The position numbers and the translations under genes were made by a program. Of a stretch of 64,000 nucleotides of DNA, positions 1-64,000 are shown piece after piece. The stretch spans positions 199,909-263,908 of the forward strand of contig JAFXAU010000003.1 in assembly GCA_017516865.1 (NCBI GenBank). Direction: 5' to 3'. Numbering within the stretch: the stretch's first letter is position 1; each line of letters starts with the position of its first letter. The notes under the pieces were generated by a model that ran no database searches, was not told the DNA's origin, and worked only from the letters and a program-made list of their open reading frames with translations. Source of the DNA: Bacteroidales bacterium (GTDB taxonomy: Bacteria; Bacteroidota; Bacteroidia; Bacteroidales; UBA1715).

Positions 1-315
1 GACATTAAAAAGAAATATTACAACGAAGCCCTTGAAGATTTTTGTAAGAACACGAACGATTTGACAGTTTTGATTGAATACAAAGGTAATTTGGTACAAA
101 AAACCGACCCTATATTCATTCAGCCAACGTCAAAATGTCTCCGAGCCCATTTCTATGCCCCGATGAAACCATTCTTCGGAAACTATGTAAGCACATATTG
201 GGCAAACGCAATCATCATCTGGATTATGTCGATACTTTGTTATCTTGTATTGTACTTCAGATTGTTACGTAAAGGAATCGAATATTTGGGAAACATTAAC
301 TTTTCGAAAAAATAA
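1..315 (+). CDS. C-terminal end of a membrane protein, probably a large ABC-2 type transporter subunit (partial)
   Basis: The reading frame is open from the first base, so the start of the gene lies outside the window; 104 codons are visible. The visible part is a soluble stretch, then FYAPMKPFFGNYVSTYW, one hydrophobic helix (about residues 68-90) and a basic tail. This ending resembles the C-terminus of the long Bacteroidota ABC proteins that fuse an ATPase to an ABC-2 permease, but too little is visible to be sure. The stop codon overlaps the rbfA start (TAATG), which suggests translational coupling and one transcript with rbfA. Confidence 0.5.
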   Translation, partial: DIKKKYYNEALEDFCKNTNDLTVLIEYKGNLVQKTDPIFIQPTSKCLRAHFYAPMKPFFGNYVSTYWANAIIIWIMSILCYLVLYFRLLRKGIEYLGNINFSKK

Positions 316-686
316 TGGACTCGACTCGTCAAAATAAGGTTGCACGGCTGTTGCAGAAGGAATTAGGAGAAATTTTCCAACGCGAATCAATGAACTTGTT
401 TCGAGGAGCATTGATTTCCGTGACAGTCGTACGGGTTGCCCCCGACCTTTCGTTTGCAAAAGTTTTTGTCAGCATTTTCGCTCCGTCGAAAGACGAACAG
501 GAATTATTCAAGTCAATTCAGGACAACACAAAGAAAATCAGACAATTACTTGCACAAAAAGTCGCAAAACAGTTACGAATAATACCCGAATTGGCTTTCC
601 ACATAGACGACTCAATTGCATACGAAGAAAACATAACACGATTACTTAATTCCAGCAATTCAAAAGAAAAAGAGAATCAAAAATGA
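315..686 (+). CDS. rbfA: Ribosome-binding factor A
   Basis: A 123-residue protein of normal length for RbfA, a KH-fold factor that binds the 30S subunit and helps mature the 5' end of 16S rRNA. Family features visible are the N-terminal VARLLQKELGEIFQRE helix, the VRVAPDLSFAKVFVSIF strand (SxDLxxAxVYVS-like) and IPELAFHIDDSIAYEENI near the end (consensus PxLxFxxDxS). The ATG overlaps the upstream stop as TAATG, and its own end overlaps the next gene as ATGA. It therefore sits in a tightly coupled operon with the methyltransferase and the LolE-like permease. Confidence 0.93.
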   Translation: MDSTRQNKVARLLQKELGEIFQRESMNLFRGALISVTVVRVAPDLSFAKVFVSIFAPSKDEQELFKSIQDNTKKIRQLLAQKVAKQLRIIPELAFHIDDSIAYEENITRLLNSSNSKEKENQK

Positions 687-1495
687 ACTACGACCCTATA
701 AAATATTCACTTGGAACTTTTTTTAACAAAAGTTTCGTTCTTAGAAAAATATTTTACCTGTTATTAGACGTACTCCTACTCCGTGCCTGGCATATAAAAA
801 AGGCCGTAAACGCATGGAGTAAGCAGCGTTCTCACTCAGAAGCATTCATTCTTGATGCAGGTTCGGGCTTTGGTCAATATTCATATTATCTTGCAAGAAA
901 ATGCAAAACATGGAACGTGTTAGGCATTGACGTAAAACAGGAGCAAATTGCAGACTGCAACGATTTTGCAGCTAAAATCGGCTATGAAAACCGCATGAAT
1001 TTCATAGAAGGCGATTTAACGAAATTCGTTTCCGAAAAGCCATGCGACATGATACTTTCCGTCGACGTAATGGAACACATTCTCGACGATGTACAGGTTT
1101 TTAAGAACTTCAATGCATCACTTAAAGAAAACGGAATGTTGCTCATTTCAACGCCATCGAACCTTGGCGGTTCCGATGTTGACGACGAACACGACGAGTC
1201 ATTCATCGGCGAACACGTACGAGACGGTTACAGCATCGAAGACATTACGTCTAAATTGCAAGATGCTGGTTTTAAATCAGTTGATGCGACATATTCCTAC
1301 GGGAAAGCGGGACACATATCGTGGATTTTGTCGATGAAACTCCCCATTTCCCTACTCAATGTTTCAAAATTATTTTTCATACTTTTACCATTCTACTATT
1401 GTTTAATTTTCTGGTTCTGTCTTTTACTGAACGCAATCGATGTACGGTGTAAATCAGATGCTGGAACCGGATTAATTGTCAAGGCATACAAATAA
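683..1495 (+). CDS. Class I SAM-dependent methyltransferase with C-terminal membrane segment
   Basis: A 270-residue protein with the Rossmann methyltransferase motif I ILDAGSGFGQYSYYLA (about residues 55-70), an acidic post-I strand (VLGIDVKQEQ) and MILSVDVMEHILDD, typical of ubiquinone/menaquinone-type methyltransferases (Methyltransf_11/25 families). A hydrophobic stretch near residues 220-250 (LLNVSKLFFILLPFYYCLIF) suggests membrane attachment, possibly with a lipid-like substrate. It overlaps rbfA by 4 bases (ATGA) and abuts the permease as TAATG. The substrate is not recognisable. Confidence 0.8.
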   Translation: MNYDPIKYSLGTFFNKSFVLRKIFYLLLDVLLLRAWHIKKAVNAWSKQRSHSEAFILDAGSGFGQYSYYLARKCKTWNVLGIDVKQEQIADCNDFAAKIGYENRMNFIEGDLTKFVSEKPCDMILSVDVMEHILDDVQVFKNFNASLKENGMLLISTPSNLGGSDVDDEHDESFIGEHVRDGYSIEDITSKLQDAGFKSVDATYSYGKAGHISWILSMKLPISLLNVSKLFFILLPFYYCLIFWFCLLLNAIDVRCKSDAGTGLIVKAYK

Positions 1496-2709
1496 TGTCA
1501 GTTTCGTTTTGGTTTGCAAGAAGATATTTGTTTTCTAAGAAAAGCAAAAACGCAATCAACTATATCACGACAGTTTCTGTCATATTGATTGCAGTTGTGA
1601 GTCTTGCTCTTACCATCACGATGTCGGTGTTCAACGGTCTGTCGGACATAATTACTTCAATGTTCAACCAATTTGACCCCGACATAAAAATAACCGCCAC
1701 TTCGGGACGAGTGTTTTCATTAGATTCCGTAGAACAAAAAATCAAATCTCACGATGAAATTTATGCCTACACGCCTGTACTTGAAGACGATGCCTTGTTT
1801 GTGTACGGAGAAAAACAACTCATAGGTAAAATTAAAGGTGTAGGCGATTCATACACAAAAACGTGCGAAGTTGATTCCATTGTCGTTGCGGGCGAATTTG
1901 TATTGGAACAGGACGGGATACACTATGCCAGCGTTGGACAAGGCGTTGCACATAAATTATCTGTCGGTCTCATGTTCCGCGACATTTTACAAATATATGC
2001 CCCCGAACGCGGGAAAAAGAGCGGAATTTTGGCCACCGAAGAATACAACAAGACATACGCATACGCCCGGAGCGTATTTTCAGTGCAAATGGAAATAGAC
2101 AACGAATACGTCATTACATCGTTGCAACTTGCACAAAATCTGTGGAAATACACAAACAACGAGATTTCTTCGATAGAAATAAAAGTAAAAGACGATGTAA
2201 ACATCAATAAACTTGTTAAAGCGTTGAAAAAAGATTTGGGCGAGGATTTTGCAGTAAAAGACCAAAATGCCCAACATGAATTTATGGCAAAAATCACCCA
2301 GAGCGAAAAATTCATCACGTTCCTGATTATCACACTCATTCTTATTATTGCATCTTTCAGCATAATTGGCTCACTCACAATGCTTATCATAGACAAACAA
2401 CGAGATATTTCCATTCTACAAAGCATGGGCGCCGAATCAACGACTATACGAAAAATTTTTATTTTTGAAGGTTGGCTGATTTCAATTTTGGGTGCCGTGA
2501 TTGGCGTCGCGCTCGGAATCGCCGTCTGCTATGCCCAAGAAGTCTTTGGCTTCGTAAAACTGGGAGCTTCAGGTAATTTTATTGTGCAAGCCTATCCTGT
2601 AAAAGTATTTTTTAGTGACATTTTTGCTATTTTGTTTGTAGTTTTGTTGGTAGGATTTTTAACGGCATATTATCCTGTTCGAAGAATTTCAAAAAAACGT
2701 TTACAATGA
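1495..2709 (+). CDS. FtsX-like / LolC-LolE family ABC transporter permease
   Basis: A 404-residue inner-membrane protein with the MacB/LolE architecture: a basic N-terminus (WFARRYLFSKKSKNAINYIT), one transmembrane helix at about 22-45, a large periplasmic domain to about residue 260, then three helices in the FtsX domain (about 265-290, 320-345, 370-395). The segment IIDKQRDISILQSMGA is the typical cytoplasmic coupling loop of LolC/E proteins. It probably extracts lipoproteins from the inner membrane with a separate LolD-like ATPase, which is not in the window. Translation looks coupled on both sides (TAATG upstream, ATGA downstream). Confidence 0.87.
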   Translation: MSVSFWFARRYLFSKKSKNAINYITTVSVILIAVVSLALTITMSVFNGLSDIITSMFNQFDPDIKITATSGRVFSLDSVEQKIKSHDEIYAYTPVLEDDALFVYGEKQLIGKIKGVGDSYTKTCEVDSIVVAGEFVLEQDGIHYASVGQGVAHKLSVGLMFRDILQIYAPERGKKSGILATEEYNKTYAYARSVFSVQMEIDNEYVITSLQLAQNLWKYTNNEISSIEIKVKDDVNINKLVKALKKDLGEDFAVKDQNAQHEFMAKITQSEKFITFLIITLILIIASFSIIGSLTMLIIDKQRDISILQSMGAESTTIRKIFIFEGWLISILGAVIGVALGIAVCYAQEVFGFVKLGASGNFIVQAYPVKVFFSDIFAILFVVLLVGFLTAYYPVRRISKKRLQ

Positions 2710-3248
2710 ACTTTCTTGATGTCATAGTCATTATTCCCGTATTGTGGGGAGCATTCAAAGGACTGAAAAATGGATTGATTTCCGAAGTAAGTTCCATCAT
2801 TGCACTAATATTAGGAATTTGGGCTGCAATAAACTGCTCCGATTTTGTTGCTGGATATTTAAAAGAATATACTTCTATTTCCGAGGAGAATCAACAAATT
2901 GTTGCGTTTGCAGTGACATTTGTAATTGTTTTGTTATTGTGTTATTTACTTTCAAGAATACTGATAAAAGTCTGTAAATCAATAAAAATACTTTGGTTAG
3001 ACAAACTAATGGGCATTATTTTCGGAATGTCGAAATACATTATTGTCATAGCCTTTTTATTTTTCGTAGCGAACTCACTCATAAAGAGTTACGCAACTAA
3101 GCCAATAGACGTCTGCGAAAATTCACTTTTCTTCAAACCAATGGCCGAAACAGCCGAATCGTTTGTCGGTGGAAAAATTTCGGTTCCCGAACGAAAAATA
3201 CCAGACATTTTTGAACCTTTTAAACATACCGACGATGAAGATAACTAA
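2706..3248 (+). CDS. CvpA family membrane protein
   Basis: A 180-residue protein with about four hydrophobic segments. It begins MNFLDVIVIIPVLWGAFKG followed by LKNGLISEVSS, the CvpA-family signature (DxxxxxxxxxxGxxxGxxxxxxxxxG). CvpA proteins are inner-membrane proteins linked in Escherichia coli to colicin V production and bile or envelope stress tolerance; their biochemical role is unsettled. The start overlaps the permease stop by 4 bases, and the end overlaps the start of the ybaK-like gene by 14 bases, so it belongs to the same operon. Confidence 0.85.
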   Translation: MNFLDVIVIIPVLWGAFKGLKNGLISEVSSIIALILGIWAAINCSDFVAGYLKEYTSISEENQQIVAFAVTFVIVLLLCYLLSRILIKVCKSIKILWLDKLMGIIFGMSKYIIVIAFLFFVANSLIKSYATKPIDVCENSLFFKPMAETAESFVGGKISVPERKIPDIFEPFKHTDDEDN

Positions 3249-3711
3249 AACCAATGCGGCACGCTTTCTCGACAATCTTAAAATTCCTTACGAGTTGATT
3301 CCTTACGAAGTCGACGAGAACGACTTAGGTGCAGAACATATTGCAAATCAATTAAATGAGCCTATAGAACAAGTTTTCAAAACATTAGTTCTCCGTGGCG
3401 ACAAGACAGGCATTTTTGTATGTGTCATTCCAGGAAACATGGAAGTCGATTTGAAACTTGCTGCAAAATTATCGGGCAATAAAAACTGCGACATGATTCA
3501 CCTGAAAGAATTACAACCATTGACTGGCTATATTCGTGGAGGTTGTTCGCCTCTTGGCATGAAGAAAAAATTCCCGACATTTTTTCACGAAACGGCCGTC
3601 AATTTTGAATTTATATACGTCAGTGCCGGACTACGCGGTCTGCAACTTCGCGTAGAGCCAAACGCACTCATTAAAGCAGCACAGGCAACCATAGGAGCAA
3701 TTGTTCGTTAA
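3235..3711 (+). CDS. ybaK: YbaK/EbsC family Cys-tRNA(Pro) deacylase
   Basis: A 158-residue protein from the ATG at 3235; a longer frame from 3163 is unlikely because it would lie mostly inside the cvpA-like gene and lacks family sequence. YbaK-type trans-editing domains hydrolyse Cys-tRNA(Pro) formed by prolyl-tRNA synthetase. The sequence has the family pattern: N-terminal YELIPYEVDE, the conserved KTLVLRGDK lysine strand, and YIRGGCSPLGMKKKFPTF (GGxSPxGxKK consensus). A separate prolyl-tRNA synthetase gene lies at 31.8-33.3 kb. Confidence 0.88.
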   Translation: MKITKTNAARFLDNLKIPYELIPYEVDENDLGAEHIANQLNEPIEQVFKTLVLRGDKTGIFVCVIPGNMEVDLKLAAKLSGNKNCDMIHLKELQPLTGYIRGGCSPLGMKKKFPTFFHETAVNFEFIYVSAGLRGLQLRVEPNALIKAAQATIGAIVR

Positions 3712-3722
3712 AATTATAGTGT

Positions 3723-4643
3723 ATGGGACTTTTTTACACATTAGGAAAACCGATTTGGACCATCAAGAATAAAGTTCTGTCTTTCTTGCACAACAACTAC
3801 TTGAAAGAAAAACTTAATTCCATCATTTTCGGCTCCGACACACCAGCAGGAAAATTCTTCGACGTTATTCTGTTCGGAATGATTATTTTAAGCGTAATTG
3901 TCATCATTCTGGAAAGCATGAGCTTTTTTCCTCCTTCCATGCGAACGTTCCTCCGCGTACTCGAATGGGTATTCACCGCATTTTTTACATTTGAATATTT
4001 GGCTCGTATCTATTGCATGGAATATCCAAGAACATATATTTTCAGTTTTTGGGGAATAATCGACCTTCTTGCAACCATTCCAAGTTATTTGGGAATATTT
4101 TTCGCAGGAGCACAGGCTCTGCTTGCCATAAGAATATTCCGTCTACTCCGTATTTTTAGAATATTCAAACTTTTTGCATTTCTTAACGAAGGTACGCTGC
4201 TCCTTATGTCGCTCAAGCAAAGTAGCAAGAAGATTGTCATATTCTTCCTATTCACCCTCGTCATGGTGGTTTCAATCGGAACTATCATGTACATTGTCGA
4301 AAACGGCAGAAATCCCGACGGTTTCGAAGATATTCCCAACAGTATTTATTGGGCAATTGTAACAATGACGACGGTCGGTTACGGCGACATTGCTCCCTGC
4401 ACTAGCGTAGGAAGATTTCTATCTGCATTGATTATGTTGCTCGGATACACGGTTTTAGCCGTTCCGACAGGTATTTTCTCTGTTTCGTTAATCAACGAGG
4501 ATAAAAAAAGGAGAATAAAAACCTGTCCTCACTGTCACGAACACACACATAATCCCGAGGCAAAATTTTGTAGCCATTGCGGGAATAAATTCGACTCAAA
4601 GGAATCACTTGAATTACAGACCGATAACAACGAATTTAGATAA
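3723..4643 (+). CDS. Voltage-gated potassium channel (ion transporter family) with C-terminal zinc ribbon
   Basis: A 306-residue six-helix channel subunit. An S4-like voltage sensor carries arginines every third residue (R137, R140, R143, R146 in IRIFRLLRIFRIF), and the pore loop carries the K+ selectivity filter TVGYGD at residues 217-222. After the last helix, at about residue 260, the protein ends in a small cytoplasmic zinc ribbon with two CxxC pairs (CPHC and CSHC) about 19 residues apart. The ribbon is an unusual accessory that could act as a metal or redox sensor or in assembly; that is inference. It starts 11 bases after the ybaK-like gene. Confidence 0.87.
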   Translation: MGLFYTLGKPIWTIKNKVLSFLHNNYLKEKLNSIIFGSDTPAGKFFDVILFGMIILSVIVIILESMSFFPPSMRTFLRVLEWVFTAFFTFEYLARIYCMEYPRTYIFSFWGIIDLLATIPSYLGIFFAGAQALLAIRIFRLLRIFRIFKLFAFLNEGTLLLMSLKQSSKKIVIFFLFTLVMVVSIGTIMYIVENGRNPDGFEDIPNSIYWAIVTMTTVGYGDIAPCTSVGRFLSALIMLLGYTVLAVPTGIFSVSLINEDKKRRIKTCPHCHEHTHNPEAKFCSHCGNKFDSKESLELQTDNNEFR

Positions 4644-4688
4644 CATTTTGATTTACAATAAAAAGAAAAATTCTACGTTGTATATAAT

Positions 4689-7600
4689 ATGAGACTTTTT
4701 GCACAACGAATATTTCAAATTGTAACGACAACCTTGATTGTCGCACTATGTTCGTTTGCAAGCAGCGCCCAATCCGTTCTTTCGCAAGGAGATTGGATAC
4801 AAGTGTCCGTCACTGAATCGGGGGTTTACAAAATCACATACGACAACCTTTCTTCGTGGGGATTTTCAAACATTGAACAAGTTTCGATATACGGGAACGG
4901 TGCCGGCGAACTTTCGCTCATAAATTCCGAAAAACTACCAGAAACCCTTCACGAAATTGCAATTTGGATGGAAAAAGGTTCCGACGGAATTTTTAATTCT
5001 GGAGATTATATTCTTTTTTATGGTCAATCGCCAAACACATGGAACTACAACTATTCTACCAAGAAATTCATAGCAAACACGCATAGTTACGAAACCCAAA
5101 ACTATTATTACATAACCACCAGCAAAGCAGCGACAAAATTTATTACAACAACAAGTGGAAGCCTCTCTCCTACTCATACAGTCACGACTTACGACGATTT
5201 ACAGGCTTACGAAAAAAACGATGTCTCTCCTCTCAGTTCTGGTCGTGAACGTTTTGAAAGCATTACAGGGAACAACAAAACTATTTCATTCTCAACGCCA
5301 AACGCCGTCACTTCGGAAGAATGCACCGTCGATATTTCCATTGCGGCACGACACTCTAAATCATGCTCAATAACCGTTTCGGCAAACGAGAACGAAATTG
5401 GAAGCATTCCATTTCTATCTGCAACGACGAACAAACCGTATGCTAATCTAAAAACGAACTCGTTCACGTTTCTGCCGACCGCAGGAACCAACAATATAAA
5501 AATCACTCTAAACTATTCTGGAGCTACCAGCCGCGGCTATTTAAATTATTGCGTACTAAAAACCCGTTGCAGCCTGTCAATCTCAAACGACGAACAACTC
5601 ATTTTTAGAGATTCAAAAAATCTTTCGGAATCGGCAATCGGCGAATTCATAATTTCATCAAACAAGGAAAATACCGTCTGGGACATCTCCAATCCTGAAA
5701 TTCCGACTCGGCTGAGCACCCAGTTTTCAGACAAAAAAACAAAATTTACAGCAAAAACGGATTCTCTACGGGAATATGTCGCATTCTCGTCTTCTTTCAA
5801 AACAGTTGATTTCGAGAAAAAAATTGAAAATCAAGATATACTGTCGAAAAACAATATTGACATGCTGATTATTGCAAACGACATCTTTGCAGAATATGCG
5901 CAACAACTTGCCGATTTACACGAAAAAGTCGACAAATTTTCGACAGCAGTGATTTCGCAAGAAAAAATCTGTACAGAATTTTCCGCTGGCAGAAAGGACA
6001 TTGCCGCCATCAGAAACTACATACGATACCTTTACGAACAAGGAGGGAAAAAACTTAAATACGTTCTTCTTTTCGGTGACGGAATCTACAATAATGCCGA
6101 CATCGACATGAACGGCTCGTATATTTTTACATTTCAGACGAAAGAAAGTCTAAACGAAGATTATTCCCTCTGCTCCGACGATTTTTTTGCCATTTTGGAA
6201 CCGAAAAAAGGCGTTTTGCAGTCGGATTCTTTTTTGGGTGAGGTAAACGTGGCTATCGGCCGCCTGCCTGCTTCTACCAAGACAGACGCCCACAATATGA
6301 CGTACAAAATCATCCAATATACCACAAATCCTGCTTATCGCGGTGATTGGCAGAATTATCTTTGTTTTTTGGCCGACGATGCCAACGAAAATCAAACCGT
6401 TCACATGACCGACGCGGACCAACTTTGCAAAAGCATACAAAAAAACTATCCTCAATTCAATTTCGATAAAATTTTTGCCGATGCCTACGAACAAGTCCGA
6501 AGCAGCGCTGGAGAACGCTATCCCGATGTCAACAAAGCCGTAAACAACAGAATACAAAAAGGCTGTCTCATTTTCAACTATAGCGGTCACGGAAACGAAA
6601 CTCGAATGATGGCGGAATACGCCATCGAAGCTTCTGCAATTGAATCGTGGAAAAATACGACAAAACTACCGTTTTTCATCGGAGCTGCTTGTAACACAGC
6701 ACATTACGACTACTCAGGAACGTCAATTGGCGAAAAATTATTGGCACAAAAAGACGGCGGCGGAATCGGAATGATTAGTGCGACACGATATTCGTACGCA
6801 TCAGCAAATTACACGCTGTGCGACAACATATACAAAAACATTTTTGAACTCGATTCCCTCGGTCAAATCCGCACTATTGGCGAATCATTCGTTCTTGCTA
6901 AACAATCAACAAATAGCGACGTGTATCAAAACAAACGCGTCTACACTCTACTCGGCGACCCTGCACTAAGATTGGCTATTCCACTCTACTCCATCGAACT
7001 AGACTCCATCAACGGGATTGCCGTCAACAATTTTGAAGATACAATAAAAGCATTATCAACATTGAGAATTTCCGGACATATTGCCGACGCCACAAACAAA
7101 ATTCTGAATCAATATAACGGAACGCTCTCAGTTAAATTATTCGATAAACTACAGACAATCACTACATTAGGAAACGACAACAACGACACATACACATTCA
7201 ATTCCTACACCAATATCCTCTTTCAAGGCTTGGCAAGTATAGAAAATGGTACTTTCTCGTTCGAAACTATCATTCCACAAGATATTTACTATTATAATGG
7301 GAAAGGCAAACTGAGCCTCTATGCAACAAACGACACAACACAAGCTGCCGGTGCCTTCTACGACCTGATAATCAATGGTAGCAACACAAGTGAAAACGAT
7401 GATTTTCAAGGACCGAAAGTATCAATTTTCTTGAATGATTCGTTATCCAAAACAGGAATGATGACCAACCAAAATCCGACAATTTACGTATATGCCGTTG
7501 ATTCCTCGGGTATCAACATTTCCAACGCTTCTATCGGTCACAACATAGTTCTCACGATTGACGGCGACGACACAAATCCTATTGTTCTAAACGACTTCTT

Positions 7601-8063
7601 TTATTCCGATTTGAACACCTATTATTCTGGAAGCATCACCTACAAACTAAAAGATCTTGAAGAAGGTGCCCACACACTCACACTGACAATTTGGGACGCA
7701 TACAACAATGTAACCGAAACAACAATGGACTTCTACGTTGTAAATTCCCAAAACATAAAATTGGTCAATCTTTACAACTACCCCAATCCAATGAAAACAA
7801 GCACAAGTTTCCATTACGAACATAATCAGGCAGACAACGAAATCAAAGTAACAATAAACATTTATGACGTTTCCGGGAACTTAGTCAAGTCAATTCAAAG
7901 AGAAAAAACACCCAATGGATTTATAGACAACTCTATAACATGGGACGGGAAATCGTCAGGAGGCACACCAATGCAGGCGGGAATCTATCCATATACCATT
8001 GAAATACAAACAAATACAGGAAATAAATTGTATGGAGAACAAAAAATACTGCTTGTCCGATAA
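4689..8063 (+). CDS. porU: Type IX secretion system C-terminal signal peptidase PorU
   Basis: An 1124-residue gingipain-like (peptidase C25) protein with a signal peptide (about 1-27, ending SFASSAQS). The catalytic pair is visible: His634 in FNYSGHGNET and Cys668 in FFIGAACNTAHYD. The C-terminus has YNYPNPMKTSTSF and a beta-rich sorting-domain-like end, as usual for PorU. PorU is the outer-membrane sortase that removes the CTD of T9SS cargo and joins cargo to a lipid-linked glycan. Length is close to Porphyromonas PorU, and porV follows directly, the typical pair. Confidence 0.92.
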   Translation: MRLFAQRIFQIVTTTLIVALCSFASSAQSVLSQGDWIQVSVTESGVYKITYDNLSSWGFSNIEQVSIYGNGAGELSLINSEKLPETLHEIAIWMEKGSDGIFNSGDYILFYGQSPNTWNYNYSTKKFIANTHSYETQNYYYITTSKAATKFITTTSGSLSPTHTVTTYDDLQAYEKNDVSPLSSGRERFESITGNNKTISFSTPNAVTSEECTVDISIAARHSKSCSITVSANENEIGSIPFLSATTNKPYANLKTNSFTFLPTAGTNNIKITLNYSGATSRGYLNYCVLKTRCSLSISNDEQLIFRDSKNLSESAIGEFIISSNKENTVWDISNPEIPTRLSTQFSDKKTKFTAKTDSLREYVAFSSSFKTVDFEKKIENQDILSKNNIDMLIIANDIFAEYAQQLADLHEKVDKFSTAVISQEKICTEFSAGRKDIAAIRNYIRYLYEQGGKKLKYVLLFGDGIYNNADIDMNGSYIFTFQTKESLNEDYSLCSDDFFAILEPKKGVLQSDSFLGEVNVAIGRLPASTKTDAHNMTYKIIQYTTNPAYRGDWQNYLCFLADDANENQTVHMTDADQLCKSIQKNYPQFNFDKIFADAYEQVRSSAGERYPDVNKAVNNRIQKGCLIFNYSGHGNETRMMAEYAIEASAIESWKNTTKLPFFIGAACNTAHYDYSGTSIGEKLLAQKDGGGIGMISATRYSYASANYTLCDNIYKNIFELDSLGQIRTIGESFVLAKQSTNSDVYQNKRVYTLLGDPALRLAIPLYSIELDSINGIAVNNFEDTIKALSTLRISGHIADATNKILNQYNGTLSVKLFDKLQTITTLGNDNNDTYTFNSYTNILFQGLASIENGTFSFETIIPQDIYYYNGKGKLSLYATNDTTQAAGAFYDLIINGSNTSENDDFQGPKVSIFLNDSLSKTGMMTNQNPTIYVYAVDSSGINISNASIGHNIVLTIDGDDTNPIVLNDFFYSDLNTYYSGSITYKLKDLEEGAHTLTLTIWDAYNNVTETTMDFYVVNSQNIKLVNLYNYPNPMKTSTSFHYEHNQADNEIKVTINIYDVSGNLVKSIQREKTPNGFIDNSITWDGKSSGGTPMQAGIYPYTIEIQTNTGNKLYGEQKILLVR

Positions 8064-8114
8064 TATTTTTATAATCAAACAATAAACAACCGATTTTCGA
8101 GTTTATAAAAAACG

Positions 8115-8122
8115 TATATTTG
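8115..8122 (+). promoter_or_regulatory. Bacteroidota -7 box ahead of porV
   Basis: TATATTTG followed by C matches the Bacteroidota sigma-ABfr -7 consensus TAnnTTTG. It lies 29 bases before the porV ATG. A TTTTCG near 8094 may be a weak -33 element. It implies that porV has its own promoter in addition to read-through from porU. Confidence 0.55.
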
Positions 8123-8151
8123 CATAAATTTTAGAATTCAATACAAGAACA

Positions 8152-9339
8152 ATGCGACAGATTCTATTAACAGCCATTTCGCTTTTGTTGGGAACAGCAC
8201 TATTCGCCCAACAGATTGATGCTGAAAAATCAACAGGATTCGGTACAGGTCAAGACCTCGAAGATGAATATAATGTAATCACAACAGCAGTTTCATTTCT
8301 AACAATTACGCCAGATTCCCGTAGCGGCGCTATGGGCGACGTTGGTGCCGCCACAACGACAGACACATGGGCACAACATTCCAATGCCTCAAAATATGCT
8401 TTGGCAAAAAATGACTTCGGGATTGGTTTGTCGTACACACCATGGTTGTCGAACCTTGGTATAAAAGACATCAATCTTGCTTATTTGGCTGGATATAAGA
8501 AATTATCAGACAAAGATGCCGTGGGTGCATCACTCTGCTACTTCTCGCTTGGCGACATTCCTGCATACGACGAAGATGGAAATTCGGCAGGCTACACTAT
8601 TTCACCAAAAGAATACTCCATTGATGTTTCGTACTCGCGTTATCTTGCCGACAATTTTGTGATGGGTATGACGGGACGTTTTATCTATTCTAACTTGACA
8701 GGTGGAACCGTTGACGATTATCATGCTGGTAAAGCTGTTGCCGCCGACATTTCGGGTACCTATTTCAAAGAATTTAAGGGTTCCTTGCCTGGCTTATTGA
8801 CCGCAGGATTCAACATATCGAACATTGGGTCTAAAATTTCATATTCCGACGACAACAAAGACTTTATACCTTGCAACATGAAACTTGGCGTTGGATACAA
8901 TCTACAAATTGACCAATACAACAAGTTAGGTTTGTATTTTGACATAAACAAATTGTTGGTACCAACACCTCCTGTATATATTAAAGACAGTGACGGAAAT
9001 ACAGTGGAAATCAAAGGTAAAGACGACGAAGTATCCGTTCCACAAGGAATTTTCCAATCGTTCTTCGACGCACCGGGTGGATTTAAGGAAGAAATGAAGG
9101 AATTTACCCTTGGTATTGGTGCAGAATATTGGTACAACGACCAATTTGCCGCACGTTTGGGATATTTTAACGAAGCTGAAACCAAAGGAGATAGAAAATA
9201 TTTCACTGCTGGTGCCGGCGTTAGAATGAACGTATTCGGACTTGATTTCTCATACTTGATACCAATCAACGGCAAAAATTCTCCGTTGGCAAATACATTT
9301 AGATTCTCATTAGTATTCGACTTCAACAAGTCTAAATAA
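8152..9339 (+). CDS. porV: Type IX secretion system outer membrane protein PorV (LptO)
   Basis: A 395-residue protein with a signal peptide (MRQILLTAISLLLGTALFAQ) and the FadL-like PorV family start: TAVSFLTITPDSRSGAMGDV, then THSN-like residues (WAQHSNASKYALAK). PorV is the outer-membrane shuttle that takes cargo from the SprA/Sov translocon to PorU. The C-terminus is a run of amphipathic beta strands ending in phenylalanine-rich FRFSLVFDFNKSK. It follows porU by 88 bases and its stop overlaps the ispF start (TAATG). Confidence 0.92.
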   Translation: MRQILLTAISLLLGTALFAQQIDAEKSTGFGTGQDLEDEYNVITTAVSFLTITPDSRSGAMGDVGAATTTDTWAQHSNASKYALAKNDFGIGLSYTPWLSNLGIKDINLAYLAGYKKLSDKDAVGASLCYFSLGDIPAYDEDGNSAGYTISPKEYSIDVSYSRYLADNFVMGMTGRFIYSNLTGGTVDDYHAGKAVAADISGTYFKEFKGSLPGLLTAGFNISNIGSKISYSDDNKDFIPCNMKLGVGYNLQIDQYNKLGLYFDINKLLVPTPPVYIKDSDGNTVEIKGKDDEVSVPQGIFQSFFDAPGGFKEEMKEFTLGIGAEYWYNDQFAARLGYFNEAETKGDRKYFTAGAGVRMNVFGLDFSYLIPINGKNSPLANTFRFSLVFDFNKSK

Positions 9340-9818
9340 TGAAAATCCGCATCGGACAAGGATATGACGTACACCAATTAGCAAGCGGAAGACCGTTTGT
9401 GTTAGGTGGTGTAAAAATAGAGCACCCTGTGGGCATGGTCGCACACTCCGACGGCGATGTTCTGCTCCATAGTATTTGCGACGCGCTTCTCGGAGCGGCA
9501 GGTTTACGCGACATCGGCTATCATTTTCCCGACAACAGCGATGAATTCAAAAACATAGACAGTAGAATTCTTTTAAGAAAAACACGGGAATTACTTGTAT
9601 CAAAAGGTTGGGAAATTGGAAACATAGATGCAACTATCTGCTTGCAACGTCCCAAACTGCTACCCCACATTCCTCAAATGTGTACCAATATTGCCGATGA
9701 CCTGCAAATAAACATAGAAGACGTGTCGGTAAAAGCAACGACAACCGAAAGACTTGGATTTGTCGGTCGTGAAGAAGGAGTTGCCGTATTTGCCGTAGCA
9801 TTAATCCAGAAAAAATAA
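9339..9818 (+). CDS. ispF: 2-C-methyl-D-erythritol 2,4-cyclodiphosphate synthase
   Basis: A 159-residue enzyme of the MEP isoprenoid pathway that cyclises CDP-ME-2-phosphate to MEcPP with release of CMP. The family start IGQGYDVHQL supplies the zinc ligands Asp and His; HSDGDVLLHSICDALLGAAG gives the third ligand, and VSVKATTTERLGFVGREEG is the conserved C-terminal motif. Normal length. The start codon overlaps the porV stop, so expression may be coupled to the secretion system. Confidence 0.96.
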   Translation: MKIRIGQGYDVHQLASGRPFVLGGVKIEHPVGMVAHSDGDVLLHSICDALLGAAGLRDIGYHFPDNSDEFKNIDSRILLRKTRELLVSKGWEIGNIDATICLQRPKLLPHIPQMCTNIADDLQINIEDVSVKATTTERLGFVGREEGVAVFAVALIQKK

Positions 9819-9823
9819 GAAAA

Positions 9824-9844
9824 CTCAATTGTTTGTTAATTGAG
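9824..9844. terminator. Weak convergent terminator hairpin between ispF and uvrA-like gene
   Basis: CTCAATT and AATTGAG form a 7-bp stem around a 7-base loop in the 28-base gap between the convergent ispF and uvrA-like genes. It has only short A/T tracts, so termination strength is uncertain. Confidence 0.4.
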
Positions 9845-9846
9845 CA

Positions 9847-12090
9847 TTATAATAGGTATTGCCGTGTAACGGATTTTGCCGCATTCAGCATTTCGCTTGG
9901 TGTTCCTTCAAATAGGATTCTTCCTCCTTGGTCGCCACCCTTCGGTCCTAATTCTATCACATAATCCGACGATTTTAAGACTTCCAGGTTATGCTCTATC
10001 AAAATTATGGTGTTTCCTACTTCGACCATCGTGTCGAACAACGAAATCAATCGATCTATGTCTTTCAAATGTAAGCCGTCGGTTGGTTCGTCGAGAATGA
10101 AGATTTTTCCTTTTTCTCGCAAAAACGAGGCTAATTTTATCCGTTGTAACTCGCCTCCCGAAAGTGTTGACAATGACTGATTTAGATGAATATATCCCAA
10201 TCCTACTTTCAACAATGGGGTAAGTTTTTCGGCGATGACAGTTCCCGAAAACAGCTCGCACGCCTTTTCGGCCGACAAATCCATAACTTCTGCAATATTC
10301 AAATTATGAACCTTATACGACAACACGCCATTGGAATACCGCAAGCCGCCACACGCCTCGCACACAGTCTCAATGGAATCCATAAACGCCATATCCGAAA
10401 CAATCACGCCCTTCCCTTGACAAACAGGGCAACCGCCTTTGCCGTTGAACGAAAATAGTTCGACTTTTGTCTTGTTTTCCTTCGCAAATAGTTTTCTAAT
10501 ATCATCGGCGACCTCCAAATATGTTGCTGGTGTTGACCGCAGACTGATTCCTATATTTTTCTGGCTGATATACACAACATCCTCTGATTCAGGATATTGT
10601 TTCCGAAAACTTTCCATCAACGACGACTTACCAGAACCTGCCACGCCTGCAATGACCGTTATTACTTCCAAAGGCAGACGAACAGAAATATCTTTCAAAT
10701 TGTGCACCTGTGCATGTTCAAGCAAAAACCAGTCCTTGGGCTGACGGACCTTCGGTTTCATCGCCTTGCTTGCGCGTAGCATTTTTCCCGTAAGCGTGTC
10801 GCTTTTAAGCAATTCGTCATACGTTCCTTCAAAAAGCACCGTTCCACCCGCGCTTCCCGCTCCCGGTCCCATATCAATAATATGGTCGGCAATTTGAATC
10901 ATATCTTTATGGTGTTCAACTAAAATGACCGTATTTCCATGATTTTTTAGTTTTTGCACCGATTTCTGCATCAAAAGAATGTCGTGATTATGCAACCCCA
11001 CACTTGGTTCGTCAAGAATGTACATCACATCGGAAAGCGACGAATTTATGTATTTTGCAATCTTGCACCGCTGTGCCTCGCCACCCGACAATGTGCCAAC
11101 ACCACGGTCAAGCGTCAAATAGCCCAATCCGATTTCTTCCAAAGCAGCAAGACGTTCAATCGTATTGTGTTTTATATCCTCAGCCAAAGGATTTTCAATT
11201 GTTTCCATCCACGTTTTTGCGTCGGAAATAGACATTGCACACACATCGGCAATGTTTTTCCCATTGATTTTGCACGAAAGAATGGTCGGATTCAGACGAG
11301 AGCCGCCACAATCGGGACACTTCCCCATGCGTAACATAGGGTCCAAAACCTTTGCATGCAACAATCCTTCCTCGGAATTGATAATACTTCGGTACATACG
11401 GGGAATCAGCCCCTCATATTTTGCCGTTTTCGGCCAATTTTTAGGTGGATTTTTCAGTTTTATTTGTGGAGAATTAAGAAACAACTCCAATTCTTCGGGA
11501 GAATAATCCTTGATTTTCTTATCCAAGTCGAACAAACCGCTGTGTGCGTAGCGAATCCAACGCCAGCCACCTTTACCAAACGCAATATAATGAATAGTGT
11601 CCTCATCGTTCAACGATTTATTGAAATCGACCAACTTATGAATGTCAAGTTCGCGAATTTCGCCCAAACCACTACAACGTGGACAACTCCCCATAGGATG
11701 ATTGAACGAAAACACATCGGAATAACCTACAAACGGCTGTCCGATACGCGAAAACAACAATCGCAACAATGAATATATATCAGTGTACGTACCCACCGTT
11801 GAGCGGGAATTTGAAGCAGGTTTTCGTTGCTCTATCACAATCGCAATTGGAAGATTTTCAACACGTTCCACATGTGGACGTCCATATTTCGGTAAATATT
11901 GTTGGACGAACGAAGGGAATGTGTCGTTTAATTCTCTACGAGACTTTGCGGCAATAGTATCAAGCACAAGCGACGATTTTCCCGACCCCGAAACACCTGT
12001 CACGACAGTGATTTGCTTTTTCGGAATTTTTACCGAAACGTTCTTTAAATTATTCTCTGTTGCTCCACGGACTTCAATATATTCTTGCAT
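9847..12090 (-). CDS. Short UvrA-like ABC ATPase (excinuclease subunit A paralogue)
   Basis: A 747-residue protein with two ABC ATPase halves: Walker [11 protein letters not shown] near the N-terminus and [10 protein letters not shown] near residue 470, signatures TLSGGEAQR and TLSGGELQR, and Walker [12 protein letters not shown] and [11 protein letters not shown]. It has zinc-finger cysteine pairs ([26 protein letters not shown]). Canonical UvrA is about 940 residues; the shorter length suggests loss of the UvrB-binding region, as in the UvrA class II/III paralogues linked to drug resistance or other DNA lesions. The true uvrA would be elsewhere. A 9-bp dyad lies just upstream. Confidence 0.87.
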
Positions 12091-12097
12091 TTTTTCT

Positions 12098-12122
12098 ATT
12101 TGCTGTAAAATTCACAGCAAAT
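12098..12122 (-). promoter_or_regulatory. Dyad upstream of the uvrA-like gene
   Basis: ATTTGCTGT and ACAGCAAAT form a perfect 9-bp inverted repeat with a 7-base spacer, 8 bases upstream of the uvrA-like start. It could be an operator in the promoter region or a leader hairpin; the lack of a following T-tract on the minus strand argues against a plain terminator of the gene upstream. Confidence 0.4.
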
Positions 12123-12212
12123 CTATAAAATTTCTGTTCACATCAGAAAATGAAGCATCGGGAAGAATCATTTTTCAACGTACGTGCTTCAATCTCATAT
12201 GAGCAAAAAAAT

Positions 12213-13997
12213 TCAGTTTTGACTATAATTCTTGAAGTAATTGCTTCGGATTATCAAGTTTGACAACTTGAATGCTTCTTCCTCCGATATTTTACGATTT
12301 TGTAGTGCTGCACTATCCAACAAATTTACCCCAAATCCTTTCCAATAATAATCATTGATACCCAGACAATGCAAAATTGTAGGATAAATATCCATTTGAA
12401 AACAAAGCGTATCTATTTCCGTATGTTTTGTAATTGTTGGAGACGAAATAATTAATGGACAAAATGTTTCGTCTTTAGGAATTGGAAGCCCATATTTCTC
12501 GATTGCTGGCTGCATTTCTGCAAGAAGATTGCTTCGGAAAATTGTATGGTCGCCTGTTATAACCACAGTAGTATTATGTAATAAAGAATCTTTCGCTAAT
12601 TCATTCAAAAACACACCAACACAACTATCTGCGTAGTGCATACAATTTAAATAATCTTGCACTATTTGAGGTGTCCCATCACGAAATGACAAATGAGATT
12701 TTCGAGGAGAAGAAAATGGAGAATGAGTAGAAACCGTTATTATCATCGTTCCAAATGGTTGATTCAATGATTTACAATGTTGAACGGCAAATTGCATTGT
12801 TTCATCATCTTCAATCCAATTCCACTTATCTGTTGGATTGGATAATTCTTCCAAATTCTTGTAGCCATAAGAATATGTCGTAACTTTTTGATTCCAAATA
12901 CCACTAACAGGATTTACAATTGCTGAAGTCTCATATTTATGAGCATAATTTGGAAATACATTTTCACCATACAACATACACGCTGCACCTGATTCAAGAG
13001 GCAACAATCCTGTATTAATAATCATCTGTCCATCTCCAGAATTACCACGCCGAACTTGCGACCGAATTTTGTCGGCATAAAGCGAATTGTCTTGTTTCCG
13101 TAAAGCATTCATATTTGGCGTTACTTCTAAGTTGTTATTATCTTTCATAGAATACGTCCAACTTTCAAAACTCTCTCCTAATATGATAATTAAATTTTGT
13201 GTAACAGTATTATTGTCTAATGCACTTCTATTCACAAATTCTTCTATTTTGTTTTTGTCATCTTCCGATAATGCGAGTTCTTTTGGACCATAAAAAAAAT
13301 CACAGATTTGTTTATATAAAAAAGCAGGGAAAAAATGTAACGGAGTTTGTGATTCAAACCATTGGCGAAAAACAAAATTATTGAAGAAATAATTTCCTGA
13401 AGCTATTTGACGAGCGCTTTTAAATGCTGAATATGTCCAACCATTTTGATTTGTAGGCAATGTTGTCTTAAACGTCGAATACCCAGCAAAATGGTCTCCC
13501 ACAAAAAGCAACAAAGAAGTTATCGATGCTACAGCAAAACCTTTCCAATTTCTATTACTATCAACTTTAGTAAAAACAAGAAAAACATACAATATCACAC
13601 TCACAACAACAAACGCTATTGTTTTCCAATTAAGATAGGCGACTATAGAACTCCAAAAACCATTCAAATTGTCAACAATCATAATTGTTTCTGTATCAAG
13701 GAATAAATCATTCGCCCGATAATAAATGAAATTTGCTGCAAACCATAAATCAATAATAATTGAAGCAACAATAATCCACCACCTTCGTTTAAAGACAAAT
13801 ACAAAACTTGCTATAGAAACGGCTGGCAACAATTTTGCAACATAAAATGAAAAGAAATCGTGAGGTGCATTCCACAAACTACTCACTGCCACATAGTTAA
13901 AACAAAAATAATGGAACAAAACGCATTTCACAAAAATGGACAATCCGAAAACAGAAAACAATGTCCATCGATTGATTTCAAAAAAATGTTTTTTCAT
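12213..13997 (-). CDS. LTA synthase-like sulfatase-superfamily membrane protein (copy 1)
   Basis: A 594-residue protein with about five N-terminal membrane helices (to about residue 170) and a C-terminal extracytoplasmic alkaline-phosphatase-fold domain. Visible active-site features are LIIILGESFESW (metal-binding glutamate), GNSGDGQMIINTGLLPL (candidate catalytic Thr) and VVITGDHTIF (metal Asp/His). Relatives transfer phosphoglycerol or phosphoethanolamine from phospholipid to a glycan. A second copy at 42.1-43.9 kb shares KCVLFHYFCF, YVAVSSLW and YYWKGFGVN. It stands alone here, so its acceptor is unknown; teichoic acid is not expected in a Gram-negative. Confidence 0.8.
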   Translation of the reverse strand: MKKHFFEINRWTLFSVFGLSIFVKCVLFHYFCFNYVAVSSLWNAPHDFFSFYVAKLLPAVSIASFVFVFKRRWWIIVASIIIDLWFAANFIYYRANDLFLDTETIMIVDNLNGFWSSIVAYLNWKTIAFVVVSVILYVFLVFTKVDSNRNWKGFAVASITSLLLFVGDHFAGYSTFKTTLPTNQNGWTYSAFKSARQIASGNYFFNNFVFRQWFESQTPLHFFPAFLYKQICDFFYGPKELALSEDDKNKIEEFVNRSALDNNTVTQNLIIILGESFESWTYSMKDNNNLEVTPNMNALRKQDNSLYADKIRSQVRRGNSGDGQMIINTGLLPLESGAACMLYGENVFPNYAHKYETSAIVNPVSGIWNQKVTTYSYGYKNLEELSNPTDKWNWIEDDETMQFAVQHCKSLNQPFGTMIITVSTHSPFSSPRKSHLSFRDGTPQIVQDYLNCMHYADSCVGVFLNELAKDSLLHNTTVVITGDHTIFRSNLLAEMQPAIEKYGLPIPKDETFCPLIISSPTITKHTEIDTLCFQMDIYPTILHCLGINDYYWKGFGVNLLDSAALQNRKISEEEAFKLSNLIIRSNYFKNYSQN

Positions 13998-14358
13998 TGA
14001 CTGATAATTTTTCGCCTAACTATCAGTCGTTTGCGGATAAAAGAAAAGTGTGAACTTTTCTACTCGCATTCACGAGAGCGTAGGAATGAACTCGCCATAC
14101 ACGCAGATAAGCCCACACTAAAAGTGTGAACATTAACAAATGTGTATGTAGAGCATCACGCCCTTGTGAATAACATTATCCGATTTTCAAAACCAGTTTC
14201 CTACGCTTTTTTTGAATGCGAATAATAGTTAATGCCATATTTTTCGCAAAAATACGCTTTTTGTTTTAATTTGAAAAAATCAAGGCTTTTGAAAGAATTA
14301 TTTATAGGTCACCAATGAACTCTCGGGTCACTTTTTCTTTCTATAAAAAAGTAGGAAA
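13998..14358. other. Intergenic region with an inverted repeat
   Basis: This 361-base gap contains no convincing gene. It holds the spaced inverted repeat described separately (14066-14220) and two copies of AAAAGTGTGAAC (near 14045 and 14121). Close to 14309-14330 the word GGTCAC occurs twice. Confidence 0.5.
14066..14220. repeat. Imperfect 22-bp inverted repeats enclosing about 110 bp (MITE-like or structured RNA)
   Basis: The left arm (14066-14087, beginning CGCATTC and ending GCGTAGGAA) and the right arm (14198-14220, beginning TTCCTACGC and ending GAATGCG) are reverse complements apart from a central A/T-rich stretch of about six bases. The outer flanks also partly match (CTAnTCGCATTC). 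The size and terminal repeats resemble a small non-autonomous mobile element, but no target duplication was identified. Confidence 0.45.
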
Positions 14359-15279
14359 TCAATACATCAACCACCACCATTTGCCCTTTTGTGCCACTTG
14401 CAATGCGGGCATAGGAATATGATAGAAATTTACATACTTACAAATATAATATCCGACATGTTTCTGTTTAAACAGTTTTGTCAGATTCAAATCAATGCCG
14501 AAATACAGTTCCAAGCCCTCCTTTTTATTTGCATCAAGTGTTTTTAAGTTGTTGCCACTCAATGCAATAGCAAAATCAAAAAAGTATGGAAATTTATATT
14601 TCGGTTTATCTTTACAAAATAAATTAGCCCAGTCAACCGTCATCCAAAAGTATTGACGGTCATAATCGTCAATAAAGAAATATCCGTCGGCTGAACCAGT
14701 TTTTTGCTTATACTTAAAGTATTCTGTATCATAACGATAATCAAAATCAAAACTCCATTTGAAATTGAAACTTTGAAAAAACGGAACTTTTGCCTGCAAC
14801 ACGGGATAAAATGCTCCCAATACGTTCGCCATTTCGTCGTACGCACTAAAACCCCAATATGGAGCAAAACCGTCTTTTATTTCTATAATTGTGGCGTTCA
14901 GCACGGAAAGTCCCGCTCCACCGAATAACGCCCAATTTTCGGGAACATGCGTCAGTCGCAGAATGTCGGAAAAGGCCGTAGAAGCAAGATACGACGCAGT
15001 AAAATGACCGAGTTTGTCAAGATTTCTAGCATATTTCAAATCCTTTCCGTCATCGAAATGAAACCCTGTGCTTTTCTCGCTCCACCACGCATGGTGCATA
15101 TACACATACACGCCAGCAAGAGCCACGGGCGTGACCGCGCCAACCGTCACCAACCCAGCGACATTCACTTTATTAGCAGAATCGGAATAATGGGAAATCG
15201 TATCGTCCTCCTGTGAAAAAATCAGCGAGGAAAACAGACAAAAACAGACAGCCAATATTGCAATTCTATTTTTTGCCAT
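14359..15279 (-). CDS. DUF2279 family exported protein
   Basis: A 306-residue protein from the ATG at 15279; the longer frame to 15339 was rejected because MAKNRIAILAVCFCLFSSLIF is a clean signal peptide start. After cleavage it has a second hydrophobic segment (VAGLVTVGAVTPVALAGVYV), then FHFDDGKDLKYARNLDKLGHFTAS, with the conserved DKxGHF motif of DUF2279 (YfiM-like) proteins, and EIKDGFAPYWGFSAYDEMANVLGA. Function is unknown; the family is predicted to be envelope-located. The start overlaps the DUF3109 gene by 14 bases. Confidence 0.75.
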   Translation of the reverse strand: MAKNRIAILAVCFCLFSSLIFSQEDDTISHYSDSANKVNVAGLVTVGAVTPVALAGVYVYMHHAWWSEKSTGFHFDDGKDLKYARNLDKLGHFTASYLASTAFSDILRLTHVPENWALFGGAGLSVLNATIIEIKDGFAPYWGFSAYDEMANVLGAFYPVLQAKVPFFQSFNFKWSFDFDYRYDTEYFKYKQKTGSADGYFFIDDYDRQYFWMTVDWANLFCKDKPKYKFPYFFDFAIALSGNNLKTLDANKKEGLELYFGIDLNLTKLFKQKHVGYYICKYVNFYHIPMPALQVAQKGKWWWLMY

Positions 15280-15850
15280 TCTTTTGTTCTTCCCATTGTT
15301 TGGCGATTTCGCACAATTCGGAATACCAAGCCTCGCCATATTTGCGAATCAGAGGTTCCTTAAGGAATTGATACACTTTTATTTTTTCATTCTTCCCTTT
15401 GCAAAATGCGTCGGCACATACACTCCACGAATGAAAATTCAACGCCTCAAAATCGCGATATTGATGACAACGTATTGGGTACAAATGACATGAAATAGGC
15501 TTTTGAACAGCAATTTTCCCGTCACGGAACGCATGTTCTATCGCACAAAATAACATTCCGTCGCGATGCTCTGTAAATGCACATTCACCGCCGTCAACCA
15601 ACATTGTGACCTTTTCGCCCTCTTCATCAAGATAAAACACGCCTTTTTCTTTCAATACCGATTGATTTTTCGACGATACGTACGGAAGAATGTCATCAAG
15701 ATTTTCTTGATAATCCTTTATTTCAGAATCAGTTATAGGTGCGCCAGCGTCACCTTCCACACAACAAATCCCCTTACATTTCGACAAGTCGCAGCAAAAT
15801 TCTTTTTCAAGAACATCAAGACTAACTATCTGGTCACCAATTTGTATCAT
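15266..15850 (-). CDS. DUF3109 family protein with cysteine clusters
   Basis: A 194-residue cytoplasmic protein with N-terminal CCDLSKCKGICCVEGDAGAP, a cysteine cluster like that of zinc/iron-chelating YkgJ-type domains, and later CAFTE, CAIEHA, SCHLYPIRC and VCADAFCKG. This pattern is DUF3109, widespread in Bacteroidota; its role is unknown and metal binding is inferred from the cysteines. It lies 3 bases after the mannose-6-phosphate isomerase gene and overlaps the DUF2279 gene, consistent with one operon. Confidence 0.82.
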   Translation of the reverse strand: MIQIGDQIVSLDVLEKEFCCDLSKCKGICCVEGDAGAPITDSEIKDYQENLDDILPYVSSKNQSVLKEKGVFYLDEEGEKVTMLVDGGECAFTEHRDGMLFCAIEHAFRDGKIAVQKPISCHLYPIRCHQYRDFEALNFHSWSVCADAFCKGKNEKIKVYQFLKEPLIRKYGEAWYSELCEIAKQWEEQKNGKK

Positions 15851-15853
15851 ATA

Positions 15854-16831
15854 TTATGGTATATAAACCTCCAACAGACTTGCTTCGCCACGTGGAGTAA
15901 GTTTCACAGAATGCAATGCAGCAGGAATCAGCACCGTTTCGCCTTTGGTGACAAGTTCCTCGTAGGAACCGCCAAAATCAATAGATGCAGAGCCTTCCAT
16001 ACACATATAAATCACAAACGAATCAAGCGAATAAAAATCTTTCTCGACCGGCTGATTGAAACGGAGCAAATTCGTCTGGAAATATTGACACGAAACCAAT
16101 TCATTCGTAGCATTTTGTTGTGCCGTGTAATGCGTTTTGTAGTCATCCTGCGCCGTGTAGTCAATCACGTCCATTGCCAATCCTAAATGAAGTTCACGAG
16201 GATTTCCATCTGCTCCGACTCTGTCCCAGTCGTAAATTCTATATGTGATGTCGGAAGTTTGCTGTATTTCCGCAATTAAAAGACCTTTTCCTATTGCATG
16301 CACACGGCCGGCAGGCAAGAAAAACACGTCGCCCTTTTTCACAACTTCTGAATGAAGCAACTGCGGAACAGTCTTATTTTCAATAGCTTCCGAGAACTCC
16401 TTTTTTGAAGAATCGTGTTCAAAACCAACAATGAGATTACCATCAGGAGCGGCATCCATCACGTACCACATTTCTGTTTTGCCATAGGCTTTATGACGTT
16501 CCTTCGCCACTTCGTCGTTCGGGTGAACCTGAACAGAAAGAGCATCGTTTGAATCAAGGAATTTAATCAACAATGGAAATTCTATGCCGAACTTTTCGTA
16601 CACCTTTTGTCCGACGATTTCGTCCATGTAAACTTCTATAACTTCCTGTAAGTCATTACCTTTCAAGAAACCATTCGATACAACCGAAACATTGTCCTGC
16701 ACCGCCGAAATTTCCCAACTTTCGCCACACGACGAAGAATTACCGTCTTTTCTTCCCAAAATTTCGGAGAAACGATTTCCCCCCCAAATTTTATCTTTAT
16801 ATATATGTTTGAATTTTAACGGATAAAGCAT
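15854..16831 (-). CDS. manA: Class I mannose-6-phosphate isomerase
   Basis: A 325-residue protein from the ATG at 16831 (MLYPLKFKHIYKDKIWGG, the usual family start); an ATG at 16858 would add nine residues. Type I phosphomannose isomerases are zinc cupins interconverting fructose-6-P and mannose-6-P. Metal-ligand motifs are visible: LSVQVHPNDEVA (Gln/His), GKTEMWYVM (Glu) and FFLPAGRVHAIGKG (His). The product feeds GDP-mannose synthesis and so the gmd-fcl pair at 55.8-57.9 kb. It lies 38 bases downstream of ribBA. Confidence 0.88.
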   Translation of the reverse strand: MLYPLKFKHIYKDKIWGGNRFSEILGRKDGNSSSCGESWEISAVQDNVSVVSNGFLKGNDLQEVIEVYMDEIVGQKVYEKFGIEFPLLIKFLDSNDALSVQVHPNDEVAKERHKAYGKTEMWYVMDAAPDGNLIVGFEHDSSKKEFSEAIENKTVPQLLHSEVVKKGDVFFLPAGRVHAIGKGLLIAEIQQTSDITYRIYDWDRVGADGNPRELHLGLAMDVIDYTAQDDYKTHYTAQQNATNELVSCQYFQTNLLRFNQPVEKDFYSLDSFVIYMCMEGSASIDFGGSYEELVTKGETVLIPAALHSVKLTPRGEASLLEVYIP

Positions 16832-16869
16832 AAGCCTGAATTTGTTTTTATTCATCAATGATTCCTAAA

Positions 16870-18111
16870 CTATTGTTTCCTTCCACACAAATGCAGCACG
16901 TGTCCCATTTTCTCCTTTTTCGTCTGCATATAGTATTCATTGAACTGATTTACAGGAATTTCGATAGGAACATTCTCTACTATTTTCAAGCCATAACCTT
17001 CGAGTCCCACACGTTTTTTTGGATTGTTCGTCATCAAACGGATTTTTGAAACACCAAGTTCGTGCAAAATCGTTGCCCCAACGCCATAGTCGCGTTCGTC
17101 GGCGGCAAAACCAAGACGAAGATTTGCATCAACCGTGTCAAGTCCTTCTTCCTGCAACTTATAGGCGGCAATTTTGTTCATCAAGCCGATTCCACGGCCT
17201 TCCTGACTCAAATATACAACCACGCCCTTGCCTTCTTTGTCGATGGTTTCCATTGCTTTATGCAATTGTTCTCCGCATTCGCAACGCATGGAGCCGAAAA
17301 TATCGCCCGTGGCGCACGATGAGTGCATACGCACCAAAATCGGTTCGTCTTTTTCCCACGTGCCTTTTATAAGTGCCACATGTTCCAATCCGTTGGATTT
17401 CTGGCGGAACGGAATCAAACGGAAACGTCCGTATTTTGTAGGCAAATCAACTTCAACGCCTTTTTCCACAATTGATTCCTGTTTCAATCGGTAGGCAATC
17501 AAGTCTTTTATCGAAATAATCTTCAAATCAAACTGTTTGGCAATTTCCATCAACTGCGGCAGACGGGCCATTGTGCCGTCCTCGTTGATGATTTCGATCA
17601 GAGCCGCGGCCGGATACAATCCTGCAAGACGGGCCAAATCAACAGCTGCCTCGGTATGTCCGGCACGGCGAAGCACGCCACGGTTACGCGCACGGAGCGG
17701 ATGAATATGTCCAGGCCGAGCCAAATCCGACGGTTTTGTTTCGGGATTTGCCAAAGCGCGGATTGTCATTGCACGGTCATACATGGAAACACCTGTGGTA
17801 CAGCCACTTCCAATCAAATCAACCGTGATGGTGAACGGCGTTTCGTGCAACGAGGTGTTATTTGCCACCTGCATCTGCAATTCCAGTTCCGCACAACGGT
17901 CTTCGCTAATCGGCGCACAGAGTTCCCCACGGCCGTTACGAATCATAAAATTTATTTTTTCGGGAGTGACTTTTTCCGCCGCAATTATGAAATCGCCTTC
18001 ATTCTCACGGTCTTCGTCGTCAACCACAATCACAAAATTTCCTTTCTGGAATTCCCGCAACGCATCTTCTATCGTATCAAGTCTATACTGATTTTCGTCT
18101 TGTTCTTTCAT
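16870..18111 (-). CDS. ribBA: Bifunctional 3,4-dihydroxy-2-butanone-4-phosphate synthase / GTP cyclohydrolase II
   Basis: A 413-residue fusion catalysing both entry steps of riboflavin synthesis. The N-terminal RibB domain (about 1-210) has [16 protein letters not shown] and [22 protein letters not shown]. The C-terminal RibA domain (about 215-413) has the zinc cysteines in [20 protein letters not shown], the RGIGLMNKI motif and MTNNPKKR. Full length for the fusion. A -7 box lies close upstream at 18132-18139; no FMN riboswitch was recognised in the 287-base upstream region. Confidence 0.96.
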
Positions 18112-18131
18112 TGTACTTTAAATATCTATGG

Positions 18132-18139
18132 CAAAGGTA
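18132..18139 (-). promoter_or_regulatory. Bacteroidota -7 box ahead of ribBA
   Basis: On the minus strand TACCTTTG followed by C matches TAnnTTTG and ends about 20 bases before the ribBA ATG. No clear -33 TTTG is seen at the expected distance. Confidence 0.45.
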
Positions 18140-18368
18140 CGATTTGAGAGCAATAAGAACTAAAAAAAAGGAAAAAAGTTTTATATTCTTATTGGATTCT
18201 GCTTAGAAAACCAATTTTGTTTTCTTCAAAATGCTACAATCCGCCACCCCTCGGACAAATTTCACCCCACATTTTCAACTTCCACAAACACAAAACACTT
18301 TTTACAGAAAGTACACAAGGTACAACCACAAATAAAACCCGACATACTATATTCTTCACGGCATAGAA

Positions 18369-18376
18369 TATCTTTG
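18369..18376 (+). promoter_or_regulatory. Bacteroidota -7 box ahead of the SDR gene
   Basis: TATCTTTG followed by C matches the -7 consensus and lies 22 bases before the SDR start codon at 18399. A -33 element is not obvious. Confidence 0.45.
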
Positions 18377-18398
18377 CCATATCAAAAAATTTAATACT

Positions 18399-19205
18399 AT
18401 GAGTACATTTAAAGACAAAAACGTATTAATCACTGGCGGTGCGTCGGGCATAGGAAAAATAATGGGACGAATCGCATTGGAAAAAGGCTGTAAAAACCTC
18501 ATCATTTGGGACATAAACGAAGCTAATATTTCTGCAACAATCTCGGAACTATCAAATTACAAAAACATTAAAGGATACAAAGTTGACGTTTCGGACGAAA
18601 ACGAGGTCAATACCATACAAAAACAAGTTAAAGCCGATGTGGGCGTTGTCGACATTCTTATAAACAATGCTGGAATCGTGGTTGGAAAACTATTTTCGGA
18701 CCATTCGACCAACGACATTAAAAAGACAATGAACATCAATGCCATTGCACCGATGATTGTTACCTTGCCATTCTTACAAGACATGTTAGCACAAAAAAGC
18801 GGACATATATGTAATGTATCATCGTCGGCTGGTTTGATTACCACACCAAGAATGGCTGTCTACAATTCATCGAAATGGGCTGTATACGGCTGGAGCGACT
18901 CTCTCAGAATCGAAATGCAGGAAAATAAGACAGGCGTCCACGTCACGACAATTTGTCCTTACTACATCAACACAGGCATGTTCGACGGCGTAAACTGTTC
19001 CGTCATTCCTATTTTGAAACCCGAACGCGTTGCGAAAAAAATCATTAGAGCAATCGAAAAGAACAAAATAACCAAAGCCATGCCATGGACCGTACATTTC
19101 GTACGTCTTTGTCAGGCTCTTCTTACGACAAGAGCTTTTGATTTTATCGTAGGAAAATGTCTCGGCATTTACAAAGCAATGGATAATTTTATTGGACGTA
19201 AATAA
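18399..19205 (+). CDS. Short-chain dehydrogenase/reductase (SDR) family oxidoreductase
   Basis: A 268-residue classical SDR. The cofactor motif VLITGGASGIGKIMG (TGxxxGIG) is at about residues 8-22, NNAG at about 89-92 and catalytic SSSAG with YNSSK (Tyr/Lys) near residues 142-160. The C-terminal part resembles retinol-dehydrogenase-like or RDH10-like SDRs acting on lipid alcohols. It lies 10 bases before an aldehyde dehydrogenase gene, so the two may oxidise or reduce a fatty alcohol, aldehyde and acid series; that pairing is inference. Confidence 0.85.
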   Translation: MSTFKDKNVLITGGASGIGKIMGRIALEKGCKNLIIWDINEANISATISELSNYKNIKGYKVDVSDENEVNTIQKQVKADVGVVDILINNAGIVVGKLFSDHSTNDIKKTMNINAIAPMIVTLPFLQDMLAQKSGHICNVSSSAGLITTPRMAVYNSSKWAVYGWSDSLRIEMQENKTGVHVTTICPYYINTGMFDGVNCSVIPILKPERVAKKIIRAIEKNKITKAMPWTVHFVRLCQALLTTRAFDFIVGKCLGIYKAMDNFIGRK

Positions 19206-19215
19206 TTCTCTATCA

Positions 19216-20592
19216 ATGGAAAACACAAAGCCTGAATACATTATATCGACGTTGGAAAAACAAAAAATGTTTTTTGCAACGCAAACGACAAAAAATCTTT
19301 CTTACCGAAAAGAAGCATTAAAAAAATTATTGCGTTCCGTCGAAGAACACGAACAACTACTTGCCCAGGCTTTGTGGGAAGATTTGCACAAATCATACGA
19401 AGAAGCATATCTTACCGAAATTTCGTTGGTGAAGGCCGAAATCAAGAATCACATCCGACACTTGCGGAAATGGACAAAATCTCAATGCAAGTTGTCTCCA
19501 CTGGCATTGTTCCCATCTTCCAGCAAAATAGTGACAGAGCCATTAGGAAATGCATTGATAATGGCACCATGGAATTATCCGTTTCTACTCCTTTTCGGAC
19601 CGCTCATTGGAGCAATTTCGGCAGGATGTTGTGCCATGTTGAAACCGTCGCCGTATGTTCCACATGTCTCAACGGTCATGCAGAAAATGATAGAATCCGT
19701 ATTCCCGTCAGAATACATTGCCGTATGTCAAGGAAATAGAGAAGTCAACACCTGTCTTTTGGAACAAAAATTCGACATTATTTTCTTTACCGGCAGTCCG
19801 GCACTTGGAAAAATCGTCATGACTGCTGCGGCAAAAAATCTTACACCTGTTGTTCTTGAACTTGGCGGGAAAAGTCCTTGCATTGTTCATTCCGATGCCG
19901 ACATTCAAACTGCGGTAAAACGAATTGCATGGGGAAAATGTCTCAATGCGGGTCAGACATGCATTGCACCCGATTATCTGCTTGTGCAGGAAAATATGAA
20001 AGATGCATTTATTGAGGCCTTCAAAAAAGCAATAAATGAGCTATACAAGGACGACATTAAAGAAAACCGGCACTTTGTACGTTTGGTGACAGACAAAGCC
20101 TACAGTCGCGTAAAACAATATTTGTCCGACGGGAACGCAGTCGTTGGCGGACATTTCGACGACAATCAGCGATTTATAGAGCCGACAATTTTGGAAAATG
20201 TTTCCCCAGAAAGTCCTGTGATGCAGGAAGAAATTTTCGGGCCAATTTTGCCGCTTTTAACATACAAAACTCTTGACGAAGCTATTACATTTATAAATAA
20301 AAGACCGAAACCATTGGCATTATATGCTTTTGCAAAAAAATCGACGGCAAAAGCTATTATTCATCAAACCAGTTCGGGCGGTGCATGCATAAACGACACA
20401 ATAATGCACATCGTCAATCACAGTCTGCCATTCGGCGGCGTGGGAAATTCCGGACTTGGAAAATATCATGGAAAATTATCCGTCGATGCATTTTCGAACA
20501 AACGCTCATTAGTCACAACCCCTACTCTGATTGACCTTCCGGTCAGATATATGCCATACAAATTCTTCGCATTAATGAAAAAGATATTGTAA
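19216..20592 (+). CDS. Aldehyde dehydrogenase family protein (class 3 / YwdH-like)
   Basis: A 458-residue protein from the ATG at 19216; the longer TTG frame at 19192 would overlap the SDR gene. Catalytic Cys is in GKCLNAGQTCIAPDY and the general-base Glu in VVLELGGKSP. NAD-binding and fold motifs NYPFLLLFGPLIGAI, FFTGSPALGK and EEIFGPILPL are present. The short length and C-terminal KKIL tail match class 3 fatty-aldehyde dehydrogenases. It forms a likely two-gene unit with the SDR upstream. Confidence 0.9.
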   Translation: MENTKPEYIISTLEKQKMFFATQTTKNLSYRKEALKKLLRSVEEHEQLLAQALWEDLHKSYEEAYLTEISLVKAEIKNHIRHLRKWTKSQCKLSPLALFPSSSKIVTEPLGNALIMAPWNYPFLLLFGPLIGAISAGCCAMLKPSPYVPHVSTVMQKMIESVFPSEYIAVCQGNREVNTCLLEQKFDIIFFTGSPALGKIVMTAAAKNLTPVVLELGGKSPCIVHSDADIQTAVKRIAWGKCLNAGQTCIAPDYLLVQENMKDAFIEAFKKAINELYKDDIKENRHFVRLVTDKAYSRVKQYLSDGNAVVGGHFDDNQRFIEPTILENVSPESPVMQEEIFGPILPLLTYKTLDEAITFINKRPKPLALYAFAKKSTAKAIIHQTSSGGACINDTIMHIVNHSLPFGGVGNSGLGKYHGKLSVDAFSNKRSLVTTPTLIDLPVRYMPYKFFALMKKIL

Positions 20593-20638
20593 AAACACGT
20601 TTTTATCTTTTAAATCTTCAAATTCAAAGATTTTCTCT

Positions 20639-20646
20639 TAATTTTG
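20639..20646 (+). promoter_or_regulatory. Bacteroidota -7 box ahead of secA
   Basis: TAATTTTG followed by C matches TAnnTTTG and lies 33 bases before the secA start. No strong -33 TTTG is present. Confidence 0.4.
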
Positions 20647-20679
20647 CAATCCAAATTATAGATTACAATAAAACGAGAC

Positions 20680-23600
20680 ATGAGTTTGATTAACAACATA
20701 ATTCGCGCGATATTCGGAGGCACAAAGTCCGAAAAAGATATTAAAGAAATTCTTCCGTTGGTTGCCCAAATCAACGAAATTGAACAGAAACTCAATGCCG
20801 GCACGACCGACGAACTTCGTGCAGCGACAAAAAAATTGCAACAGAAAATTGCCGATGCAATAAAACCTCAGGAAGAAAAAATTGCGGAATTGCAGGCTAA
20901 GTTGGAGGAAGAAGACATCACATCTGTCGACGAACGAGAATCAATGTACGACACAATTGACGCTCTCAAAAAAGAAACCGACGAAATTGTTGCAAAAACG
21001 TTGGACGAAATTCTCCCCGAAGCATTTGCCATTGTTAAAAATACGGCTCGAAGATTTGCCGAAAATAAAACTGTTGAAGCAACGGCAACGGATTACGACA
21101 AAGATTTGTCTATTGTTTGTCCACACATTACAATCGAAGGCGACAAGGCTATATGGAGCAACACATGGATGGCTGGTGGCAACCCTGTAACATGGGATAT
21201 GATTCACTACGACGTGCAACTTATCGGAGGTACGATTCTTCACCAAGGTAAAATTGCCGAAATGGCGACTGGTGAAGGTAAGACATTGGTCGCTACATTG
21301 CCAGTATTCCTCAACGCACTTTCGGGACGTGGTGTTCACGTCGTAACCGTTAACGATTACCTTGCAAAACGAGACTCCGAATGGATGGGACCGATTTACC
21401 AATTCCACGGATTGAAAGTTGACTGCATCGACAAGCACGAACCTAACACAGAAGCACGTCGTCGTGCATATCAAGCTGATATTACATACGGAACAAACAA
21501 CGAATTCGGTTTTGACTACCTTCGTGACAATATGGCTATCCGCCCTGATGAACTTGTTCAACGAGAACATAACTATGCTATTGTCGACGAGGTTGACTCC
21601 GTGCTTATTGACGACGCAAGAACTCCGTTGATTATTTCGGGACCTGTTGCTAAGAAAAGTAACGGCGACGAACTTTTCAACGAATACAGACCTCGTGTCG
21701 AAAAACTGTACAATGCACAGCGGGCATTGTTCAACAAGACTTTCGCCGAAGCAAAAGCATTAATCGGTTCTCCAGAAAAAGAAAAAGCCGAAGAAGGTGC
21801 AAAACTTCTTCTTCGTTCGTACAAGGCTCTTCCTAAAACCAATGCGCTCATCAAGTTCCTCAGCGAACAAGGAATGAAGACATTGTTGACGAAGACCGAA
21901 AATACCTACATGGCAGAAAACAACAAATACATGCCAATCATTACAGATGAACTGTATTTTGTTATAGATGAGAAAAATAACATCATCGAACTGACAGAAA
22001 AAGGTATAGACTTCTTATCGTCGGACTTGGAAGACAAAAACTTCTTCGTTCTCCCTGACATCGGCGATAAAATTGCGGAAATAGAAAAATCAGATAAAAC
22101 GCCTGAGGAAAAAATTGCAGCAAAAGACGAACTTGTCCAAGATTATGCAATTAAATCAGAGCGTGTACACACGATAAACCAACTTTTAAAGGCATACGCT
22201 CTCTTTACCATCGACCAAGAATATGTCGTAATGGACAATCAGGTTAAGATTGTTGACGAACAAACTGGTCGTATTATGGAAGGAAGACGCTATTCTGACG
22301 GACTTCATCAGGCAATCGAGGCTAAGGAACGCGTAAAAGTCGAAGCAGCAACACAAACTCATGCCACAATCACATTGCAGAATTACTTCCGTATGTACAA
22401 AAAACTTTCTGGTATGACAGGTACGGCAGAAACGGAAGCTAAGGAATTCTGGGATATTTACAAAATGGAAGTTGTCGTCGCCCCGACAAATAAACCAATT
22501 GCACGCCACGATTACGAGGATTTGATTTACAAAACCCGTCGAGAAAAATATAATGCAGTAATCGACCACATTGAAGAACTCATAAAAGAAGGCCGCCCGG
22601 TATTGGTCGGAACGACATCGGTGGAAATTTCGGAATTGTTGTCACGTATGCTTACGCGCCGAAAACTGCCACATACGGTCTTGAATGCGAAATTACACCA
22701 AAAGGAAGCCGAAATTGTCGCTTTGGCTGGTCAACCCGGACATATAACTATTGCGACAAACATGGCTGGTCGTGGTACCGATATTAAACTATCTCCAGAA
22801 GTGAAAGAAGCTGGCGGTCTAGCCATTATCGGTACGGAACGTCACGATTCCCGCCGTGTCGACAGACAGTTGCGCGGTCGTGCCGGTCGTCAAGGCGACC
22901 CAGGAAGTTCGCAATTCTTCGTTTCGCTCGAAGACGATTTGATGCGTAAATTCGGTTCGGAACGAATTGCCAGCATTATGGACAGAATGGGCTTGGAAGA
23001 AGGCGAAGTCATTCAACATTCAATGATTTCGAAATCAATTGAACGTGCACAAAAGAAAGTTGAAGAAAATTTCTTCGGAATACGTAAACGTTTGTTGGAA
23101 TACGACGATGTAATGAACTCTCAACGTGAAGTTATTTACACCAAACGTCGTCATGCTCTGTTTGGAGACAGAATCGGGATTGACTTTGCAAATATGATGT
23201 ACGATGTATGCGTGAGCATTGTTTCAAATGCATACGGAAACATGGAATTTGCTGAATTCAAATATGAACTGCTCCGTCTTCTGTCACTCGAATGCCCTAT
23301 TGACGAACAAGAATACTTACGTCTAAATCAAGAGGAAATTACCGAAAAGATTTACAACGCATTGTTAGACATTTACAACAACCGCGTTCAAACAATTGCT
23401 AAACAAGCAAATCCGATTATTCAGAAGGTGTTCACGGAACAAAGTGCAACGTATAAAAACATTATTGTTCCTATTTCCGACGGTCGTCGCATTTTCAGCG
23501 TAAATACAAATCTCGAAAAAGCGGCAAAAACCGAAGGACGTGAACTTATCCGTTCTTTCTTGAAAACTATCATTTTGGTCAGCATTGACGAGGCTTGGAA

Positions 23601-24006
23601 AGAACACCTCCGCGAACTTGACGATTTGAAACAATCGGTACAAAATGCGTCGTACGAGCATAAAGACCCATTGTTGATTTATAAATTCGAATCGTTTGAA
23701 TTGTTCCAAAGCATGTTGGAAAAAGTCAACAAAGAAGTGGTTGCGTGCGTGTTGAAAGCACATATTCCTATGCAAGCTGAGGCTCAAGAAGCGACAGAAA
23801 GACGTCGGTCATCAATGGCAAATATGCAGACTCGGAAAGACGACGTACAGCAGAATCCAAACAATATGCAGGACACTCGCCAACCGCAAAAACAAATGCC
23901 TATTCACAACGAACTAAAAATCGGCAGAAACGATCCCTGTCCTTGCGGAAGTGGTAAGAAATACAAAAACTGTCACGGAAGAGCAGGCGCGGAAGAATTG
24001 GCATAA
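20680..24006 (+). CDS. secA: Preprotein translocase ATPase SecA
   Basis: An 1108-residue SecA, longer than the E. coli protein (about 900) because of an insertion typical of Bacteroidota in the N-terminal part of the motor. Walker A is MATGEGKTL, Walker [16 protein letters not shown], and helicase motifs [13 protein letters not shown] and [12 protein letters not shown] are intact. The C-terminus has the zinc-binding SecB/phospholipid motif [14 protein letters not shown]. SecA drives Sec export, including the first step for T9SS cargo. It is monocistronic here, ending at a strong hairpin. Confidence 0.97.
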
Positions 24007-24029
24007 CAACCATTCAATGCTCAATGCGT

Positions 24030-24064
24030 AAATAGTTCGTACATGTTGTACGAACTATTTTTTA
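24030..24064. terminator. Strong bidirectional terminator between secA and DUF1573 gene
   Basis: A perfect 14-bp stem (AAATAGTTCGTACA with its complement) and a TGT loop are followed by T-rich sequence. It lies between two convergent genes and has A/T tracts on both sides, so it probably serves both. Confidence 0.85.
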
Positions 24065-25147
24065 TTCAGAAACGACAACTCCTTCAATATACACTTTTGT
24101 TTCGGTATTGACAGGGTCGTTGGAGATTATGGTGATTATTTGTCGTACATTTCCATGTTTGTTACGGGTATTCAATGTTACATCAACGTCTCCCTCCTCT
24201 CCTTTTACATACGACATTTTTTCCATTGAACCAGCCGTACAGCCACACGAGGTTTTGATTTTTCGGATTTCCAAGGTTGATTTTCCTTCATTCGTAAAAT
24301 GGAATTTGCAAGCAACAGGTGCGCCTTGTTTCACCGTATCGAAATTAAACGTTTCCGTTTGGAATTTTATTTTCGGTGCATTTTTCAACTGTTTTTTCGT
24401 CAAATTTGAAAAATCCTCTGTCACGTTACCTGAAAGAGAAATTCTCTTTTTGTAACTCATTTTCTTTCCTTGAAATTCGAAATAAAGTTTTTCATAGAAT
24501 TGTCCCCATTCTTTTCTCTGTCCTGAGTTGTACGACACAACCACCAACGCAGTAGAATTCGGCTGTATTGTTTCAGGATACATACGAACAGTCAGATAAT
24601 TCGGAACATTCGGAAATAATATTGTGATAGCCGTATCTTGCGGATTATACATAACTATAGTATCGGAAACCGTTGCTGGATAGTTGATATTTCCGTATGA
24701 GATACCCGATGTCGACAAACGCACCAAGTCGAATACTTGTGGATATAATTGTTCTACTATAGGATCAATATTCTTCACAGTACCTACCAATGTCAACGTG
24801 ATTTTTCCCAACATTTTATCGGTAGTATATACGTCGATGTATTCTTTGAACATGGATTTCAAATTTTTAGGATCCAATGACACACTGATTGACGCACGAA
24901 GTCCAGCCTCCAACGTATCACGAGTTATATTACAAACAATATCAGGTGACGACGGGACTATTTTCTTAATGATAATTGGAGCATCGCCACGGTTCGTACA
25001 CATGAATACTGCCTGGGTATTCACCGAATTATCCTTTATAATACCATAATCATACGTTACTTTGTCAAATGAAAGATATTGTGCAAACGTCTGTACCGAA
25101 ACAAATAAAGTACTGAAAACCAATGCTATCAAATGTATTTTCTTCAT
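24062..25147 (-). CDS. DUF1573 domain-containing exported protein
   Basis: A 361-residue protein with a signal peptide (about 1-22, ending VQTFAQ). It contains two Ig-like DUF1573 modules: FDKVTYDYGIIKDNS... FMCTNRGDAPIIIKK near the start and FNFDTVKQGAPVACKFHFTN... KIKTSCGCTAG near the end. The second keeps the hallmark TSCGCT motif, while the first has lost it. These proteins are common in Bacteroidota envelopes and their function is unknown. It is transcribed toward secA and shares its terminator. Confidence 0.82.
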   Translation of the reverse strand: MKKIHLIALVFSTLFVSVQTFAQYLSFDKVTYDYGIIKDNSVNTQAVFMCTNRGDAPIIIKKIVPSSPDIVCNITRDTLEAGLRASISVSLDPKNLKSMFKEYIDVYTTDKMLGKITLTLVGTVKNIDPIVEQLYPQVFDLVRLSTSGISYGNINYPATVSDTIVMYNPQDTAITILFPNVPNYLTVRMYPETIQPNSTALVVVSYNSGQRKEWGQFYEKLYFEFQGKKMSYKKRISLSGNVTEDFSNLTKKQLKNAPKIKFQTETFNFDTVKQGAPVACKFHFTNEGKSTLEIRKIKTSCGCTAGSMEKMSYVKGEEGDVDVTLNTRNKHGNVRQIITIISNDPVNTETKVYIEGVVVSE

Positions 25148-25167
25148 AATTCTAAAATTTAGTCTTA

Positions 25168-25175
25168 CAAATGTA
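25168..25175 (-). promoter_or_regulatory. Bacteroidota -7 box ahead of the DUF1573 gene
   Basis: On the minus strand TACATTTG matches TAnnTTTG about 20 bases before the start codon. A TTTG lies upstream at 25201-25204, but the 25-base gap is longer than the usual 19-21. Confidence 0.4.
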
Positions 25176-25219
25176 TTAGTTTATTTCGTTCGTTGAACGC
25201 CAAAAACGATATTTTTATT

Positions 25220-26365
25220 TTAATCCAAATACCATGCCTTGATTCGTCGCAAAATTGCCGTCCGACGACCGAAAAACGCAAGAACGTCCAACAACCAGCG
25301 ATGTTTCATGAATTGTTTTTGCAATAAATGACGAATATGCATTTCTTTTTTGATTCTCTTTTGCAGATTTTCGACATACTTTTCTGTCATCTGCTTAGAA
25401 CAATCATTCTTCTGCAAACATTGTACAGCTTGCAAAGCAGCAAATCTTCCACTCAACATTGCATTTCCAATTCCTCCACCCGAAATTGGATCAATAAGAT
25501 TTGCCGCATCTCCACAAATAAAGAAATTATCGCCGCAACATTCGTAACTTTCCGAGCAGTACGGTACCAAACCACCTTGTATCGGTGTCAATCGTTCCGC
25601 ATCACGAAATCTCTCCGAAAGTTCTTTGTCTGTCGAAAGCCATTCTTCAAAAACAGAACGGACATTTTTTTCAGCATCACTGTCTTGTTCAACTTGCCAG
25701 CCGAAACCCACATTGGCGGAACCGTCAGCCAAAGGGAACACCCATAGATAACCCGGGAAAAATTCTTTCTTGTAATATAATTCAATTGTATCGGGCTGAA
25801 GATCTTTCACACCATTATAATAAGCACGGACGGCAACGCCAAGTTTTGACTTTTCAACATGCTCCCCCGTCAATATACGAGAAATTCGCGACAGAGCACC
25901 GTTACAAACTATAACAATCCTTGCCCGAAACATCGTTTCACCAGAAAACAAAACTATTTCGTCGTTTCGATTGTCAACATTTTGTATCTCCGTATTTTGA
26001 AAAATTGTGACATTCCGACAATCACGTTGAACCAATGAGAACAAGAAATTATCAAAATTTTCGCGCTTACACGTATAGCCAAAATTCTTAAAATCAATTC
26101 TATAGCGACGATTCTTGTAAATCAAATCGGTATGTTGAATGCTCTCTGGATTATACGCCGAAAAAAATTCGTCAACATATCGTGGATTTATATCTCGGAG
26201 CGTATTGATACTTCTGTCACAAAGTCCATCTCCACAAATTTTCACACGCGGAAAAGATTTTCGTTCAAAAAGAGCGACAGAACATCCCGATTCTCGTAAC
26301 GAGAGAGCCGCAGAACATCCTGCAGGACCTGCACCAACGATTGCTATGTCAAACATTGTTTCCAT
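25220..26365 (-). CDS. FAD-dependent oxidoreductase, geranylgeranyl reductase family
   Basis: A 381-residue flavoprotein from the ATG at 26365; a TTG at 26374 and an ATG at 26356 are alternatives. It has the N-terminal dinucleotide motif IAIVGAGPAGCSAALSL, ARIVIVCNGALSRISR, and the second FAD motif ICGDAANLIDPISGGGIGNAM, typical of the geranylgeranyl reductase / halogenase-like group that reduces isoprenoid chains or modifies lipids. The C-terminal tail is basic (FFGRRTAILRRIKAWYLD). Substrate unknown. A minus-strand TATCTTTG at 26372-26379 may be its -7 box, which would favour the ATG at 26356 or a very short leader. Confidence 0.83.
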   Translation of the reverse strand: METMFDIAIVGAGPAGCSAALSLRESGCSVALFERKSFPRVKICGDGLCDRSINTLRDINPRYVDEFFSAYNPESIQHTDLIYKNRRYRIDFKNFGYTCKRENFDNFLFSLVQRDCRNVTIFQNTEIQNVDNRNDEIVLFSGETMFRARIVIVCNGALSRISRILTGEHVEKSKLGVAVRAYYNGVKDLQPDTIELYYKKEFFPGYLWVFPLADGSANVGFGWQVEQDSDAEKNVRSVFEEWLSTDKELSERFRDAERLTPIQGGLVPYCSESYECCGDNFFICGDAANLIDPISGGGIGNAMLSGRFAALQAVQCLQKNDCSKQMTEKYVENLQKRIKKEMHIRHLLQKQFMKHRWLLDVLAFFGRRTAILRRIKAWYLD

Positions 26366-26492
26366 CTGCGACAAAGATACGGTTTAATTTTTAGTTATGA
26401 ATTACGACTTATGTTTTATTAATTGTGCATTATGAATTATGCATTGTGCATTGTTTTTTATTAATTTTACACCGTCATTTTACGGAAACGAC

Positions 26493-27719
26493 ATGGTTTT
26501 AAATTACATCTGGATAACATTTTTTCTTGCGGGTTTTATTGTTGCCCTATACCGCCTTTTATTTATGGGCGATACGGAAATTTTCTCTCAGGTTATGCAA
26601 GGAATCTTTTCGGATGCAAAAAATGGTTTTGAAATTTCAATCGGACTAACTGGCGTACTTGCACTATGGTTAGGTTTCATGAAAATTGGAGAAAAAGGAG
26701 GCATAATCACCGTTTTGGCAAAACTAATCGCTCCGTTTTTCCGAAAAATTTTCCCTGAAATTCCCAAAGATCATCCTGTCTATGGTACAATTATGCTTAA
26801 CATTGCAGCCAACATGCTCGGGCTTGACAACGCAGCAACCCCGATGGGACTTAAAGCCATGGACGAGATGCAAAAATTCAACAAACAAAAAGATACAGCA
26901 TCCAACGCCCAAATCATGTTTTTGGTTCTGAATACATCCGGTCTGACACTTATTCCAACGACCATCATGGTTTATCGAGCGCAAGCAGGCGCCGCCGACC
27001 CGACGGACATATTTTTACCTATACTTTTCGCCACATTTTTCTCCACTATCATTGGATTTCTTGCCGTGGCAATTGTACAAAAAATCAACATTTTCAATAA
27101 AACCATACTATTATATTTAGGTAGCATTACTGCCCTACTCGTTGGATTGTTATTTTATCTAAAATCCCTACCGGGTGACGAATTAGGCACCATTTCGAGC
27201 GTTTTGAGCAATCTAATTTTATTCAGCATAATAATTTCCTTTATTGTAGCTGGAATCATCAAGCGAGTAAATGTGTTCGACGCATTCATCGAAGGTGCGA
27301 AAGACGGATTCAACGTTGCGATAAAAATTATTCCGAACCTTATTGCCATATTGGTCGGCATTGGAATTTTTAGGACTGTGGGCGGATTAGACCTTATTTG
27401 TGACGGATTGGCATGGTGTTTTCAAGCAATTGGCGTTGACACAAAATTCGTTCCTGCCTTACCGACCGCATTGATGAAACCATTGAGCGGTTCTGGTGCA
27501 CGTGGAATGATGATTGACGCAATGAACACATTTGGCGCAGATTCATTTGCAGGAAAACTCGCATGTATTTTCCAAGGCTCAACCGATACGACATTCTATA
27601 TAATTGCCGTTTATTTCGGTTCTGTTGGCATACGCAAGACAAGACACGCAATTTCCTGCGGTCTTATTGCCGATTTTGCAGGAATTGTTGCCGCAATTCT
27701 CATCGCATATCTACTGTAA
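26493..27719 (+). CDS. SpmA/SpmB-like nucleoside recognition domain membrane protein
   Basis: A 408-residue protein from the ATG at 26493; the longer frame to 26439 runs through an AT-rich leader. It has about ten membrane segments and two Gate (nucleoside recognition) domains, so it is a fusion of SpmA-like and SpmB-like halves. Conserved words are LTGVLALWLGFMKIGEKGG, NMLGLDNAATPMGLKAM and ALMKPLSGSGARGMM. Although named after Bacillus spore maturation, this fused form is common in non-sporulating Bacteroidota and is presumed to be a transporter. The upstream 100 bases are low-complexity (repeated GCATT/ATGAATTA words). Confidence 0.85.
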   Translation: MVLNYIWITFFLAGFIVALYRLLFMGDTEIFSQVMQGIFSDAKNGFEISIGLTGVLALWLGFMKIGEKGGIITVLAKLIAPFFRKIFPEIPKDHPVYGTIMLNIAANMLGLDNAATPMGLKAMDEMQKFNKQKDTASNAQIMFLVLNTSGLTLIPTTIMVYRAQAGAADPTDIFLPILFATFFSTIIGFLAVAIVQKINIFNKTILLYLGSITALLVGLLFYLKSLPGDELGTISSVLSNLILFSIIISFIVAGIIKRVNVFDAFIEGAKDGFNVAIKIIPNLIAILVGIGIFRTVGGLDLICDGLAWCFQAIGVDTKFVPALPTALMKPLSGSGARGMMIDAMNTFGADSFAGKLACIFQGSTDTTFYIIAVYFGSVGIRKTRHAISCGLIADFAGIVAAILIAYLL

Positions 27720-27882
27720 TATCAATTTTGGGGAACGAAAAAAGTATTTTGGAGAGCGAAACACATCAAATTCACCCCTAAAAAGCGAAAATTGCGTCTT
27801 TTTTGCAAAATTTTTGAATTTACTGATTTGACTTTTAACAAAAAGTATTACTTTTATCGTGGTAAATTTTAATAAGCGAAGA

Positions 27883-28584
27883 ATGAACAAACCTAAAGCG
27901 ACGACAAAGAGTAGGAGCTACGAATTAAAGAAGCTAAAGGCAGAATCTGTAGCCGAAGAGAACAAGAGATTCCTATTATCCCAAAAGACGCGTAGTCACG
28001 GATCAAGTAAAGCTGAACCGGGCATTAAGGGATTGAAAACAACCAAAAGTGAAGTTTTCATTTATCTTGTTGGTAAAGAAGACGACGTAAAAGCATTACA
28101 AGAACAGTTTACAGCTTCTATCAAAAGCTATAGAAAGACCAAAACTTTTACGTCCGCATCTGAGGTACAAGCATATTTGGAGCAATCAAAATACCCTGCA
28201 AACTCCATCATTATACTTATCTATACGACTCCTGAAGTTGAAGATGAATTTGAGTTAAGTAGAGATTTTGACATCATTTCTCAAATTAAAAAGAATGACC
28301 CAAGTTTGGATACAATGATATTGACAGCAGGTGCAAAATCATCGGCATTTGACTTTACAATAGCTAAAGGTTCCGACGCACTTGGAAAAATCGTGACGAA
28401 CATTACATGGGCCATCCGTGAACAGGAACGTATCCGTAAGCAGGTGGAAGCAAAACAGTTCATCAAAATGGCGATTATCGTGTTCTTCTCATTCTTCTTC
28501 ATTTTGTTTGCAATCGATCTTATAAGCGGTATAATGAGTCCGACAAAACAAGGCTTACTCGGAATTGTGCCGATTCCACAATAA
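27883..28584 (+). CDS. Receiver-like domain protein with C-terminal membrane helix (unknown function)
   Basis: A 233-residue protein from the ATG at 27883 (a GTG at 27859 is possible). It has a basic N-terminal tail (about 1-60), a segment resembling a CheY-like fold (VFIYLVGKEDD as strand 1, then SIIILIYTTP where the phospho-Asp strand would be, then TMILTAGAKSS), and one transmembrane helix near residues 200-222 (IKMAIIVFFSFFFILFAI). Tyrosine stands where the phospho-accepting aspartate is expected, so if it is a receiver it is degenerate. I do not recognise a named family. A terminator hairpin follows. Confidence 0.65.
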   Translation: MNKPKATTKSRSYELKKLKAESVAEENKRFLLSQKTRSHGSSKAEPGIKGLKTTKSEVFIYLVGKEDDVKALQEQFTASIKSYRKTKTFTSASEVQAYLEQSKYPANSIIILIYTTPEVEDEFELSRDFDIISQIKKNDPSLDTMILTAGAKSSAFDFTIAKGSDALGKIVTNITWAIREQERIRKQVEAKQFIKMAIIVFFSFFFILFAIDLISGIMSPTKQGLLGIVPIPQ

Positions 28585-28649
28585 TTGTCAGTTAGAACAG
28601 ACAAAATATGACAAACTGTCAATAATTTTCTATTGGCACATAAATTGAC

Positions 28650-28684
28650 AAAGGTTACGCAAAAATTTTGTGTAACCTTTTTTA
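28650..28684 (+). terminator. Rho-independent terminator before htpG
   Basis: AAAGGTTAC pairs with GTAACCTTT around an A/T loop (with GCAAAA/ATTTTGT extending the stem) and is followed by T6. It closes the preceding gene and lies 12 bases before the htpG start, so htpG transcription must begin close to or inside it, or read through. Confidence 0.75.
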
Positions 28685-28695
28685 ATTATAATAGT

Positions 28696-30735
28696 ATGCA
28701 AACAGGTAAAATTGGTGTAACCACCGAAAACATTTTCCCGGTCATCAAAAAATTCCTTTATTCCGACCAAGAAATTTTCCTACGTGAATTAGTGTCTAAC
28801 GCCGTTGATGCCACACAAAAGCTGAAAACGCTTGCGAAACTTGGCACATACAACAAAGATTTGTCGAACGCGACAGTGCGAATTTCCATAGACGAAAAGG
28901 CAAAAACCATCACCATTTCCGACGATGGTATTGGTATGACTGCCGAAGAAGTTGACAAATACATCAACCAAATCGCATTTTCGGGTGCCGATGAGTTTTT
29001 GAAGAAATTCGAAGGCAAGGCAGAAGCCATCATCGGTCACTTCGGACTTGGTTTCTACTCGGCATTTATGGTTGCAAGTTCGGTGGAAATTCTTACAAAA
29101 TCATATCAAGAAGGTGCCAAAGCAGTAAAATGGACGTGCGACGGCAGCCCAAACTTCACGATTGATGAAATCGAAAAAGAAAACGTCGGTACCGACATCG
29201 TGCTCCACATCGACGCTGACGCCGAGGAATATCTGAAAAAAGAACGTATTGAAGAATTGCTGAAGAAATACTGCAAATTCCTGCCAATTCCTATCGTTTT
29301 TGGTAAAAAACAAGAATGGAAAGACGGCAAATACGTTGATACTGACGAAGATAACCAAATCAACAACACAACACCTGCATGGACAAAGAAACCAGCCGAC
29401 TTGAAAGACGAGGATTATCAGAATTTCTACAGGGAACTCTATCCAATGGCCGACGATCCATTGTTCTACATCCATTTGAACGTGGATTATCCGTTCAATT
29501 TGACGGGTATTTTGTACTTCCCGAAAATCAGAAACAATTTCGAAGTGCAGAAAAACAAAATTCAATTGTACTGCAACCAAGTATTTGTGACCGACTCGGT
29601 TGAAGGCATCGTTCCCGACTTTTTGACCTTGTTGCACGGTGTGCTCGACTCGCCTGACATCCCGTTGAACGTGTCACGTAGCTACTTGCAAAGCGATAGA
29701 AATGTGAAACAGATTTCGAACCACATCACGAAAAAGGTCGCCGACCGTTTGCAAGACATTTTCAAAAACAACCGTGAGGAATTTGAGAAAAAATGGGACG
29801 ATTTGAAATTGTTCATCACATACGGCATGTTGAGCGAAGAGAAGTTCTACGACAGAGCAAAGGACTTCGCACTATTCAAAAACGTTGACGGTAAGTTCTT
29901 TACATACGAAGAATACAAGACGTTGATAAAAGACAATCAGACCGACAAGAACGGAACACTGATTTATTTGTACGCCAACGACCCTGAAAAACAATACAGC
30001 TACATTCAAAAAGCCAAGAACAAGGGCTACGACGTGTTGTTGATGGACGGTCATCTGGATTCTCACCTGATTAGCCAGTTGGAACAAAAATTCGAAAAAG
30101 TTTCGTTCACCCGTGTCGATGCCGACATTATTGAAAACTTGATCAAGAAAGAGGATTTGCAGGAATCAAAACTGACGAAAGAGGAAAAAGACGATTTGTC
30201 AGTCGTATTCTCATCACAGGCATCGAAAGATTTTATGGTTCAGTTCGAAAATCTTTCTGCCGACGAAGCCCCGATAATTGTTACACAGTCGGAATATATG
30301 CGTCGTATGAAGGATATGGCACAAATGAATCCGGGAATGAGTTTCTACAACCAAATTCCTGATTCCTACAATTTGATTGTGAACGCAAACCATCCGTTGA
30401 TTACCAAAATCAATGCCGACAAGATTGCCGCCACAAAGGAAAATCTTGACAAAATCAACAACGACCTGAAACCGTTGAAAGACGAAAAGCAGAAACTCGA
30501 AGATGCGAAGAAAGGCAAGAAAGACGAGGAAATTCCAGCAGCCGACAAGGAACAGTTGGAATCTGTCAACAAGAAAATTGGCGAATTGGAAGACCAAAAG
30601 AAAAATGCCTTGACTGAATACGGCAAATCGAACAAAACAGTAAAACAATTGATTGATTTGGCGCTGATTTCAAACAATATGCTGAAAGGCGAAGACCTTG
30701 AGGAATTTGTAAAGCGAAGCATTAGTTTGTTGTAA
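28696..30735 (+). CDS. htpG: Molecular chaperone HtpG (Hsp90)
   Basis: A 679-residue Hsp90 from the ATG at 28696 (MQTGKIGVTTENIFPVIKKF). GHKL ATPase motifs are visible: LRELVSNAVDATQK, ISDDGIGM and IGHFGLGFYSAFM. The middle domain has VSRSYLQSDRNVK, with the catalytic arginine of Hsp90. The C-terminal domain carries a charged coiled-coil insertion (about residues 585-640, rich in Lys/Glu/Asp) characteristic of Bacteroidota HtpG. It is monocistronic. No heat-shock (HrcA/CIRCE) operator was seen upstream. Confidence 0.96.
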   Translation: MQTGKIGVTTENIFPVIKKFLYSDQEIFLRELVSNAVDATQKLKTLAKLGTYNKDLSNATVRISIDEKAKTITISDDGIGMTAEEVDKYINQIAFSGADEFLKKFEGKAEAIIGHFGLGFYSAFMVASSVEILTKSYQEGAKAVKWTCDGSPNFTIDEIEKENVGTDIVLHIDADAEEYLKKERIEELLKKYCKFLPIPIVFGKKQEWKDGKYVDTDEDNQINNTTPAWTKKPADLKDEDYQNFYRELYPMADDPLFYIHLNVDYPFNLTGILYFPKIRNNFEVQKNKIQLYCNQVFVTDSVEGIVPDFLTLLHGVLDSPDIPLNVSRSYLQSDRNVKQISNHITKKVADRLQDIFKNNREEFEKKWDDLKLFITYGMLSEEKFYDRAKDFALFKNVDGKFFTYEEYKTLIKDNQTDKNGTLIYLYANDPEKQYSYIQKAKNKGYDVLLMDGHLDSHLISQLEQKFEKVSFTRVDADIIENLIKKEDLQESKLTKEEKDDLSVVFSSQASKDFMVQFENLSADEAPIIVTQSEYMRRMKDMAQMNPGMSFYNQIPDSYNLIVNANHPLITKINADKIAATKENLDKINNDLKPLKDEKQKLEDAKKGKKDEEIPAADKEQLESVNKKIGELEDQKKNALTEYGKSNKTVKQLIDLALISNNMLKGEDLEEFVKRSISLL

Positions 30736-30805
30736 CAAAAACAAGCCTGATTTTCAGTCATTTGGAAGTGCAAATATTTTTTTTCAAAAAAAAGGAGGCA
30801 AAGCC

Positions 30806-30835
30806 TTTGAGAGAAAGAAAGAATATGTATATTTG
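30806..30835 (+). promoter_or_regulatory. Bacteroidota promoter of tRNA-Asp (-33 and -7)
   Basis: TTTG at 30806-30809 and TATATTTG at 30828-30835 are separated by 18 bases, close to the sigma-ABfr consensus TTTG-N19-21-TAnnTTTG. The tRNA begins 15 bases after the -7 box. This is the clearest promoter in the window. Confidence 0.7.
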
Positions 30836-30849
30836 CACGTCCAAAAACT

Positions 30850-30923
30850 GGTGCGGTAGTTCAGCTGGTTAGAATATCGGCCTGTCACGCCGAGGGTCGC
30901 GGGTTCGAGTCCCGTCCGCACCG
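30850..30923 (+). tRNA. tRNA-Asp (GTC)
   Basis: A 74-base tRNA. The acceptor stem GGTGCGG pairs with CCGCACC, the discriminator is G, and the D-arm contains AGCTGGTTA. The anticodon loop CTGTCAC gives anticodon GTC (Asp). The T-arm is GCGGGTTCGAGTCCCGT. The CCA is not encoded. A hairpin terminator follows at once. Confidence 0.96.
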
Positions 30924-30924
30924 C

Positions 30925-30954
30925 AAAAGCCTAACGAAAGTTGGGCTTTTTTAT
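30925..30954 (+). terminator. Terminator after tRNA-Asp
   Basis: AAAAGCCTAAC pairs with GTTGGGCTTTT (one G-T pair) around a GAAA tetraloop and ends in a T6 run. Confidence 0.8.
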
Positions 30955-30970
30955 TTAAACAAATAAGCCA

Positions 30971-31345
30971 ATGAAGAAGATTTTTTTCGCTTTCTGCATA
31001 TTATTTTCCATATCGGGATTTTCTCAGAAAACCATTTCAGCCGACGAGGCAAACGAATTAATCAAAACTAGCAAAAAAATTCAAATTGTTGACGTAAGAA
31101 CTCCGCACGAATACGATAGTTCACACGTACAAAACGCCATCAACATTGATTACAGAAACCCCAGTTTTAGAGACAATATTCAAATTCTTGACAAAACCAA
31201 ACCAGTCTTAGTATACTGCCGTTCCGGGAAACGCAGCCTCAATGCAATGAATATTATGATTGGGCTTGGTTTCAACGATGTTTACAACCTCAGAGGCGGC
31301 ATATTAGAATTTGCCCAAAAGCAACCTGAAAGAATAAAGAAATAA
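30971..31345 (+). CDS. Exported single-domain rhodanese-like protein
   Basis: A 124-residue protein with a signal peptide (MKKIFFAFCILFSISGFSQ) and one rhodanese domain (about 22-120): IQIVDVRTPHEYDSSHVQNA and active-site loop VYCRSGKRSLNAMN, with the catalytic cysteine in CRSGKRS. It probably acts in the periplasm as a sulfurtransferase or sulfide/thiol carrier. It begins 48 bases after tRNA-Asp, and the sigma-factor remnant lies downstream. Confidence 0.87.
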   Translation: MKKIFFAFCILFSISGFSQKTISADEANELIKTSKKIQIVDVRTPHEYDSSHVQNAINIDYRNPSFRDNIQILDKTKPVLVYCRSGKRSLNAMNIMIGLGFNDVYNLRGGILEFAQKQPERIKK

Positions 31346-31451
31346 GGCATAGCCGCAAGGGCACATTTTTTAATGTCCACACCAATTCTTTGAAACTTTT
31401 TAATCGACGAAGCGCTTTAATAGGCTTCGTCACCACGTTATAGTTTGGTGA

Positions 31452-31634
31452 CAAGACACCCCGACTCGCAAAATTAAAATCATCGTTCGCTATTTCGGCT
31501 TATTAAACCATGAACCTGAAACAATGGAATCAATTGGCAAATCATTCAACGTAAGTCGCGAAGCAGTCCGTCAGGCAAAAGAACAAGCTTTGAAAAAAAT
31601 TCGCAAACAAGTTACGTACACACAGGCTGCGTAA
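31452..31634 (+). pseudogene. Remnant of a sigma-70 factor, regions 4.1-4.2
   Basis: A 60-codon frame open after a TGA at 31449-31451, ending at TAA 31632. It encodes a sigma region-4 end: TRKIKIIVRYFGL aligns with the RpoD TDREKEIIxMFFGI segment, and TMESIGKSFNVSREAVRQAK aligns with TLEEIGxxFxLTRERVRQIK, then EQALKKIRKQ with EKAIRRLR. The rest of a sigma factor is absent and upstream frames are broken. It is best read as a decayed duplicate of rpoD or a related sigma; translation from the ATG at 31524 as a small HTH protein is possible but unsupported. Confidence 0.7.
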
Positions 31635-31650
31635 ACGCTTCTTCACAACG

Positions 31651-31686
31651 AAAAAGCACTTGCAAGAATTTGCAAGTGCTTTTTTC
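31651..31686. terminator. Bidirectional terminator between the sigma remnant and tRNA-Arg
   Basis: AGCACTTGCA and TGCAAGTGCT form a perfect 10-bp stem around AGAATT, extended by AAAA/TTTT on both sides. The right edge abuts the 3' end of the minus-strand tRNA-Arg, which it also serves. Confidence 0.85.
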
Positions 31687-31687
31687 G

Positions 31688-31761
31688 TGATTCGGTCGGG
31701 ATTCGAACCCGAGACCCACAGCTTAGAAGGCTGTTGCTCTATCCAGCTGAGCTACCGAACC
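31688..31761 (-). tRNA. tRNA-Arg (TCT)
   Basis: Read on the minus strand, a 74-base tRNA: the acceptor stem GGTTCGG pairs with CCGAATC (one G-T pair), the discriminator is A, the D-arm contains AGCTGGATA, and the anticodon loop CTTCTAA gives anticodon TCT (Arg, AGA/AGG). The T-arm is CTCGGGTTCGAATCCCGA. No encoded CCA. Confidence 0.95.
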
Positions 31762-31825
31762 GACCTATTTTGGTGTGGCAAATATACTAATTAACCACAA
31801 ATTCCCAAGTTTACACAAAACTTTT

Positions 31826-33298
31826 TTAGTATGCTATTGCAAACAAAGCTCGTTTGTGCGACGGTTTTCCCGAATAAATGCACGTTCCTTCCTCGTCTGG
31901 TGCATCAAACGGAATGCAACGGACTGTCGCTTTTGTTTCTTCCTTGATTCGTTCTTCTGTCTCGGTTGTTCCGTCCCAGTGAGCCAAGATAAATCCGTCG
32001 CAATTTTTTACTCGTTCCTTGAATTCTTCGTATGTATCTACTTTATATGTGTGTTCTTCACGGAATTTTTTCGCTTTCTCGAACATATTCTTTTGAATAT
32101 CGTCCAAAAGTTTTTCTACATACTCATCAACGTTTTCAAACGGGAGTGTTTCCTTCGTCAACGTGTCGCGACGGGCAACTTCGATTGTTCCGTTTTCAAG
32201 ATCACGGGCACCCATGGCCAAACGAACCGGAACTCCTTGTAATTCATATTCGGCAAACTTCCACCCTGGTTTCTGAGTTTCGTCATCGTCATATTTCACC
32301 GTTATGCCTCTCTTTTCCAATGCCTGCTTAATAAACGACGCTTTTTCTGAAATTGCAGCCAATTGCTCTGCCGATTTGTAGATAGGCACTATCACAACTT
32401 GTATCGGAGCCAATTTTGGAGGAAGCACAAGACCGTTATCATCGGAATGTGTCATAATCAATGCTCCCATCAAACGAGTTGACACTCCCCACGACGTTGC
32501 CCACACGTAATCAGACGTTCCGTCTTTCTTTGTAAACGTCACATCGAACGCTTTGGCGAAATTCTGTCCTAAGAAGTGCGATGTTCCTGATTGCAATGCT
32601 TTGCCGTCCTGCATCAATGCCTCTATAGTATACGTATCGAGTGCGCCGGCAAAACGTTCGTTTGCCGATTTCACACCCTTAATAACAGGGATTGCCAAGA
32701 AATTTTCAGCAAAATCAGCATATACGTTAATCATTTTTTCCGCTTCTTCGCGGGCTTCTTCAGCCGTAGCGTGTGCCGTGTGACCTTCCTGCCACAAAAA
32801 TTCTGCTGTACGCAAAAACAAACGAGTTCTCATTTCCCAACGCACCACATTTGCCCATTGGTTACACAAGATAGGCAAATCGCGATATGACTGAATCCAC
32901 TTTTTATATGTATTCCAAATAATCGTCTCCGAAGTCGGACGGACAATCAATTCTTCTTCAAGTTTTGCATCATCGTCCACAACCACGCCTTTCCCGTCTG
33001 GACTGTTTTTCAAACGGTAGTGCGTAACGACTGCACATTCTTTTGCAAAACCTTCTACGTGACTTGCTTCTTTACTAAAAAAAGATTTTGGTATGAAAAG
33101 TGGAAAGTATGCATTAACATGTCCTGTTGCTTTGAACATAGAATCAAGTTGGTGCTGCATTTTTTCCCAAATTGCATAACCATACGGTTTAATCACCATA
33201 CACCCACGAACCGCCGAAGTCTCTGCCAGATTGGCCTGCACGACAAGTTCATTGTACCACTGAGAATAATTTTCTTTTCTACTTGTAATTTTTGCCAT
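31826..33298 (-). CDS. proS: Prolyl-tRNA synthetase (short, archaeal/eukaryotic-like type)
   Basis: A 490-residue class II synthetase without the bacterial editing insertion, so it is the ProS type 3 form. Class II motifs are visible: motif 1 around [15 protein letters not shown], motif 2 [20 protein letters not shown], and motif 3 [17 protein letters not shown]. The C-terminal domain ends [18 protein letters not shown], with a Tyr terminus typical of this type. Lacking the INS editing domain, it would rely on trans-editing; the ybaK-like deacylase at 3.2 kb fits. It lies just upstream of tRNA-Arg in the same direction. Confidence 0.95.
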
Positions 33299-33393
33299 TT
33301 TTTGGAACAGTTTTTGCTTACTGAAAATAAATTGAAATTTTTTACAAAGGAAAAAAAATTATTGATACTTTTAACAAATCGGAGGATGTAACT

Positions 33394-34620
33394 ATGAAAA
33401 GATTTTTATTACTATCGGTTTTAAGCATAATGATGTTCGCATCATGTGCCTCGTTGGTAACGTTCAACGCACGTTACACAGACGTAACAGAACCTGATGT
33501 CGTATATGCAGCTCCAAGCAACGGAACTACGGCGGCACCAGAAACGACAGTCGAAAGTGACGAGTCGAGCATCGCAAATTCAGACGAATTTTACGAAGAC
33601 GACCACTACTATTCACGTCGTCTCATGTCTTCGTACGATCCGACTTGGGATGTTTCGTTCCGCATCTGGGGACCGTCGTGGTATCTCGGATATTATCCGT
33701 ATAGTTATCGTTACTATTATTATAATGACTACTATTACTGGCATCCGTATCGTACATACTGGTATCATCCATATTGGTCATACCACCGTCCGTACTATCA
33801 CTACCATCATCCGTATTATTACAGTCATCATTACTATGACTATCATAGACCACATCATTCACACATGAAATTCTCCGGTCCTGAATATGGCAGACACGGA
33901 AGAAGCGTTGAGCCACGTTCTACCCCATCGACGAGAACGACAGGTACGAACATACATTCTTCTTCGACGACAAAATCAGCGTCTTCGAACTACGGACCGG
34001 CAAATTCTAACCGTACATCTCCGTCGACAAGAACTTCGTCCAGCTCGTCAGTAAAAAGCTCAACATCGACAAGAACATCGGGCGGACCTGCAAATTCTAC
34101 GAGAACTTCACCGTCGACACGCACAAGCAGTCCATCGGCAAGTTCAAGTTCGACACGCACAAGTACGAGCACGACGCAAAAGTCTACTTCGACTTCGACA
34201 AGAACCTCTGCAGGACCGGCAAATTCTACAAGAACCGCCCCGTCAACACGTTCAAGCAGTTCTTCGTCTACAAGTTCGGGAACGACACGTACAACTCCTA
34301 CGCAAAAGTCTACGGGTACAACGTATAACAGACAGACTCCGTCGTCATCGACAAGAACTTCGAGCTCAACACGCACAAGTTCATCGTCAAGCACGACGAA
34401 AAGCTACAGCAGCAAGCCAAGCAGCAGCTCGTCGTCAAGTTCAAGAAGTTACTCGTCATCAAGCAGTAGCAGACCGAGCAGCAGTTCGTCTTCACGTTCA
34501 AGTTACTCAGGCTCATCGCATTCGAGTTCGTCAAGATCGAGCTATTCAGGATCTTCTCGCTCAAGCAGTTCGAGCTCGTCACATTCAGGAAGTTCATCTT
34601 CTCACTCATCAAGAAGATAG
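33394..34620 (+). CDS. Lipoprotein with Tyr/His-rich and Ser/Thr/Arg-repeat regions
   Basis: A 408-residue protein starting MKRFLLLSVLSIMMFASCAS, a lipoprotein signal with the lipobox cysteine at residue 18. Residues 70-160 are rich in Tyr, His, Trp and Pro. From about 195 to the end it is low complexity, built of imperfect GPANSTRTSPSTRTSS units (three clear copies) and long Ser runs, ending SSSHSSRR. Bacteroidota have many such poorly characterised surface lipoproteins. Function unknown; the disordered Ser/Thr tail could be an O-glycosylation target. An antisense frame in this region is an artefact of the repeat composition. Confidence 0.7.
   Translation: MKRFLLLSVLSIMMFASCASLVTFNARYTDVTEPDVVYAAPSNGTTAAPETTVESDESSIANSDEFYEDDHYYSRRLMSSYDPTWDVSFRIWGPSWYLGYYPYSYRYYYYNDYYYWHPYRTYWYHPYWSYHRPYYHYHHPYYYSHHYYDYHRPHHSHMKFSGPEYGRHGRSVEPRSTPSTRTTGTNIHSSSTTKSASSNYGPANSNRTSPSTRTSSSSSVKSSTSTRTSGGPANSTRTSPSTRTSSPSASSSSTRTSTSTTQKSTSTSTRTSAGPANSTRTAPSTRSSSSSSTSSGTTRTTPTQKSTGTTYNRQTPSSSTRTSSSTRTSSSSSTTKSYSSKPSSSSSSSSRSYSSSSSSRPSSSSSSRSSYSGSSHSSSSRSSYSGSSRSSSSSSSHSGSSSSHSSRR
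33990..34260. repeat. In-gene imperfect repeats encoding GPANSTRTSPSTRTSS
   Basis: Three copies of a segment that starts GGACCGGCAAATTCT (variants) and encodes GPANS(T/N)RT(S/A)PSTR begin near 33995, 34084 and 34214. Spacing varies (about 89 and 130 bases), so this is a degenerate repeat rather than an exact tandem array. Confidence 0.65.
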
Positions 34621-34636
34621 TTAATTAAAAAGTTTT

Positions 34637-34644
34637 TATATTTG
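34637..34644 (+). promoter_or_regulatory. Bacteroidota -7 box ahead of the FadL-like gene
   Basis: TATATTTG followed by CA matches TAnnTTTG and lies 16 bases before the start codon at 34661. No clear -33 TTTG is present. Confidence 0.5.
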
Positions 34645-34660
34645 CAAAAAAATAGTTGAT

Positions 34661-36115
34661 ATGAAAAAGATTAATCTAATCATCCTAAGTCTCATCGGAG
34701 CAATGGCCGTGCATGCTCAAGATTATAATGATGCATTGCTTTACAGCCAGTCATTCAGTGAAGGTGACGCACGTTTTATGGCAATGGGCGGTGCATTGTC
34801 TGCGTTAGGTGGAAACATCGGTGCAATGAGTGTAAATCCGGCAAGTTCCGCAGTATTCAAGAAAAGCGTAATAGAGTTTTCTCCGACATACATATATACA
34901 AAATCGGAAAACCACTATTTAGGCTACGACAAAGCATTTACCAGCTTGCTGAAAGTTCCAAGTTTCGGTTTGGTTGGCTATAAAGCATTGAAAGCCAACG
35001 ACGTATTTATCTCAGGTTTGAGCTTCGGTTTCGCCCTAAACTCACAGAACCGTTATAGCGAAACAATCGACTATACGGGAATCAACAACAATTCTTCATT
35101 GACCGACGATTTTGTTCGCATGGCTAATGCCAACAAATGGGACGACCAATACAACACTTTGGCATATAATTCCTACATAATAGATTATGCGAAAACGGTA
35201 GATACATATTTTTCTGATTTTATTGATAGTTTAGGAAACAAAAGTTACGGAGAATTTCAAGATTTCACAATTGAAAGAGACGGTGCAAAACGCGAGATTT
35301 TATTCAACCTCGGCGTAGATTTCTCTGAATATGTATTTTTCGGTGCAAACTTATCATTCTCAAACTTTTACTATTCCGAAACAAAATTCTTGACAGAAAA
35401 AGACAAAGCGGGAACAAAAGCTTTTTTGGATGAATTTACCTACTCCACCAAACGTGAAGTTGAAGGTACAGGTATCGGCGGTAAATTCGGTATCATAGCT
35501 CGTCCAATCGAATACATTCGTATCGGTGGTGCTATCCACACTCCTGTCATCAACAATATCAACGAGGATTGCGACTTTGTGATGAATGCATCATACGACC
35601 AAGCTATAAATACGGATGGTGACATTACTGCAAAAGATGCAAAATACACAACTTTCGACTACAAAGTTGGGCAACCGGCAAAATTTGTAGGGTCTTTGGG
35701 ATTTGTGTACAAAAACGTTGTAAACATTGGTGTTGATTTGGAAACAATGAACTACGAAAACTGTGAGCTTCGCTCTGATTTACAGTCAATGACAGATCCA
35801 AATAAGCAAATTACCGACGAACTTCAAAAAGTTACAAACTTGAAATGCGGTGGTGAATTCCGTTACGGACCATTCACATTCCGTGCCGGCTATGGAATGT
35901 ACGGCAATCCATACAAAAACATCAAAGTTACACATAACACATATTCAGCAGGTTTAGGTTTGGCAACAAACACATTCTACTACGATATGGCATGGATGCG
36001 GTCTGTATCGGAACAATATAACACATTGTATACTAACCTTGCAGGAAAAGATGTAACTGCAAATTCAAAAATCAAGCGCGACTACATCATGTTCACGTTA
36101 GGTATAAAATTCTAA
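34661..36115 (+). CDS. OmpP1/FadL family outer membrane transport protein (hemin-receptor-like annotation)
   Basis: A 484-residue protein with a signal peptide (MKKINLIILSLIGAMAVHAQ) and the FadL-like start DARFMAMGGALSALGGNIGAMSVNPAS, followed by NPA-type plug residues and many amphipathic beta strands ending MFTLGIKF. Bacteroidota homologues are often labelled hemin receptor, but the fold points to a hydrophobic-substrate channel. It is distinct from PorV at 8.2 kb. It stands alone with its own promoter and terminator. Confidence 0.83.
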   Translation: MKKINLIILSLIGAMAVHAQDYNDALLYSQSFSEGDARFMAMGGALSALGGNIGAMSVNPASSAVFKKSVIEFSPTYIYTKSENHYLGYDKAFTSLLKVPSFGLVGYKALKANDVFISGLSFGFALNSQNRYSETIDYTGINNNSSLTDDFVRMANANKWDDQYNTLAYNSYIIDYAKTVDTYFSDFIDSLGNKSYGEFQDFTIERDGAKREILFNLGVDFSEYVFFGANLSFSNFYYSETKFLTEKDKAGTKAFLDEFTYSTKREVEGTGIGGKFGIIARPIEYIRIGGAIHTPVINNINEDCDFVMNASYDQAINTDGDITAKDAKYTTFDYKVGQPAKFVGSLGFVYKNVVNIGVDLETMNYENCELRSDLQSMTDPNKQITDELQKVTNLKCGGEFRYGPFTFRAGYGMYGNPYKNIKVTHNTYSAGLGLATNTFYYDMAWMRSVSEQYNTLYTNLAGKDVTANSKIKRDYIMFTLGIKF

Positions 36116-36211
36116 GAGAAGCTTAGAGTTATAGATATAAGTTATGGGTATAAATTAAAGCCTAAAGTCTTATATCTTTAATTCAAACTTGTTGAACATT
36201 GATATTTTTAT

Positions 36212-36254
36212 AAAAAGAACCGCCAGATTGGTGCATCAATCTGGCGGTTCTTTT
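36212..36254 (+). terminator. Terminator after the FadL-like gene
   Basis: AAGAACCGCCAGATTG and its complement form a perfect 16-bp stem around GTGCAT, followed by TTTT. It lies about 100 bases after the porin stop codon. Confidence 0.85.
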
Positions 36255-36417
36255 ATTCTCTAATGCTCACACATCTATATACTTTACTGTGTCGCCATGC
36301 CGAACAACAAGAGGCAAAGAATCTGTTTATTTGTCCCAACAACCACATTTCCATTCCTGTCACTCCCTCACGGAAATATCATTAGAACAGAACCTCACCA
36401 TTGTCTGTTGTCCTCTA

Positions 36418-36478
36418 TTCTCTCGCCTTTCAACTCTCAACTCTCGTCTCTCAACTCTCATCTCTCAACTCTCAACTA
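36418..36478. repeat. Polypyrimidine repeat block (CTCAACTCTC family), copy 1
   Basis: Runs of TCTCAACTCTC alternating with TCGTCTC / TCATCTC. It is preceded by a sequence like TGTTGTCCTCTATTCTCTCG that recurs near 36672, 40130 and 40640. Confidence 0.7.
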
Positions 36479-36540
36479 CCGAGATCCCTCTCTACGCTTC
36501 GCTCCGTTCGGGATGACGGCCGTATAGGGACGGAAGAAAA

Positions 36541-36579
36541 GGAGAATGCAGATGCGGCGTTGCCGCATCTGCATTCTCC
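36541..36579. repeat. Perfect 18-bp stem hairpin, GC-rich
   Basis: GGAGAATGCAGATGCGGC pairs perfectly with its complement around a GTT loop. There is no T-tract, so it is more like a REP-type palindromic element than a terminator. Confidence 0.6.
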
Positions 36580-36687
36580 CCCCTTATGATATAACAACCG
36601 TCATTCCGCAGCCGAGCAACGCGAGGCAAGGAATCTAACATACGCTTCGCTACCCAGTCGATCCCCCTCCGTAGTCTATTGTCCTTT

Positions 36688-36728
36688 CGTCTCTCAACTC
36701 TCGACTTTCGTCTCTCAACTCTCAACTA
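36688..36728. repeat. Polypyrimidine repeat block, copy 2
   Basis: TCTCAACTCTCGACTTTCG and related words overlap the stop codon of the T9SS substrate gene, so the repeat reaches the gene end. Confidence 0.65.
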
Positions 36729-39700
36729 CTGTTTCACAAAATTCGTAGAAATCTTCTTCTTCCCCTGTTCTATCTGTAGCAGATATTTTCCGCTCGGCAG
36801 GTTTCGGCAATCCAAGGTAAGGGAATGGACGCCTGCAGGCACATTGGTCATTTCTTGCACCATGCGGACCTTTCCAGTATTGTCAACACACGATATGGTG
36901 ACCGTACCCGCCTGACTGGTGCTGAACAACAAGGTTGTGGTCTTTTCAACGGGGTTCGGTGCCAAATGATACAGCGTGAAGTCTTTCGTATTGTCCTTGC
37001 AATACTGATTGCTGTAATAACTTGTATTCTGGCTCGACGACGAAATAGTTGCCGTAGCACACACGTAGTCTGGCAGTTCGTCGTTTTTGGCAACGGTTTT
37101 TGCAGGGAACACGTAGGTCAGCACGTCGTTGGGCTTCAACGCTCCATACCACGTCTCGCTCATCGTTGCAAAATCGGAACTCGAAAGTGCTATCTCCATT
37201 TCGGGAATCACATCGTTTCCCGTGTTAAGTATCTGAATACTATACTGAATCATACCTCTGTTTATGCGTGTGTTCACATCGGTTACCCGCAACTGCATAT
37301 CCGACAGCTGTACGGGAATCATTTTTATGACTGAATCCGAACAGCCGTGTTCCGACGAGGCACGCAATTTTGCATACGAATTTGTCTTGTCTTCGAATGT
37401 ATAGGTAGGATTTTCGTCGTCAACCACCACCGACTGCTCGAACGTCCATTCGTAATCAGTCGCCCCGTCCGACAAGTTGGTGAACTCAACCTCCAACGGT
37501 GCCGCTCCATATTCGGGGTAATAACTAAAATCAACGGTTGGCGTCTCTTCTATCACGACAACGCCCTCGGCAGAATTTTTACAATTTTCCGCAGTCATTT
37601 CCGTCACCGAATAGGTATATTCGCCCGCTTCGGCAAATTCCACGACAGGGCGAACCTCATCCAAAGTTTTTCCGTTTATGTTCCACACGACCGATGCGAC
37701 TGTTTCTTCGGAATATGCCTCGTCGTATAACTGCACGCCCGTTTTTTTACATCCGTATATCCGTTCGGGAACAACAGGATAGGGAATTGCCCCTGCCTGT
37801 ATGGTATCGGTGACGACGTTCAAACAGCCGTTCAGCGTTTTCACATAAAGCCCCACGAAATGCGGCAAGGTGTCTTTCATCGGCCTAACCAACATGGTAT
37901 TGTAGCGAAACTTCGTACTATCAAACACCCAGTATGCATCGGTACGGGCATTGAATGTCTCATATTGCGTACGGTCGATTATCAGGGCGGTATCGCCAAG
38001 ACACACCGCAGAATGTTCTATCTGCAATTTCGTGGAAGGAAACACCCGTATGTTTTCTTCGAACGTATCTTCGCAGCCCTTGTCCGTAACAACCTTGAGC
38101 GACAAATGGTACTCCCCTACGGTATCGGAAAGGAAGCGGAACACGCTGTCGGCACTATGTTTGCCGATACCGTTCCATTCATAGGTGGCAATTGTTCCCG
38201 AACTGACCGTCGAGATTGACGTGATGAGATTCTCGGTATATTGGCACGAACGTTTGGGAGAAAATTTCGCCACCGGCTTAGGGTCAATGGTGACGTATTC
38301 GGTAAGCGACGCAATACATCCTTCGTCATTTTCCACGAGAATTTCCACAGGCAATACGCCAGATTCGGAAAACACGTGTTGCTGAACCGCACCATCGAGC
38401 GTATCGTGTTCAACCACCCAACGGGTGGCGACAATTTGGGTATTGTTGGTTGTAAATGAATTTGAAATAAGTTCAGTCTCATCGCCAAAGCAGCGATATT
38501 GAGTTACAATCTGCGGATGCGGAGCCACGCCGTTTACTTCAACCTGAATTTCGTCGGTTGCGGAACAGCCACCCTCGTCGGTTACCACAACGGAATAAGT
38601 TCCTGCATTTTCAATTGTGAGCGTTGCAGTGGTATCGCCCGTGTTCCACTTATATTGTTTTGCTTCCGAGGCACACGAAACTAACCCTATGCTGTTACCT
38701 TTGCACAACGTGGTATCGGCACCCAGACGAGCCGTCGTTGAAAAGTCATCAACGTCAATCGTCACCGTGTCCGAAACGATGGAATACCCTTGATTATCGG
38801 TGATTTTCACCGCATATTTCCCCGCCTTGGTTATGGAAATTTCCTGCGTAGTCTCGCCCGAGCTCCACTCGTATGTATAGTCGCCACTCAGACCACAATC
38901 CCACGTAACGGAACTGCCGTCGCAGATAGTCTGGTCGGGAATATAACGGATTGTTGGCATTGAAACCACCACGGTGTCGATATAATCGTAACCCCAATCG
39001 TCGGTTACGTACACCGCATACAATCCCGACTTTGTAACAGAAATAGACTGGGTATTTTCACCCGTATTCCACGAATACGTCTGGAAATACGACCGTTCTG
39101 GTACGGTAAGCGTAATTGGTTTCAAACTATAATCCTGTTCAATTGTTCCACCCAACGAAAACTGCTCCCGCTCCGTTCCCGGAAAATACTTGCTCCGCAA
39201 ATAATTCTCCACCGATTGACGTTCGATATTTGAAAGGGGGCGGTCATAAAAAATCATTTCGGCTATGTCGCCGTTGAGATTTAATCCTGGATAAGGAGAA
39301 ATACCATCAGCGTCATTATACGTTCCAATATAAAAAGTATAGTTACTTACAACAGATTGGCTAATAGGAAGTTCTATCGTTTGCACATATCCATTTTGAA
39401 AATAAAAAAGCTGTGGCTCAACAAGATTTACTCTTTCTGAATACAGAACAAACTCACCTATACAAGATGGTCCTATGGGCATATAATAATCTTTTCCTAT
39501 ATGAATAAAATATTCCGGACTATTCTCATACAATAAAGAATATCTATTGGGAGTACCTCCTCTTAATGATTTGGCATAAAATGTCCCATTCTTTCTATTT
39601 ATCAAGCCAACACAAAACACAGTTTGTCCCACTTTGCCAACATTCAAGATATCTCCTCCATCTAAATAATCTGTTCCGTCAAATCTCAAAACTGCATGAT

Positions 39701-39971
39701 TATGTAATTCGGCAAGATTTTTCACCAAAGTAGGAGAATTTTCTGGGACAGATTGTGTAACGGATACTGTTGTACTTGCTAAATTGTACCATATAGAAAC
39801 AGCAGAACCATCATCTTGCTGCACAGAATCGGCACACCACCAGGCGGAGATGCCTGCTATTTCGGTGGGGGCGGTTATTTGAGAGAAAACAGAAGCATTT
39901 ATTGCCATTGCTACCAGCAGGCAAATCATATATCGAAATTTCAATACCGATTTTCTGTTTTCTCTATACAT
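36726..39971 (-). CDS. Large exported multidomain protein with T9SS type-A sorting domain
   Basis: A 1081-residue protein from the ATG at 39971; the GTG at 39989 falls inside a likely -7 box. After a signal peptide (ending ASVFSQ) comes a LamG/concanavalin-like domain (about 30-260, WYNLAST ... LRFDGTDYLDGGD ... GDIAEMIFYDRPLS), several Ig-like and PKD repeats (for example YEWSSGETTQEISITKAGKY and FTNLSDGATDYEWTFE), and a C-terminal T9SS type-A sorting domain (about 1005-1081: LAPNPVEKTTTLLFS ... GKYLLQIEQGKKK). It is predicted to be secreted through SprA/PorV and processed by PorU. Adhesion is likely; no enzyme domain was seen. Confidence 0.85.
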   Translation of the reverse strand: MYRENRKSVLKFRYMICLLVAMAINASVFSQITAPTEIAGISAWWCADSVQQDDGSAVSIWYNLASTTVSVTQSVPENSPTLVKNLAELHNHAVLRFDGTDYLDGGDILNVGKVGQTVFCVGLINRKNGTFYAKSLRGGTPNRYSLLYENSPEYFIHIGKDYYMPIGPSCIGEFVLYSERVNLVEPQLFYFQNGYVQTIELPISQSVVSNYTFYIGTYNDADGISPYPGLNLNGDIAEMIFYDRPLSNIERQSVENYLRSKYFPGTEREQFSLGGTIEQDYSLKPITLTVPERSYFQTYSWNTGENTQSISVTKSGLYAVYVTDDWGYDYIDTVVVSMPTIRYIPDQTICDGSSVTWDCGLSGDYTYEWSSGETTQEISITKAGKYAVKITDNQGYSIVSDTVTIDVDDFSTTARLGADTTLCKGNSIGLVSCASEAKQYKWNTGDTTATLTIENAGTYSVVVTDEGGCSATDEIQVEVNGVAPHPQIVTQYRCFGDETELISNSFTTNNTQIVATRWVVEHDTLDGAVQQHVFSESGVLPVEILVENDEGCIASLTEYVTIDPKPVAKFSPKRSCQYTENLITSISTVSSGTIATYEWNGIGKHSADSVFRFLSDTVGEYHLSLKVVTDKGCEDTFEENIRVFPSTKLQIEHSAVCLGDTALIIDRTQYETFNARTDAYWVFDSTKFRYNTMLVRPMKDTLPHFVGLYVKTLNGCLNVVTDTIQAGAIPYPVVPERIYGCKKTGVQLYDEAYSEETVASVVWNINGKTLDEVRPVVEFAEAGEYTYSVTEMTAENCKNSAEGVVVIEETPTVDFSYYPEYGAAPLEVEFTNLSDGATDYEWTFEQSVVVDDENPTYTFEDKTNSYAKLRASSEHGCSDSVIKMIPVQLSDMQLRVTDVNTRINRGMIQYSIQILNTGNDVIPEMEIALSSSDFATMSETWYGALKPNDVLTYVFPAKTVAKNDELPDYVCATATISSSSQNTSYYSNQYCKDNTKDFTLYHLAPNPVEKTTTLLFSTSQAGTVTISCVDNTGKVRMVQEMTNVPAGVHSLTLDCRNLPSGKYLLQIEQGKKKISTNFVKQ

Positions 39972-40695
39972 AGAAATGAGTCTTTGCACAAAGATATAAA
40001 TATTCTCTTACATTCAACACAAAACTCCCCTCTCTCGTCTTTCTACTTTCGACTCATTTGTCTATACATTATAAAGAGATGACAACAGACTACGGACAAC
40101 GGACTACAAAGGCTGTCGTCGGTTGTCTATTGTCCGTTGTCCTCTATTCTCTCGTCTTTCAACTTTCGTCTACTTCCATGAGATCCCTCGCTACGCTCGG
40201 GATGACGGTCGAATAAGGATAAGATAAAGGGAGAAGTTTATCATACGATAATGTTGGAAAGCAGAATGTTCCGACTGAGCTGCGATGCGTTAAGAAAATC
40301 AATGGAGTGCAGCGTAAAAAAAGAATAGCATTGCCCAACGGGGATTTGTGCAGAGGGGCAATTTTATTCTTTTAGCGAAACGCAGTTGATTTTTAGCTGA
40401 GCAGGTCCGTCGGCGGCCTTTCTTTGGGTTCCGTTTCCTGTGGGCATTTTGCTCACGTTCGGCAAAGAAAATACCTTTTCTTTGCTCTCACTTAATCGCA
40501 AAATTCTTTCGCCGCCGAAAGAAATGGAACAAAATAGATTGTTGATTTCTTGTATGACCAAAATAGATAATTTCGAAATAAAAAGCATCTCCCTAGGGGA
40601 GACAGTCGGAACACCTCCGTTGTCCGTAGTCTGTAGTCCGTTGTCCTCTATTCTTTCGTCTCTCAACTTTCGTCTCTCAACTCTCGACTTTCGTC
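39972..40695. other. Repeat-rich intergenic region
   Basis: These 724 bases hold no convincing gene. They contain the promoter of the T9SS substrate gene, polypyrimidine blocks (about 40028-40052, 40146-40172, 40648-40698), words based on GACAACGGACTAC / TGTCCGTTGTCC (40081-40145 and 40618-40645), a GGGATGACGG element (40182-40212), and a GC-richer segment (about 40400-40530) containing CTTTCTTTGGGTTCCG, which resembles a dispersed Bacteroidota intergenic element. Confidence 0.55.
39989..40023 (-). promoter_or_regulatory. Bacteroidota promoter of the T9SS substrate gene
   Basis: On the minus strand TATCTTTG (39996-39989) matches the -7 box and TTTG at 40023-40020 may be the -33 box, with a 23-base gap. 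Its position supports the ATG at 39971 as the real start. Confidence 0.45.
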
Positions 40696-40698
40696 TCA
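40648..40698. repeat. Polypyrimidine repeat block, copy 3
   Basis: CTCTATTCTTTCGTCTCTC, CAACTTTCGTCTC and CAACTCTCGACTTTCGTCTC. It abuts the stop codon of the AAA ATPase gene, just as copy 2 abuts the T9SS substrate gene. Confidence 0.65.
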
Positions 40699-41823
40699 AT
40701 ACGTTACCTCCAACCACCGAGAAAGAAACACATTATAAACAGAATACTTTCGTTCTGTCGGGGTGATGGTTTCGAGCAACAATTCTTTATCCGTCAGCGA
40801 TTCAAGATTACGGCGGGCATTCGTGGCACTGCCAATCTGATATTTTGCCAAAAAATCCGCCGACGTCACACTCTGCACCGATTGTTCCTTTGCCACGGCA
40901 ATGAGCAACCGCCACTGTTGGTCGGTTATCAAATCACGAATCTGCAAGAAATTCGACGTTTCTTTTTCCAATATCTCACGACTCGCCTTTCGGGCTACAG
41001 CTATCGTAACAACCTTGGGACGCATCGCAAATATCTCATTACAGAGCGACTGCGTATAAAACGTATGGCGACGTGTCCAATCAAGAATATAGTCCATCGC
41101 CTCGTCGTCAACCGTGGCAGGCCGGAATTTTTCCCTGATAAATGCCGCATATTTGTCGGCATCAATCTTGCCGAGCGACAGTTGTCGCGTGCTTGAATAG
41201 AACGGTCGTGCCGCATCGGAAAATATTTGAGCCATAATAGACTTCTTACTGCCACAATAGATAATGCTTATGTTGTGCATCTGTTGCGTATATGTCCGAA
41301 GCAATGCTTCAATATTCGTTTCGGGGTATTCCGTTATCTGTTGAAACTCGTCAATGGCAAGCACTACGTGCTGTTTCTGTGCGTTCAAAAAGGTAAACAA
41401 CCCTTTGAGCGTATATTCTTTCTCGGTTGGTGAACTAAAATTGAATTCCACCTGCGGCATTCCGCTCGTCGGGTCATAACTAATGACTGGTCGATAGCCC
41501 TTGAGCAACGACATAAATTTGCCACCTATAGTGGTTTTTTCTGGAAATTCCGCAAGAATAGCTTCCGACAAGGTTTTTATAAAATCTTTGAGCGACAGCG
41601 TGGCAAAAATATCAACATAGATACACGTAAATGGCAATTTTTGATCGGATATTTTATAAAAAGTATGCAAAATCAGTCCTGTTTTACCTAATTTTCGAGG
41701 AGAAATCAGTGTGGTATCAAGACCATTTTGTATGTTCGACAACAGTATCTCTGTTTCTTTCTCCCTGTCGCAAAACAATGCAGGAGACGCGTAGCCCTTT
41801 GCTAAAAACGGATTTTTTTCCAT
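40696..41823 (-). CDS. AAA family ATPase of the archaeal-ATPase (ATPase_2) type
   Basis: A 375-residue protein from the ATG at 41823 (MEKNPFLAKGYASPALFCDRE). Walker A is LISPRKLGKTGLIL (about 33-46), Walker B VVLAIDEFQQI (about 137-147), and YCGSKKSIM is a sensor-like segment. The C-terminal third looks like a winged helix (SVTSADFLAKYQIGSATNARRNLESL). Such STAND-like ATPases are multi-copy in Bacteroidota and their role is unknown. A 3-unit palindromic repeat lies at its promoter (41865-41906). A 5'-truncated ATPase of a related kind lies at the far border of the polysaccharide locus. Confidence 0.82.
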   Translation of the reverse strand: MEKNPFLAKGYASPALFCDREKETEILLSNIQNGLDTTLISPRKLGKTGLILHTFYKISDQKLPFTCIYVDIFATLSLKDFIKTLSEAILAEFPEKTTIGGKFMSLLKGYRPVISYDPTSGMPQVEFNFSSPTEKEYTLKGLFTFLNAQKQHVVLAIDEFQQITEYPETNIEALLRTYTQQMHNISIIYCGSKKSIMAQIFSDAARPFYSSTRQLSLGKIDADKYAAFIREKFRPATVDDEAMDYILDWTRRHTFYTQSLCNEIFAMRPKVVTIAVARKASREILEKETSNFLQIRDLITDQQWRLLIAVAKEQSVQSVTSADFLAKYQIGSATNARRNLESLTDKELLLETITPTERKYSVYNVFLSRWLEVTY

Positions 41824-41838
41824 ATCTAAACGTTTTTG

Positions 41839-41846
41839 CAAATATA
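41839..41846 (-). promoter_or_regulatory. Bacteroidota -7 box ahead of the AAA ATPase gene
   Basis: On the minus strand TATATTTG followed by C matches the -7 consensus, ending 15 bases before the ATG at 41823. The -33 position falls on the first palindromic repeat unit that begins at 41865. Confidence 0.5.
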
Positions 41847-41864
41847 TACATACTTTTTTAAAAA

Positions 41865-41906
41865 ACCTATTTTAGGTTACCTATTTTAGGTTGCCTATTT
41901 TAGGCA
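41865..41906. repeat. Three tandem 14-bp palindromic units (CCTATTTTAGG core)
   Basis: ACCTATTTTAGGTT occurs at 41865-41878 and 41879-41892, and GCCTATTTTAGGCA at 41893-41906. Each unit is a palindrome around TTT, and in the third the flanking bases changed together (A..TT to G..CA), keeping the symmetry. They sit 19 bases upstream of the -7 box of the ATPase gene, where an operator would be expected. Confidence 0.8.
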
Positions 41907-42050
41907 ATGTTTTTTTTAACGACAACAGACGATAACACAAATTTACACATGCCTCTATTCTTTCGTCTCTCAACTTTCTTACGCCAAAATCCGTAATTAC
42001 CCTCAACCACAAAGAACTCCAAATTATTAATCCACAACAACATACTCTGA

Positions 42051-42096
42051 TTTTTCGGTAATTTGAAGATTTATTTTTCGGTGATTTGAAGATTTT
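42051..42096. repeat. Two-copy 23-bp tandem repeat
   Basis: Units at 42051-42073 and 42074-42096 both start TTTTTCGGT and continue with ATTTGAAGATTT, differing at two positions. It lies 28 bases beyond the stop codon of the second LTA-synthase-like gene. Confidence 0.7.
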
Positions 42097-42123
42097 CCTA
42101 TTATTGCCTAGTAGAAAAATCTC

Positions 42124-43869
42124 TCAACGCCTATTAAAGTAATCAGCCCTTATCATTTTATCAGAAATGTTATATGCGTCCTTTTCTAATATAACCCTAT
42201 TTTTCAAAGCAACACTATCAGTTACATTCACACCAAACCCTTTCCAATAATAATCGTCAATGCCAATACAATGCAAAATAGTAGGGAATATATCCATTTG
42301 ATAGCACAAGTCACTAACAATCACCCTTTTACCTACAACAGGCGACATAATAATCAAAGGACAATATGATTCATTCTGCGGGATAGGATAATTATATTTC
42401 TGTGCAAAAGGGGCAAATTCATCAAGCAAAGATTTCTTAAACACCGTATGGTCTCCCGTTATCACAACTGTTGAAGAAGATAACAAAGAAGCAACATCTA
42501 ATTTGTTTAAGAAATCACCAATACAACTATCGGTATAATGGACACAATTCAAATAGCCACGTAGATTTTGTGGCATATCATTCTTAAACGGAAGATTAAT
42601 ATCAGAAACATTTTCAAACGGCACATGCGTTGATATTGTTATTATTTGAGTACAGAATAGTCCTTTTTTTGTAATGATATTTTCATATGCCATATTGAAT
42701 ATCTCCGCGTCATTCACTTTTCGGCATTCAGGAAATACATAATCTTTATAATTATAACAAACATTCATCTCATGTTGATTCCATACATTGCTATTCAATG
42801 GGTTTACATTCGTGGCATTTTGATAATAATGGGCAATATTTGGATACTTGTTTTTCCCAAACAACATACAAGCTGCACCAGTTTGTATTGGTAGCATACC
42901 TGTATTCACAAGCATCTGTCCATCACCTGAATTGCCATACAAAGCCTGCGACTTAATCTTTGAGCAGTACAAAACGGAATCTGAATTGATAAGTTTCTGC
43001 ATATTGGGAGCCACATAATCTCCATTTTCATCTTTGAATTGCAAGGTCCAACTTTCCAAACTTTCAACTAAAATCACAATCAAATTATTTTTTGCAGTAT
43101 CTCTTGACGCATTCACTCTAAACAGACTATCTATAATTTTATGTTCTTCTTCTGAAAACTCAACTCCGGTACAGTACGATTCAAGATAATCAGTCCTATA
43201 TTTTTTGAATAAGAACATACTTGGAACATAATGAATTATTGAACTACTCTCAATATAAAAGCTCATTGTGGAAGGAATACGTCCTTCTGCGATTTTTTTC
43301 ACTTGAGAAATTCTATTTTCGTTTGAAGAGAACACCTTCCCTGTGTAAAATAACAAATCTAATCCGTAGAAAAAAAATGCCATACATAAACAAAGAACAA
43401 ACACCCTGTAATTTTTCTCTTGGGGCTTGCTAATAATAAATAATACATATATCGCATACAATATGGTTATCAACACAAAAACAATTGGTTTCCAATTAAT
43501 GTATGCAATAATGGATTTCGTAAATCCAGACAAATTACCAGCCATTGATATGGCATCAACGTCAAGGAAAAATCCGTATGAACGGAAATATACCATATTG
43601 GCAACCATCCAAACATCTATTAATAGCGACATTACGATTGTCCACCATTGCTTTTTGAATAAGAAAACAAAACTTGCTATTAATACTGCGGGAACTAATT
43701 TAGAAACGTAAAAAGAGAAAAAATCCATGGGGGAAGTCCACAAAGAACTGACAGCGACATACCCGAAACAAAAATAATGGAATAAAACGCATTTAATAAA
43801 TATAGCCAATGCAAAAGCAATGTATATATTTACAACCGTTTCTCTTACGTATTTCTTTATTACACCCAT
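42124..43869 (-). CDS. LTA synthase-like sulfatase-superfamily membrane protein (copy 2)
   Basis: A 581-residue paralogue of the 12.2-14.0 kb gene: the same five-helix N-terminus (IKCVLFHYFCFGYVAVSSLW) and extracytoplasmic sulfatase-like domain with LIVILVESLESW, GNSGDGQMLVNTGMLPI, VVITGDHTVF and YYWKGFGVN. It is the last gene of the minus-strand polysaccharide locus, 31 bases after the FkbH-like gene, so here it may add phosphoglycerol or phosphoethanolamine to the glycan. The donor and acceptor cannot be told from the sequence. Confidence 0.8.
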   Translation of the reverse strand: MGVIKKYVRETVVNIYIAFALAIFIKCVLFHYFCFGYVAVSSLWTSPMDFFSFYVSKLVPAVLIASFVFLFKKQWWTIVMSLLIDVWMVANMVYFRSYGFFLDVDAISMAGNLSGFTKSIIAYINWKPIVFVLITILYAIYVLFIISKPQEKNYRVFVLCLCMAFFFYGLDLLFYTGKVFSSNENRISQVKKIAEGRIPSTMSFYIESSSIIHYVPSMFLFKKYRTDYLESYCTGVEFSEEEHKIIDSLFRVNASRDTAKNNLIVILVESLESWTLQFKDENGDYVAPNMQKLINSDSVLYCSKIKSQALYGNSGDGQMLVNTGMLPIQTGAACMLFGKNKYPNIAHYYQNATNVNPLNSNVWNQHEMNVCYNYKDYVFPECRKVNDAEIFNMAYENIITKKGLFCTQIITISTHVPFENVSDINLPFKNDMPQNLRGYLNCVHYTDSCIGDFLNKLDVASLLSSSTVVITGDHTVFKKSLLDEFAPFAQKYNYPIPQNESYCPLIIMSPVVGKRVIVSDLCYQMDIFPTILHCIGIDDYYWKGFGVNVTDSVALKNRVILEKDAYNISDKMIRADYFNRR

Positions 43870-43900
43870 TTATTCCTAATTTGTTTTATTATTGCATAAT

Positions 43901-45739
43901 CTATTGTTTTCTGTATCGTTTACGAATTTCCTTCACAAATTCAGGTGTTCGGTCATATATCCAACCTTTTATTCTTGGGACATAATAATCGGTCAATTTT
44001 CGCAAATTGCTTTTTGGTTTAACTTTCTCTCCCAAAATCTTTTCTATATATTCATTCGCCTTCTGTGAAATTTCAAAATATACTCTTCGCTGAAAATGAT
44101 TAATAGTGTCGGTAAAATCGTCCTGTCCTTTTATAAAATCGTTAAAATCAAGCAACAGCACACGCTCATTCTGTTTGGCAAACAAACGTAAAGCATCGTT
44201 TAACTCTTTGTGATAAAGATGTCTGTTCTCAAATAATTTTCTGGTATTTGCCAAATAAGGCGTTTCACTTCCCAACATTAAAACAAGTGTTGTATCTGGT
44301 CGTTTTCTCAATAAGGTTTTTATATTCTCAATATATTCGTCGACAGATATCCTTCCTTGATATTCCCAGGTATTTGAGAAAGCCTGTAGCCACTCTTTAG
44401 TATAATTATTTGAATAACAATACAATTTACCGTTCAAGAAATCATCAATATTGTTAGTATCTGTCAAATCATTGCAATACTCACCAAAAGCCAACAAATA
44501 CCCGTCACGTTTACGACGATAAACAGCCAAACTTCCTTCAAGTAACGTTGAGAGAAATATCAGTTTTACCTCTGGATTGAACAAATCGGTTTCAAACATC
44601 TGAGCATCGTTGAATATGCACTCCTCAAGCAAAGTTTCCTTCTCTTCATTAGATAGAAACGGGAATCGCAAATAATTTACAGAGTGGTTCTGATGTTCTA
44701 TCGAGCTTTGCCTATCACCAATGTAAGTAAACTCTGTCAGAATTAACGAAGAATCGTAATTAAACACCATAGAACTCAAATCACAAGGGCCTTTAAACAA
44801 CACTTTCCCTGCCAGTTTACCCTTGGCGGCTTGTCTCGACGAAGTTTTATTTTGATTTATCCAAAGTGGCGCTGGCTCTTTTTTCAAATCCACAATCACA
44901 TCGCCAGCCACTTGTATTTCAGGAAAATTCAAAGTCGAATAAACATATTGCTCAACTCCTTGTCCAATAGTACGGCAGGAGAATAGGAAATGAATACAAC
45001 GATTATTTTTTATAGCGAAAAAGCCAACAATTCCGTATTTGCCGAAATTATCTTCCACCGTAACATAACCAGCATCCACGGTTTCATCTGACAATAAAGT
45101 CAACAATTCTTCTTTCGAACTTCGCAATTTTGTGTAATTCAACTGATTTGTCCGCTTTACCAATTCTGCAATTCTGTCGATTTCAGCAATACAATCTCGA
45201 TTAATTACCACGTGTGTGTTTGTACTATACAAGAATTGAATATTATCGGAATAGTGGGATTTGCTTATCTGTTTTTTCTCCAAAATCTTATAGTTACTCA
45301 AACGAGTGTGCCCCAAATCCGTCGGTTCAATTTCATTGAAATAATTAATTAAAGACGGAATAATTTCAGGCTCTGCAAAGTTTATTTGTGGAGCGAAATA
45401 TTTAACCTCATTTAAATTCGTGACATTATCGTCAACAAATAAAACATTCTCCTGACGGAACCCCATATCTGCTATCATTCGGGAAACACGTTCTCCCTTG
45501 GGCGTCCAATCAATAGAGTTAAAAACGAAATAATCCTGTATTTCAAATTCGTTTAGTTTCTCCAATACTGCCGAAGCATCATTTTTAGAGCAAATGGAAG
45601 ACACAATTCCACAATCAACCAACCGACGGATTAAATCTGCATGTTCTTTAGGCAAAAAAACATCTCCCTCACTCAACGTACCATTCCATAGACTGTCATC
45701 TAAATCCCAGATTATCAGTTTTATGTCGGAATATTGCAT
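43901..45739 (-). CDS. FkbH-like HAD-IIIC phosphatase with C-terminal extra domain
   Basis: A 612-residue protein from the ATG at 45739 (MQYSDIKLIIWDLDDSLWNG), preceded by AGAGAG; ATGs at 45781 and 45799 are alternatives, the last overlapping the upstream gene. The HAD domain has DLDDSLWNG and VLFVDDNVTNL. The middle FkbH domain includes FSCRTIGQGVEQYVYS. FkbH proteins form glyceryl-ACP or related acyl-ACP from glycolytic intermediates. The last 250 residues (LVLMLGSETPYLANTRK ... DTINHF) look SGNH-like, a second possible acyl-handling domain. No acyl carrier protein gene is visible nearby. Confidence 0.78.
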   Translation of the reverse strand: MQYSDIKLIIWDLDDSLWNGTLSEGDVFLPKEHADLIRRLVDCGIVSSICSKNDASAVLEKLNEFEIQDYFVFNSIDWTPKGERVSRMIADMGFRQENVLFVDDNVTNLNEVKYFAPQINFAEPEIIPSLINYFNEIEPTDLGHTRLSNYKILEKKQISKSHYSDNIQFLYSTNTHVVINRDCIAEIDRIAELVKRTNQLNYTKLRSSKEELLTLLSDETVDAGYVTVEDNFGKYGIVGFFAIKNNRCIHFLFSCRTIGQGVEQYVYSTLNFPEIQVAGDVIVDLKKEPAPLWINQNKTSSRQAAKGKLAGKVLFKGPCDLSSMVFNYDSSLILTEFTYIGDRQSSIEHQNHSVNYLRFPFLSNEEKETLLEECIFNDAQMFETDLFNPEVKLIFLSTLLEGSLAVYRRKRDGYLLAFGEYCNDLTDTNNIDDFLNGKLYCYSNNYTKEWLQAFSNTWEYQGRISVDEYIENIKTLLRKRPDTTLVLMLGSETPYLANTRKLFENRHLYHKELNDALRLFAKQNERVLLLDFNDFIKGQDDFTDTINHFQRRVYFEISQKANEYIEKILGEKVKPKSNLRKLTDYYVPRIKGWIYDRTPEFVKEIRKRYRKQ

Positions 45740-45786
45740 CTCTCTATTTTCTTTTTTATTATCACTTTCAAAAATAGGCATAAAAT

Positions 45787-46755
45787 CTAAAATGACCATT
45801 TATGCTCATCACTAAAATACTCGTTTGTTATTACCTTTTTTATCTTATCAACACCTGACGGATTCGGATGGTCGGCATCCACAAAATCATCGTCATTGAA
45901 CATTTCGTTACCATACATATCCACAAAGCAAACTGCATTATTTGATTCTACAATTTGATACAAAGCATCTTTTGACAGTTTCGTATTTTCTTTGTTGGCA
46001 TACTCATAAAAACAACTTCGCTTGGGCGGCACAACAATTATTAATTGTACGTTACTACTTAACACCCTATCAATTATATTTTGCAATATCTTTTGATTTT
46101 CACCAATTAAAGAACGCGTGAACTTTATGCCTGTCATCTCTGTCGCTCTATGCCTACAAGCTTCATTTTCATCATTAGTTGTTGTAACTGGTATAAAATT
46201 TTCCTCTTGTTGTTTTAAAACTGTTTCATTGTTAGATTCCGACCTCTTATATTTTTCCTTCAATACAGAAAAATCCCTATTGCACCGAAAAAAATTAGAG
46301 GTTGCCATCAATCGGTTTGCCAAGGACATATCCTGCATTGTGTCGGCATATTTATAGTATTCCCTGTCGGTGTAACGCTGGTTAGTCGAAAGCAAATCAT
46401 AACCGAGCATATCGTAATCGACAAATAGTACTACATATTTCAATTTTTTCTTGTTGCTAATTACTTCGCTTATAACCATTTGTGCATGAAACAGATCCTG
46501 ACCACTTACTGAATAGTTTCCAACATTTTCTTTATCCACGTTTAAAACAGACAGCCTTCCGACCGCACCTGCATGTGAATTACCAACAATGGCAACCTCA
46601 ACGCTATCCGAAGTTTGCCTAATACTCGCAAACAAATAATCAATTCTGGTTGGACAATCAGCAAACAAGACTTCTAAAACAATTATCACTGCAATAAAAA
46701 AACACATTATTGCAGCAACCTCAATACAAAATATTTTACTCTTACTCAATGCCAT
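45787..46755 (-). CDS. Membrane-anchored SGNH/GDSL-like protein, partner of MBOAT
   Basis: A 322-residue protein with one N-terminal membrane helix (about 12-32) and an extracytoplasmic SGNH-type domain: VAIVGNSHAGAVGR (nucleophile-block GNSH in place of GDS), QLIIVVPPKRSCF and C-terminal DADHPNPSGVDKI with the D-x-x-H pair. The plan matches DltD/AlgJ/PatB-like partners of MBOAT acyltransferases. The canonical nucleophile serine is present in GNSHAG. It overlaps the MBOAT gene by one base (TAATG), strongly suggesting a shared complex. Confidence 0.75.
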   Translation of the reverse strand: MALSKSKIFCIEVAAIMCFFIAVIIVLEVLFADCPTRIDYLFASIRQTSDSVEVAIVGNSHAGAVGRLSVLNVDKENVGNYSVSGQDLFHAQMVISEVISNKKKLKYVVLFVDYDMLGYDLLSTNQRYTDREYYKYADTMQDMSLANRLMATSNFFRCNRDFSVLKEKYKRSESNNETVLKQQEENFIPVTTTNDENEACRHRATEMTGIKFTRSLIGENQKILQNIIDRVLSSNVQLIIVVPPKRSCFYEYANKENTKLSKDALYQIVESNNAVCFVDMYGNEMFNDDDFVDADHPNPSGVDKIKKVITNEYFSDEHKWSF

Positions 46756-48170
46756 TAGAATTGAAAATAAATAAATGACTGTTCTTCAAACACACCAAAA
46801 ACATAAATACCTAGAATCAACATATAATCAAATACATAACGCAACGTTCTGTTTATTTTTGGTTTGGATGAATTAAAATTGTAAATATCAACCATACTTA
46901 GCAAAGCCACCAACAAAAGTAACAAAACAAATGTTTTTACGCTGATAAGGGGAACCCCTATTATACCACTATTTATAGTAGCATAATGGCTGAAAATATA
47001 ATATGCATCACTTACTGTATTCGCCCGAAACAACGATAAACCAAGCGCCACCAAAACAAAAGTCACCCCAAGTCGAAAAACATGATTCAACCTAAATGCA
47101 TCATCTGTTTTAGGAACATTTCCACACAATATTTTTTCTATCACAAGGAGGACTCCATGATACATTCCCCAAATTACAAATGTCCAATTAGCGCCATGCC
47201 ATAATCCACTAATAGTAAATGTCACAAACAAATTTACACAATGACGGAAATACGTGCATCTATTTCCTCCCAACGGAATATACACATAATCGCGAAACCA
47301 ACTGCTCAACGAAATATGCCAACGATTCCAATGTTCTTTAATACTACGACTTAAAAAAGGTTGTCGGAAATTGGTCATCAGGTTAAACCCAAATATCCGT
47401 GCCGTGCCAATGGCAATATCAGAATAACCTGAAAAATCGGCATAAATCTGAAACGTAAAGAACAATGCAGCCCATATAAGCGGAAATCCGCTGTAATTCT
47501 CAACATCGTTAAAAACAAGATTGACATACACCGCCAAATTATCGGCTATCACCATCTTCTTAAACAAACCCCATAATGCTTGTCGCAATCCATCTGTCAA
47601 CTGTTCATAATTTAGACTTCTCCGTTTTGAAAACTGTGGCAAAAGATTAGTGGCTCGCTCTATTGGTCCGGCAACTAATTGTGGGAAAAATGACACAAAT
47701 GCAAAGAATTGGATTATATCACACGTGGCAGGCAATTTTCCCCAATAAACATCAATACTATAACTCAAGGCCTGGAACGTGTAAAAACTAATACCTACAG
47801 GCAATACCACATTCAACAACAAACCGTCCGAATTTCCATTAAGAAAAACATCGGCAAAAGAATGAACAAAAAAATTATAATATTTGAAAACACCAAGTAT
47901 CAGCAAATTAACCACAATGTTCATTGCATTTACAATCTTCGCCTTACGTTTATCTTCTCTATATTTCTCAATCATCAACCCACTTGTCCAACTGCACAAC
48001 GAAGTGAACGCAATAAGTATCAAAAATCGCCAATTCCACCAACCGTAAAAAACATACGAAGCGGCAAGCACAAACGCATTCTGCAACCGAAGATTTCGAT
48101 TGAACACAAACCAATAGAGCAAGAAGACTATCGGAAGAAATATGACAAATTCTATGGAATTAAAAAGCAT
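46755..48170 (-). CDS. MBOAT family O-acyltransferase (AlgI/PatA-like)
   Basis: A 471-residue protein with about ten membrane helices. It carries the AlgI-type start NSIEFVIFLPIVFLLYW, FFPQLVAGPIER, and the catalytic histidine motif GLWHGANWTFVIWG. Family members transfer acyl (often acetyl) groups across the inner membrane onto polysaccharide, alginate or peptidoglycan. With the SGNH protein and the FkbH-like gene immediately downstream it forms an O-acylation module for the glycan of this locus. Confidence 0.9.
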   Translation of the reverse strand: MLFNSIEFVIFLPIVFLLYWFVFNRNLRLQNAFVLAASYVFYGWWNWRFLILIAFTSLCSWTSGLMIEKYREDKRKAKIVNAMNIVVNLLILGVFKYYNFFVHSFADVFLNGNSDGLLLNVVLPVGISFYTFQALSYSIDVYWGKLPATCDIIQFFAFVSFFPQLVAGPIERATNLLPQFSKRRSLNYEQLTDGLRQALWGLFKKMVIADNLAVYVNLVFNDVENYSGFPLIWAALFFTFQIYADFSGYSDIAIGTARIFGFNLMTNFRQPFLSRSIKEHWNRWHISLSSWFRDYVYIPLGGNRCTYFRHCVNLFVTFTISGLWHGANWTFVIWGMYHGVLLVIEKILCGNVPKTDDAFRLNHVFRLGVTFVLVALGLSLFRANTVSDAYYIFSHYATINSGIIGVPLISVKTFVLLLLLVALLSMVDIYNFNSSKPKINRTLRYVFDYMLILGIYVFGVFEEQSFIYFQF

Positions 48171-48176
48171 AATCTT

Positions 48177-49172
48177 TCACCAATAACAACCATTTTCAAC
48201 ATTCTCAACTCCTTGTGGGCGGTTTTGCGCTGACGGACGAATCCAATATTCATTGTAAAATTTTGAAACTCGCGGATTATTATCCCAACGAGTTCCTTTA
48301 ATTCCAAACAATACTTGTAACCATCCTGCCAAGTGAATGGCCTGCTTTCCCATCAGCTTGCAGTGAGCCGCTAATGGCATTCCGTATGCGCCACAACCTA
48401 CGAGGGCAACATCAAAATCAATCTTGCTTATATCGTCTTTCATTTTCTGCAGAGCATCGAACCACGTTGCAAATCCTGTTTTTGTACCAACTATGGATTG
48501 AACGGCCTTATAGGTTATGAGTGTAAAATCAGGCAAAACATTTTCATCTTGCCATATATATGCCCGTTTTTCGTACTGAGATTGTATATCTTCGGCAAAT
48601 GGGTGAACAACCAAAACTCGCTTTCCTTTTAAATGGCAAGTCCATGGTTTTGAATAATAAAATGGTGCATAATAACCATCCAAATTAACACGAACCGCAT
48701 TTCTCAACTCTTTGCGGAACAAGTATTCATTAACCTGATAACTTCCTAAAATATCAATCTGCTGAATTGCTTGTAAATTTTCCAGATAAAAGCGCTCGGT
48801 AAATTCTTCATCGTTCGGGAAAAAACCCGACAATGTGCACAGTCTTTCTAAAATTGGATTTTGAACTTGTAATTTGGTTCTTCGTCCATATATAAAATCT
48901 AGATATCCTCGAATAGGGATTTTTGTTTCGTTTTTAATCACAAAGTCCTCCATTGTTTCTAACTCCGTTGTTCCAAATTTAGATATCAATAATGGCTTGT
49001 TTTCTTGAAGACATTGCAAGATATAGTCGTTTGCTTCTTGATTGAACTTTTCCACATATCCGAAATACTGCCGTCCCTGCAGTTTTTCGTCCTTTATATC
49101 GTAAAGCGGGAAAAAGCAGTGGTGCAATGTCCGCAATCTATAGGCTAATGATTCTTTTATTCTTTCAAGCAT
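48177..49172 (-). CDS. GT-D fold glycosyltransferase-like protein
   Basis: A 331-residue soluble protein. LLISKFGTTELETMED resembles the GT-D (former DUF1792) start RFGDGEL, and the C-terminal VALVGCGAYGMPLAAHCK with QAIHLAGWLQVLFGIKGTRW matches the GxGxxGxxLA ... G.lQ.lFG.kG.RW pattern of the same fold in Bacteroidota. GT-D enzymes extend glycans on serine-rich proteins or surface polymers. It lies 6 bases before the MBOAT gene. The assignment rests on motif shape only. Confidence 0.65.
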   Translation of the reverse strand: MLERIKESLAYRLRTLHHCFFPLYDIKDEKLQGRQYFGYVEKFNQEANDYILQCLQENKPLLISKFGTTELETMEDFVIKNETKIPIRGYLDFIYGRRTKLQVQNPILERLCTLSGFFPNDEEFTERFYLENLQAIQQIDILGSYQVNEYLFRKELRNAVRVNLDGYYAPFYYSKPWTCHLKGKRVLVVHPFAEDIQSQYEKRAYIWQDENVLPDFTLITYKAVQSIVGTKTGFATWFDALQKMKDDISKIDFDVALVGCGAYGMPLAAHCKLMGKQAIHLAGWLQVLFGIKGTRWDNNPRVSKFYNEYWIRPSAQNRPQGVENVENGCYW

Positions 49173-49201
49173 TGTATTATCTATTATTTGTTTATAAAAG
49201 A

Positions 49202-50266
49202 TTATCGTTCGAAATTCTTCTTAATATTCAAGAAGAACCTTTCGTAAGATATGAATGACACCCACGCCAAAAGCCCCGTACTTCCCAACACAAACATATA
49301 CAATATGAATATTGAATACCAATTATTTGATATTGACAACATTTTAAATGCCACCATAAGAATAATCCAATGATACATATATATGCCATACGATATCTTG
49401 CCTATGAATTTAGTTACCTTATTTTCAATATTTATATCTAACCCAGGATTAGTACAAATATTCAATATAACCACAGCAAACAACACTGCCATTAACTCAT
49501 CAGTGAAATAGGGTATTTGCAAATTAGAGCCCCAAAAAACAATTAAACATATAAGGCACACCATAAAAAGCCATTTATGATATAACAAATTCAGCCATTT
49601 ATGATTTCCTGCATACAAATATCCTGCAAGACATCCTATGCCTAAACAATCAAACTTACTATCATAAAAGAAACTCCCGTTGAAGTTTTGAAACCAGACA
49701 TTATGCCATATTCGTACATTCAAAAAACCTAAAATATGTGGGAATGTAGCAAACACTACAATTATTACCATCAACAGCCAATGTAACTGCTTTTTAGGGA
49801 CAATTACAACCACAATAGGGAACAATATATAGAATTGGTTTTCAACTCCAATCGACCATATTTGCGGGCTTGTGGCCCAACCGCAACCTAAAGCGTGTGA
49901 AAAATTAGGCATAATTGCAAGTGCATAAGCAATTGTTTTAAACGAAGGAATCGAATCGAAGAAGAAAACAGATATCAGCAATACAAGATAATACACTGGC
50001 CAAATTCGAAATATCCTCCGCAACCAAAAATTCTTAAGCGATATTTGTCCGTATTGCTCATTTTCTTTCAAAAGCAAATATGTTATAAGGAAGCCTGATA
50101 TTACAAAAAACAAAACCACACCAATATGGCCATTGGGAAGCCAATTAAATGCAGATTCTCCAAATGTATTTTGTCGAAATAATTCAATATGTCCGATAGC
50201 AACAATCAATGCTGCAATAGCTCTAAACGTATCTAAATTTTTAATATGGTAATTTGACCGCTCCAT
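49202..50266 (-). CDS. Acyltransferase family 3 (OafA/YrhL-like) membrane protein
   Basis: A 354-residue protein with about ten membrane helices. AT3 motifs are present: N-terminal NLDTFRAIAALIVAIGHIELF (the catalytic-type His in GH), GVVLFFVISGFLITYLLL, and FWLRRIFRIWPVYY. AT3 proteins O-acetylate surface sugars using cytoplasmic acetyl-CoA. It starts 7 bases downstream of the GT4 gene. It is a second acylation route in the locus besides MBOAT. Confidence 0.87.
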   Translation of the reverse strand: MERSNYHIKNLDTFRAIAALIVAIGHIELFRQNTFGESAFNWLPNGHIGVVLFFVISGFLITYLLLKENEQYGQISLKNFWLRRIFRIWPVYYLVLLISVFFFDSIPSFKTIAYALAIMPNFSHALGCGWATSPQIWSIGVENQFYILFPIVVVIVPKKQLHWLLMVIIVVFATFPHILGFLNVRIWHNVWFQNFNGSFFYDSKFDCLGIGCLAGYLYAGNHKWLNLLYHKWLFMVCLICLIVFWGSNLQIPYFTDELMAVLFAVVILNICTNPGLDINIENKVTKFIGKISYGIYMYHWIILMVAFKMLSISNNWYSIFILYMFVLGSTGLLAWVSFISYERFFLNIKKNFER

Positions 50267-50273
50267 TTTGACC

Positions 50274-51428
50274 TTACAATTGCTGATACCATTCTGTCAG
50301 TTTACCATAAATCGCCTCTTCCGAAAATCTCTCATTTGCATAGTTCCTTAATTCGACAGGCTTGAAGAAAGAATACTTTTCCCGCATTTCTGACATTCCT
50401 TTTTCTATTGCTTCCACCGAAATTGAATCCAACAAAATGCCGTTGGAAGGATTAACAATGTCAGTTACACCACCAGAATTGGTGGAAACAACAGGAATAC
50501 CACTGGCCAATGCTTCCGCCAACGTCATTCCAAAGGTTTCGATACTACTTGCTGACAAAACCACGTGTGACTGATGCATTAGTCTTGCCGTTGCTTCACG
50601 TGACTGACGAGGCAATAGTTCTATCGAATTTGCCAACTTCAAAGTTTTTATAGAATTTTCTATGTCAGATTTCAAAGGCCCATCGCCCACAATTATCAGT
50701 CGATCGCCTTGATGATTGCGGACATAGCCACTCCACGCTTCAATTATCTTATCGAAGTTTTTTCGTGGGATAAAATTGCCAATAGCAAGAAATGTAAAAC
50801 GCTCATATTTCGGGCAATCGTATTCTTCAAAAAACAACAGACTCACAACATTGTGAAGCACACAACATTTCTTTTCATCCGCTCCACACATCTTGATTAT
50901 TTGCTCTTTTGCAAAATGACTGACAAAGAAACTCTGCCGCGATTGTTCATATACTTTTTTTGCCAATTGTATATCGCTGCTGGTATATTGTTCGAGGCGG
51001 AAAATAAAACCTGACGTGTGTTCTGTATGGAAATATGGAATATTCAGCTTTCGGCTCATATAATTAGCCACAACTCCCCCCATAAACATTGCGTGGCTAT
51101 GTATGACCTCAATTTTACCATTGCTGCGAATATAATTCCGTACACATTTCAGAGCCTTATGACACAATCTCGAATAGGATAATTGACGGATTTTAGGGAC
51201 ATACACATTTGTGGCAAGGCGCATAGTAACTATGCCTTTGTCATTTTCTTCCGTAAAAAGTTCCTTTCTGCCAGAAAGCATGTCACGGAACGTGCCATTG
51301 ATATAAGCGTGCAGCACTGCAACCGTATGACCGCGCCGCTGCAACATACGCGCCTGCTCCTCTATGAAACTCCCTGCAATGGGATTTTCAGCATTTTTAT
51401 ACCACGATGCAACTATCAGTATATGCAT
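50274..51428 (-). CDS. Glycosyltransferase family 4 (GT-B)
   Basis: A 384-residue GT-B enzyme from the ATG at 51428 (MHILIVASWYKNAENPIAGS). The N-terminal acceptor domain has VIHSHAMFMGGVVANYM. The C-terminal nucleotide-sugar domain has FLAIGNFIPRKNFDKIIEAW, RLIIVGDGPLKSDIE and the E-x7-E motif SSIETFGMTLAEALASGIPV. The acceptor and donor are not predictable. It overlaps the next upstream GT2 gene only through untranslated bases (gap of one base). Confidence 0.88.
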   Translation of the reverse strand: MHILIVASWYKNAENPIAGSFIEEQARMLQRRGHTVAVLHAYINGTFRDMLSGRKELFTEENDKGIVTMRLATNVYVPKIRQLSYSRLCHKALKCVRNYIRSNGKIEVIHSHAMFMGGVVANYMSRKLNIPYFHTEHTSGFIFRLEQYTSSDIQLAKKVYEQSRQSFFVSHFAKEQIIKMCGADEKKCCVLHNVVSLLFFEEYDCPKYERFTFLAIGNFIPRKNFDKIIEAWSGYVRNHQGDRLIIVGDGPLKSDIENSIKTLKLANSIELLPRQSREATARLMHQSHVVLSASSIETFGMTLAEALASGIPVVSTNSGGVTDIVNPSNGILLDSISVEAIEKGMSEMREKYSFFKPVELRNYANERFSEEAIYGKLTEWYQQL

Positions 51429-51429
51429 A

Positions 51430-52338
51430 TTATTTGCCAATCATTTGATGAACAACAAGTTTCAAGCAAGTTACAACATTTCTCAGAGAAAAACGGTTTT
51501 TCAGCATCAATTTTGCGATACTATACGCCACGTCAAACTGACAGTTAGTCCGCGCCATATACAAGTACATATTGAGTTTTGAGTCACGATAGTTTTGGAA
51601 ATCCTTTTCCGTCAGATAATTTGAAAAAAGATTCCAATAGTTATTCTCCAAATCGTTTATTGCCGATATATAACGTTCCACATCTGCCATTTTAACTTGC
51701 CTGCTTCCTACAATTACTGTTGATTGTTCGTGCTGAACAGCCACATAGCCTTGCACACCTGATTGTTTGTAAGGATATTGTGCCAATAGTCGGAAAAACA
51801 AATGCGTATCTTCCCAAAGAGAAAATCGAGCATCGAACTTATTCTTTTCAAAAAAAATCTTTGCGATTGCAACTTGCCAAACACCAATATCTCGAAATTC
51901 GTCAAACAAATATTTCACGATATTTGTTTCATAATTAGGTAACAATTTAGCAAATGGTCGTTGTTGGCCTTCGTGCTCAATAAGTAGATGGTGAAGGAAA
52001 TACAGATAAGGCACATTACCATTCTTTTCAATTTCAGAGTTTAAATCTACAAGAAAATTAGAAAGATAATAATCGTCACTGTCGAGGAACAGCACATACT
52101 CTCCAACCGAATGAGCAATTCCATTATTACGTGCCACGCTTCGTTCGGCATTTTCCTGATAAATGTATGTTATTCGGCTGTCGCTGTACTGCGAAACCAC
52201 ATCTTTGGTATTGTCGGTACTGCCATCATCAACAATAATCAGTTCCCAATCGGTATATGTTTGATTCAACACAGACTCTATCGCCTTCGGCAGGAAAGCG
52301 GCACGATTGTAGGTTGGTATGATAATGGAAAAACGCAT
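51430..52338 (-). CDS. Glycosyltransferase family 2 (GT-A)
   Basis: A 302-residue GT2: FSIIIPTYNRAAFLPKAIES at the start, IIVDDGSTDNTKDVV (nucleotide-binding Asp) and VLFLDSDDYYLSNFL (DxD-like). The C-terminal part is variable and carries no membrane helices. It lies one base after the GT32 gene. Confidence 0.9.
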   Translation of the reverse strand: MRFSIIIPTYNRAAFLPKAIESVLNQTYTDWELIIVDDGSTDNTKDVVSQYSDSRITYIYQENAERSVARNNGIAHSVGEYVLFLDSDDYYLSNFLVDLNSEIEKNGNVPYLYFLHHLLIEHEGQQRPFAKLLPNYETNIVKYLFDEFRDIGVWQVAIAKIFFEKNKFDARFSLWEDTHLFFRLLAQYPYKQSGVQGYVAVQHEQSTVIVGSRQVKMADVERYISAINDLENNYWNLFSNYLTEKDFQNYRDSKLNMYLYMARTNCQFDVAYSIAKLMLKNRFSLRNVVTCLKLVVHQMIGK

Positions 52339-52339
52339 A

Positions 52340-53122
52340 TTATCTTTTCAATTTCATTTGCCTTAATAAATGATAGCCCAAATCTTTATAGTATTTCAAT
52401 GGTTGTTTCGGATTGCTTTTCAATCTTTCCCGAACAATCTTCCAACCTTTTCGCCAACGATTGTTCCAGAAAAAGCGGAACTCATCATCGAACCAGGCGG
52501 CATTCCACAAATGTATGGCATAAGTATTAGCTGTGGCAAATGTCTGCGGATTGGCGGAATCGGCTTTATTGAACGGCATTGGGCAAAACGCCGTGTGCAG
52601 AAGAAAAACATTCCCACCAATTTTCTGCGTTGCGTGGTTGTATGTTTCGAGTCCTTCAGCCGTAAAAATTGGAGTGATAACTTTTGGAATCTCAATGTAT
52701 TGGTATGTGTTCAAATCCGACTCCGTCAATCTTTCATATTCTGTCATACATTTCCTTAAAAGCGGATTACCTTTCTGTGCGCCAATCACAACCGGTTCAA
52801 CCATTCCATTATCGGCAAAATTCCAAAACGATTCATTATCAAGCAAATCATCAAACTTTCGCAACATCAGCACGTCGGTATCTAAAAAAATACCACCTTC
52901 TTCATATAATACCTTCAACCGAATATAATCGGTAAGGAAAGCCCATTTCCTTTCTTTCAGGGCCTTTTGTGCAAATGGTATTTCAAATGCCGTGTTGCTA
53001 GTGTTCCATAAAAAAAACTCATAATCGGGCAGGACGGTATGCCACGAATCAATGCATCGGGCAATCAATTCGGGATAGGGCTCGCCGCTGAACCAACAAT
53101 AATGAATCTTTTTGGGTATCAT
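52340..53122 (-). CDS. Glycosyltransferase family 32-like (capsular/OCH1 type)
   Basis: A 260-residue protein beginning MIPKKIHYCWFSGEPYPEL, the typical GT32 start. The metal-binding DxD is in LYEEGGIFLDTDVLMLRKFD. These enzymes add hexoses in capsule and O-antigen synthesis. It overlaps the upstream GT2 by four bases (ATGA). Confidence 0.87.
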   Translation of the reverse strand: MIPKKIHYCWFSGEPYPELIARCIDSWHTVLPDYEFFLWNTSNTAFEIPFAQKALKERKWAFLTDYIRLKVLYEEGGIFLDTDVLMLRKFDDLLDNESFWNFADNGMVEPVVIGAQKGNPLLRKCMTEYERLTESDLNTYQYIEIPKVITPIFTAEGLETYNHATQKIGGNVFLLHTAFCPMPFNKADSANPQTFATANTYAIHLWNAAWFDDEFRFFWNNRWRKGWKIVRERLKSNPKQPLKYYKDLGYHLLRQMKLKR

Positions 53123-54078
53123 TTGAATAACCAGTTTTTTAGACTTTTAAATAATTCTGTATTAAATCTCTTTATCAGGCGAATATGAAACTTTAGTTTC
53201 ATTCGGCAAAGCATTGGCGGATTCAAATATTTCCATTTCAGCATATTCCGATATGTAAATTGCCTCAGCCAACGGTCAACAATCCAATCGTATTTGGGAA
53301 TCTCAAGGTTGCGGCCATCGTTTTTGGCAACGGCCCTGAAGTGCCGCACAATATTCATGTTTTCCTGCAATCGCAAACTTTCCAAATCAAGAGTGCCTGT
53401 GTTTCTTGTGGTTTTAGCGTGCTGCCGCCAATGATTTAGCGGTTCGAAAACATACGCCACATTGCCCAGCAACGACATTTGTGCAAAAAACAACCAATCA
53501 CCGCACATCTTGTAATCGTCGGGAAAAAATATCTTGCTGATATTTTCTTTCCTGAAAATCACGGAACTTGTGTTCAATACAATGTTTTTGTATGCGTGCA
53601 TTCCATAGAAAAACGATTTTCCATCCATAATAAAATCATGGTTGAGCGTTTGCCCAGTCAAATCGGACAGCCAAATTGTTGAATCAGAAAAACTCTGTCC
53701 ATTTTCATCAACAATATCGCTTTTGCAAAACACCAACGACACACCATTGTTTGCCTTAGAAATCAACCTTTTAAGAAACTCCGTTTCACAATAATCATCG
53801 CTTTCGGCAATCCAAACCCATTCGCCTTTCGTCAACAACAGTCCTTTTCTCCATTGAGAAAAAAGGCTTCCACTATTTTTCTCATTATAAGCAATATGTG
53901 CGACATGGGGATTATTGCGGTACAACTCAATGATATCTTTTGAATTGTCGGTTGAGCAGTCATCCAAAATAATCAATTCATAATCATCATACGTTTGCCC
54001 CAATATGGAATCAATGCGCTGTTTCAAAAACTTCGCGTGATTGTAATTGGGTACTATGATAGAAACTGACGGCTGCAC
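53119..54078 (-). CDS. Glycosyltransferase family 2 (GT-A)
   Basis: A 319-residue GT2 with a GTG start directly after the previous stop (SVSIIVPNYNHAKFLKQR). LIILDDCSTDNSKDII and WVWIAESDDYCETEFL provide the two aspartate motifs. The middle part includes MCGDWLFFAQMSLLG, common in rhamnosyl/galactosyl transferases, but the donor is not predictable. Confidence 0.87.
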   Translation of the reverse strand: MQPSVSIIVPNYNHAKFLKQRIDSILGQTYDDYELIILDDCSTDNSKDIIELYRNNPHVAHIAYNEKNSGSLFSQWRKGLLLTKGEWVWIAESDDYCETEFLKRLISKANNGVSLVFCKSDIVDENGQSFSDSTIWLSDLTGQTLNHDFIMDGKSFFYGMHAYKNIVLNTSSVIFRKENISKIFFPDDYKMCGDWLFFAQMSLLGNVAYVFEPLNHWRQHAKTTRNTGTLDLESLRLQENMNIVRHFRAVAKNDGRNLEIPKYDWIVDRWLRQFTYRNMLKWKYLNPPMLCRMKLKFHIRLIKRFNTELFKSLKNWLFK

Positions 54079-54079
54079 G

Positions 54080-55030
54080 TTACTTGTGAATTAAGTTATA
54101 GACAACGCCTTTTTGAATATTCCATATTCCTTTGAAATCTCTGGATTTCAAGAATAACCAATTAGATATGAAATAATATTTTAGGAAAATCTTTATTTGT
54201 CTTTCTTTCAATGCGTTTATTGCGATTTTAGCACTGAATGTTCTCTGTCGTTGCGTATAATATGTATATGTCTTCTCACTTTGATTTCTTAAAAAACTAT
54301 ATAAGGCATACAACATTTGATTTTTTTCTATTTGTTTTTTGCAACTCCACACACCTCCGCTATGAATTCTATATACTGAATTACCCACTTCTGATAAATA
54401 TTTTGCACAGCCATATTTTCCTAACATAAATGATAAAATTGCATCTTGTGTAACTATATGACACGACTTCACAATATTAGGAAGTTCCTTTATATAGATA
54501 TGATTTCTATACATAATAGTCTGAGTTGGTGGCATATTCAACATCATGAGATCCATTGCTGACAAATCCCTCATGTTTTCTTTACTAAACAAATTCGGAT
54601 CTAAAACCCTCCCCCTATCATCTATGATTGTTGAGTCATGGAAACACATCACATATTTTTTTTCTGTATCTGATTCCATAAAATCAACTTGCTTCTGTAA
54701 TTTTAATGGATCTGTCCAATAATCGTCCCCTTCACATAATGCGACATACTTGCCTTTACAAGCTTCATACATTATTTTTGTCAATGCTCCATTGCCCTTT
54801 GAATATTGATTTTCTGTTTCAAAAATTGGTTTTATAATGTCGGGATATTTCTCTGCATATTCCAGAATAATATCAGCCGTACCATCCGTTGAGGCATCAT
54901 CATGTACTATAGCCTCAAATCGAAAATTAGTTTTCTGCATCACAAATCCATCCAAACATTGACGAATAAATGGCGCATGATTATACGTAATACACCTTAT
55001 TGATACTACCAAAGGGCTCTTGTCTTCCAT
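54080..55030 (-). CDS. Glycosyltransferase family 2 (GT-A)
   Basis: A 316-residue GT2 with VVSIRCITYNHAPFIRQCLD, AIVHDDASTDGTADIIL and KYVALCEGDDYWTDPLKLQK (acid-rich EGDDYW motif). This sub-type is frequent in Bacteroidota and Campylobacter capsule loci. Adjacent genes overlap or lie within one base on both sides. Confidence 0.88.
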   Translation of the reverse strand: MEDKSPLVVSIRCITYNHAPFIRQCLDGFVMQKTNFRFEAIVHDDASTDGTADIILEYAEKYPDIIKPIFETENQYSKGNGALTKIMYEACKGKYVALCEGDDYWTDPLKLQKQVDFMESDTEKKYVMCFHDSTIIDDRGRVLDPNLFSKENMRDLSAMDLMMLNMPPTQTIMYRNHIYIKELPNIVKSCHIVTQDAILSFMLGKYGCAKYLSEVGNSVYRIHSGGVWSCKKQIEKNQMLYALYSFLRNQSEKTYTYYTQRQRTFSAKIAINALKERQIKIFLKYYFISNWLFLKSRDFKGIWNIQKGVVYNLIHK

Positions 55031-55807
55031 TTAACAAAATAACTTTTTGTAAATACGCACAATAAATAACTGAAATTTCATTACAAATTTACACATTTTA
55101 TTAGGTGTACGCAAAATAGCTTTTTCCAGAATGTTTATTTTCACTCCAATGGGAAGTTTCCGAAAATGATAATGTAGTATATTACTGTAAAAATCATCAA
55201 AAAAACCGTCATCACCTTGTTCTTTGCTAAAACCTCCTGTTGAGAAGTGGGCAATTTTTTGATTAATAAACACATTTTTTATTTCTGGATTTAAGAACCA
55301 TTTCAAATTCAAATCATGGTCCGCTCCAATTTTATATTTTAACGTATAATCTCCAATTTTATCAAATATGTTTTTCCTATAAAATATGGCCTGATGGCAT
55401 CGATTATACTCCAATGTATAGAACGTCCATTTCCCCCTGTTTTTCTCAGACAAATCAGATTCAACATCTCCATATACCACATCATATTGGTCTATGTTCA
55501 AACTGAAAACAGATTGCAAAACATTGTTATCAAGAAGCCAATCGTCGCTACCAATAAAATAAAGCCATTCGCCTTGGGCTTTTGCGATGCCTTTATTCAT
55601 GGCATCGTATATACCTTTGTCGGGTTCTGAATAGAACTTTATACGATCATCATTATACGAGGCCACAATCTCTCCGGTATTATCCGTTGATGCGCCATCC
55701 ATAACCAACACTTCGAAATCCTGCATTGTTTGATTTACAATGCTATCCAAAGCTCTTTTTATAACCTTAGAACTATTATATGTCGGTATTACTATAGACA
55801 GCTTCAT
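55031..55807 (-). CDS. Glycosyltransferase family 2, WcaA-like
   Basis: A 258-residue GT2 from the ATG at 55807 (MKLSIVIPTYNSSKVIKRA); the TTG at 55822 would overlap fcl. Motifs are VLVMDGASTDNTGEIV, KGIYDAMNKGIAKAQGEWLY and FIGSDDWLLDN, the WcaA/PglI-like pattern. It starts 4 bases after fcl. Four GT2-type genes lie head to tail here, which fits a glycan repeat unit of about five or six sugars. Confidence 0.88.
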   Translation of the reverse strand: MKLSIVIPTYNSSKVIKRALDSIVNQTMQDFEVLVMDGASTDNTGEIVASYNDDRIKFYSEPDKGIYDAMNKGIAKAQGEWLYFIGSDDWLLDNNVLQSVFSLNIDQYDVVYGDVESDLSEKNRGKWTFYTLEYNRCHQAIFYRKNIFDKIGDYTLKYKIGADHDLNLKWFLNPEIKNVFINQKIAHFSTGGFSKEQGDDGFFDDFYSNILHYHFRKLPIGVKINILEKAILRTPNKMCKFVMKFQLFIVRIYKKLFC

Positions 55808-55811
55808 TTCT

Positions 55812-56753
55812 TTATCGTTCAATTTTTACAGGATTATGCAAGAAATCATCATATGCCAATCTAATTCCTTCTTCAAGTTCTGTCTTGTATGTCCACCCTA
55901 ATTGTGTTGCCTTACTTACATCCAACAACTTACGAGGGGTACCATTCGGTTTTGTTGCATCCCACTTTATTTCACCTGTATAACCGACAACACGTGCCAC
56001 AAGTTCAGCAAGTTGCTTTATAGACAATTCTTTTCCTGTACCAGCATTTACCGTTTCATTGCCGCTATAATTATTCATGAGGAACACGCATAAATTTGCC
56101 AAATCGTCAACATATAAGAATTCACGCAATGGTGAACCATCGCCCCAACAGGTCACGCTTGGCAGACCAGCCACTTTTGCCTCGTGGAAACGACGAATCA
56201 ACGCGGGCAACACGTGTGAATGCTCCGGATGATAATTGTCGTTGGGACCATAAAGATTCGTCGGCATAACCGATATATAATCCGTCCCGTACTGACGGTT
56301 CAAAAACTCACAATATTTCAATCCCGATATTTTTGCCAAAGCATACGCTTCATTGGTCTTTTCTAATTCAGATGTCAACAAACAAGATTCCTTCATTGGT
56401 TGCGGTGCTAAACGAGGATATATACAACTTGAGCCAAGGAATTCTAGTTTTTTGCAACCATTTTTCCATGCAGAATGAATTACATTCATCTCAAGAATCA
56501 TATTTTCGTACATAAAATCGGCCAATGCATTTTGGTTTGCCATAATTCCCCCAACCTTTGCTGCTGCGAGAAAAACATATTCAGGCTTCTCCTTTGCAAA
56601 AAAAACTTCCACCTCATCCTGACGGCACAAATCAAGCTCGCTATGAGTTCGTACAATTATATTGGAATACCCCGATCTCTCCAGTTCTCGGACAATGGCA
56701 CTTCCAACCATTCCACGATGTCCTGCCACGTATATTTTAGAGTCTAATTCCAT
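55812..56753 (-). CDS. fcl: GDP-L-fucose synthase
   Basis: A 313-residue SDR-type enzyme that epimerises and reduces GDP-4-keto-6-deoxymannose to GDP-L-fucose. The N-terminal [17 protein letters not shown] is the NADP site, FLGSSCIYP holds the catalytic Ser, and [16 protein letters not shown] holds the Tyr-Lys pair. Later [11 protein letters not shown] and EFLYVDDLA are family words. It lies directly downstream of gmd. Also known as wcaG. Confidence 0.95.
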
Positions 56754-56774
56754 ATCTTAAAGTATAAAACAAAG

Positions 56775-57863
56775 TTATTTAACGATTCCTTTTTCCAAGT
56801 ACTCTTCCAAATTCAATTTCACTCTCTTTGCCGCTCCCTCCGATGCTATCTTTGCGATATCTGATTTCACCATTAACTTCACGAGTTCAGCAAAAGATGT
56901 TTTTTGAGGGTTCCATCCTAATATGCGTTTTGCTTTAGATGGGTCTCCGAGCAAATTCACAACATCGGTTGGTCTATAAAAATCGGGGCTAACTTCCACC
57001 AAGACACGACCGGTTGCCTTATCAACGCCGACCTCATCTATTCCTTCGCCCTTAAATTCCAACTCTACACCTACTTCACGAAAAGCCAATAGGCAAAATT
57101 CCCTGACACTATGCTGTTCGCCAGTAGCAACCACAAAATCGTCAGGTTTCTCATTCTGTAACATCAACCACATACATTCCACATAGTCCTTAGCATAGCC
57201 CCAATCGCGAAGGCTCGAAAGATTACCAAGATATAATTTATCCTGCTTTACTTGTGATATGCGTGCCGCAGCAAGTGTTATTTTACGCGTTACAAAAGTT
57301 TCGCCTCTACGTTCACTCTCATGGTTAAAAAGAATACCATTACAACAAAACATATTGTATGCATCCCTATACTCTTTTACTATCCAATACCCATATTGTT
57401 TTGCCACAGCGTATGGACTATACGGATGAAATGGTGTCTCCTCATTCTGTGGAACTGACTCAACTCTACCATACAATTCAGATGTACTCGCCTGATATAT
57501 CTTACAAGATTTTTCCAAGCCACACAATCTTACCGCCTCCTGAATCCTCAGCACTCCCGTTGCATCAACATTTGCTGTATATTCAGGAGAATCGAAACTT
57601 ACCTGTACATGGCTCTGAGCAGCAAGATTATATATCTCATCTGGCTTAACTCTATTTATAACTTGAACTATACCAAGCGAATCACCCAAATCACCATAAT
57701 GAAGATGGAAATTCTTATGTCCTTCAAGATGCGCTATCCGTTCTCTAAAATCCACCGATGAACGCCGAATCAAACCATGTACATCATATCCTTTCTCCAA
57801 GAGAAATTCAGATAAATAACTCCCATCCTGACCTGTAACTCCTGTTATTAAAGCTGTTTTCAT
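56775..57863 (-). CDS. gmd: GDP-mannose 4,6-dehydratase
   Basis: A 362-residue [23 protein letters not shown] (NADP site), [27 protein letters not shown] with catalytic Thr/Ser-Glu, and [15 protein letters not shown] with the Tyr-Lys pair. It makes GDP-4-keto-6-deoxy-D-mannose. The intermediate goes to fcl downstream and could also feed the DegT aminotransferase of this locus. GDP-mannose supply would use the ManA at 15.9 kb. Confidence 0.96.
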
Positions 57864-57978
57864 TAAATAGATTTTTTTGTTACATACTATAAATATAGTG
57901 AAACTTCATATATAACTATATCCAAGTTTATTCACTATCTATATTACATTCCTAATAGTAAATATTTTCCCAAAAATA

Positions 57979-58521
57979 TTACAGGAATTGCAACATTTTT
58001 TTTTCTCTACATCTAATTTTTCTCGCTGGCATCCCATAACAAACACTCCATTCTGGAAGATTGCGATTTACAAATGACATTGCCCCAACAGCCACCCCCT
58101 CACCTATTTCAACATTTGGCATAACAAGCGAATTTGCACCTATCTGTGCATATTTACCTATAGAAATAATACCTTTAATAACATTGCGGTATTTCATATC
58201 AACACATGCCCCAACCATATACTCGCCCGAAAAATCATCTGTGGCACTTAACAATGTACAACGAGGAGACAAGCCCGAGTTATCTTCCATTATTATGTTA
58301 CCGCCACCATATAAAGCACAATAGGCAGCAATATGTATATTATTTTTTATAATAATATTTCCTGACAAAACACAAAAATCATCAATACGAACATTGTTTC
58401 CTATAGAAATAGTATTGGGAGAATAAAATTTTGCATTACGACTAATCAAAACATTGCAACCATAAGATTTTAATCCTAATGTTGCAAGTTCCTGTTCCGC
58501 ATAAAAAGATGTTGTTTCCAT
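57979..58521 (-). CDS. Hexapeptide-repeat (left-handed beta-helix) acyltransferase
   Basis: A 180-residue protein with LbH hexad repeats throughout: ISIGNNVRIDDFCVLSGNII, IHIAAYCALYGGG, ISIGKYAQIGANSLVMP, VEIGEGVAVGAMSFVN, and a C-terminal YGMPARKIRCREK tail. Such enzymes N- or O-acetylate sugars or aminosugars; with a DegT aminotransferase nearby, N-acylation of the aminosugar is the likeliest role (inference). It starts 29 bases after the second WbqC-start relic. Confidence 0.83.
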   Translation of the reverse strand: METTSFYAEQELATLGLKSYGCNVLISRNAKFYSPNTISIGNNVRIDDFCVLSGNIIIKNNIHIAAYCALYGGGNIIMEDNSGLSPRCTLLSATDDFSGEYMVGACVDMKYRNVIKGIISIGKYAQIGANSLVMPNVEIGEGVAVGAMSFVNRNLPEWSVCYGMPARKIRCREKKMLQFL

Positions 58522-58546
58522 TTACTTCTTTTTAATTTCAATATTT

Positions 58547-58576
58547 TTAATATGGTTGCATTATAGCGAGCTTCAT
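58547..58576 (-). pseudogene. 5' relic of a WbqC-like gene (copy B), nine codons then stop
   Basis: On the minus strand ATG begins at 58576 and encodes MKLAIMQPY followed by TAA. This matches the very conserved start of WbqC family proteins (MKIAIMQPYFFPYIGY). The first 27 bases (58576-58550) align with the relic at 59769-59743 at 22 of 27 positions. It lies 6 bases after the stop codon of the DUF1016 gene. Confidence 0.6.
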
Positions 58577-58582
58577 AGGATA

Positions 58583-59731
58583 TTATTTTTCACATTGAGT
58601 AAGATATTCACAAAATTCCACAAGACTTCGCTGTATCACACTGCCGATTTTCAGTTGCTCCTTGTACTGCATAATCATCAGTGGACTCATACTGCGGTTT
58701 AATGCAAATCGTACCACATCCATATCAGACTCTTTGCAGAACAATATACCAATGGTGGGGTTTTCGTTTGTCCGTCGTTCCTCTTGGTCAAGAGCCTCCA
58801 AATAGAATTCCAACTGTCCAAGATAAGACGGTTTGAATTCGGTTGTTTTCAGTTCGAATGCAACCATACATTGCAATTGCCGATGATAGAACAATAAATC
58901 AATCTTGAATGTCTTACCTCCTACAGCCACCTTGTGTTCTTGGTCAATAAACAGGAAATCCTTCCCCACCTCAAGAATGAAATCCTTCATATGCGTAACA
59001 ATATCTTTTCTTAACTTTGATTCCTTGTATTTCACAGGCAACCCAAGAAAATCAAGATACGCCGTATCTTTAAACATTACCTTTGAGTTCGGATATTCTG
59101 TTTTCATAACATTGGACTGCACATTTGCACTTCCAAGAAGAGATGTCATTGCGTTTGTCTTAATGGCACGTTCAAGTTCTTTGTTTTTCAGATGTTCGTG
59201 TCCCGCATACAGCATATAGAACAATCTTTCGTTGTCGGTTTTGCAGCGACTCAATATTATTTGATGATTAGACCATCCTGTCGCCAAAAAAACATTAGGC
59301 ATTTGTGCCGTTGACAACGGCACAAATTTGTATGCTTCGTAATCGTTTGATTTTGAATCCGTAATTTGTGCCGTTTCTATTGGCACAATTTTATCGGAAC
59401 GAATCATTTTTGTCTGTTTTAACAGATTCCTGAAGCTATCGTTTGAGTATGTTTCGTAGAGTTGCACCATTTTGTAGATAGTGCGGTAACTCCATCCCCG
59501 ACTTGTCGGGTCTTGAGTATGAATAAATTCTGCCCACCGCCTCACCACACCATCTCCCCACGACGAACACTTAAGTTTAGCCGAAACGTAACCACAAACT
59601 TCCCATATCATAAGCAGTGACTCATTGTCAACAACAGCTATTATCTTATTTCTATGAGCCTGTATAATTCCATAAACTTCAAGGAACTCGTTGCGAATTG
59701 TGTCTGATACTATGCTGTTACTTCCTTTCAT
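58583..59731 (-). CDS. DUF1016 (YhcG) family PDDEXK nuclease-like protein
   Basis: A 382-residue protein. The N-terminal DUF1016 domain has VVDNESLLMIWEVCGYVSAK, VRRWAEFI and GWSYRTIYKMVQLYE. The C-terminal PDDEXK nuclease-like domain has IDLLFYHRQLQCMVAFELKT with Asp and Glu-x-Lys, then KPSYLGQLEFYLEALD. YhcG proteins are linked to mobile elements and defence islands, and are foreign to polysaccharide pathways. Its ATG overlaps the stop of the upstream 13-codon WbqC relic (ATGA). WbqC-start relics flank it on both sides, so it looks like an insertion into a degT-wbqC operon. Confidence 0.87.
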   Translation of the reverse strand: MKGSNSIVSDTIRNEFLEVYGIIQAHRNKIIAVVDNESLLMIWEVCGYVSAKLKCSSWGDGVVRRWAEFIHTQDPTSRGWSYRTIYKMVQLYETYSNDSFRNLLKQTKMIRSDKIVPIETAQITDSKSNDYEAYKFVPLSTAQMPNVFLATGWSNHQIILSRCKTDNERLFYMLYAGHEHLKNKELERAIKTNAMTSLLGSANVQSNVMKTEYPNSKVMFKDTAYLDFLGLPVKYKESKLRKDIVTHMKDFILEVGKDFLFIDQEHKVAVGGKTFKIDLLFYHRQLQCMVAFELKTTEFKPSYLGQLEFYLEALDQEERRTNENPTIGILFCKESDMDVVRFALNRSMSPLMIMQYKEQLKIGSVIQRSLVEFCEYLTQCEK

Positions 59732-59769
59732 AATTTAGTTTTATATGGTTGCACTGTTGCAAGTTTCAT
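59728..59769 (-). pseudogene. 5' relic of a WbqC-like gene (copy A), 13 codons then stop
   Basis: On the minus strand ATG at 59769 overlaps the DegT stop codon (TGATG) and encodes MKLATVQPYKTKL before a TGA that overlaps the DUF1016 ATG. The first nine codons match the WbqC family start (MKIAIMQPY). Retained coupling with degT fits an ancestral degT-wbqC arrangement. Confidence 0.6.
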
Positions 59770-60869
59770 CTTTTAATCAAATCTATGATTCTTTCCAAAT
59801 CAAGACTTTCCAAATCAGGATACAACGGCAGACAAATCACCTGTTCCGCCGCTTTCTGTGCCACTGGCAGATTCTGTGCCGATGGCAATTCTTTATACGG
59901 CTCAAATGTTGAAATCAATGGATAAAAATATCGCCTTCCTAAAATATCGTTTGACTTTAACCTGTCATATAATGCATCACGGCTCATTCCATATTTTGCT
60001 TCATCAACAAAGATTGGGAAATAGGCATAATTATAATCCACACCATTTTGCTCGGGTAAAAGAGAAATGCCTGAAACGTTTCTCAACGCATTACGATATT
60101 GTTCAACAATGCGTTTCCGTTTGGCTATTGCCTCATCAATATATTTAAGCGACAACAATCCATATGCTGCCTGAACTTCGTTCATTTTTGCGTTAATCCC
60201 CGGTTCTTCAACAACTGTTTCGCCTCGGAATCCGAAGTTTTTCAAATTGTCGATATGGTGTTTCATCTCCTGCGAATGACAAATTACAGCTCCACCTTCA
60301 ACAGTGCTATATATTTTGGTGGCGTGAAAACTCAACACCGACAAATCTCCTGCGTTAAGAATTGAAGATCCATTCTTCTTCACACCAAATGCATGGGCGG
60401 CATCGTATATAACCTTCAAGCCATATTTGTCTGCTATTTTCTGTATAGCATCGGTGTCAGCAGGATTGCCATACACGTGTACGGGCATTATCGCTGTAGT
60501 TTTTTCGGTAATGACCGCTTCTATTTTTGTAGGGTCAATATTGTGGTACTTCGGTTCTACATCAACAAACACTGGCGTACATTTGTTCCAAAATATGGAA
60601 TGCGTTGTGGCAACAAAACTATACGGCGTAGTAATCACCTCGCCTGTTATGTTCAATGCCTGCAATGAGGAAATGAGAGCTAAGGTACCATTAGAAAACA
60701 ACGAAATATATTTTACACCGAGATATTCTGCCAACCGCCGTTCCAACTCTTGGTGCATCTCGCCATTATTGGTAAGCCATTTGTTGTTCCAAATCTTTTG
60801 AAGATACGGAACAAATTCCTCCAATGGTGGAAGTAACGGCGATGTAACGGTGATTGGCTTATTATTCAT
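59766..60869 (-). CDS. DegT/DnrJ/EryC1 family sugar aminotransferase (VioA-like)
   Basis: A 367-residue PLP enzyme. It begins ITVTSPLLPPLEEFVPYLQK, then KWLTNNG, SNGTLALISSLQALNI, TTPYSFVATTHSIF, YDAAHAFGV and the PLP lysine segment SFHATKIYSTVEGGAV. The start resembles dTDP-4-amino-4,6-dideoxyglucose-type transaminases (VioA). No rml genes for dTDP sugars lie in the window, so the substrate could also be the GDP-4-keto-6-deoxymannose made by gmd. It directly follows the FkbM gene (no gap). Confidence 0.87.
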   Translation of the reverse strand: MNNKPITVTSPLLPPLEEFVPYLQKIWNNKWLTNNGEMHQELERRLAEYLGVKYISLFSNGTLALISSLQALNITGEVITTPYSFVATTHSIFWNKCTPVFVDVEPKYHNIDPTKIEAVITEKTTAIMPVHVYGNPADTDAIQKIADKYGLKVIYDAAHAFGVKKNGSSILNAGDLSVLSFHATKIYSTVEGGAVICHSQEMKHHIDNLKNFGFRGETVVEEPGINAKMNEVQAAYGLLSLKYIDEAIAKRKRIVEQYRNALRNVSGISLLPEQNGVDYNYAYFPIFVDEAKYGMSRDALYDRLKSNDILGRRYFYPLISTFEPYKELPSAQNLPVAQKAAEQVICLPLYPDLESLDLERIIDLIKR

Positions 60870-61952
60870 TTATTTACTAATAGCTAATAATACTGTTTCT
60901 TCATTATGAATTGTGCCATGCTTTATAAAAAATTGATACCCAAGATTCAAAGATTTTAAATATATAGGAATATTAACAAAATCATCTATGCTATGGTATA
61001 TTGATATAGCAAGTTTAGGCCGAAATCTTTTCAATACATTTGAGGCACCTTTCAACGATGGTAATTCAGACCCTTCGATATCCATTTTTATAAAATCAAC
61101 TTTACTTATTTTATTATTTGTTACAAAATCGTCAATAGTTATTGTTTTAACCAAATTGGAATTTGTTTTTTTATTTTCGACTCTACTTCCAGGACCATTA
61201 TTTGAAAAGCTCAATAATTCACCCGATTTTTCTCCTAGAGCATTTTGTACTATAGTCAATCTACTTGATATATTTTCGTTCAATGCTAAATTTCTTTTAA
61301 ATATTTCTATATTGTCTGGGATAAACTCAAAACTATATATATGTCCCATCTCACCAACTTTATTGGCAAATATCAAAGATGTATCTCCCCAACATCCGCC
61401 ACAATCAAGCAAAACATCCCCAATTTCGACCTTGACCTCATCATTTTCATATTGTTCTATAAATAAAAGAGGATATACATCTGCTGCATACATTTTTAAT
61501 AGTATGTTTTCTTTTGTGAGATCATATTTATATAGTTTTATTGTTTTATTATCTACAAACGGGGTTTCGATGAAATCATCATTTATTTTATATCTATCTG
61601 ATATAACTTTTTTATTTTGATATTCTGGCGTATTTAATGGTAACTTTACCTTCCTATGTCCCAAAATTCTGTATGCAATTAATTTTACATATATTTTTTT
61701 TGATTCATCATCATTTAAAAATCCGTATACTTGTTCCATTCGATCATAGTACTTATCTAGACCTTGGAATCGCTTTATTTGATCATCATCAATAACATAC
61801 TTTTTCTTCTTTATAACAGAAAACAACCTTGTCTTTAATGACATTTTCTTTTTCGGTTCTTTTCCAAATCTATCTATATCATAATTATCACTATAATCAT
61901 TTCTCAGGTTCTCGACTATTTCATTGAATAATCTTGTTATGAAACTTTCCAT
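60870..61952 (-). CDS. FkbM family methyltransferase
   Basis: A 360-residue protein with a basic, coiled-coil-like N-terminal extension (about 1-120) and the SAM domain from about residue 175: VLLDCGGCWGDTSLIFANKV, IYSFEFIPDNIEIFKRNLAL, and IDFIKMDIEGSELPSLKGA, the FkbM signature. It would O-methylate a sugar of the glycan. It lies 6 bases after the Wzt-like gene and abuts the aminotransferase gene. Confidence 0.88.
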   Translation of the reverse strand: MESFITRLFNEIVENLRNDYSDNYDIDRFGKEPKKKMSLKTRLFSVIKKKKYVIDDDQIKRFQGLDKYYDRMEQVYGFLNDDESKKIYVKLIAYRILGHRKVKLPLNTPEYQNKKVISDRYKINDDFIETPFVDNKTIKLYKYDLTKENILLKMYAADVYPLLFIEQYENDEVKVEIGDVLLDCGGCWGDTSLIFANKVGEMGHIYSFEFIPDNIEIFKRNLALNENISSRLTIVQNALGEKSGELLSFSNNGPGSRVENKKTNSNLVKTITIDDFVTNNKISKVDFIKMDIEGSELPSLKGASNVLKRFRPKLAISIYHSIDDFVNIPIYLKSLNLGYQFFIKHGTIHNEETVLLAISK

Positions 61953-61958
61953 TTTAAT

Positions 61959-63212
61959 CTATTTTAATTCTGTTTCCACAAACGTTGGACGAATAGCCCC
62001 AGGCCATTTTCCAAACCACCCAATTCCGTCTCTATCCTCAACAACTTCAAATGAATTAGCATTTTCATGGTAAAAAATTGGTTTGGAATTTGAAACAAAC
62101 ATATTATTAACCACATAAGCTCCATCATTCATAAAATTAGCAGGAATTTTTATTCTTGATTTATGTAATCCTTTTGATAATCTAACAACAGGTGTTACTA
62201 TGGCAAACACGCACAAAGAATTCGTATCATATAGATGCATACTTATATTAATAGGAATATCATCTTGTAAACACCAAAATTCCGTTATCAAATTAAACTC
62301 CGTCTTAACCGTTATATATTCGGACTCAACCTTTACATATGCATTTTTTACACGTATTATATCATTTCCTGGAGCGTTTTTCTCTGACCATGAATTATTA
62401 TTTATTCCTCTATTTGACGCTTGAGACAAATATTTATCAATTGCATTAGTGACATCTCCAGAATATTTCAACAATCCGTTTTCAAGAATCACTCCATTTT
62501 TGCATAAATTTCTCACCGCCGCCATATTATGACTCACAAACAGCACGGTTCTTCCTTCTCCCCTGCTCACGTCCTGCATTTTGCCAATGGCTTTTTTCTG
62601 GAACTCGGCATCGCCTACGGCAAGGACTTCGTCAACCACAAGAATATCGGGTTCTATGTGAGCGGCAATGGCAAAGCCCAGACGCACGGTCATACCGCTG
62701 GAATAGCGTTTCACGGGCGTATCAAGATAACGTTCGCAACCAGAGAAATCAACAATTTCATCGAGTTTACGGGTTATCTCCGCCTTGTTCATACCCATTA
62801 TGGCTCCGTTCATATAAATGTTCTCACGGCCTGTAAGTTCGGGATGAAAACCTGTGCCAACCTCGAGCAACGAGGCAATACGGCCTTTGTACGAAATAGT
62901 GCCTGTTGTGGGAGCAGTCACCCGCGAGAGCAGCTTCAGCAACGTGGATTTTCCCGCACCGTTCTTGCCAATGATTCCCACCACGTCGCCCTGCTTAATC
63001 TCCATATTTATGTCCTTCAACGCCCACACATAGTCGGAAGAGCCCTTTGTAGTGCGGTCGTTCACCTCGCCAATCTTCAGATAGGGGTCTTCCTTGCGCA
63101 TAACCTTCGTAGCCCACCAACGGTTCAAGTCGTGCGACAACGTGCCAGTGGAGACAAGACCTAAACGGTATTGCTTGGAAACGTTTTCTATTTTAATTGC
63201 TACATCTGACAT
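61959..63212 (-). CDS. Polysaccharide ABC transporter ATP-binding protein (Wzt-like)
   Basis: A 417-residue protein. Walker A IGKNGAGKST is at residues 81-90, then ASLLEVGTGFHPELTGRENI, signature YSSGMTVRLGFAIA and Walker B ILVVDEVLAVGD. Residues from about 245 to the end form a beta-rich C-terminal domain as in Wzt proteins, which recognises the modified end of the finished O-antigen or capsule chain. It is the first gene of the minus-strand locus. Its Wzm permease partner, normally adjacent, is not present on either side in the window. Confidence 0.92.
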   Translation of the reverse strand: MSDVAIKIENVSKQYRLGLVSTGTLSHDLNRWWATKVMRKEDPYLKIGEVNDRTTKGSSDYVWALKDINMEIKQGDVVGIIGKNGAGKSTLLKLLSRVTAPTTGTISYKGRIASLLEVGTGFHPELTGRENIYMNGAIMGMNKAEITRKLDEIVDFSGCERYLDTPVKRYSSGMTVRLGFAIAAHIEPDILVVDEVLAVGDAEFQKKAIGKMQDVSRGEGRTVLFVSHNMAAVRNLCKNGVILENGLLKYSGDVTNAIDKYLSQASNRGINNNSWSEKNAPGNDIIRVKNAYVKVESEYITVKTEFNLITEFWCLQDDIPINISMHLYDTNSLCVFAIVTPVVRLSKGLHKSRIKIPANFMNDGAYVVNNMFVSNSKPIFYHENANSFEVVEDRDGIGWFGKWPGAIRPTFVETELK

Positions 63213-63223
63213 ATTCTATTTCC

Positions 63224-63253
63224 TGTAGAGACGTTGCGCGCAACGTCTCTACA
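63224..63253. repeat. Perfect 30-bp palindrome
   Basis: TGTAGAGACGTTGCG followed directly by its reverse complement. It lies 12 bases upstream of the Wzt-like start codon. A very similar palindrome (GTAGAGACGTTGC centred) recurs as a dispersed intergenic repeat in several bacterial phyla (general knowledge, not checked). Confidence 0.75.
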
Positions 63254-63304
63254 AATATACGTTTTCTTTCTAATAAACTGTAGTTTGCTATTTATTTTTT
63301 AAAA

Positions 63305-63348
63305 TCTCTCGCCTCTCAACTTTCAACTCTCCTCTCTCAACTCTCTTC
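63305..63348. repeat. Polypyrimidine repeat block, copy 4
   Basis: CTCTCGCCTCTCAAC, TTTCAACTCTCCTCTC and TCAACTCTCTTC belong to the same family as the blocks at 36.4, 36.7, 40.1, 40.7 and 41.95 kb. Confidence 0.65.
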
Positions 63349-63456
63349 TATAAACTAAGCATTGCATAAAACTCCTCATAATTCTTCCCTGCCTCATAAT
63401 TCTTTTTCCAAAAATCGCAGGCATTACGACATGCAAAAAGGACTCATCACCAAATC

Positions 63457-63792
63457 TCAGCCCAAGAAATATGCGGCACTAACCGCAGTTATTGAATCCG
63501 AAAACTGGTGCGTCTGGTTGTCGTTCGAGAGCAGAAACGAGTGTAGCAGCGGCTTGTCGAGAAACTCCTGCAAATTGCGCAGGTGCCGCGCATCAGTAGC
63601 CGAGACGTGCTCCGCCATCTTAATCTCGAAGGCGTAATAGCCGTCCTGCGTTTCTATCAGTAAATCAACCTCTTTGCCATCATGGGTGCGTAAGTGGTAG
63701 AAATTCACATTCGCACGGATATTGTTGGCCTGCTTGTATATCTCGGAAACGACAAGACTCTCGAACTCATTGCCCGTCATTCCGCCGAACAA
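63457..63792 (-). pseudogene. C-terminal (DUF4143) part of an AAA_14-type ATPase, 5'-truncated
   Basis: About 111 residues, from a TTG at 63792, match the C-terminal PDDEXK-like DUF4143 domain of AAA_14 ATPases: GNEFESLVVSEIYKQANNI, FYHLRTHDGKEVDLLIETQD and GYYAFEIKMAEHVSATDARH. The frame is closed by a TGA 21 bases upstream of that TTG. The whole ATPase domain (normally about 280 residues) is missing; the palindromic array at 63799-63946 lies in its place. It is either a decayed gene or one end of a rearrangement. Confidence 0.75.
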
Positions 63793-63798
63793 AATCCA

Positions 63799-63946
63799 AA
63801 ATTTACGCCAAAATCAGAACTACAACTCCCGATTTTACGCCGAAATCTTGCACCTTACTACCAGATTTTACGTCAAAATCAGGCAGTATAAGTATAGATT
63901 TTACGCCAAAATCTTACATACAATGTGTGATTTTACGCGGAAGTTT
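63799..63946. repeat. Array of five 17-bp palindromic repeats at 32-33 bp period
   Basis: GATTTTACGCCAAAATC or a close variant starts at 63799, 63831, 63864, 63897 and 63929 (the first and last are the most diverged). The intervals are 32, 33, 33 and 32 bases. GATTTT and AAAATC are inverted arms around ACGCC. The four spacers are 15-16 bases and unrelated. It is CRISPR-like in layout but with repeats and spacers far too short for known types, and no cas gene is present. Confidence 0.8.
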
Positions 63947-63954
63947 ACACCTTC

Positions 63955-63989
63955 AAAAACAAAAACGGCCGACAATCCCCTTGCCAGCC
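63955..63989 (-). terminator. Terminator of a gene beyond the window edge
   Basis: On the minus strand GGCTGGCA pairs with TGTCGGCC (two G-T pairs) around a 7-base loop, followed by GTTTTTGTTTTT. It would end transcription from a gene right of the window and isolates the palindromic array as its own unit. Confidence 0.55.
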
Positions 63990-64000
63990 GCACTCAACTT

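Follow-up and report, generated by a model that had tools for sequence, protein, structure and literature searches.

The tandem array of palindromes in front of an ATPase gene in the window, the whole 64,000-nucleotide stretch of Bacteroidales DNA that was analysed, is probably both the cognate operator of that ATPase and the terminal repeat of an exchangeable cassette with the ATPase as its single gene. At the level of sequence comparison the array is conserved among relatives, it diversifies together with the recognition helix of the adjacent protein, it bounds exchanged segments, and it stays behind singly where the cassette appears to have been lost. An operator alone does not explain arrays on the 3' side of the gene, single arrays without an ATPase and arrays at the edges of exchanged segments, so the array is more than an operator.

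Results

Structure of the array in the window

Positions 41865-41906 read ACCTATTTTAGGTT ACCTATTTTAGGTT GCCTATTTTAGGCA. The palindromic units (ACCTATTTTAGGT, ACCTATTTTAGGT and GCCTATTTTAGGC) are 13 bp each and follow one another with a period of 14 bp, and each is built up by two complementary 5-bp arms (ACCTA/TAGGT) around a TTT centre. A sequence-only reading of the window had claimed three tandem palindromes at this place and compensating changes at both flanks of the third that keep the dyad, and both claims agree with the sequence. When the 150 bp upstream of the gene were shuffled 3000 times with dinucleotide composition kept, the observed array score was never reached. The array occurs once in its own 2.66-Mb genome, where three of the four exact RCCTATTTTAGG sites are the array units themselves. 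TAnnTTTG is the -7 promoter consensus of Bacteroidota, and a box of this type lies 18 bp from the gene-proximal unit (19 bases in the earlier reading), so that the array would cover the place of a -33 element. The features are collected in Table 1.

Table 1. Features of the array and the ATPase gene in the window
Feature	Position	Strand	Basis
Palindromic unit 1, gene-proximal, ACCTATTTTAGGT	41865..41877	.	sequence and shuffle test
Palindromic unit 2, ACCTATTTTAGGT	41879..41891	.	sequence and shuffle test
Palindromic unit 3, distal, GCCTATTTTAGGC, both halves of outer pair changed	41893..41905	.	sequence and shuffle test
Two distal units and outer flank, kept in ATPase-less sister species	41879..41935	.	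L030 1500-1556
-7-like promoter box TATATTTG	41839..41846	-	sequence; scan for TAnnTTTG
ATPase gene, 375 aa, PF01637 ATPase_2, P-loop GKT at residues 46-48	40696..41823	-	Pfam 37.3 bits
Predicted recognition helix of C-terminal winged helix, codons 333-345; residues 334 and 338 covary with arms	40789..40827	-	model and covariation

The neighbourhood (36726-48170) encodes a PKD/secretion-tail protein, a sulfatase-type membrane protein, a DUF1574-like protein, an MBOAT acyltransferase and, as judged by eye, a HAD/FkbH-like protein. A tandem 23-bp repeat, ATTTTTCGGTRATTTGAAGATTT, is present in two copies at 42050-42095, between the array and the sulfatase gene.

The ATPase and its fold

The ATPase gene runs on the minus strand from the ATG at 41821-41823 to the stop at 40696. 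Its product belongs to PF01637 with a score above the cut-off of 33.2 bits, and 117 of 118 aligned homologues match this family at E<=0.001. Both the profile and a predicted model (built on 11 sequences, mean pLDDT 76.5, pTM 0.57) give an AAA+ core followed by a C-terminal winged helix, as in the solved members SSO1545 (PDB 2fna) and PABY2304 (PDB 2qen) of PF01637, a family of archaeal-type AAA+/STAND ATPases. The predicted winged helix consists of helices 301-313, 322-327 and 333-345 and wing strands 349-353 and 358-362. The profile of 118 members matches 2fna over the full length (E 1.1e-18), and the model superimposes on 2qen with Z 18.8 (rmsd 5.1, 321 aligned residues) and on 2fna with Z 17.5. 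Structures of Orc1/Cdc6 (2qby, 2v1u and 1w5t) follow at Z 16-17, and the fold predicted to be common with them says nothing on function. Matches to TnsC, MuB and plant NLR proteins (Foldseek and VIA-align, Z about 12-14) were set aside as the common P-loop fold only.

Pfam finds AAA-type domains only and no nuclease domain in the window ATPase, and NCBIfam has no family for it. Profiles of candidate defence families in PADLOC give partial, weak matches, the best with E 1.6e-4 over residues 147-203. Viral contigs hold three homologues of the ATPase and no match to the window-type dimer. In the order, PF01637 is found by protein search in 135 of 295 sampled genomes, with up to 16 matches per genome. 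To our knowledge, the PF01637 ATPases of Bacteroidota have no assigned function or DNA target, and we know of no DNA site, terminal repeats or mobility for the PF01637 family as a whole.

Arrays in front of related ATPase genes

An independent scan of genome contigs rendered nine close homologues with 80-88% identity, and all nine carry two to five units of the window palindrome at the same place, with mostly unrelated DNA beyond the array. The window-type dimer pattern is rare in the order (7 of 393 genomes), and a close ATPase adjoins it in five of the seven genomes that have it. In the other two (G302 and G221), which lack a close ATPase anywhere in the genome, the dimer is head-to-head and lies between genes for surface polysaccharides. 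At two loci in genomes without a close ATPase (L022:1499-1532 and L023:1499-1532), the head-to-head dimer lies within a longer perfect palindrome between such genes, and a short ORF starting MAKILKLSDLPKVDPKNRKG is found near it.

Among more distant homologues, at about 30-50% identity, arrays with the same geometry are frequent, but their arms are different, among them ACGCA, TAACA, ACGAA, ATCTA, ATACA and TTACA. When periods of 11-20 and centres of 0-7 are compared in 120 upstream regions, arrays are in excess at period 14 alone, most strongly with a 3-bp centre. The arrays were searched for in a sample of assembled genomes, and the tests of PF01637 genes concern members from Bacteroidota. 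With a strict test (two units, p<=0.02), 67 of 120 upstream regions pass in the first set against 9 of 122 downstream regions, and some of these nine are probably real 3' arrays. In the enlarged set the test is passed by 132 of 282 regions upstream of ATPase genes and by 1 of 52 regions of other ORFs in the window (Fisher 7.5e-12). Loci with N runs (L043 and L066) have no array statistics, short ones (L222 and L242) were skipped, long fusions or broken frames (L153-L161) were excluded, and L223 and L224 duplicate L062 and L063.

The pass rate depends on identity to the window protein: 16/16 above 75% (six of these repeat the same loci, leaving ten distinct), 13/26 at 45-75%, 43/61 at 38-45%, 44/93 at 34-38%, 12/48 at 30-34% and 4/38 below 30%. 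The low rates among far relatives suggest that the array is widespread but not universal, or that it is degenerate there. Homologues without upstream palindromes had been named beforehand as what would refute an operator; the nine close homologues speak for it, whereas the test is passed by no more than 16 of the 86 upstream regions below 34% identity. Of the nonredundant arrays, 132 in all, 84 consist of two units, 38 of three, 8 of four and 2 of five, and the array is upstream of a TAnnTTTG box in 59, downstream in 18 and overlapping in 11, with no such box in 44.

Some other repeats and relatives were seen on the way. Upstream of the ATPase in L043 there is a run of a 14-bp repeat, AAAAGTGTGATACT, which is broken by a stretch of N; it has the same period but is not obviously palindromic. 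In front of a paralogue in the genome of the window (L004, C20), with 24-28% identity, TTACTAACAA recurs about every 15 bp as judged by eye, a repeat that the period-14 test missed. In one genus of the phylum (L153-L159) the homologous ATPase forms the N-terminus of open frames of about 1300-1900 amino acids.

Covariation of arm bases and the recognition helix

The arms of the 132 nonredundant arrays follow the pattern N1 N2 N3 N4 A5. The phase of an array can be read in two ways half a period apart, and it was brought to a common frame with a procedure that uses overall protein similarity. When pairs of equal protein identity are compared, arm base 4 is linked to column 338 with a score of 34.2 (next column 10.0, spread over all columns 3.7) and arm base 3 to column 334 with 28.5 (next 18.6). 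An arginine at 338 goes with C at arm base 4 in 49 of 59 arrays, serine with A in 21 of 30 and threonine with T in 10 of 17. In the same way, an alanine at 334 goes with A at arm base 3 (17/20), threonine with C (5/5) and serine mostly with G (69/106). At the locus L235, whose protein has about 48% identity to that of the window, the arms are TAACA and the protein has A334, L337 and R338, as in the TAACA/TTACA group.

If each arm is predicted only from sequences less than 45, 40 or 36% identical, column 338 ranks first of 363 for arm base 4 at all three cuts; for arm bases 2 and 3, column 334 ranks first below 45%, second and third below 40% and 23rd and 57th below 36%. Co-change on the branches of a tree gives a weaker and mixed result, with 334 first of 332 for arm base 2 and 338 first for arm base 5, but 338 only 28th for arm base 4 and 334 180th for arm base 3. 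Among the 66 closest disjoint pairs, 338 is associated with arm base 4 (34/6/11/15, Fisher 3.8e-4, rank 3), and 334 is absent from the best columns listed for arm bases 2 or 3; in a set of 43 pairs the Fisher values for 334 are 0.58 and 0.71. A first column scan of 77 arrays, made before the phase was corrected, had columns 341, 334, 336 and 325 at the top, and in a scan of 86 arrays column 172 came above 334 for the pooled arm score. For arm position 1 no column of the recognition helix is pointed to consistently. An avoidance of common arms by paralogues was not taken as evidence, since none of 31 pairs within genomes has an arm in common and the 1.86 predicted from identity-matched pairs of different genomes is not significantly more.

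The covariation of arm bases with residues 334 and 338 of the predicted recognition helix, which is encoded by the very gene that the array precedes, supports that the ATPase reads its own promoter. This is good evidence, short of proof, from sequence data. The earlier suggestion of a cooperative or autoregulatory operator, possibly recognised by the winged helix at the end of the ATPase, is thus supported in part, by this covariation, by the nine close homologues and by the arrays of like geometry but other arms in many distant ones; it falls short of the fuller role indicated by the arrays on the 3' side.

The array as the end of an exchanged segment

In four pairs of loci (L012/L013, L010/L011, L009/L011 and L016/L017) the gene is 90-97% identical and the flanks are unrelated. 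Homology starts 70-91 bp before the ATG in these pairs, at the distal edge of the array or within about 10 bp of it; on the 3' side homology ends at variable places, between -4 and +111 as counted from the stop. Other near-identical pairs have long common flanks, i.e. they are at the same site. Two pairs considered as moves (L134/L271 and L064/L205) were ruled out because each is at one common site, and three loci considered as one cassette in unrelated places (L207, L265 and L277) turned out to have a single common site and a local insertion.

An array of the locus's own motif is found within 100 nt past the stop in 15 of 227 loci (those with an array score of at least 16 and at least 60 nt downstream), compared with 5 of 1806 in the control. 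These 3' arrays are mostly at +0 to +11, have the same orientation as the 5' copy and a nearly identical sequence, and occur in about ten protein groups by the author's reading. Most loci, including that in the window, have a 5' array only. In L062/L203 the segment from the 5' array to the 3' array is common and the adjoining DNA is different. There is another common segment about 2 kb away, however, so that these loci may be two states of one variable region.

The subfamily with GCGAA arms has an array in 10 of 31 genomes, and in seven genomes arrays 1173-1185 bp apart flank an ATPase. The cassette is at one site, common on the left side, in six genomes (G695, G712, G185, G081, G713 and G714) and at another, unrelated site in two (G703 and G274). 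Compared with each other, the two sites lose homology no more than about 8 nt from the outer edge of either array. The same element with fixed ends is thus present at unrelated sites in this subfamily, and perhaps also in L062/L203. In a further genome (G701) the first site is present with its two flanks and precisely one array. A tree built from the left flank nests this genome among cassette-bearing species, so that a clean loss is the best interpretation.

The sister genome of the window (G397) shares the neighbouring PKD/secretion-tail gene but lacks the ATPase. About 84 bp past that gene it retains two units of the array together with 30 bp of the outer flank, with 96.6% identity over 58 aligned positions. 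Another genome in the family sample (G398) has both array and ATPase.

Related observations were made at three other places. L331:2120-3330 and L373:7702-7730, from sister species, are the filled and the empty state of a single site for an ATPase cassette (P0002) with arrays at its ends. At L017:4210-4234 a second window-type array lies about 90 bp past the ATPase stop and is followed by about 17 bp of ATPase promoter sequence, with a repeated outer flank, as if a second cassette began there and had been truncated. A gene of about 1 kb (Fic-like by eye) is inserted close to the ATPase cassette at L334:3790-4830 and is absent from the otherwise collinear L333.

Inspection by eye of the DNA outside the arrays showed no target-site duplication, although a duplicated array may itself be one. 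The ATPase is the only gene between the arrays, where no transposase (DDE, HUH, serine or tyrosine recombinase) is found. Since the direct repeats are only about 1.17 kb apart, slippage or recombination between them can explain loss to a single array. An agent is still needed for the other step, in which the cassette is gained, with array edges, at a new site.

Discussion

In the proposed mechanism the recognition helix of the winged helix would read the 5-bp arms, as suggested by the covariation, and successive units of 14 bp would seat several protomers side by side. With the array over the predicted promoter, the ATPase most likely holds down its own expression. The proposed cassette starts with the array and the promoter and continues with the ATPase gene, and a minority of cassettes have another array directly past the stop; sequence comparison shows that it is swapped between unrelated places and that its loss can leave one array.

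An array that is an autoregulatory operator and nothing else is unlikely, but it is an alternative to be taken seriously. Ordinary horizontal transfer in fast-changing surface-polysaccharide regions would then account for the exchange, selection would keep promoter and operator together with the gene, and extra or single arrays would be local duplications and products of slippage. In its favour, several neighbours are glycosyltransferase or acyltransferase genes, and in L207/L265, where the array is downstream of the -7 box, the common segment starts at the promoter and not at the array. Recombination between small repeats 1.17 kb apart is also possible unaided. However, random breakpoints at 94-97% nucleotide identity should give common flanks of differing length, whereas the start falls at -70 to -91 in the four exchanged pairs. 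Nor would an operator on its own be expected to mark both outer edges of homology in the GCGAA cassettes or to reappear directly past the stop in the 15 loci with 3' arrays.

It is very improbable that some other host factor reads the array, or that the array acts as RNA in the form of a hairpin or terminator, so that the likeness to the ATPase would be an accident of the family. The units are palindromic and the arrays downstream of the -7 box (18 of 132) would be transcribed, but 59 of the 132 are upstream of the box and hence would be outside the message. The arms change with the recognition helix of the protein encoded next to them and differ between paralogues in the same genome, where none of 31 pairs is alike against 1.9 expected, albeit not significantly. 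Chance or simple low-complexity repeats can be dismissed, for even if the region is AT-rich and single units with three mismatches are common (12 in the window, shuffle mean 8.45), the shuffles, the conservation in all nine close homologues and the excess at period 14 only refute it.

The combined role of operator and terminal repeat can be compared with several known systems. Archaeal Orc1/Cdc6 initiators bind repeated origin boxes and have, like the window ATPase, an AAA+ module followed by a winged helix. The repeats of the window family differ in that they are on the promoter of the protein itself and at the cassette ends, and in that the arms differ between paralogues.

Integron attC cassettes and pdif modules are single genes exchanged between palindromic recombination sites with their own recombinase absent, and the proposed ATPase cassette resembles them in this. 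It differs in having arrays with a 14-bp period, arms that are specific to the encoded protein and a promoter of its own. RAYTs are HUH tyrosine transposases, and in REP/RAYT systems the gene is likewise flanked by palindromes tied to its product, with gene-less copies of the palindromes elsewhere. REPs reach more than 100 copies per genome, in contrast to one locus per genome for the ATPase arrays, and the window protein is, unlike a RAYT, a P-loop ATPase in which no nuclease domain is found.

The STAND-type regulators MalT and IniR also combine a P-loop ATPase with a C-terminal DNA-binding domain. IniR binds and induces its target promoter and has an ATPase domain that resembles SSO1545 (PMC5760070). 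Both regulators have long sensor domains, and their described targets are genes other than their own. The window ATPase, in contrast, has 375 amino acids and no sensor domain, and the array is found only at its own gene in the genome.

A search of the open-licence literature found no description of arrays at PF01637 ATPase genes. The parts are of known kinds, a PF01637 ATPase and a tandem operator, but we cannot place a proposed cassette that contains only an ATPase and is bounded by cognate arrays in any known kind.

A more far-reaching interpretation is offered tentatively, and on the whole it is doubtful. The cassette might be a minimal mobile element of a new kind, in which a single gene for an AAA+/Orc-like ATPase lies between palindromic arrays and the winged helix of the product recognises these arrays. 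The protein would assemble on the terminal arrays and, together with a host recombinase or replication, excise and re-insert the cassette. Arrays left behind would be landing sites, and diversification of the arms would keep cassettes in the same genome from reading the ends of each other.

The correspondence between recognition helix and arms would give the PF01637 ATPases of Bacteroidota a DNA target that is predictable from sequence. If the arrays are also the ends of a one-gene cassette, an Orc-like ATPase would stand at the core of a mobile unit where a transposase is usual, and the family would offer dozens of naturally distinct pairs of protein and operator usable as orthogonal regulators.

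Follow-up and report, generated by a model that had tools for sequence, protein, structure and literature searches.

Phased repeat arrays upstream of AAA_14-DUF4143 ATPase genes and an orphaned example in a Bacteroidales genome

Described systems closest to the arrays

PDC-S01 is a candidate anti-phage family in which an ATPase is fused to a PD-(D/E)XK domain; the passages of PMC12988326 that deal with it rank it fourth in frequency among defences across prokaryotes and give validation as pending for most PDCs. The corresponding part of a study of rumen genomes presents PDC-S01 as the most frequent single defence locus there (PMC13356809). An upstream array is not mentioned in the passages that name PDC-S01, and no description of upstream arrays for this ATPase family was found in a literature search that reached neither preprints nor most subscription papers.

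Repeats at the promoter of a defence locus have been described for RptR. This autorepressor shuts down a defence island by cooperatively binding three direct repeats that overlap its own promoter, each of which contains a palindrome; it is a stand-alone protein of 79 aa whose site is 6 bp and whose repeat unit is 9 bp (PMC12255303). The arrays presented here resemble this system in being promoter-overlapping direct repeats, typically three, at a candidate defence locus, but here the ATPase-nuclease itself would presumably be the binder and the units, of about 12–17 bp, recur at 22, 33 or 41 bp. Each paralogue also has a private repeat, and the units are unlike the TAGCTA repeats of RptR in both sequence and period. 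The RptR precedent indicates that such operator logic exists in defence loci; regulator and effector would in the present case be combined in one protein.

Helically phased direct repeats are likewise a feature of plasmid iterons, which are bound by an autoregulating winged-helix Rep protein. In comparison to iterons, the arrays described below differ in that no replication role or neighbouring replicon is seen, and in that they belong to multi-copy gene families found mostly in genome contigs. Regular short repeats with spacers are also shared with CRISPR; here, however, the spacers are inherited, cas genes are absent, and the array is located at a promoter.

The window array and its gene remnant

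The window, which is the whole stretch of 64,000 nucleotides analysed here, contains an array of five 17-bp units with spacings of 32, 33, 33 and 32 bp, spanning positions 63799–63945. From the sequence and a unit scan, all units were placed on the minus strand: unit 1, degenerate and farthest from the gene, at 63929–63945 (AACTTCCGCGTAAAATC); unit 2 at 63897–63913 (GATTTTGGCGTAAAATC); unit 3 at 63864–63880 (GATTTTGACGTAAAATC); unit 4 at 63831–63847 (GATTTCGGCGTAAAATC); and unit 5, closest to the gene remnant, at 63799–63815 (GATTTTGGCGTAAATTT). The first-pass annotation had described five such units at a 32–33-bp period, and these are confirmed; the repeat score of the array is 11, whereas the highest of 3000 dinucleotide shuffles was 6 and none (0/3000) equalled it. 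Searching the 2.66-Mb genome (31 contigs) for the 17-mer returned this single periodic array and no second one, with other motif matches having 2–3 mismatches.

The units had initially been read as palindromes that change in the centre and keep their arms, as though selection acted on symmetry. Inverted symmetry is indeed partly present but is imperfect, with 3–6 of the 8 symmetric positions pairing in each unit of the window array. The proposed pattern of conservation is not confirmed: among 41 units from 13 arrays of the window-array clade, neither CGTAA nor the T at position 16 ever varies and a G precedes the core in 40 units, whereas the outer arm positions are variable. As the core is asymmetric and units occur in both orientations in some relatives of the window array, symmetry is not the most conserved feature of the unit, contradicting it as the main signal of selection.

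The spacers, at first thought to be unrelated, share approximately 47% identity within arrays of this clade, and one of them (TGGTAGTAAGGTGCAA) is shared without change by the window and the relatives L033 and L050, indicating that spacers are inherited, with no new acquisition. Spacer memory of any kind, CRISPR or other, was rejected on this basis. The locus does have short palindromes separated by 15–16 bp in the manner of a CRISPR-like or new repeat-spacer locus, but this reading is scarcely credible given that the spacers are vertically inherited and partly alike, that no adaptation genes are found among the array neighbours, that most units lie 5′ of the promoter −7 box, and that there is no Rfam match. 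The last two observations also led to the rejection of an RNA element; as RNA, the array strand gives a good fold (z −4.85) owing to its palindromes. A coding repeat was rejected as well, since most array frames contain stops and the conserved site is 5′ of the start codon. A decayed minisatellite or slippage repeat without function would be consistent with inexact units and variable copy number; however, the unit is conserved between arrays of the clade where spacer and flank are not (81% identity for units, 42% for spacers), the same period is kept within a clade from Bacteroidales to Treponema, and control genes lack arrays, making this explanation highly improbable.

Adjacent to the array is an ORF of 111 aa with a TTG start (63457–63792, minus strand), identified by Pfam and similarity as the C-terminal PD-(D/E)XK-like half of DUF4143. 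It matches the Pfam DUF4143 profile (6e-12) at positions 106–159 of 160, the final third, and is 94% identical to residues 311–419 of L050. The ATPase half was already noted to be missing, which Pfam confirms, and the winged helix is missing too. When the window is aligned to L033, L034 and L050 by blastn, the array side and the portion from codon 311 onward align separately, and the fusion point is located at 63786–63798 (minus strand), where the array is joined at the equivalent of codon ~311 of intact relatives. Because of this direct fusion, the promoter −7 box, start codon, ATPase domain and winged helix have been lost, amounting to approximately 310 codons. The window gene is a decayed pseudogene of the PDC-S01 family and not a working member, of which only residues ~311–419 remain. 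No intact subfamily member was found in the window genome, the sole match being the remnant itself; with the ATPase and winged helix deleted and no such member left, the window array is a relic. The subfamily is also rare, as a search of 296 further Bacteroidota genomes found the window copy alone.

Nineteen relatives from Salinivirgaceae, other Bacteroidales and two Treponema genomes were retrieved with the remnant, and the ATPase half is complete in 18 of them, the contig of the remaining one (L041) ending inside it. Their order is an AAA_14 ATPase, a winged-helix segment and a PD-(D/E)XK-like DUF4143 half. Nearly all intact relatives, in Bacteroidales and Treponema alike, have an array with a GCGTAAA core at 32/33 bp just 5′ of the start codon. 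The array had been described as lying beside a truncated ATPase, which is correct for the window; in relatives the gene is whole and the array is upstream of its start codon. The window array is the orphaned upstream control array of an AAA_14-wHTH-DUF4143 ATPase gene. Assignment to PDC-S01 is drawn from intact relatives and paralogues, as L033 and L047 and the paralogues L053, L057 and L059 match the PADLOC PDC-S01 models over their full length (E 7e-88) and have the ATPase fused to a PD-(D/E)XK domain, as stated in the relevant part of PMC12988326; the window copy differs in being a broken remnant. An AlphaFold2 model (pLDDT 59) was too poor for a fold search.

On the side opposite to the remnant, the array is bounded by a terminator-like hairpin at 63965–63991 on the minus strand (1374–1400 of L031), as the first-pass annotation had proposed. 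The hairpin is 3′ of an AbiEi/AbiEii pair that directly adjoins the array just right of the window (L031 1424–2835), meaning that the remnant neighbours another defence locus. The locus is within a 293-kb contig among surface-polysaccharide genes, with an ABC transporter, the DUF4143 remnant, AbiEi/AbiEii and sugar-nucleotide enzymes as neighbours of the array. Genes for GDP-fucose synthase and GDP-mannose dehydratase are present twice, flanking the array region (window 55812–57863 and L031 3004–5517), and a YhcG/DUF1016 PD-(D/E)XK gene inside the polysaccharide cluster (window 58583–59731, minus strand) matches the candidate defence family PDC-S02. Downstream of the DUF4143 remnant is a perfect 30-bp palindrome, TGTAGAGACGTTGCGCGCAACGTCTCTACA (window 63224–63253).

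Elsewhere in the window is a solitary ATPase_2 (PF01637) gene (40696–41841, minus strand) that is not matched by PADLOC. Immediately upstream of it, beside a TATATTTGC box, three palindromes (CCTAAAATAGG) are spaced at 14–15 bp (41865–41906), giving a second ATPase family with an array at its promoter. Between this gene and that of a sulfatase-like membrane protein, a 23-bp repeat (ATTTTTCGGTAATTTGAAGATTT; 42050–42095) is present twice in tandem.

Upstream arrays across AAA_14 genes

The window genome has 12 DUF4143 matches, and all ten AAA_14/DUF4143 paralogue upstream regions read in it contain repeats or an inverted repeat, each different. The wider sample comprised 126 non-redundant AAA_14 genes, taken from Bacteroidales and two genomes of Treponema as well as from plasmids belonging to other phyla; it consists mostly of Bacteroidota metagenome assemblies and is small outside Bacteroidota, archaeal coverage being one ambiguous plasmid gene (L175). 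For each gene, the 180 bp that precede the start codon, with starts set by rule from the Walker-A position, were scored against shuffles. Upstream repeats were significant in 51 of the 126 genes at p<0.01 and in 72 at p<0.05, in comparison to 0 and 1 of 105 control genes from the same loci (Fisher p about 1e-16 and 1e-23, respectively). Among a further 63 genes from the window genome, 3 were significant at p<0.01 and 9 at p<0.05, with the strongest scores attributable to intergenic repeats of 14 and 21 bp that are common there and the top matches to dispersed copies of TCAACTC and CTTTCGTCTCTCAA. These 7/14-bp intergenic repeats are found in the window at 36419–36477, 36684–36727, 40653–40686 and 63304–63349, frequently after terminators.

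Array detection is biased toward direct repeats, and a significant inverted repeat was found in 27 of the 54 AAA_14 genes with no significant array (controls 6/64). In total, 99 of 126 genes have an array or an inverted repeat, while 27, about a fifth, have neither by the score used; in members of several clades (Proteobacteria, Thermus), one long inverted repeat replaces the array. The first-pass annotation had regarded repeated co-occurrence with AAA_14/DUF4143 genes, together with a unit number that varies, as signs of a system, and both are found, the number of units ranging from 2 to 6. When 99 relatives were searched for paired units by exact pattern, none was returned, since the unit sequence differs from gene to gene; the two repeat patterns used as searches found arrays solely at their own gene, and a nucleotide search of plasmids had no match.

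The arrays are helically phased. Spacings of 32 bp (48), 33 bp (61), 22/23 bp (18) and 41 bp (3) were counted, and 132 of 146 fall at 21–23, 31–34 or 41–42 bp, against 180 of 900 (20%) in shuffles, the favoured spacings being two, three or four helical turns. Three units are present in 43 of 67 arrays and in 23 of the 28 with a 33-bp period. Sites overlap the gene’s own promoter in 53 of the 61 arrays whose −7 box could be recognised, having a unit within −45 to +20 of it; the window copy has its promoter deleted. A unit close to the Bacteroidetes −7 box in these 53 arrays, and downstream of it in 16, is a placement expected for repressor sites; most units are upstream of the box.

The repeat sequence differs among paralogues and is kept among orthologues, such that array and gene are conserved together. 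Mean z of motif similarity rises from about 0.5 at <30% protein identity to 4.2 at 50–70% and 7.3 at >70%, whereas array-flanking DNA has a z of −0.06 at 50–70%. HTH identity is the best predictor of motif similarity (partial 0.37 given AAA, versus 0.15 for AAA given HTH), although gene pairs are non-independent through shared ancestry and these co-variation figures therefore represent a trend and not significance. Variation in site sequence follows that in the encoded DNA-binding domain. Period, too, goes with the protein: on a quick tree of 95 proteins, labelled solely for arrays with a helical period, it changes 7 times as opposed to 26.6 times with shuffled labels (0/200 as low).

Period was also predicted for new clade members. 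In the L059 clade, all new members that could be read (6/6) have the predicted 23 bp; they belong to other genera and have differing repeat sequences (a seventh locus, L185, was unreadable). The predicted 32/33 bp was found in 10 of 11 spacings of the L057 clade, with 3 of 9 genes passing p<0.05 alone, and the predicted 22 bp in 13 of 19 spacings of the L133 clade, with 5 of 28 genes passing alone. In this last clade, half-sites alternate every 11 bp and TTGAGTAAATTTACTCAA is conserved upstream of L203–L229 in distant Bacteroidota, the proteins being 43–51% identical. Operators for an unrelated trans-acting host regulator could equally overlap promoters, but such a regulator would have to accommodate a different repeat for each paralogue in one genome, as well as a repeat sequence and period that track the ATPase family tree across hosts and phyla; this origin of the arrays is improbable.

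Within one ATPase clade, a 32/33-bp period is also present on plasmids of Glaesserella, Acinetobacter, Vibrio, Criblamydia, Ruminococcus and Parabacteroides, and a Fusobacterium plasmid has two palindromes 32 bp apart. Plasmid arrays with this period span Gammaproteobacteria, Chlamydiota, Fusobacteriota and Bacillota, and two of nine (Vibrio and Criblamydia) are significant alone. The occurrence of some AAA_14 genes on plasmids, together with the resemblance of phased 22-bp direct repeats to plasmid iterons, might be taken to suggest an iteron-like origin, a partition site or a mobile-element end. Most of the genes examined, however, are in genome contigs, stand alone and have differing flanking genes, with no second array seen at the other end and 7–45 AAA_14 genes per genome; no replication initiator is present among the genes read around the window array. 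This interpretation is accordingly very improbable, and the recombination or insertion site proposed in the first-pass annotation likewise found no support.

A predicted autoregulatory operator

The private sequence of each array and its fixed spacing suggest one-to-one recognition between a protein and the array at its gene. The arrays are probably autoregulatory operators (roughly 65%, judged from sequence), at which the oligomeric ATPase would bind its own array via its own winged helix and repress its own gene. The intact ATPase is predicted to bind as an oligomer, with one protomer pair or dimer per unit; units that are 22/23, 32/33 or 41 bp apart share one face of the DNA, which would allow the oligomer to contact all of them. 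Binding to units that overlap or flank the −33/−7 promoter region would then repress transcription of the gene, and a private repeat for each paralogue would permit the 7–45 AAA_14 genes of a genome to self-regulate without cross-talk. The early suggestion of a multi-site protein-binding platform is well supported as a reading of the locus, with the binding itself predicted.

The array could also have a function in defence itself. It is possible, if doubtful, that PDC-S01 is a two-part protein-DNA device, in which a private phased array, typically of three units, serves as assembly and self/sensor site in addition to operator. A more specific version, which is unlikely, takes the array as the DNA part of a defence device on which the ATPase forms a resting or sensing complex; disturbance by an invader, where the trigger may be host DNA breakdown, competing DNA or a phage protein, would release or activate the PD-(D/E)XK effector. 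The stereotyped three-unit arrays and fixed clade-specific period resemble a stoichiometric assembly, regulator and nuclease-like domain are in one protein, and no separate regulator recurs among the neighbours listed for AAA_14 genes. In addition, the PDC-S01 family is flagged as anti-phage in the part of PMC12988326 that treats it, and a Thermus AAA_14/DUF4143 gene was up 6.6-fold with a plasmid when Argonaute was present (PMC4406477). A role beyond regulation has nevertheless left no sign, and simple repression accounts for the promoter overlap. Should the two-part device be correct, dozens of orthogonal PDC-S01 copies could coexist per genome.

Under the autoregulatory reading or the device, the arrays are of use for a family that, going by the relevant parts of PMC12988326 and PMC13356809, is among the commonest unexplained anti-phage candidates and for which no mechanism was found in the literature. 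A cis array that tracks the protein is a biochemical handle, giving a predicted DNA ligand, in sequence and geometry, for most copies examined. The arrays also constitute a large natural set of predicted winged-helix/operator pairs with private specificities that would be useful for deriving a recognition code, and they make it possible to test clearly how paralogous defence genes, despite their abundance, are kept from cross-talk.
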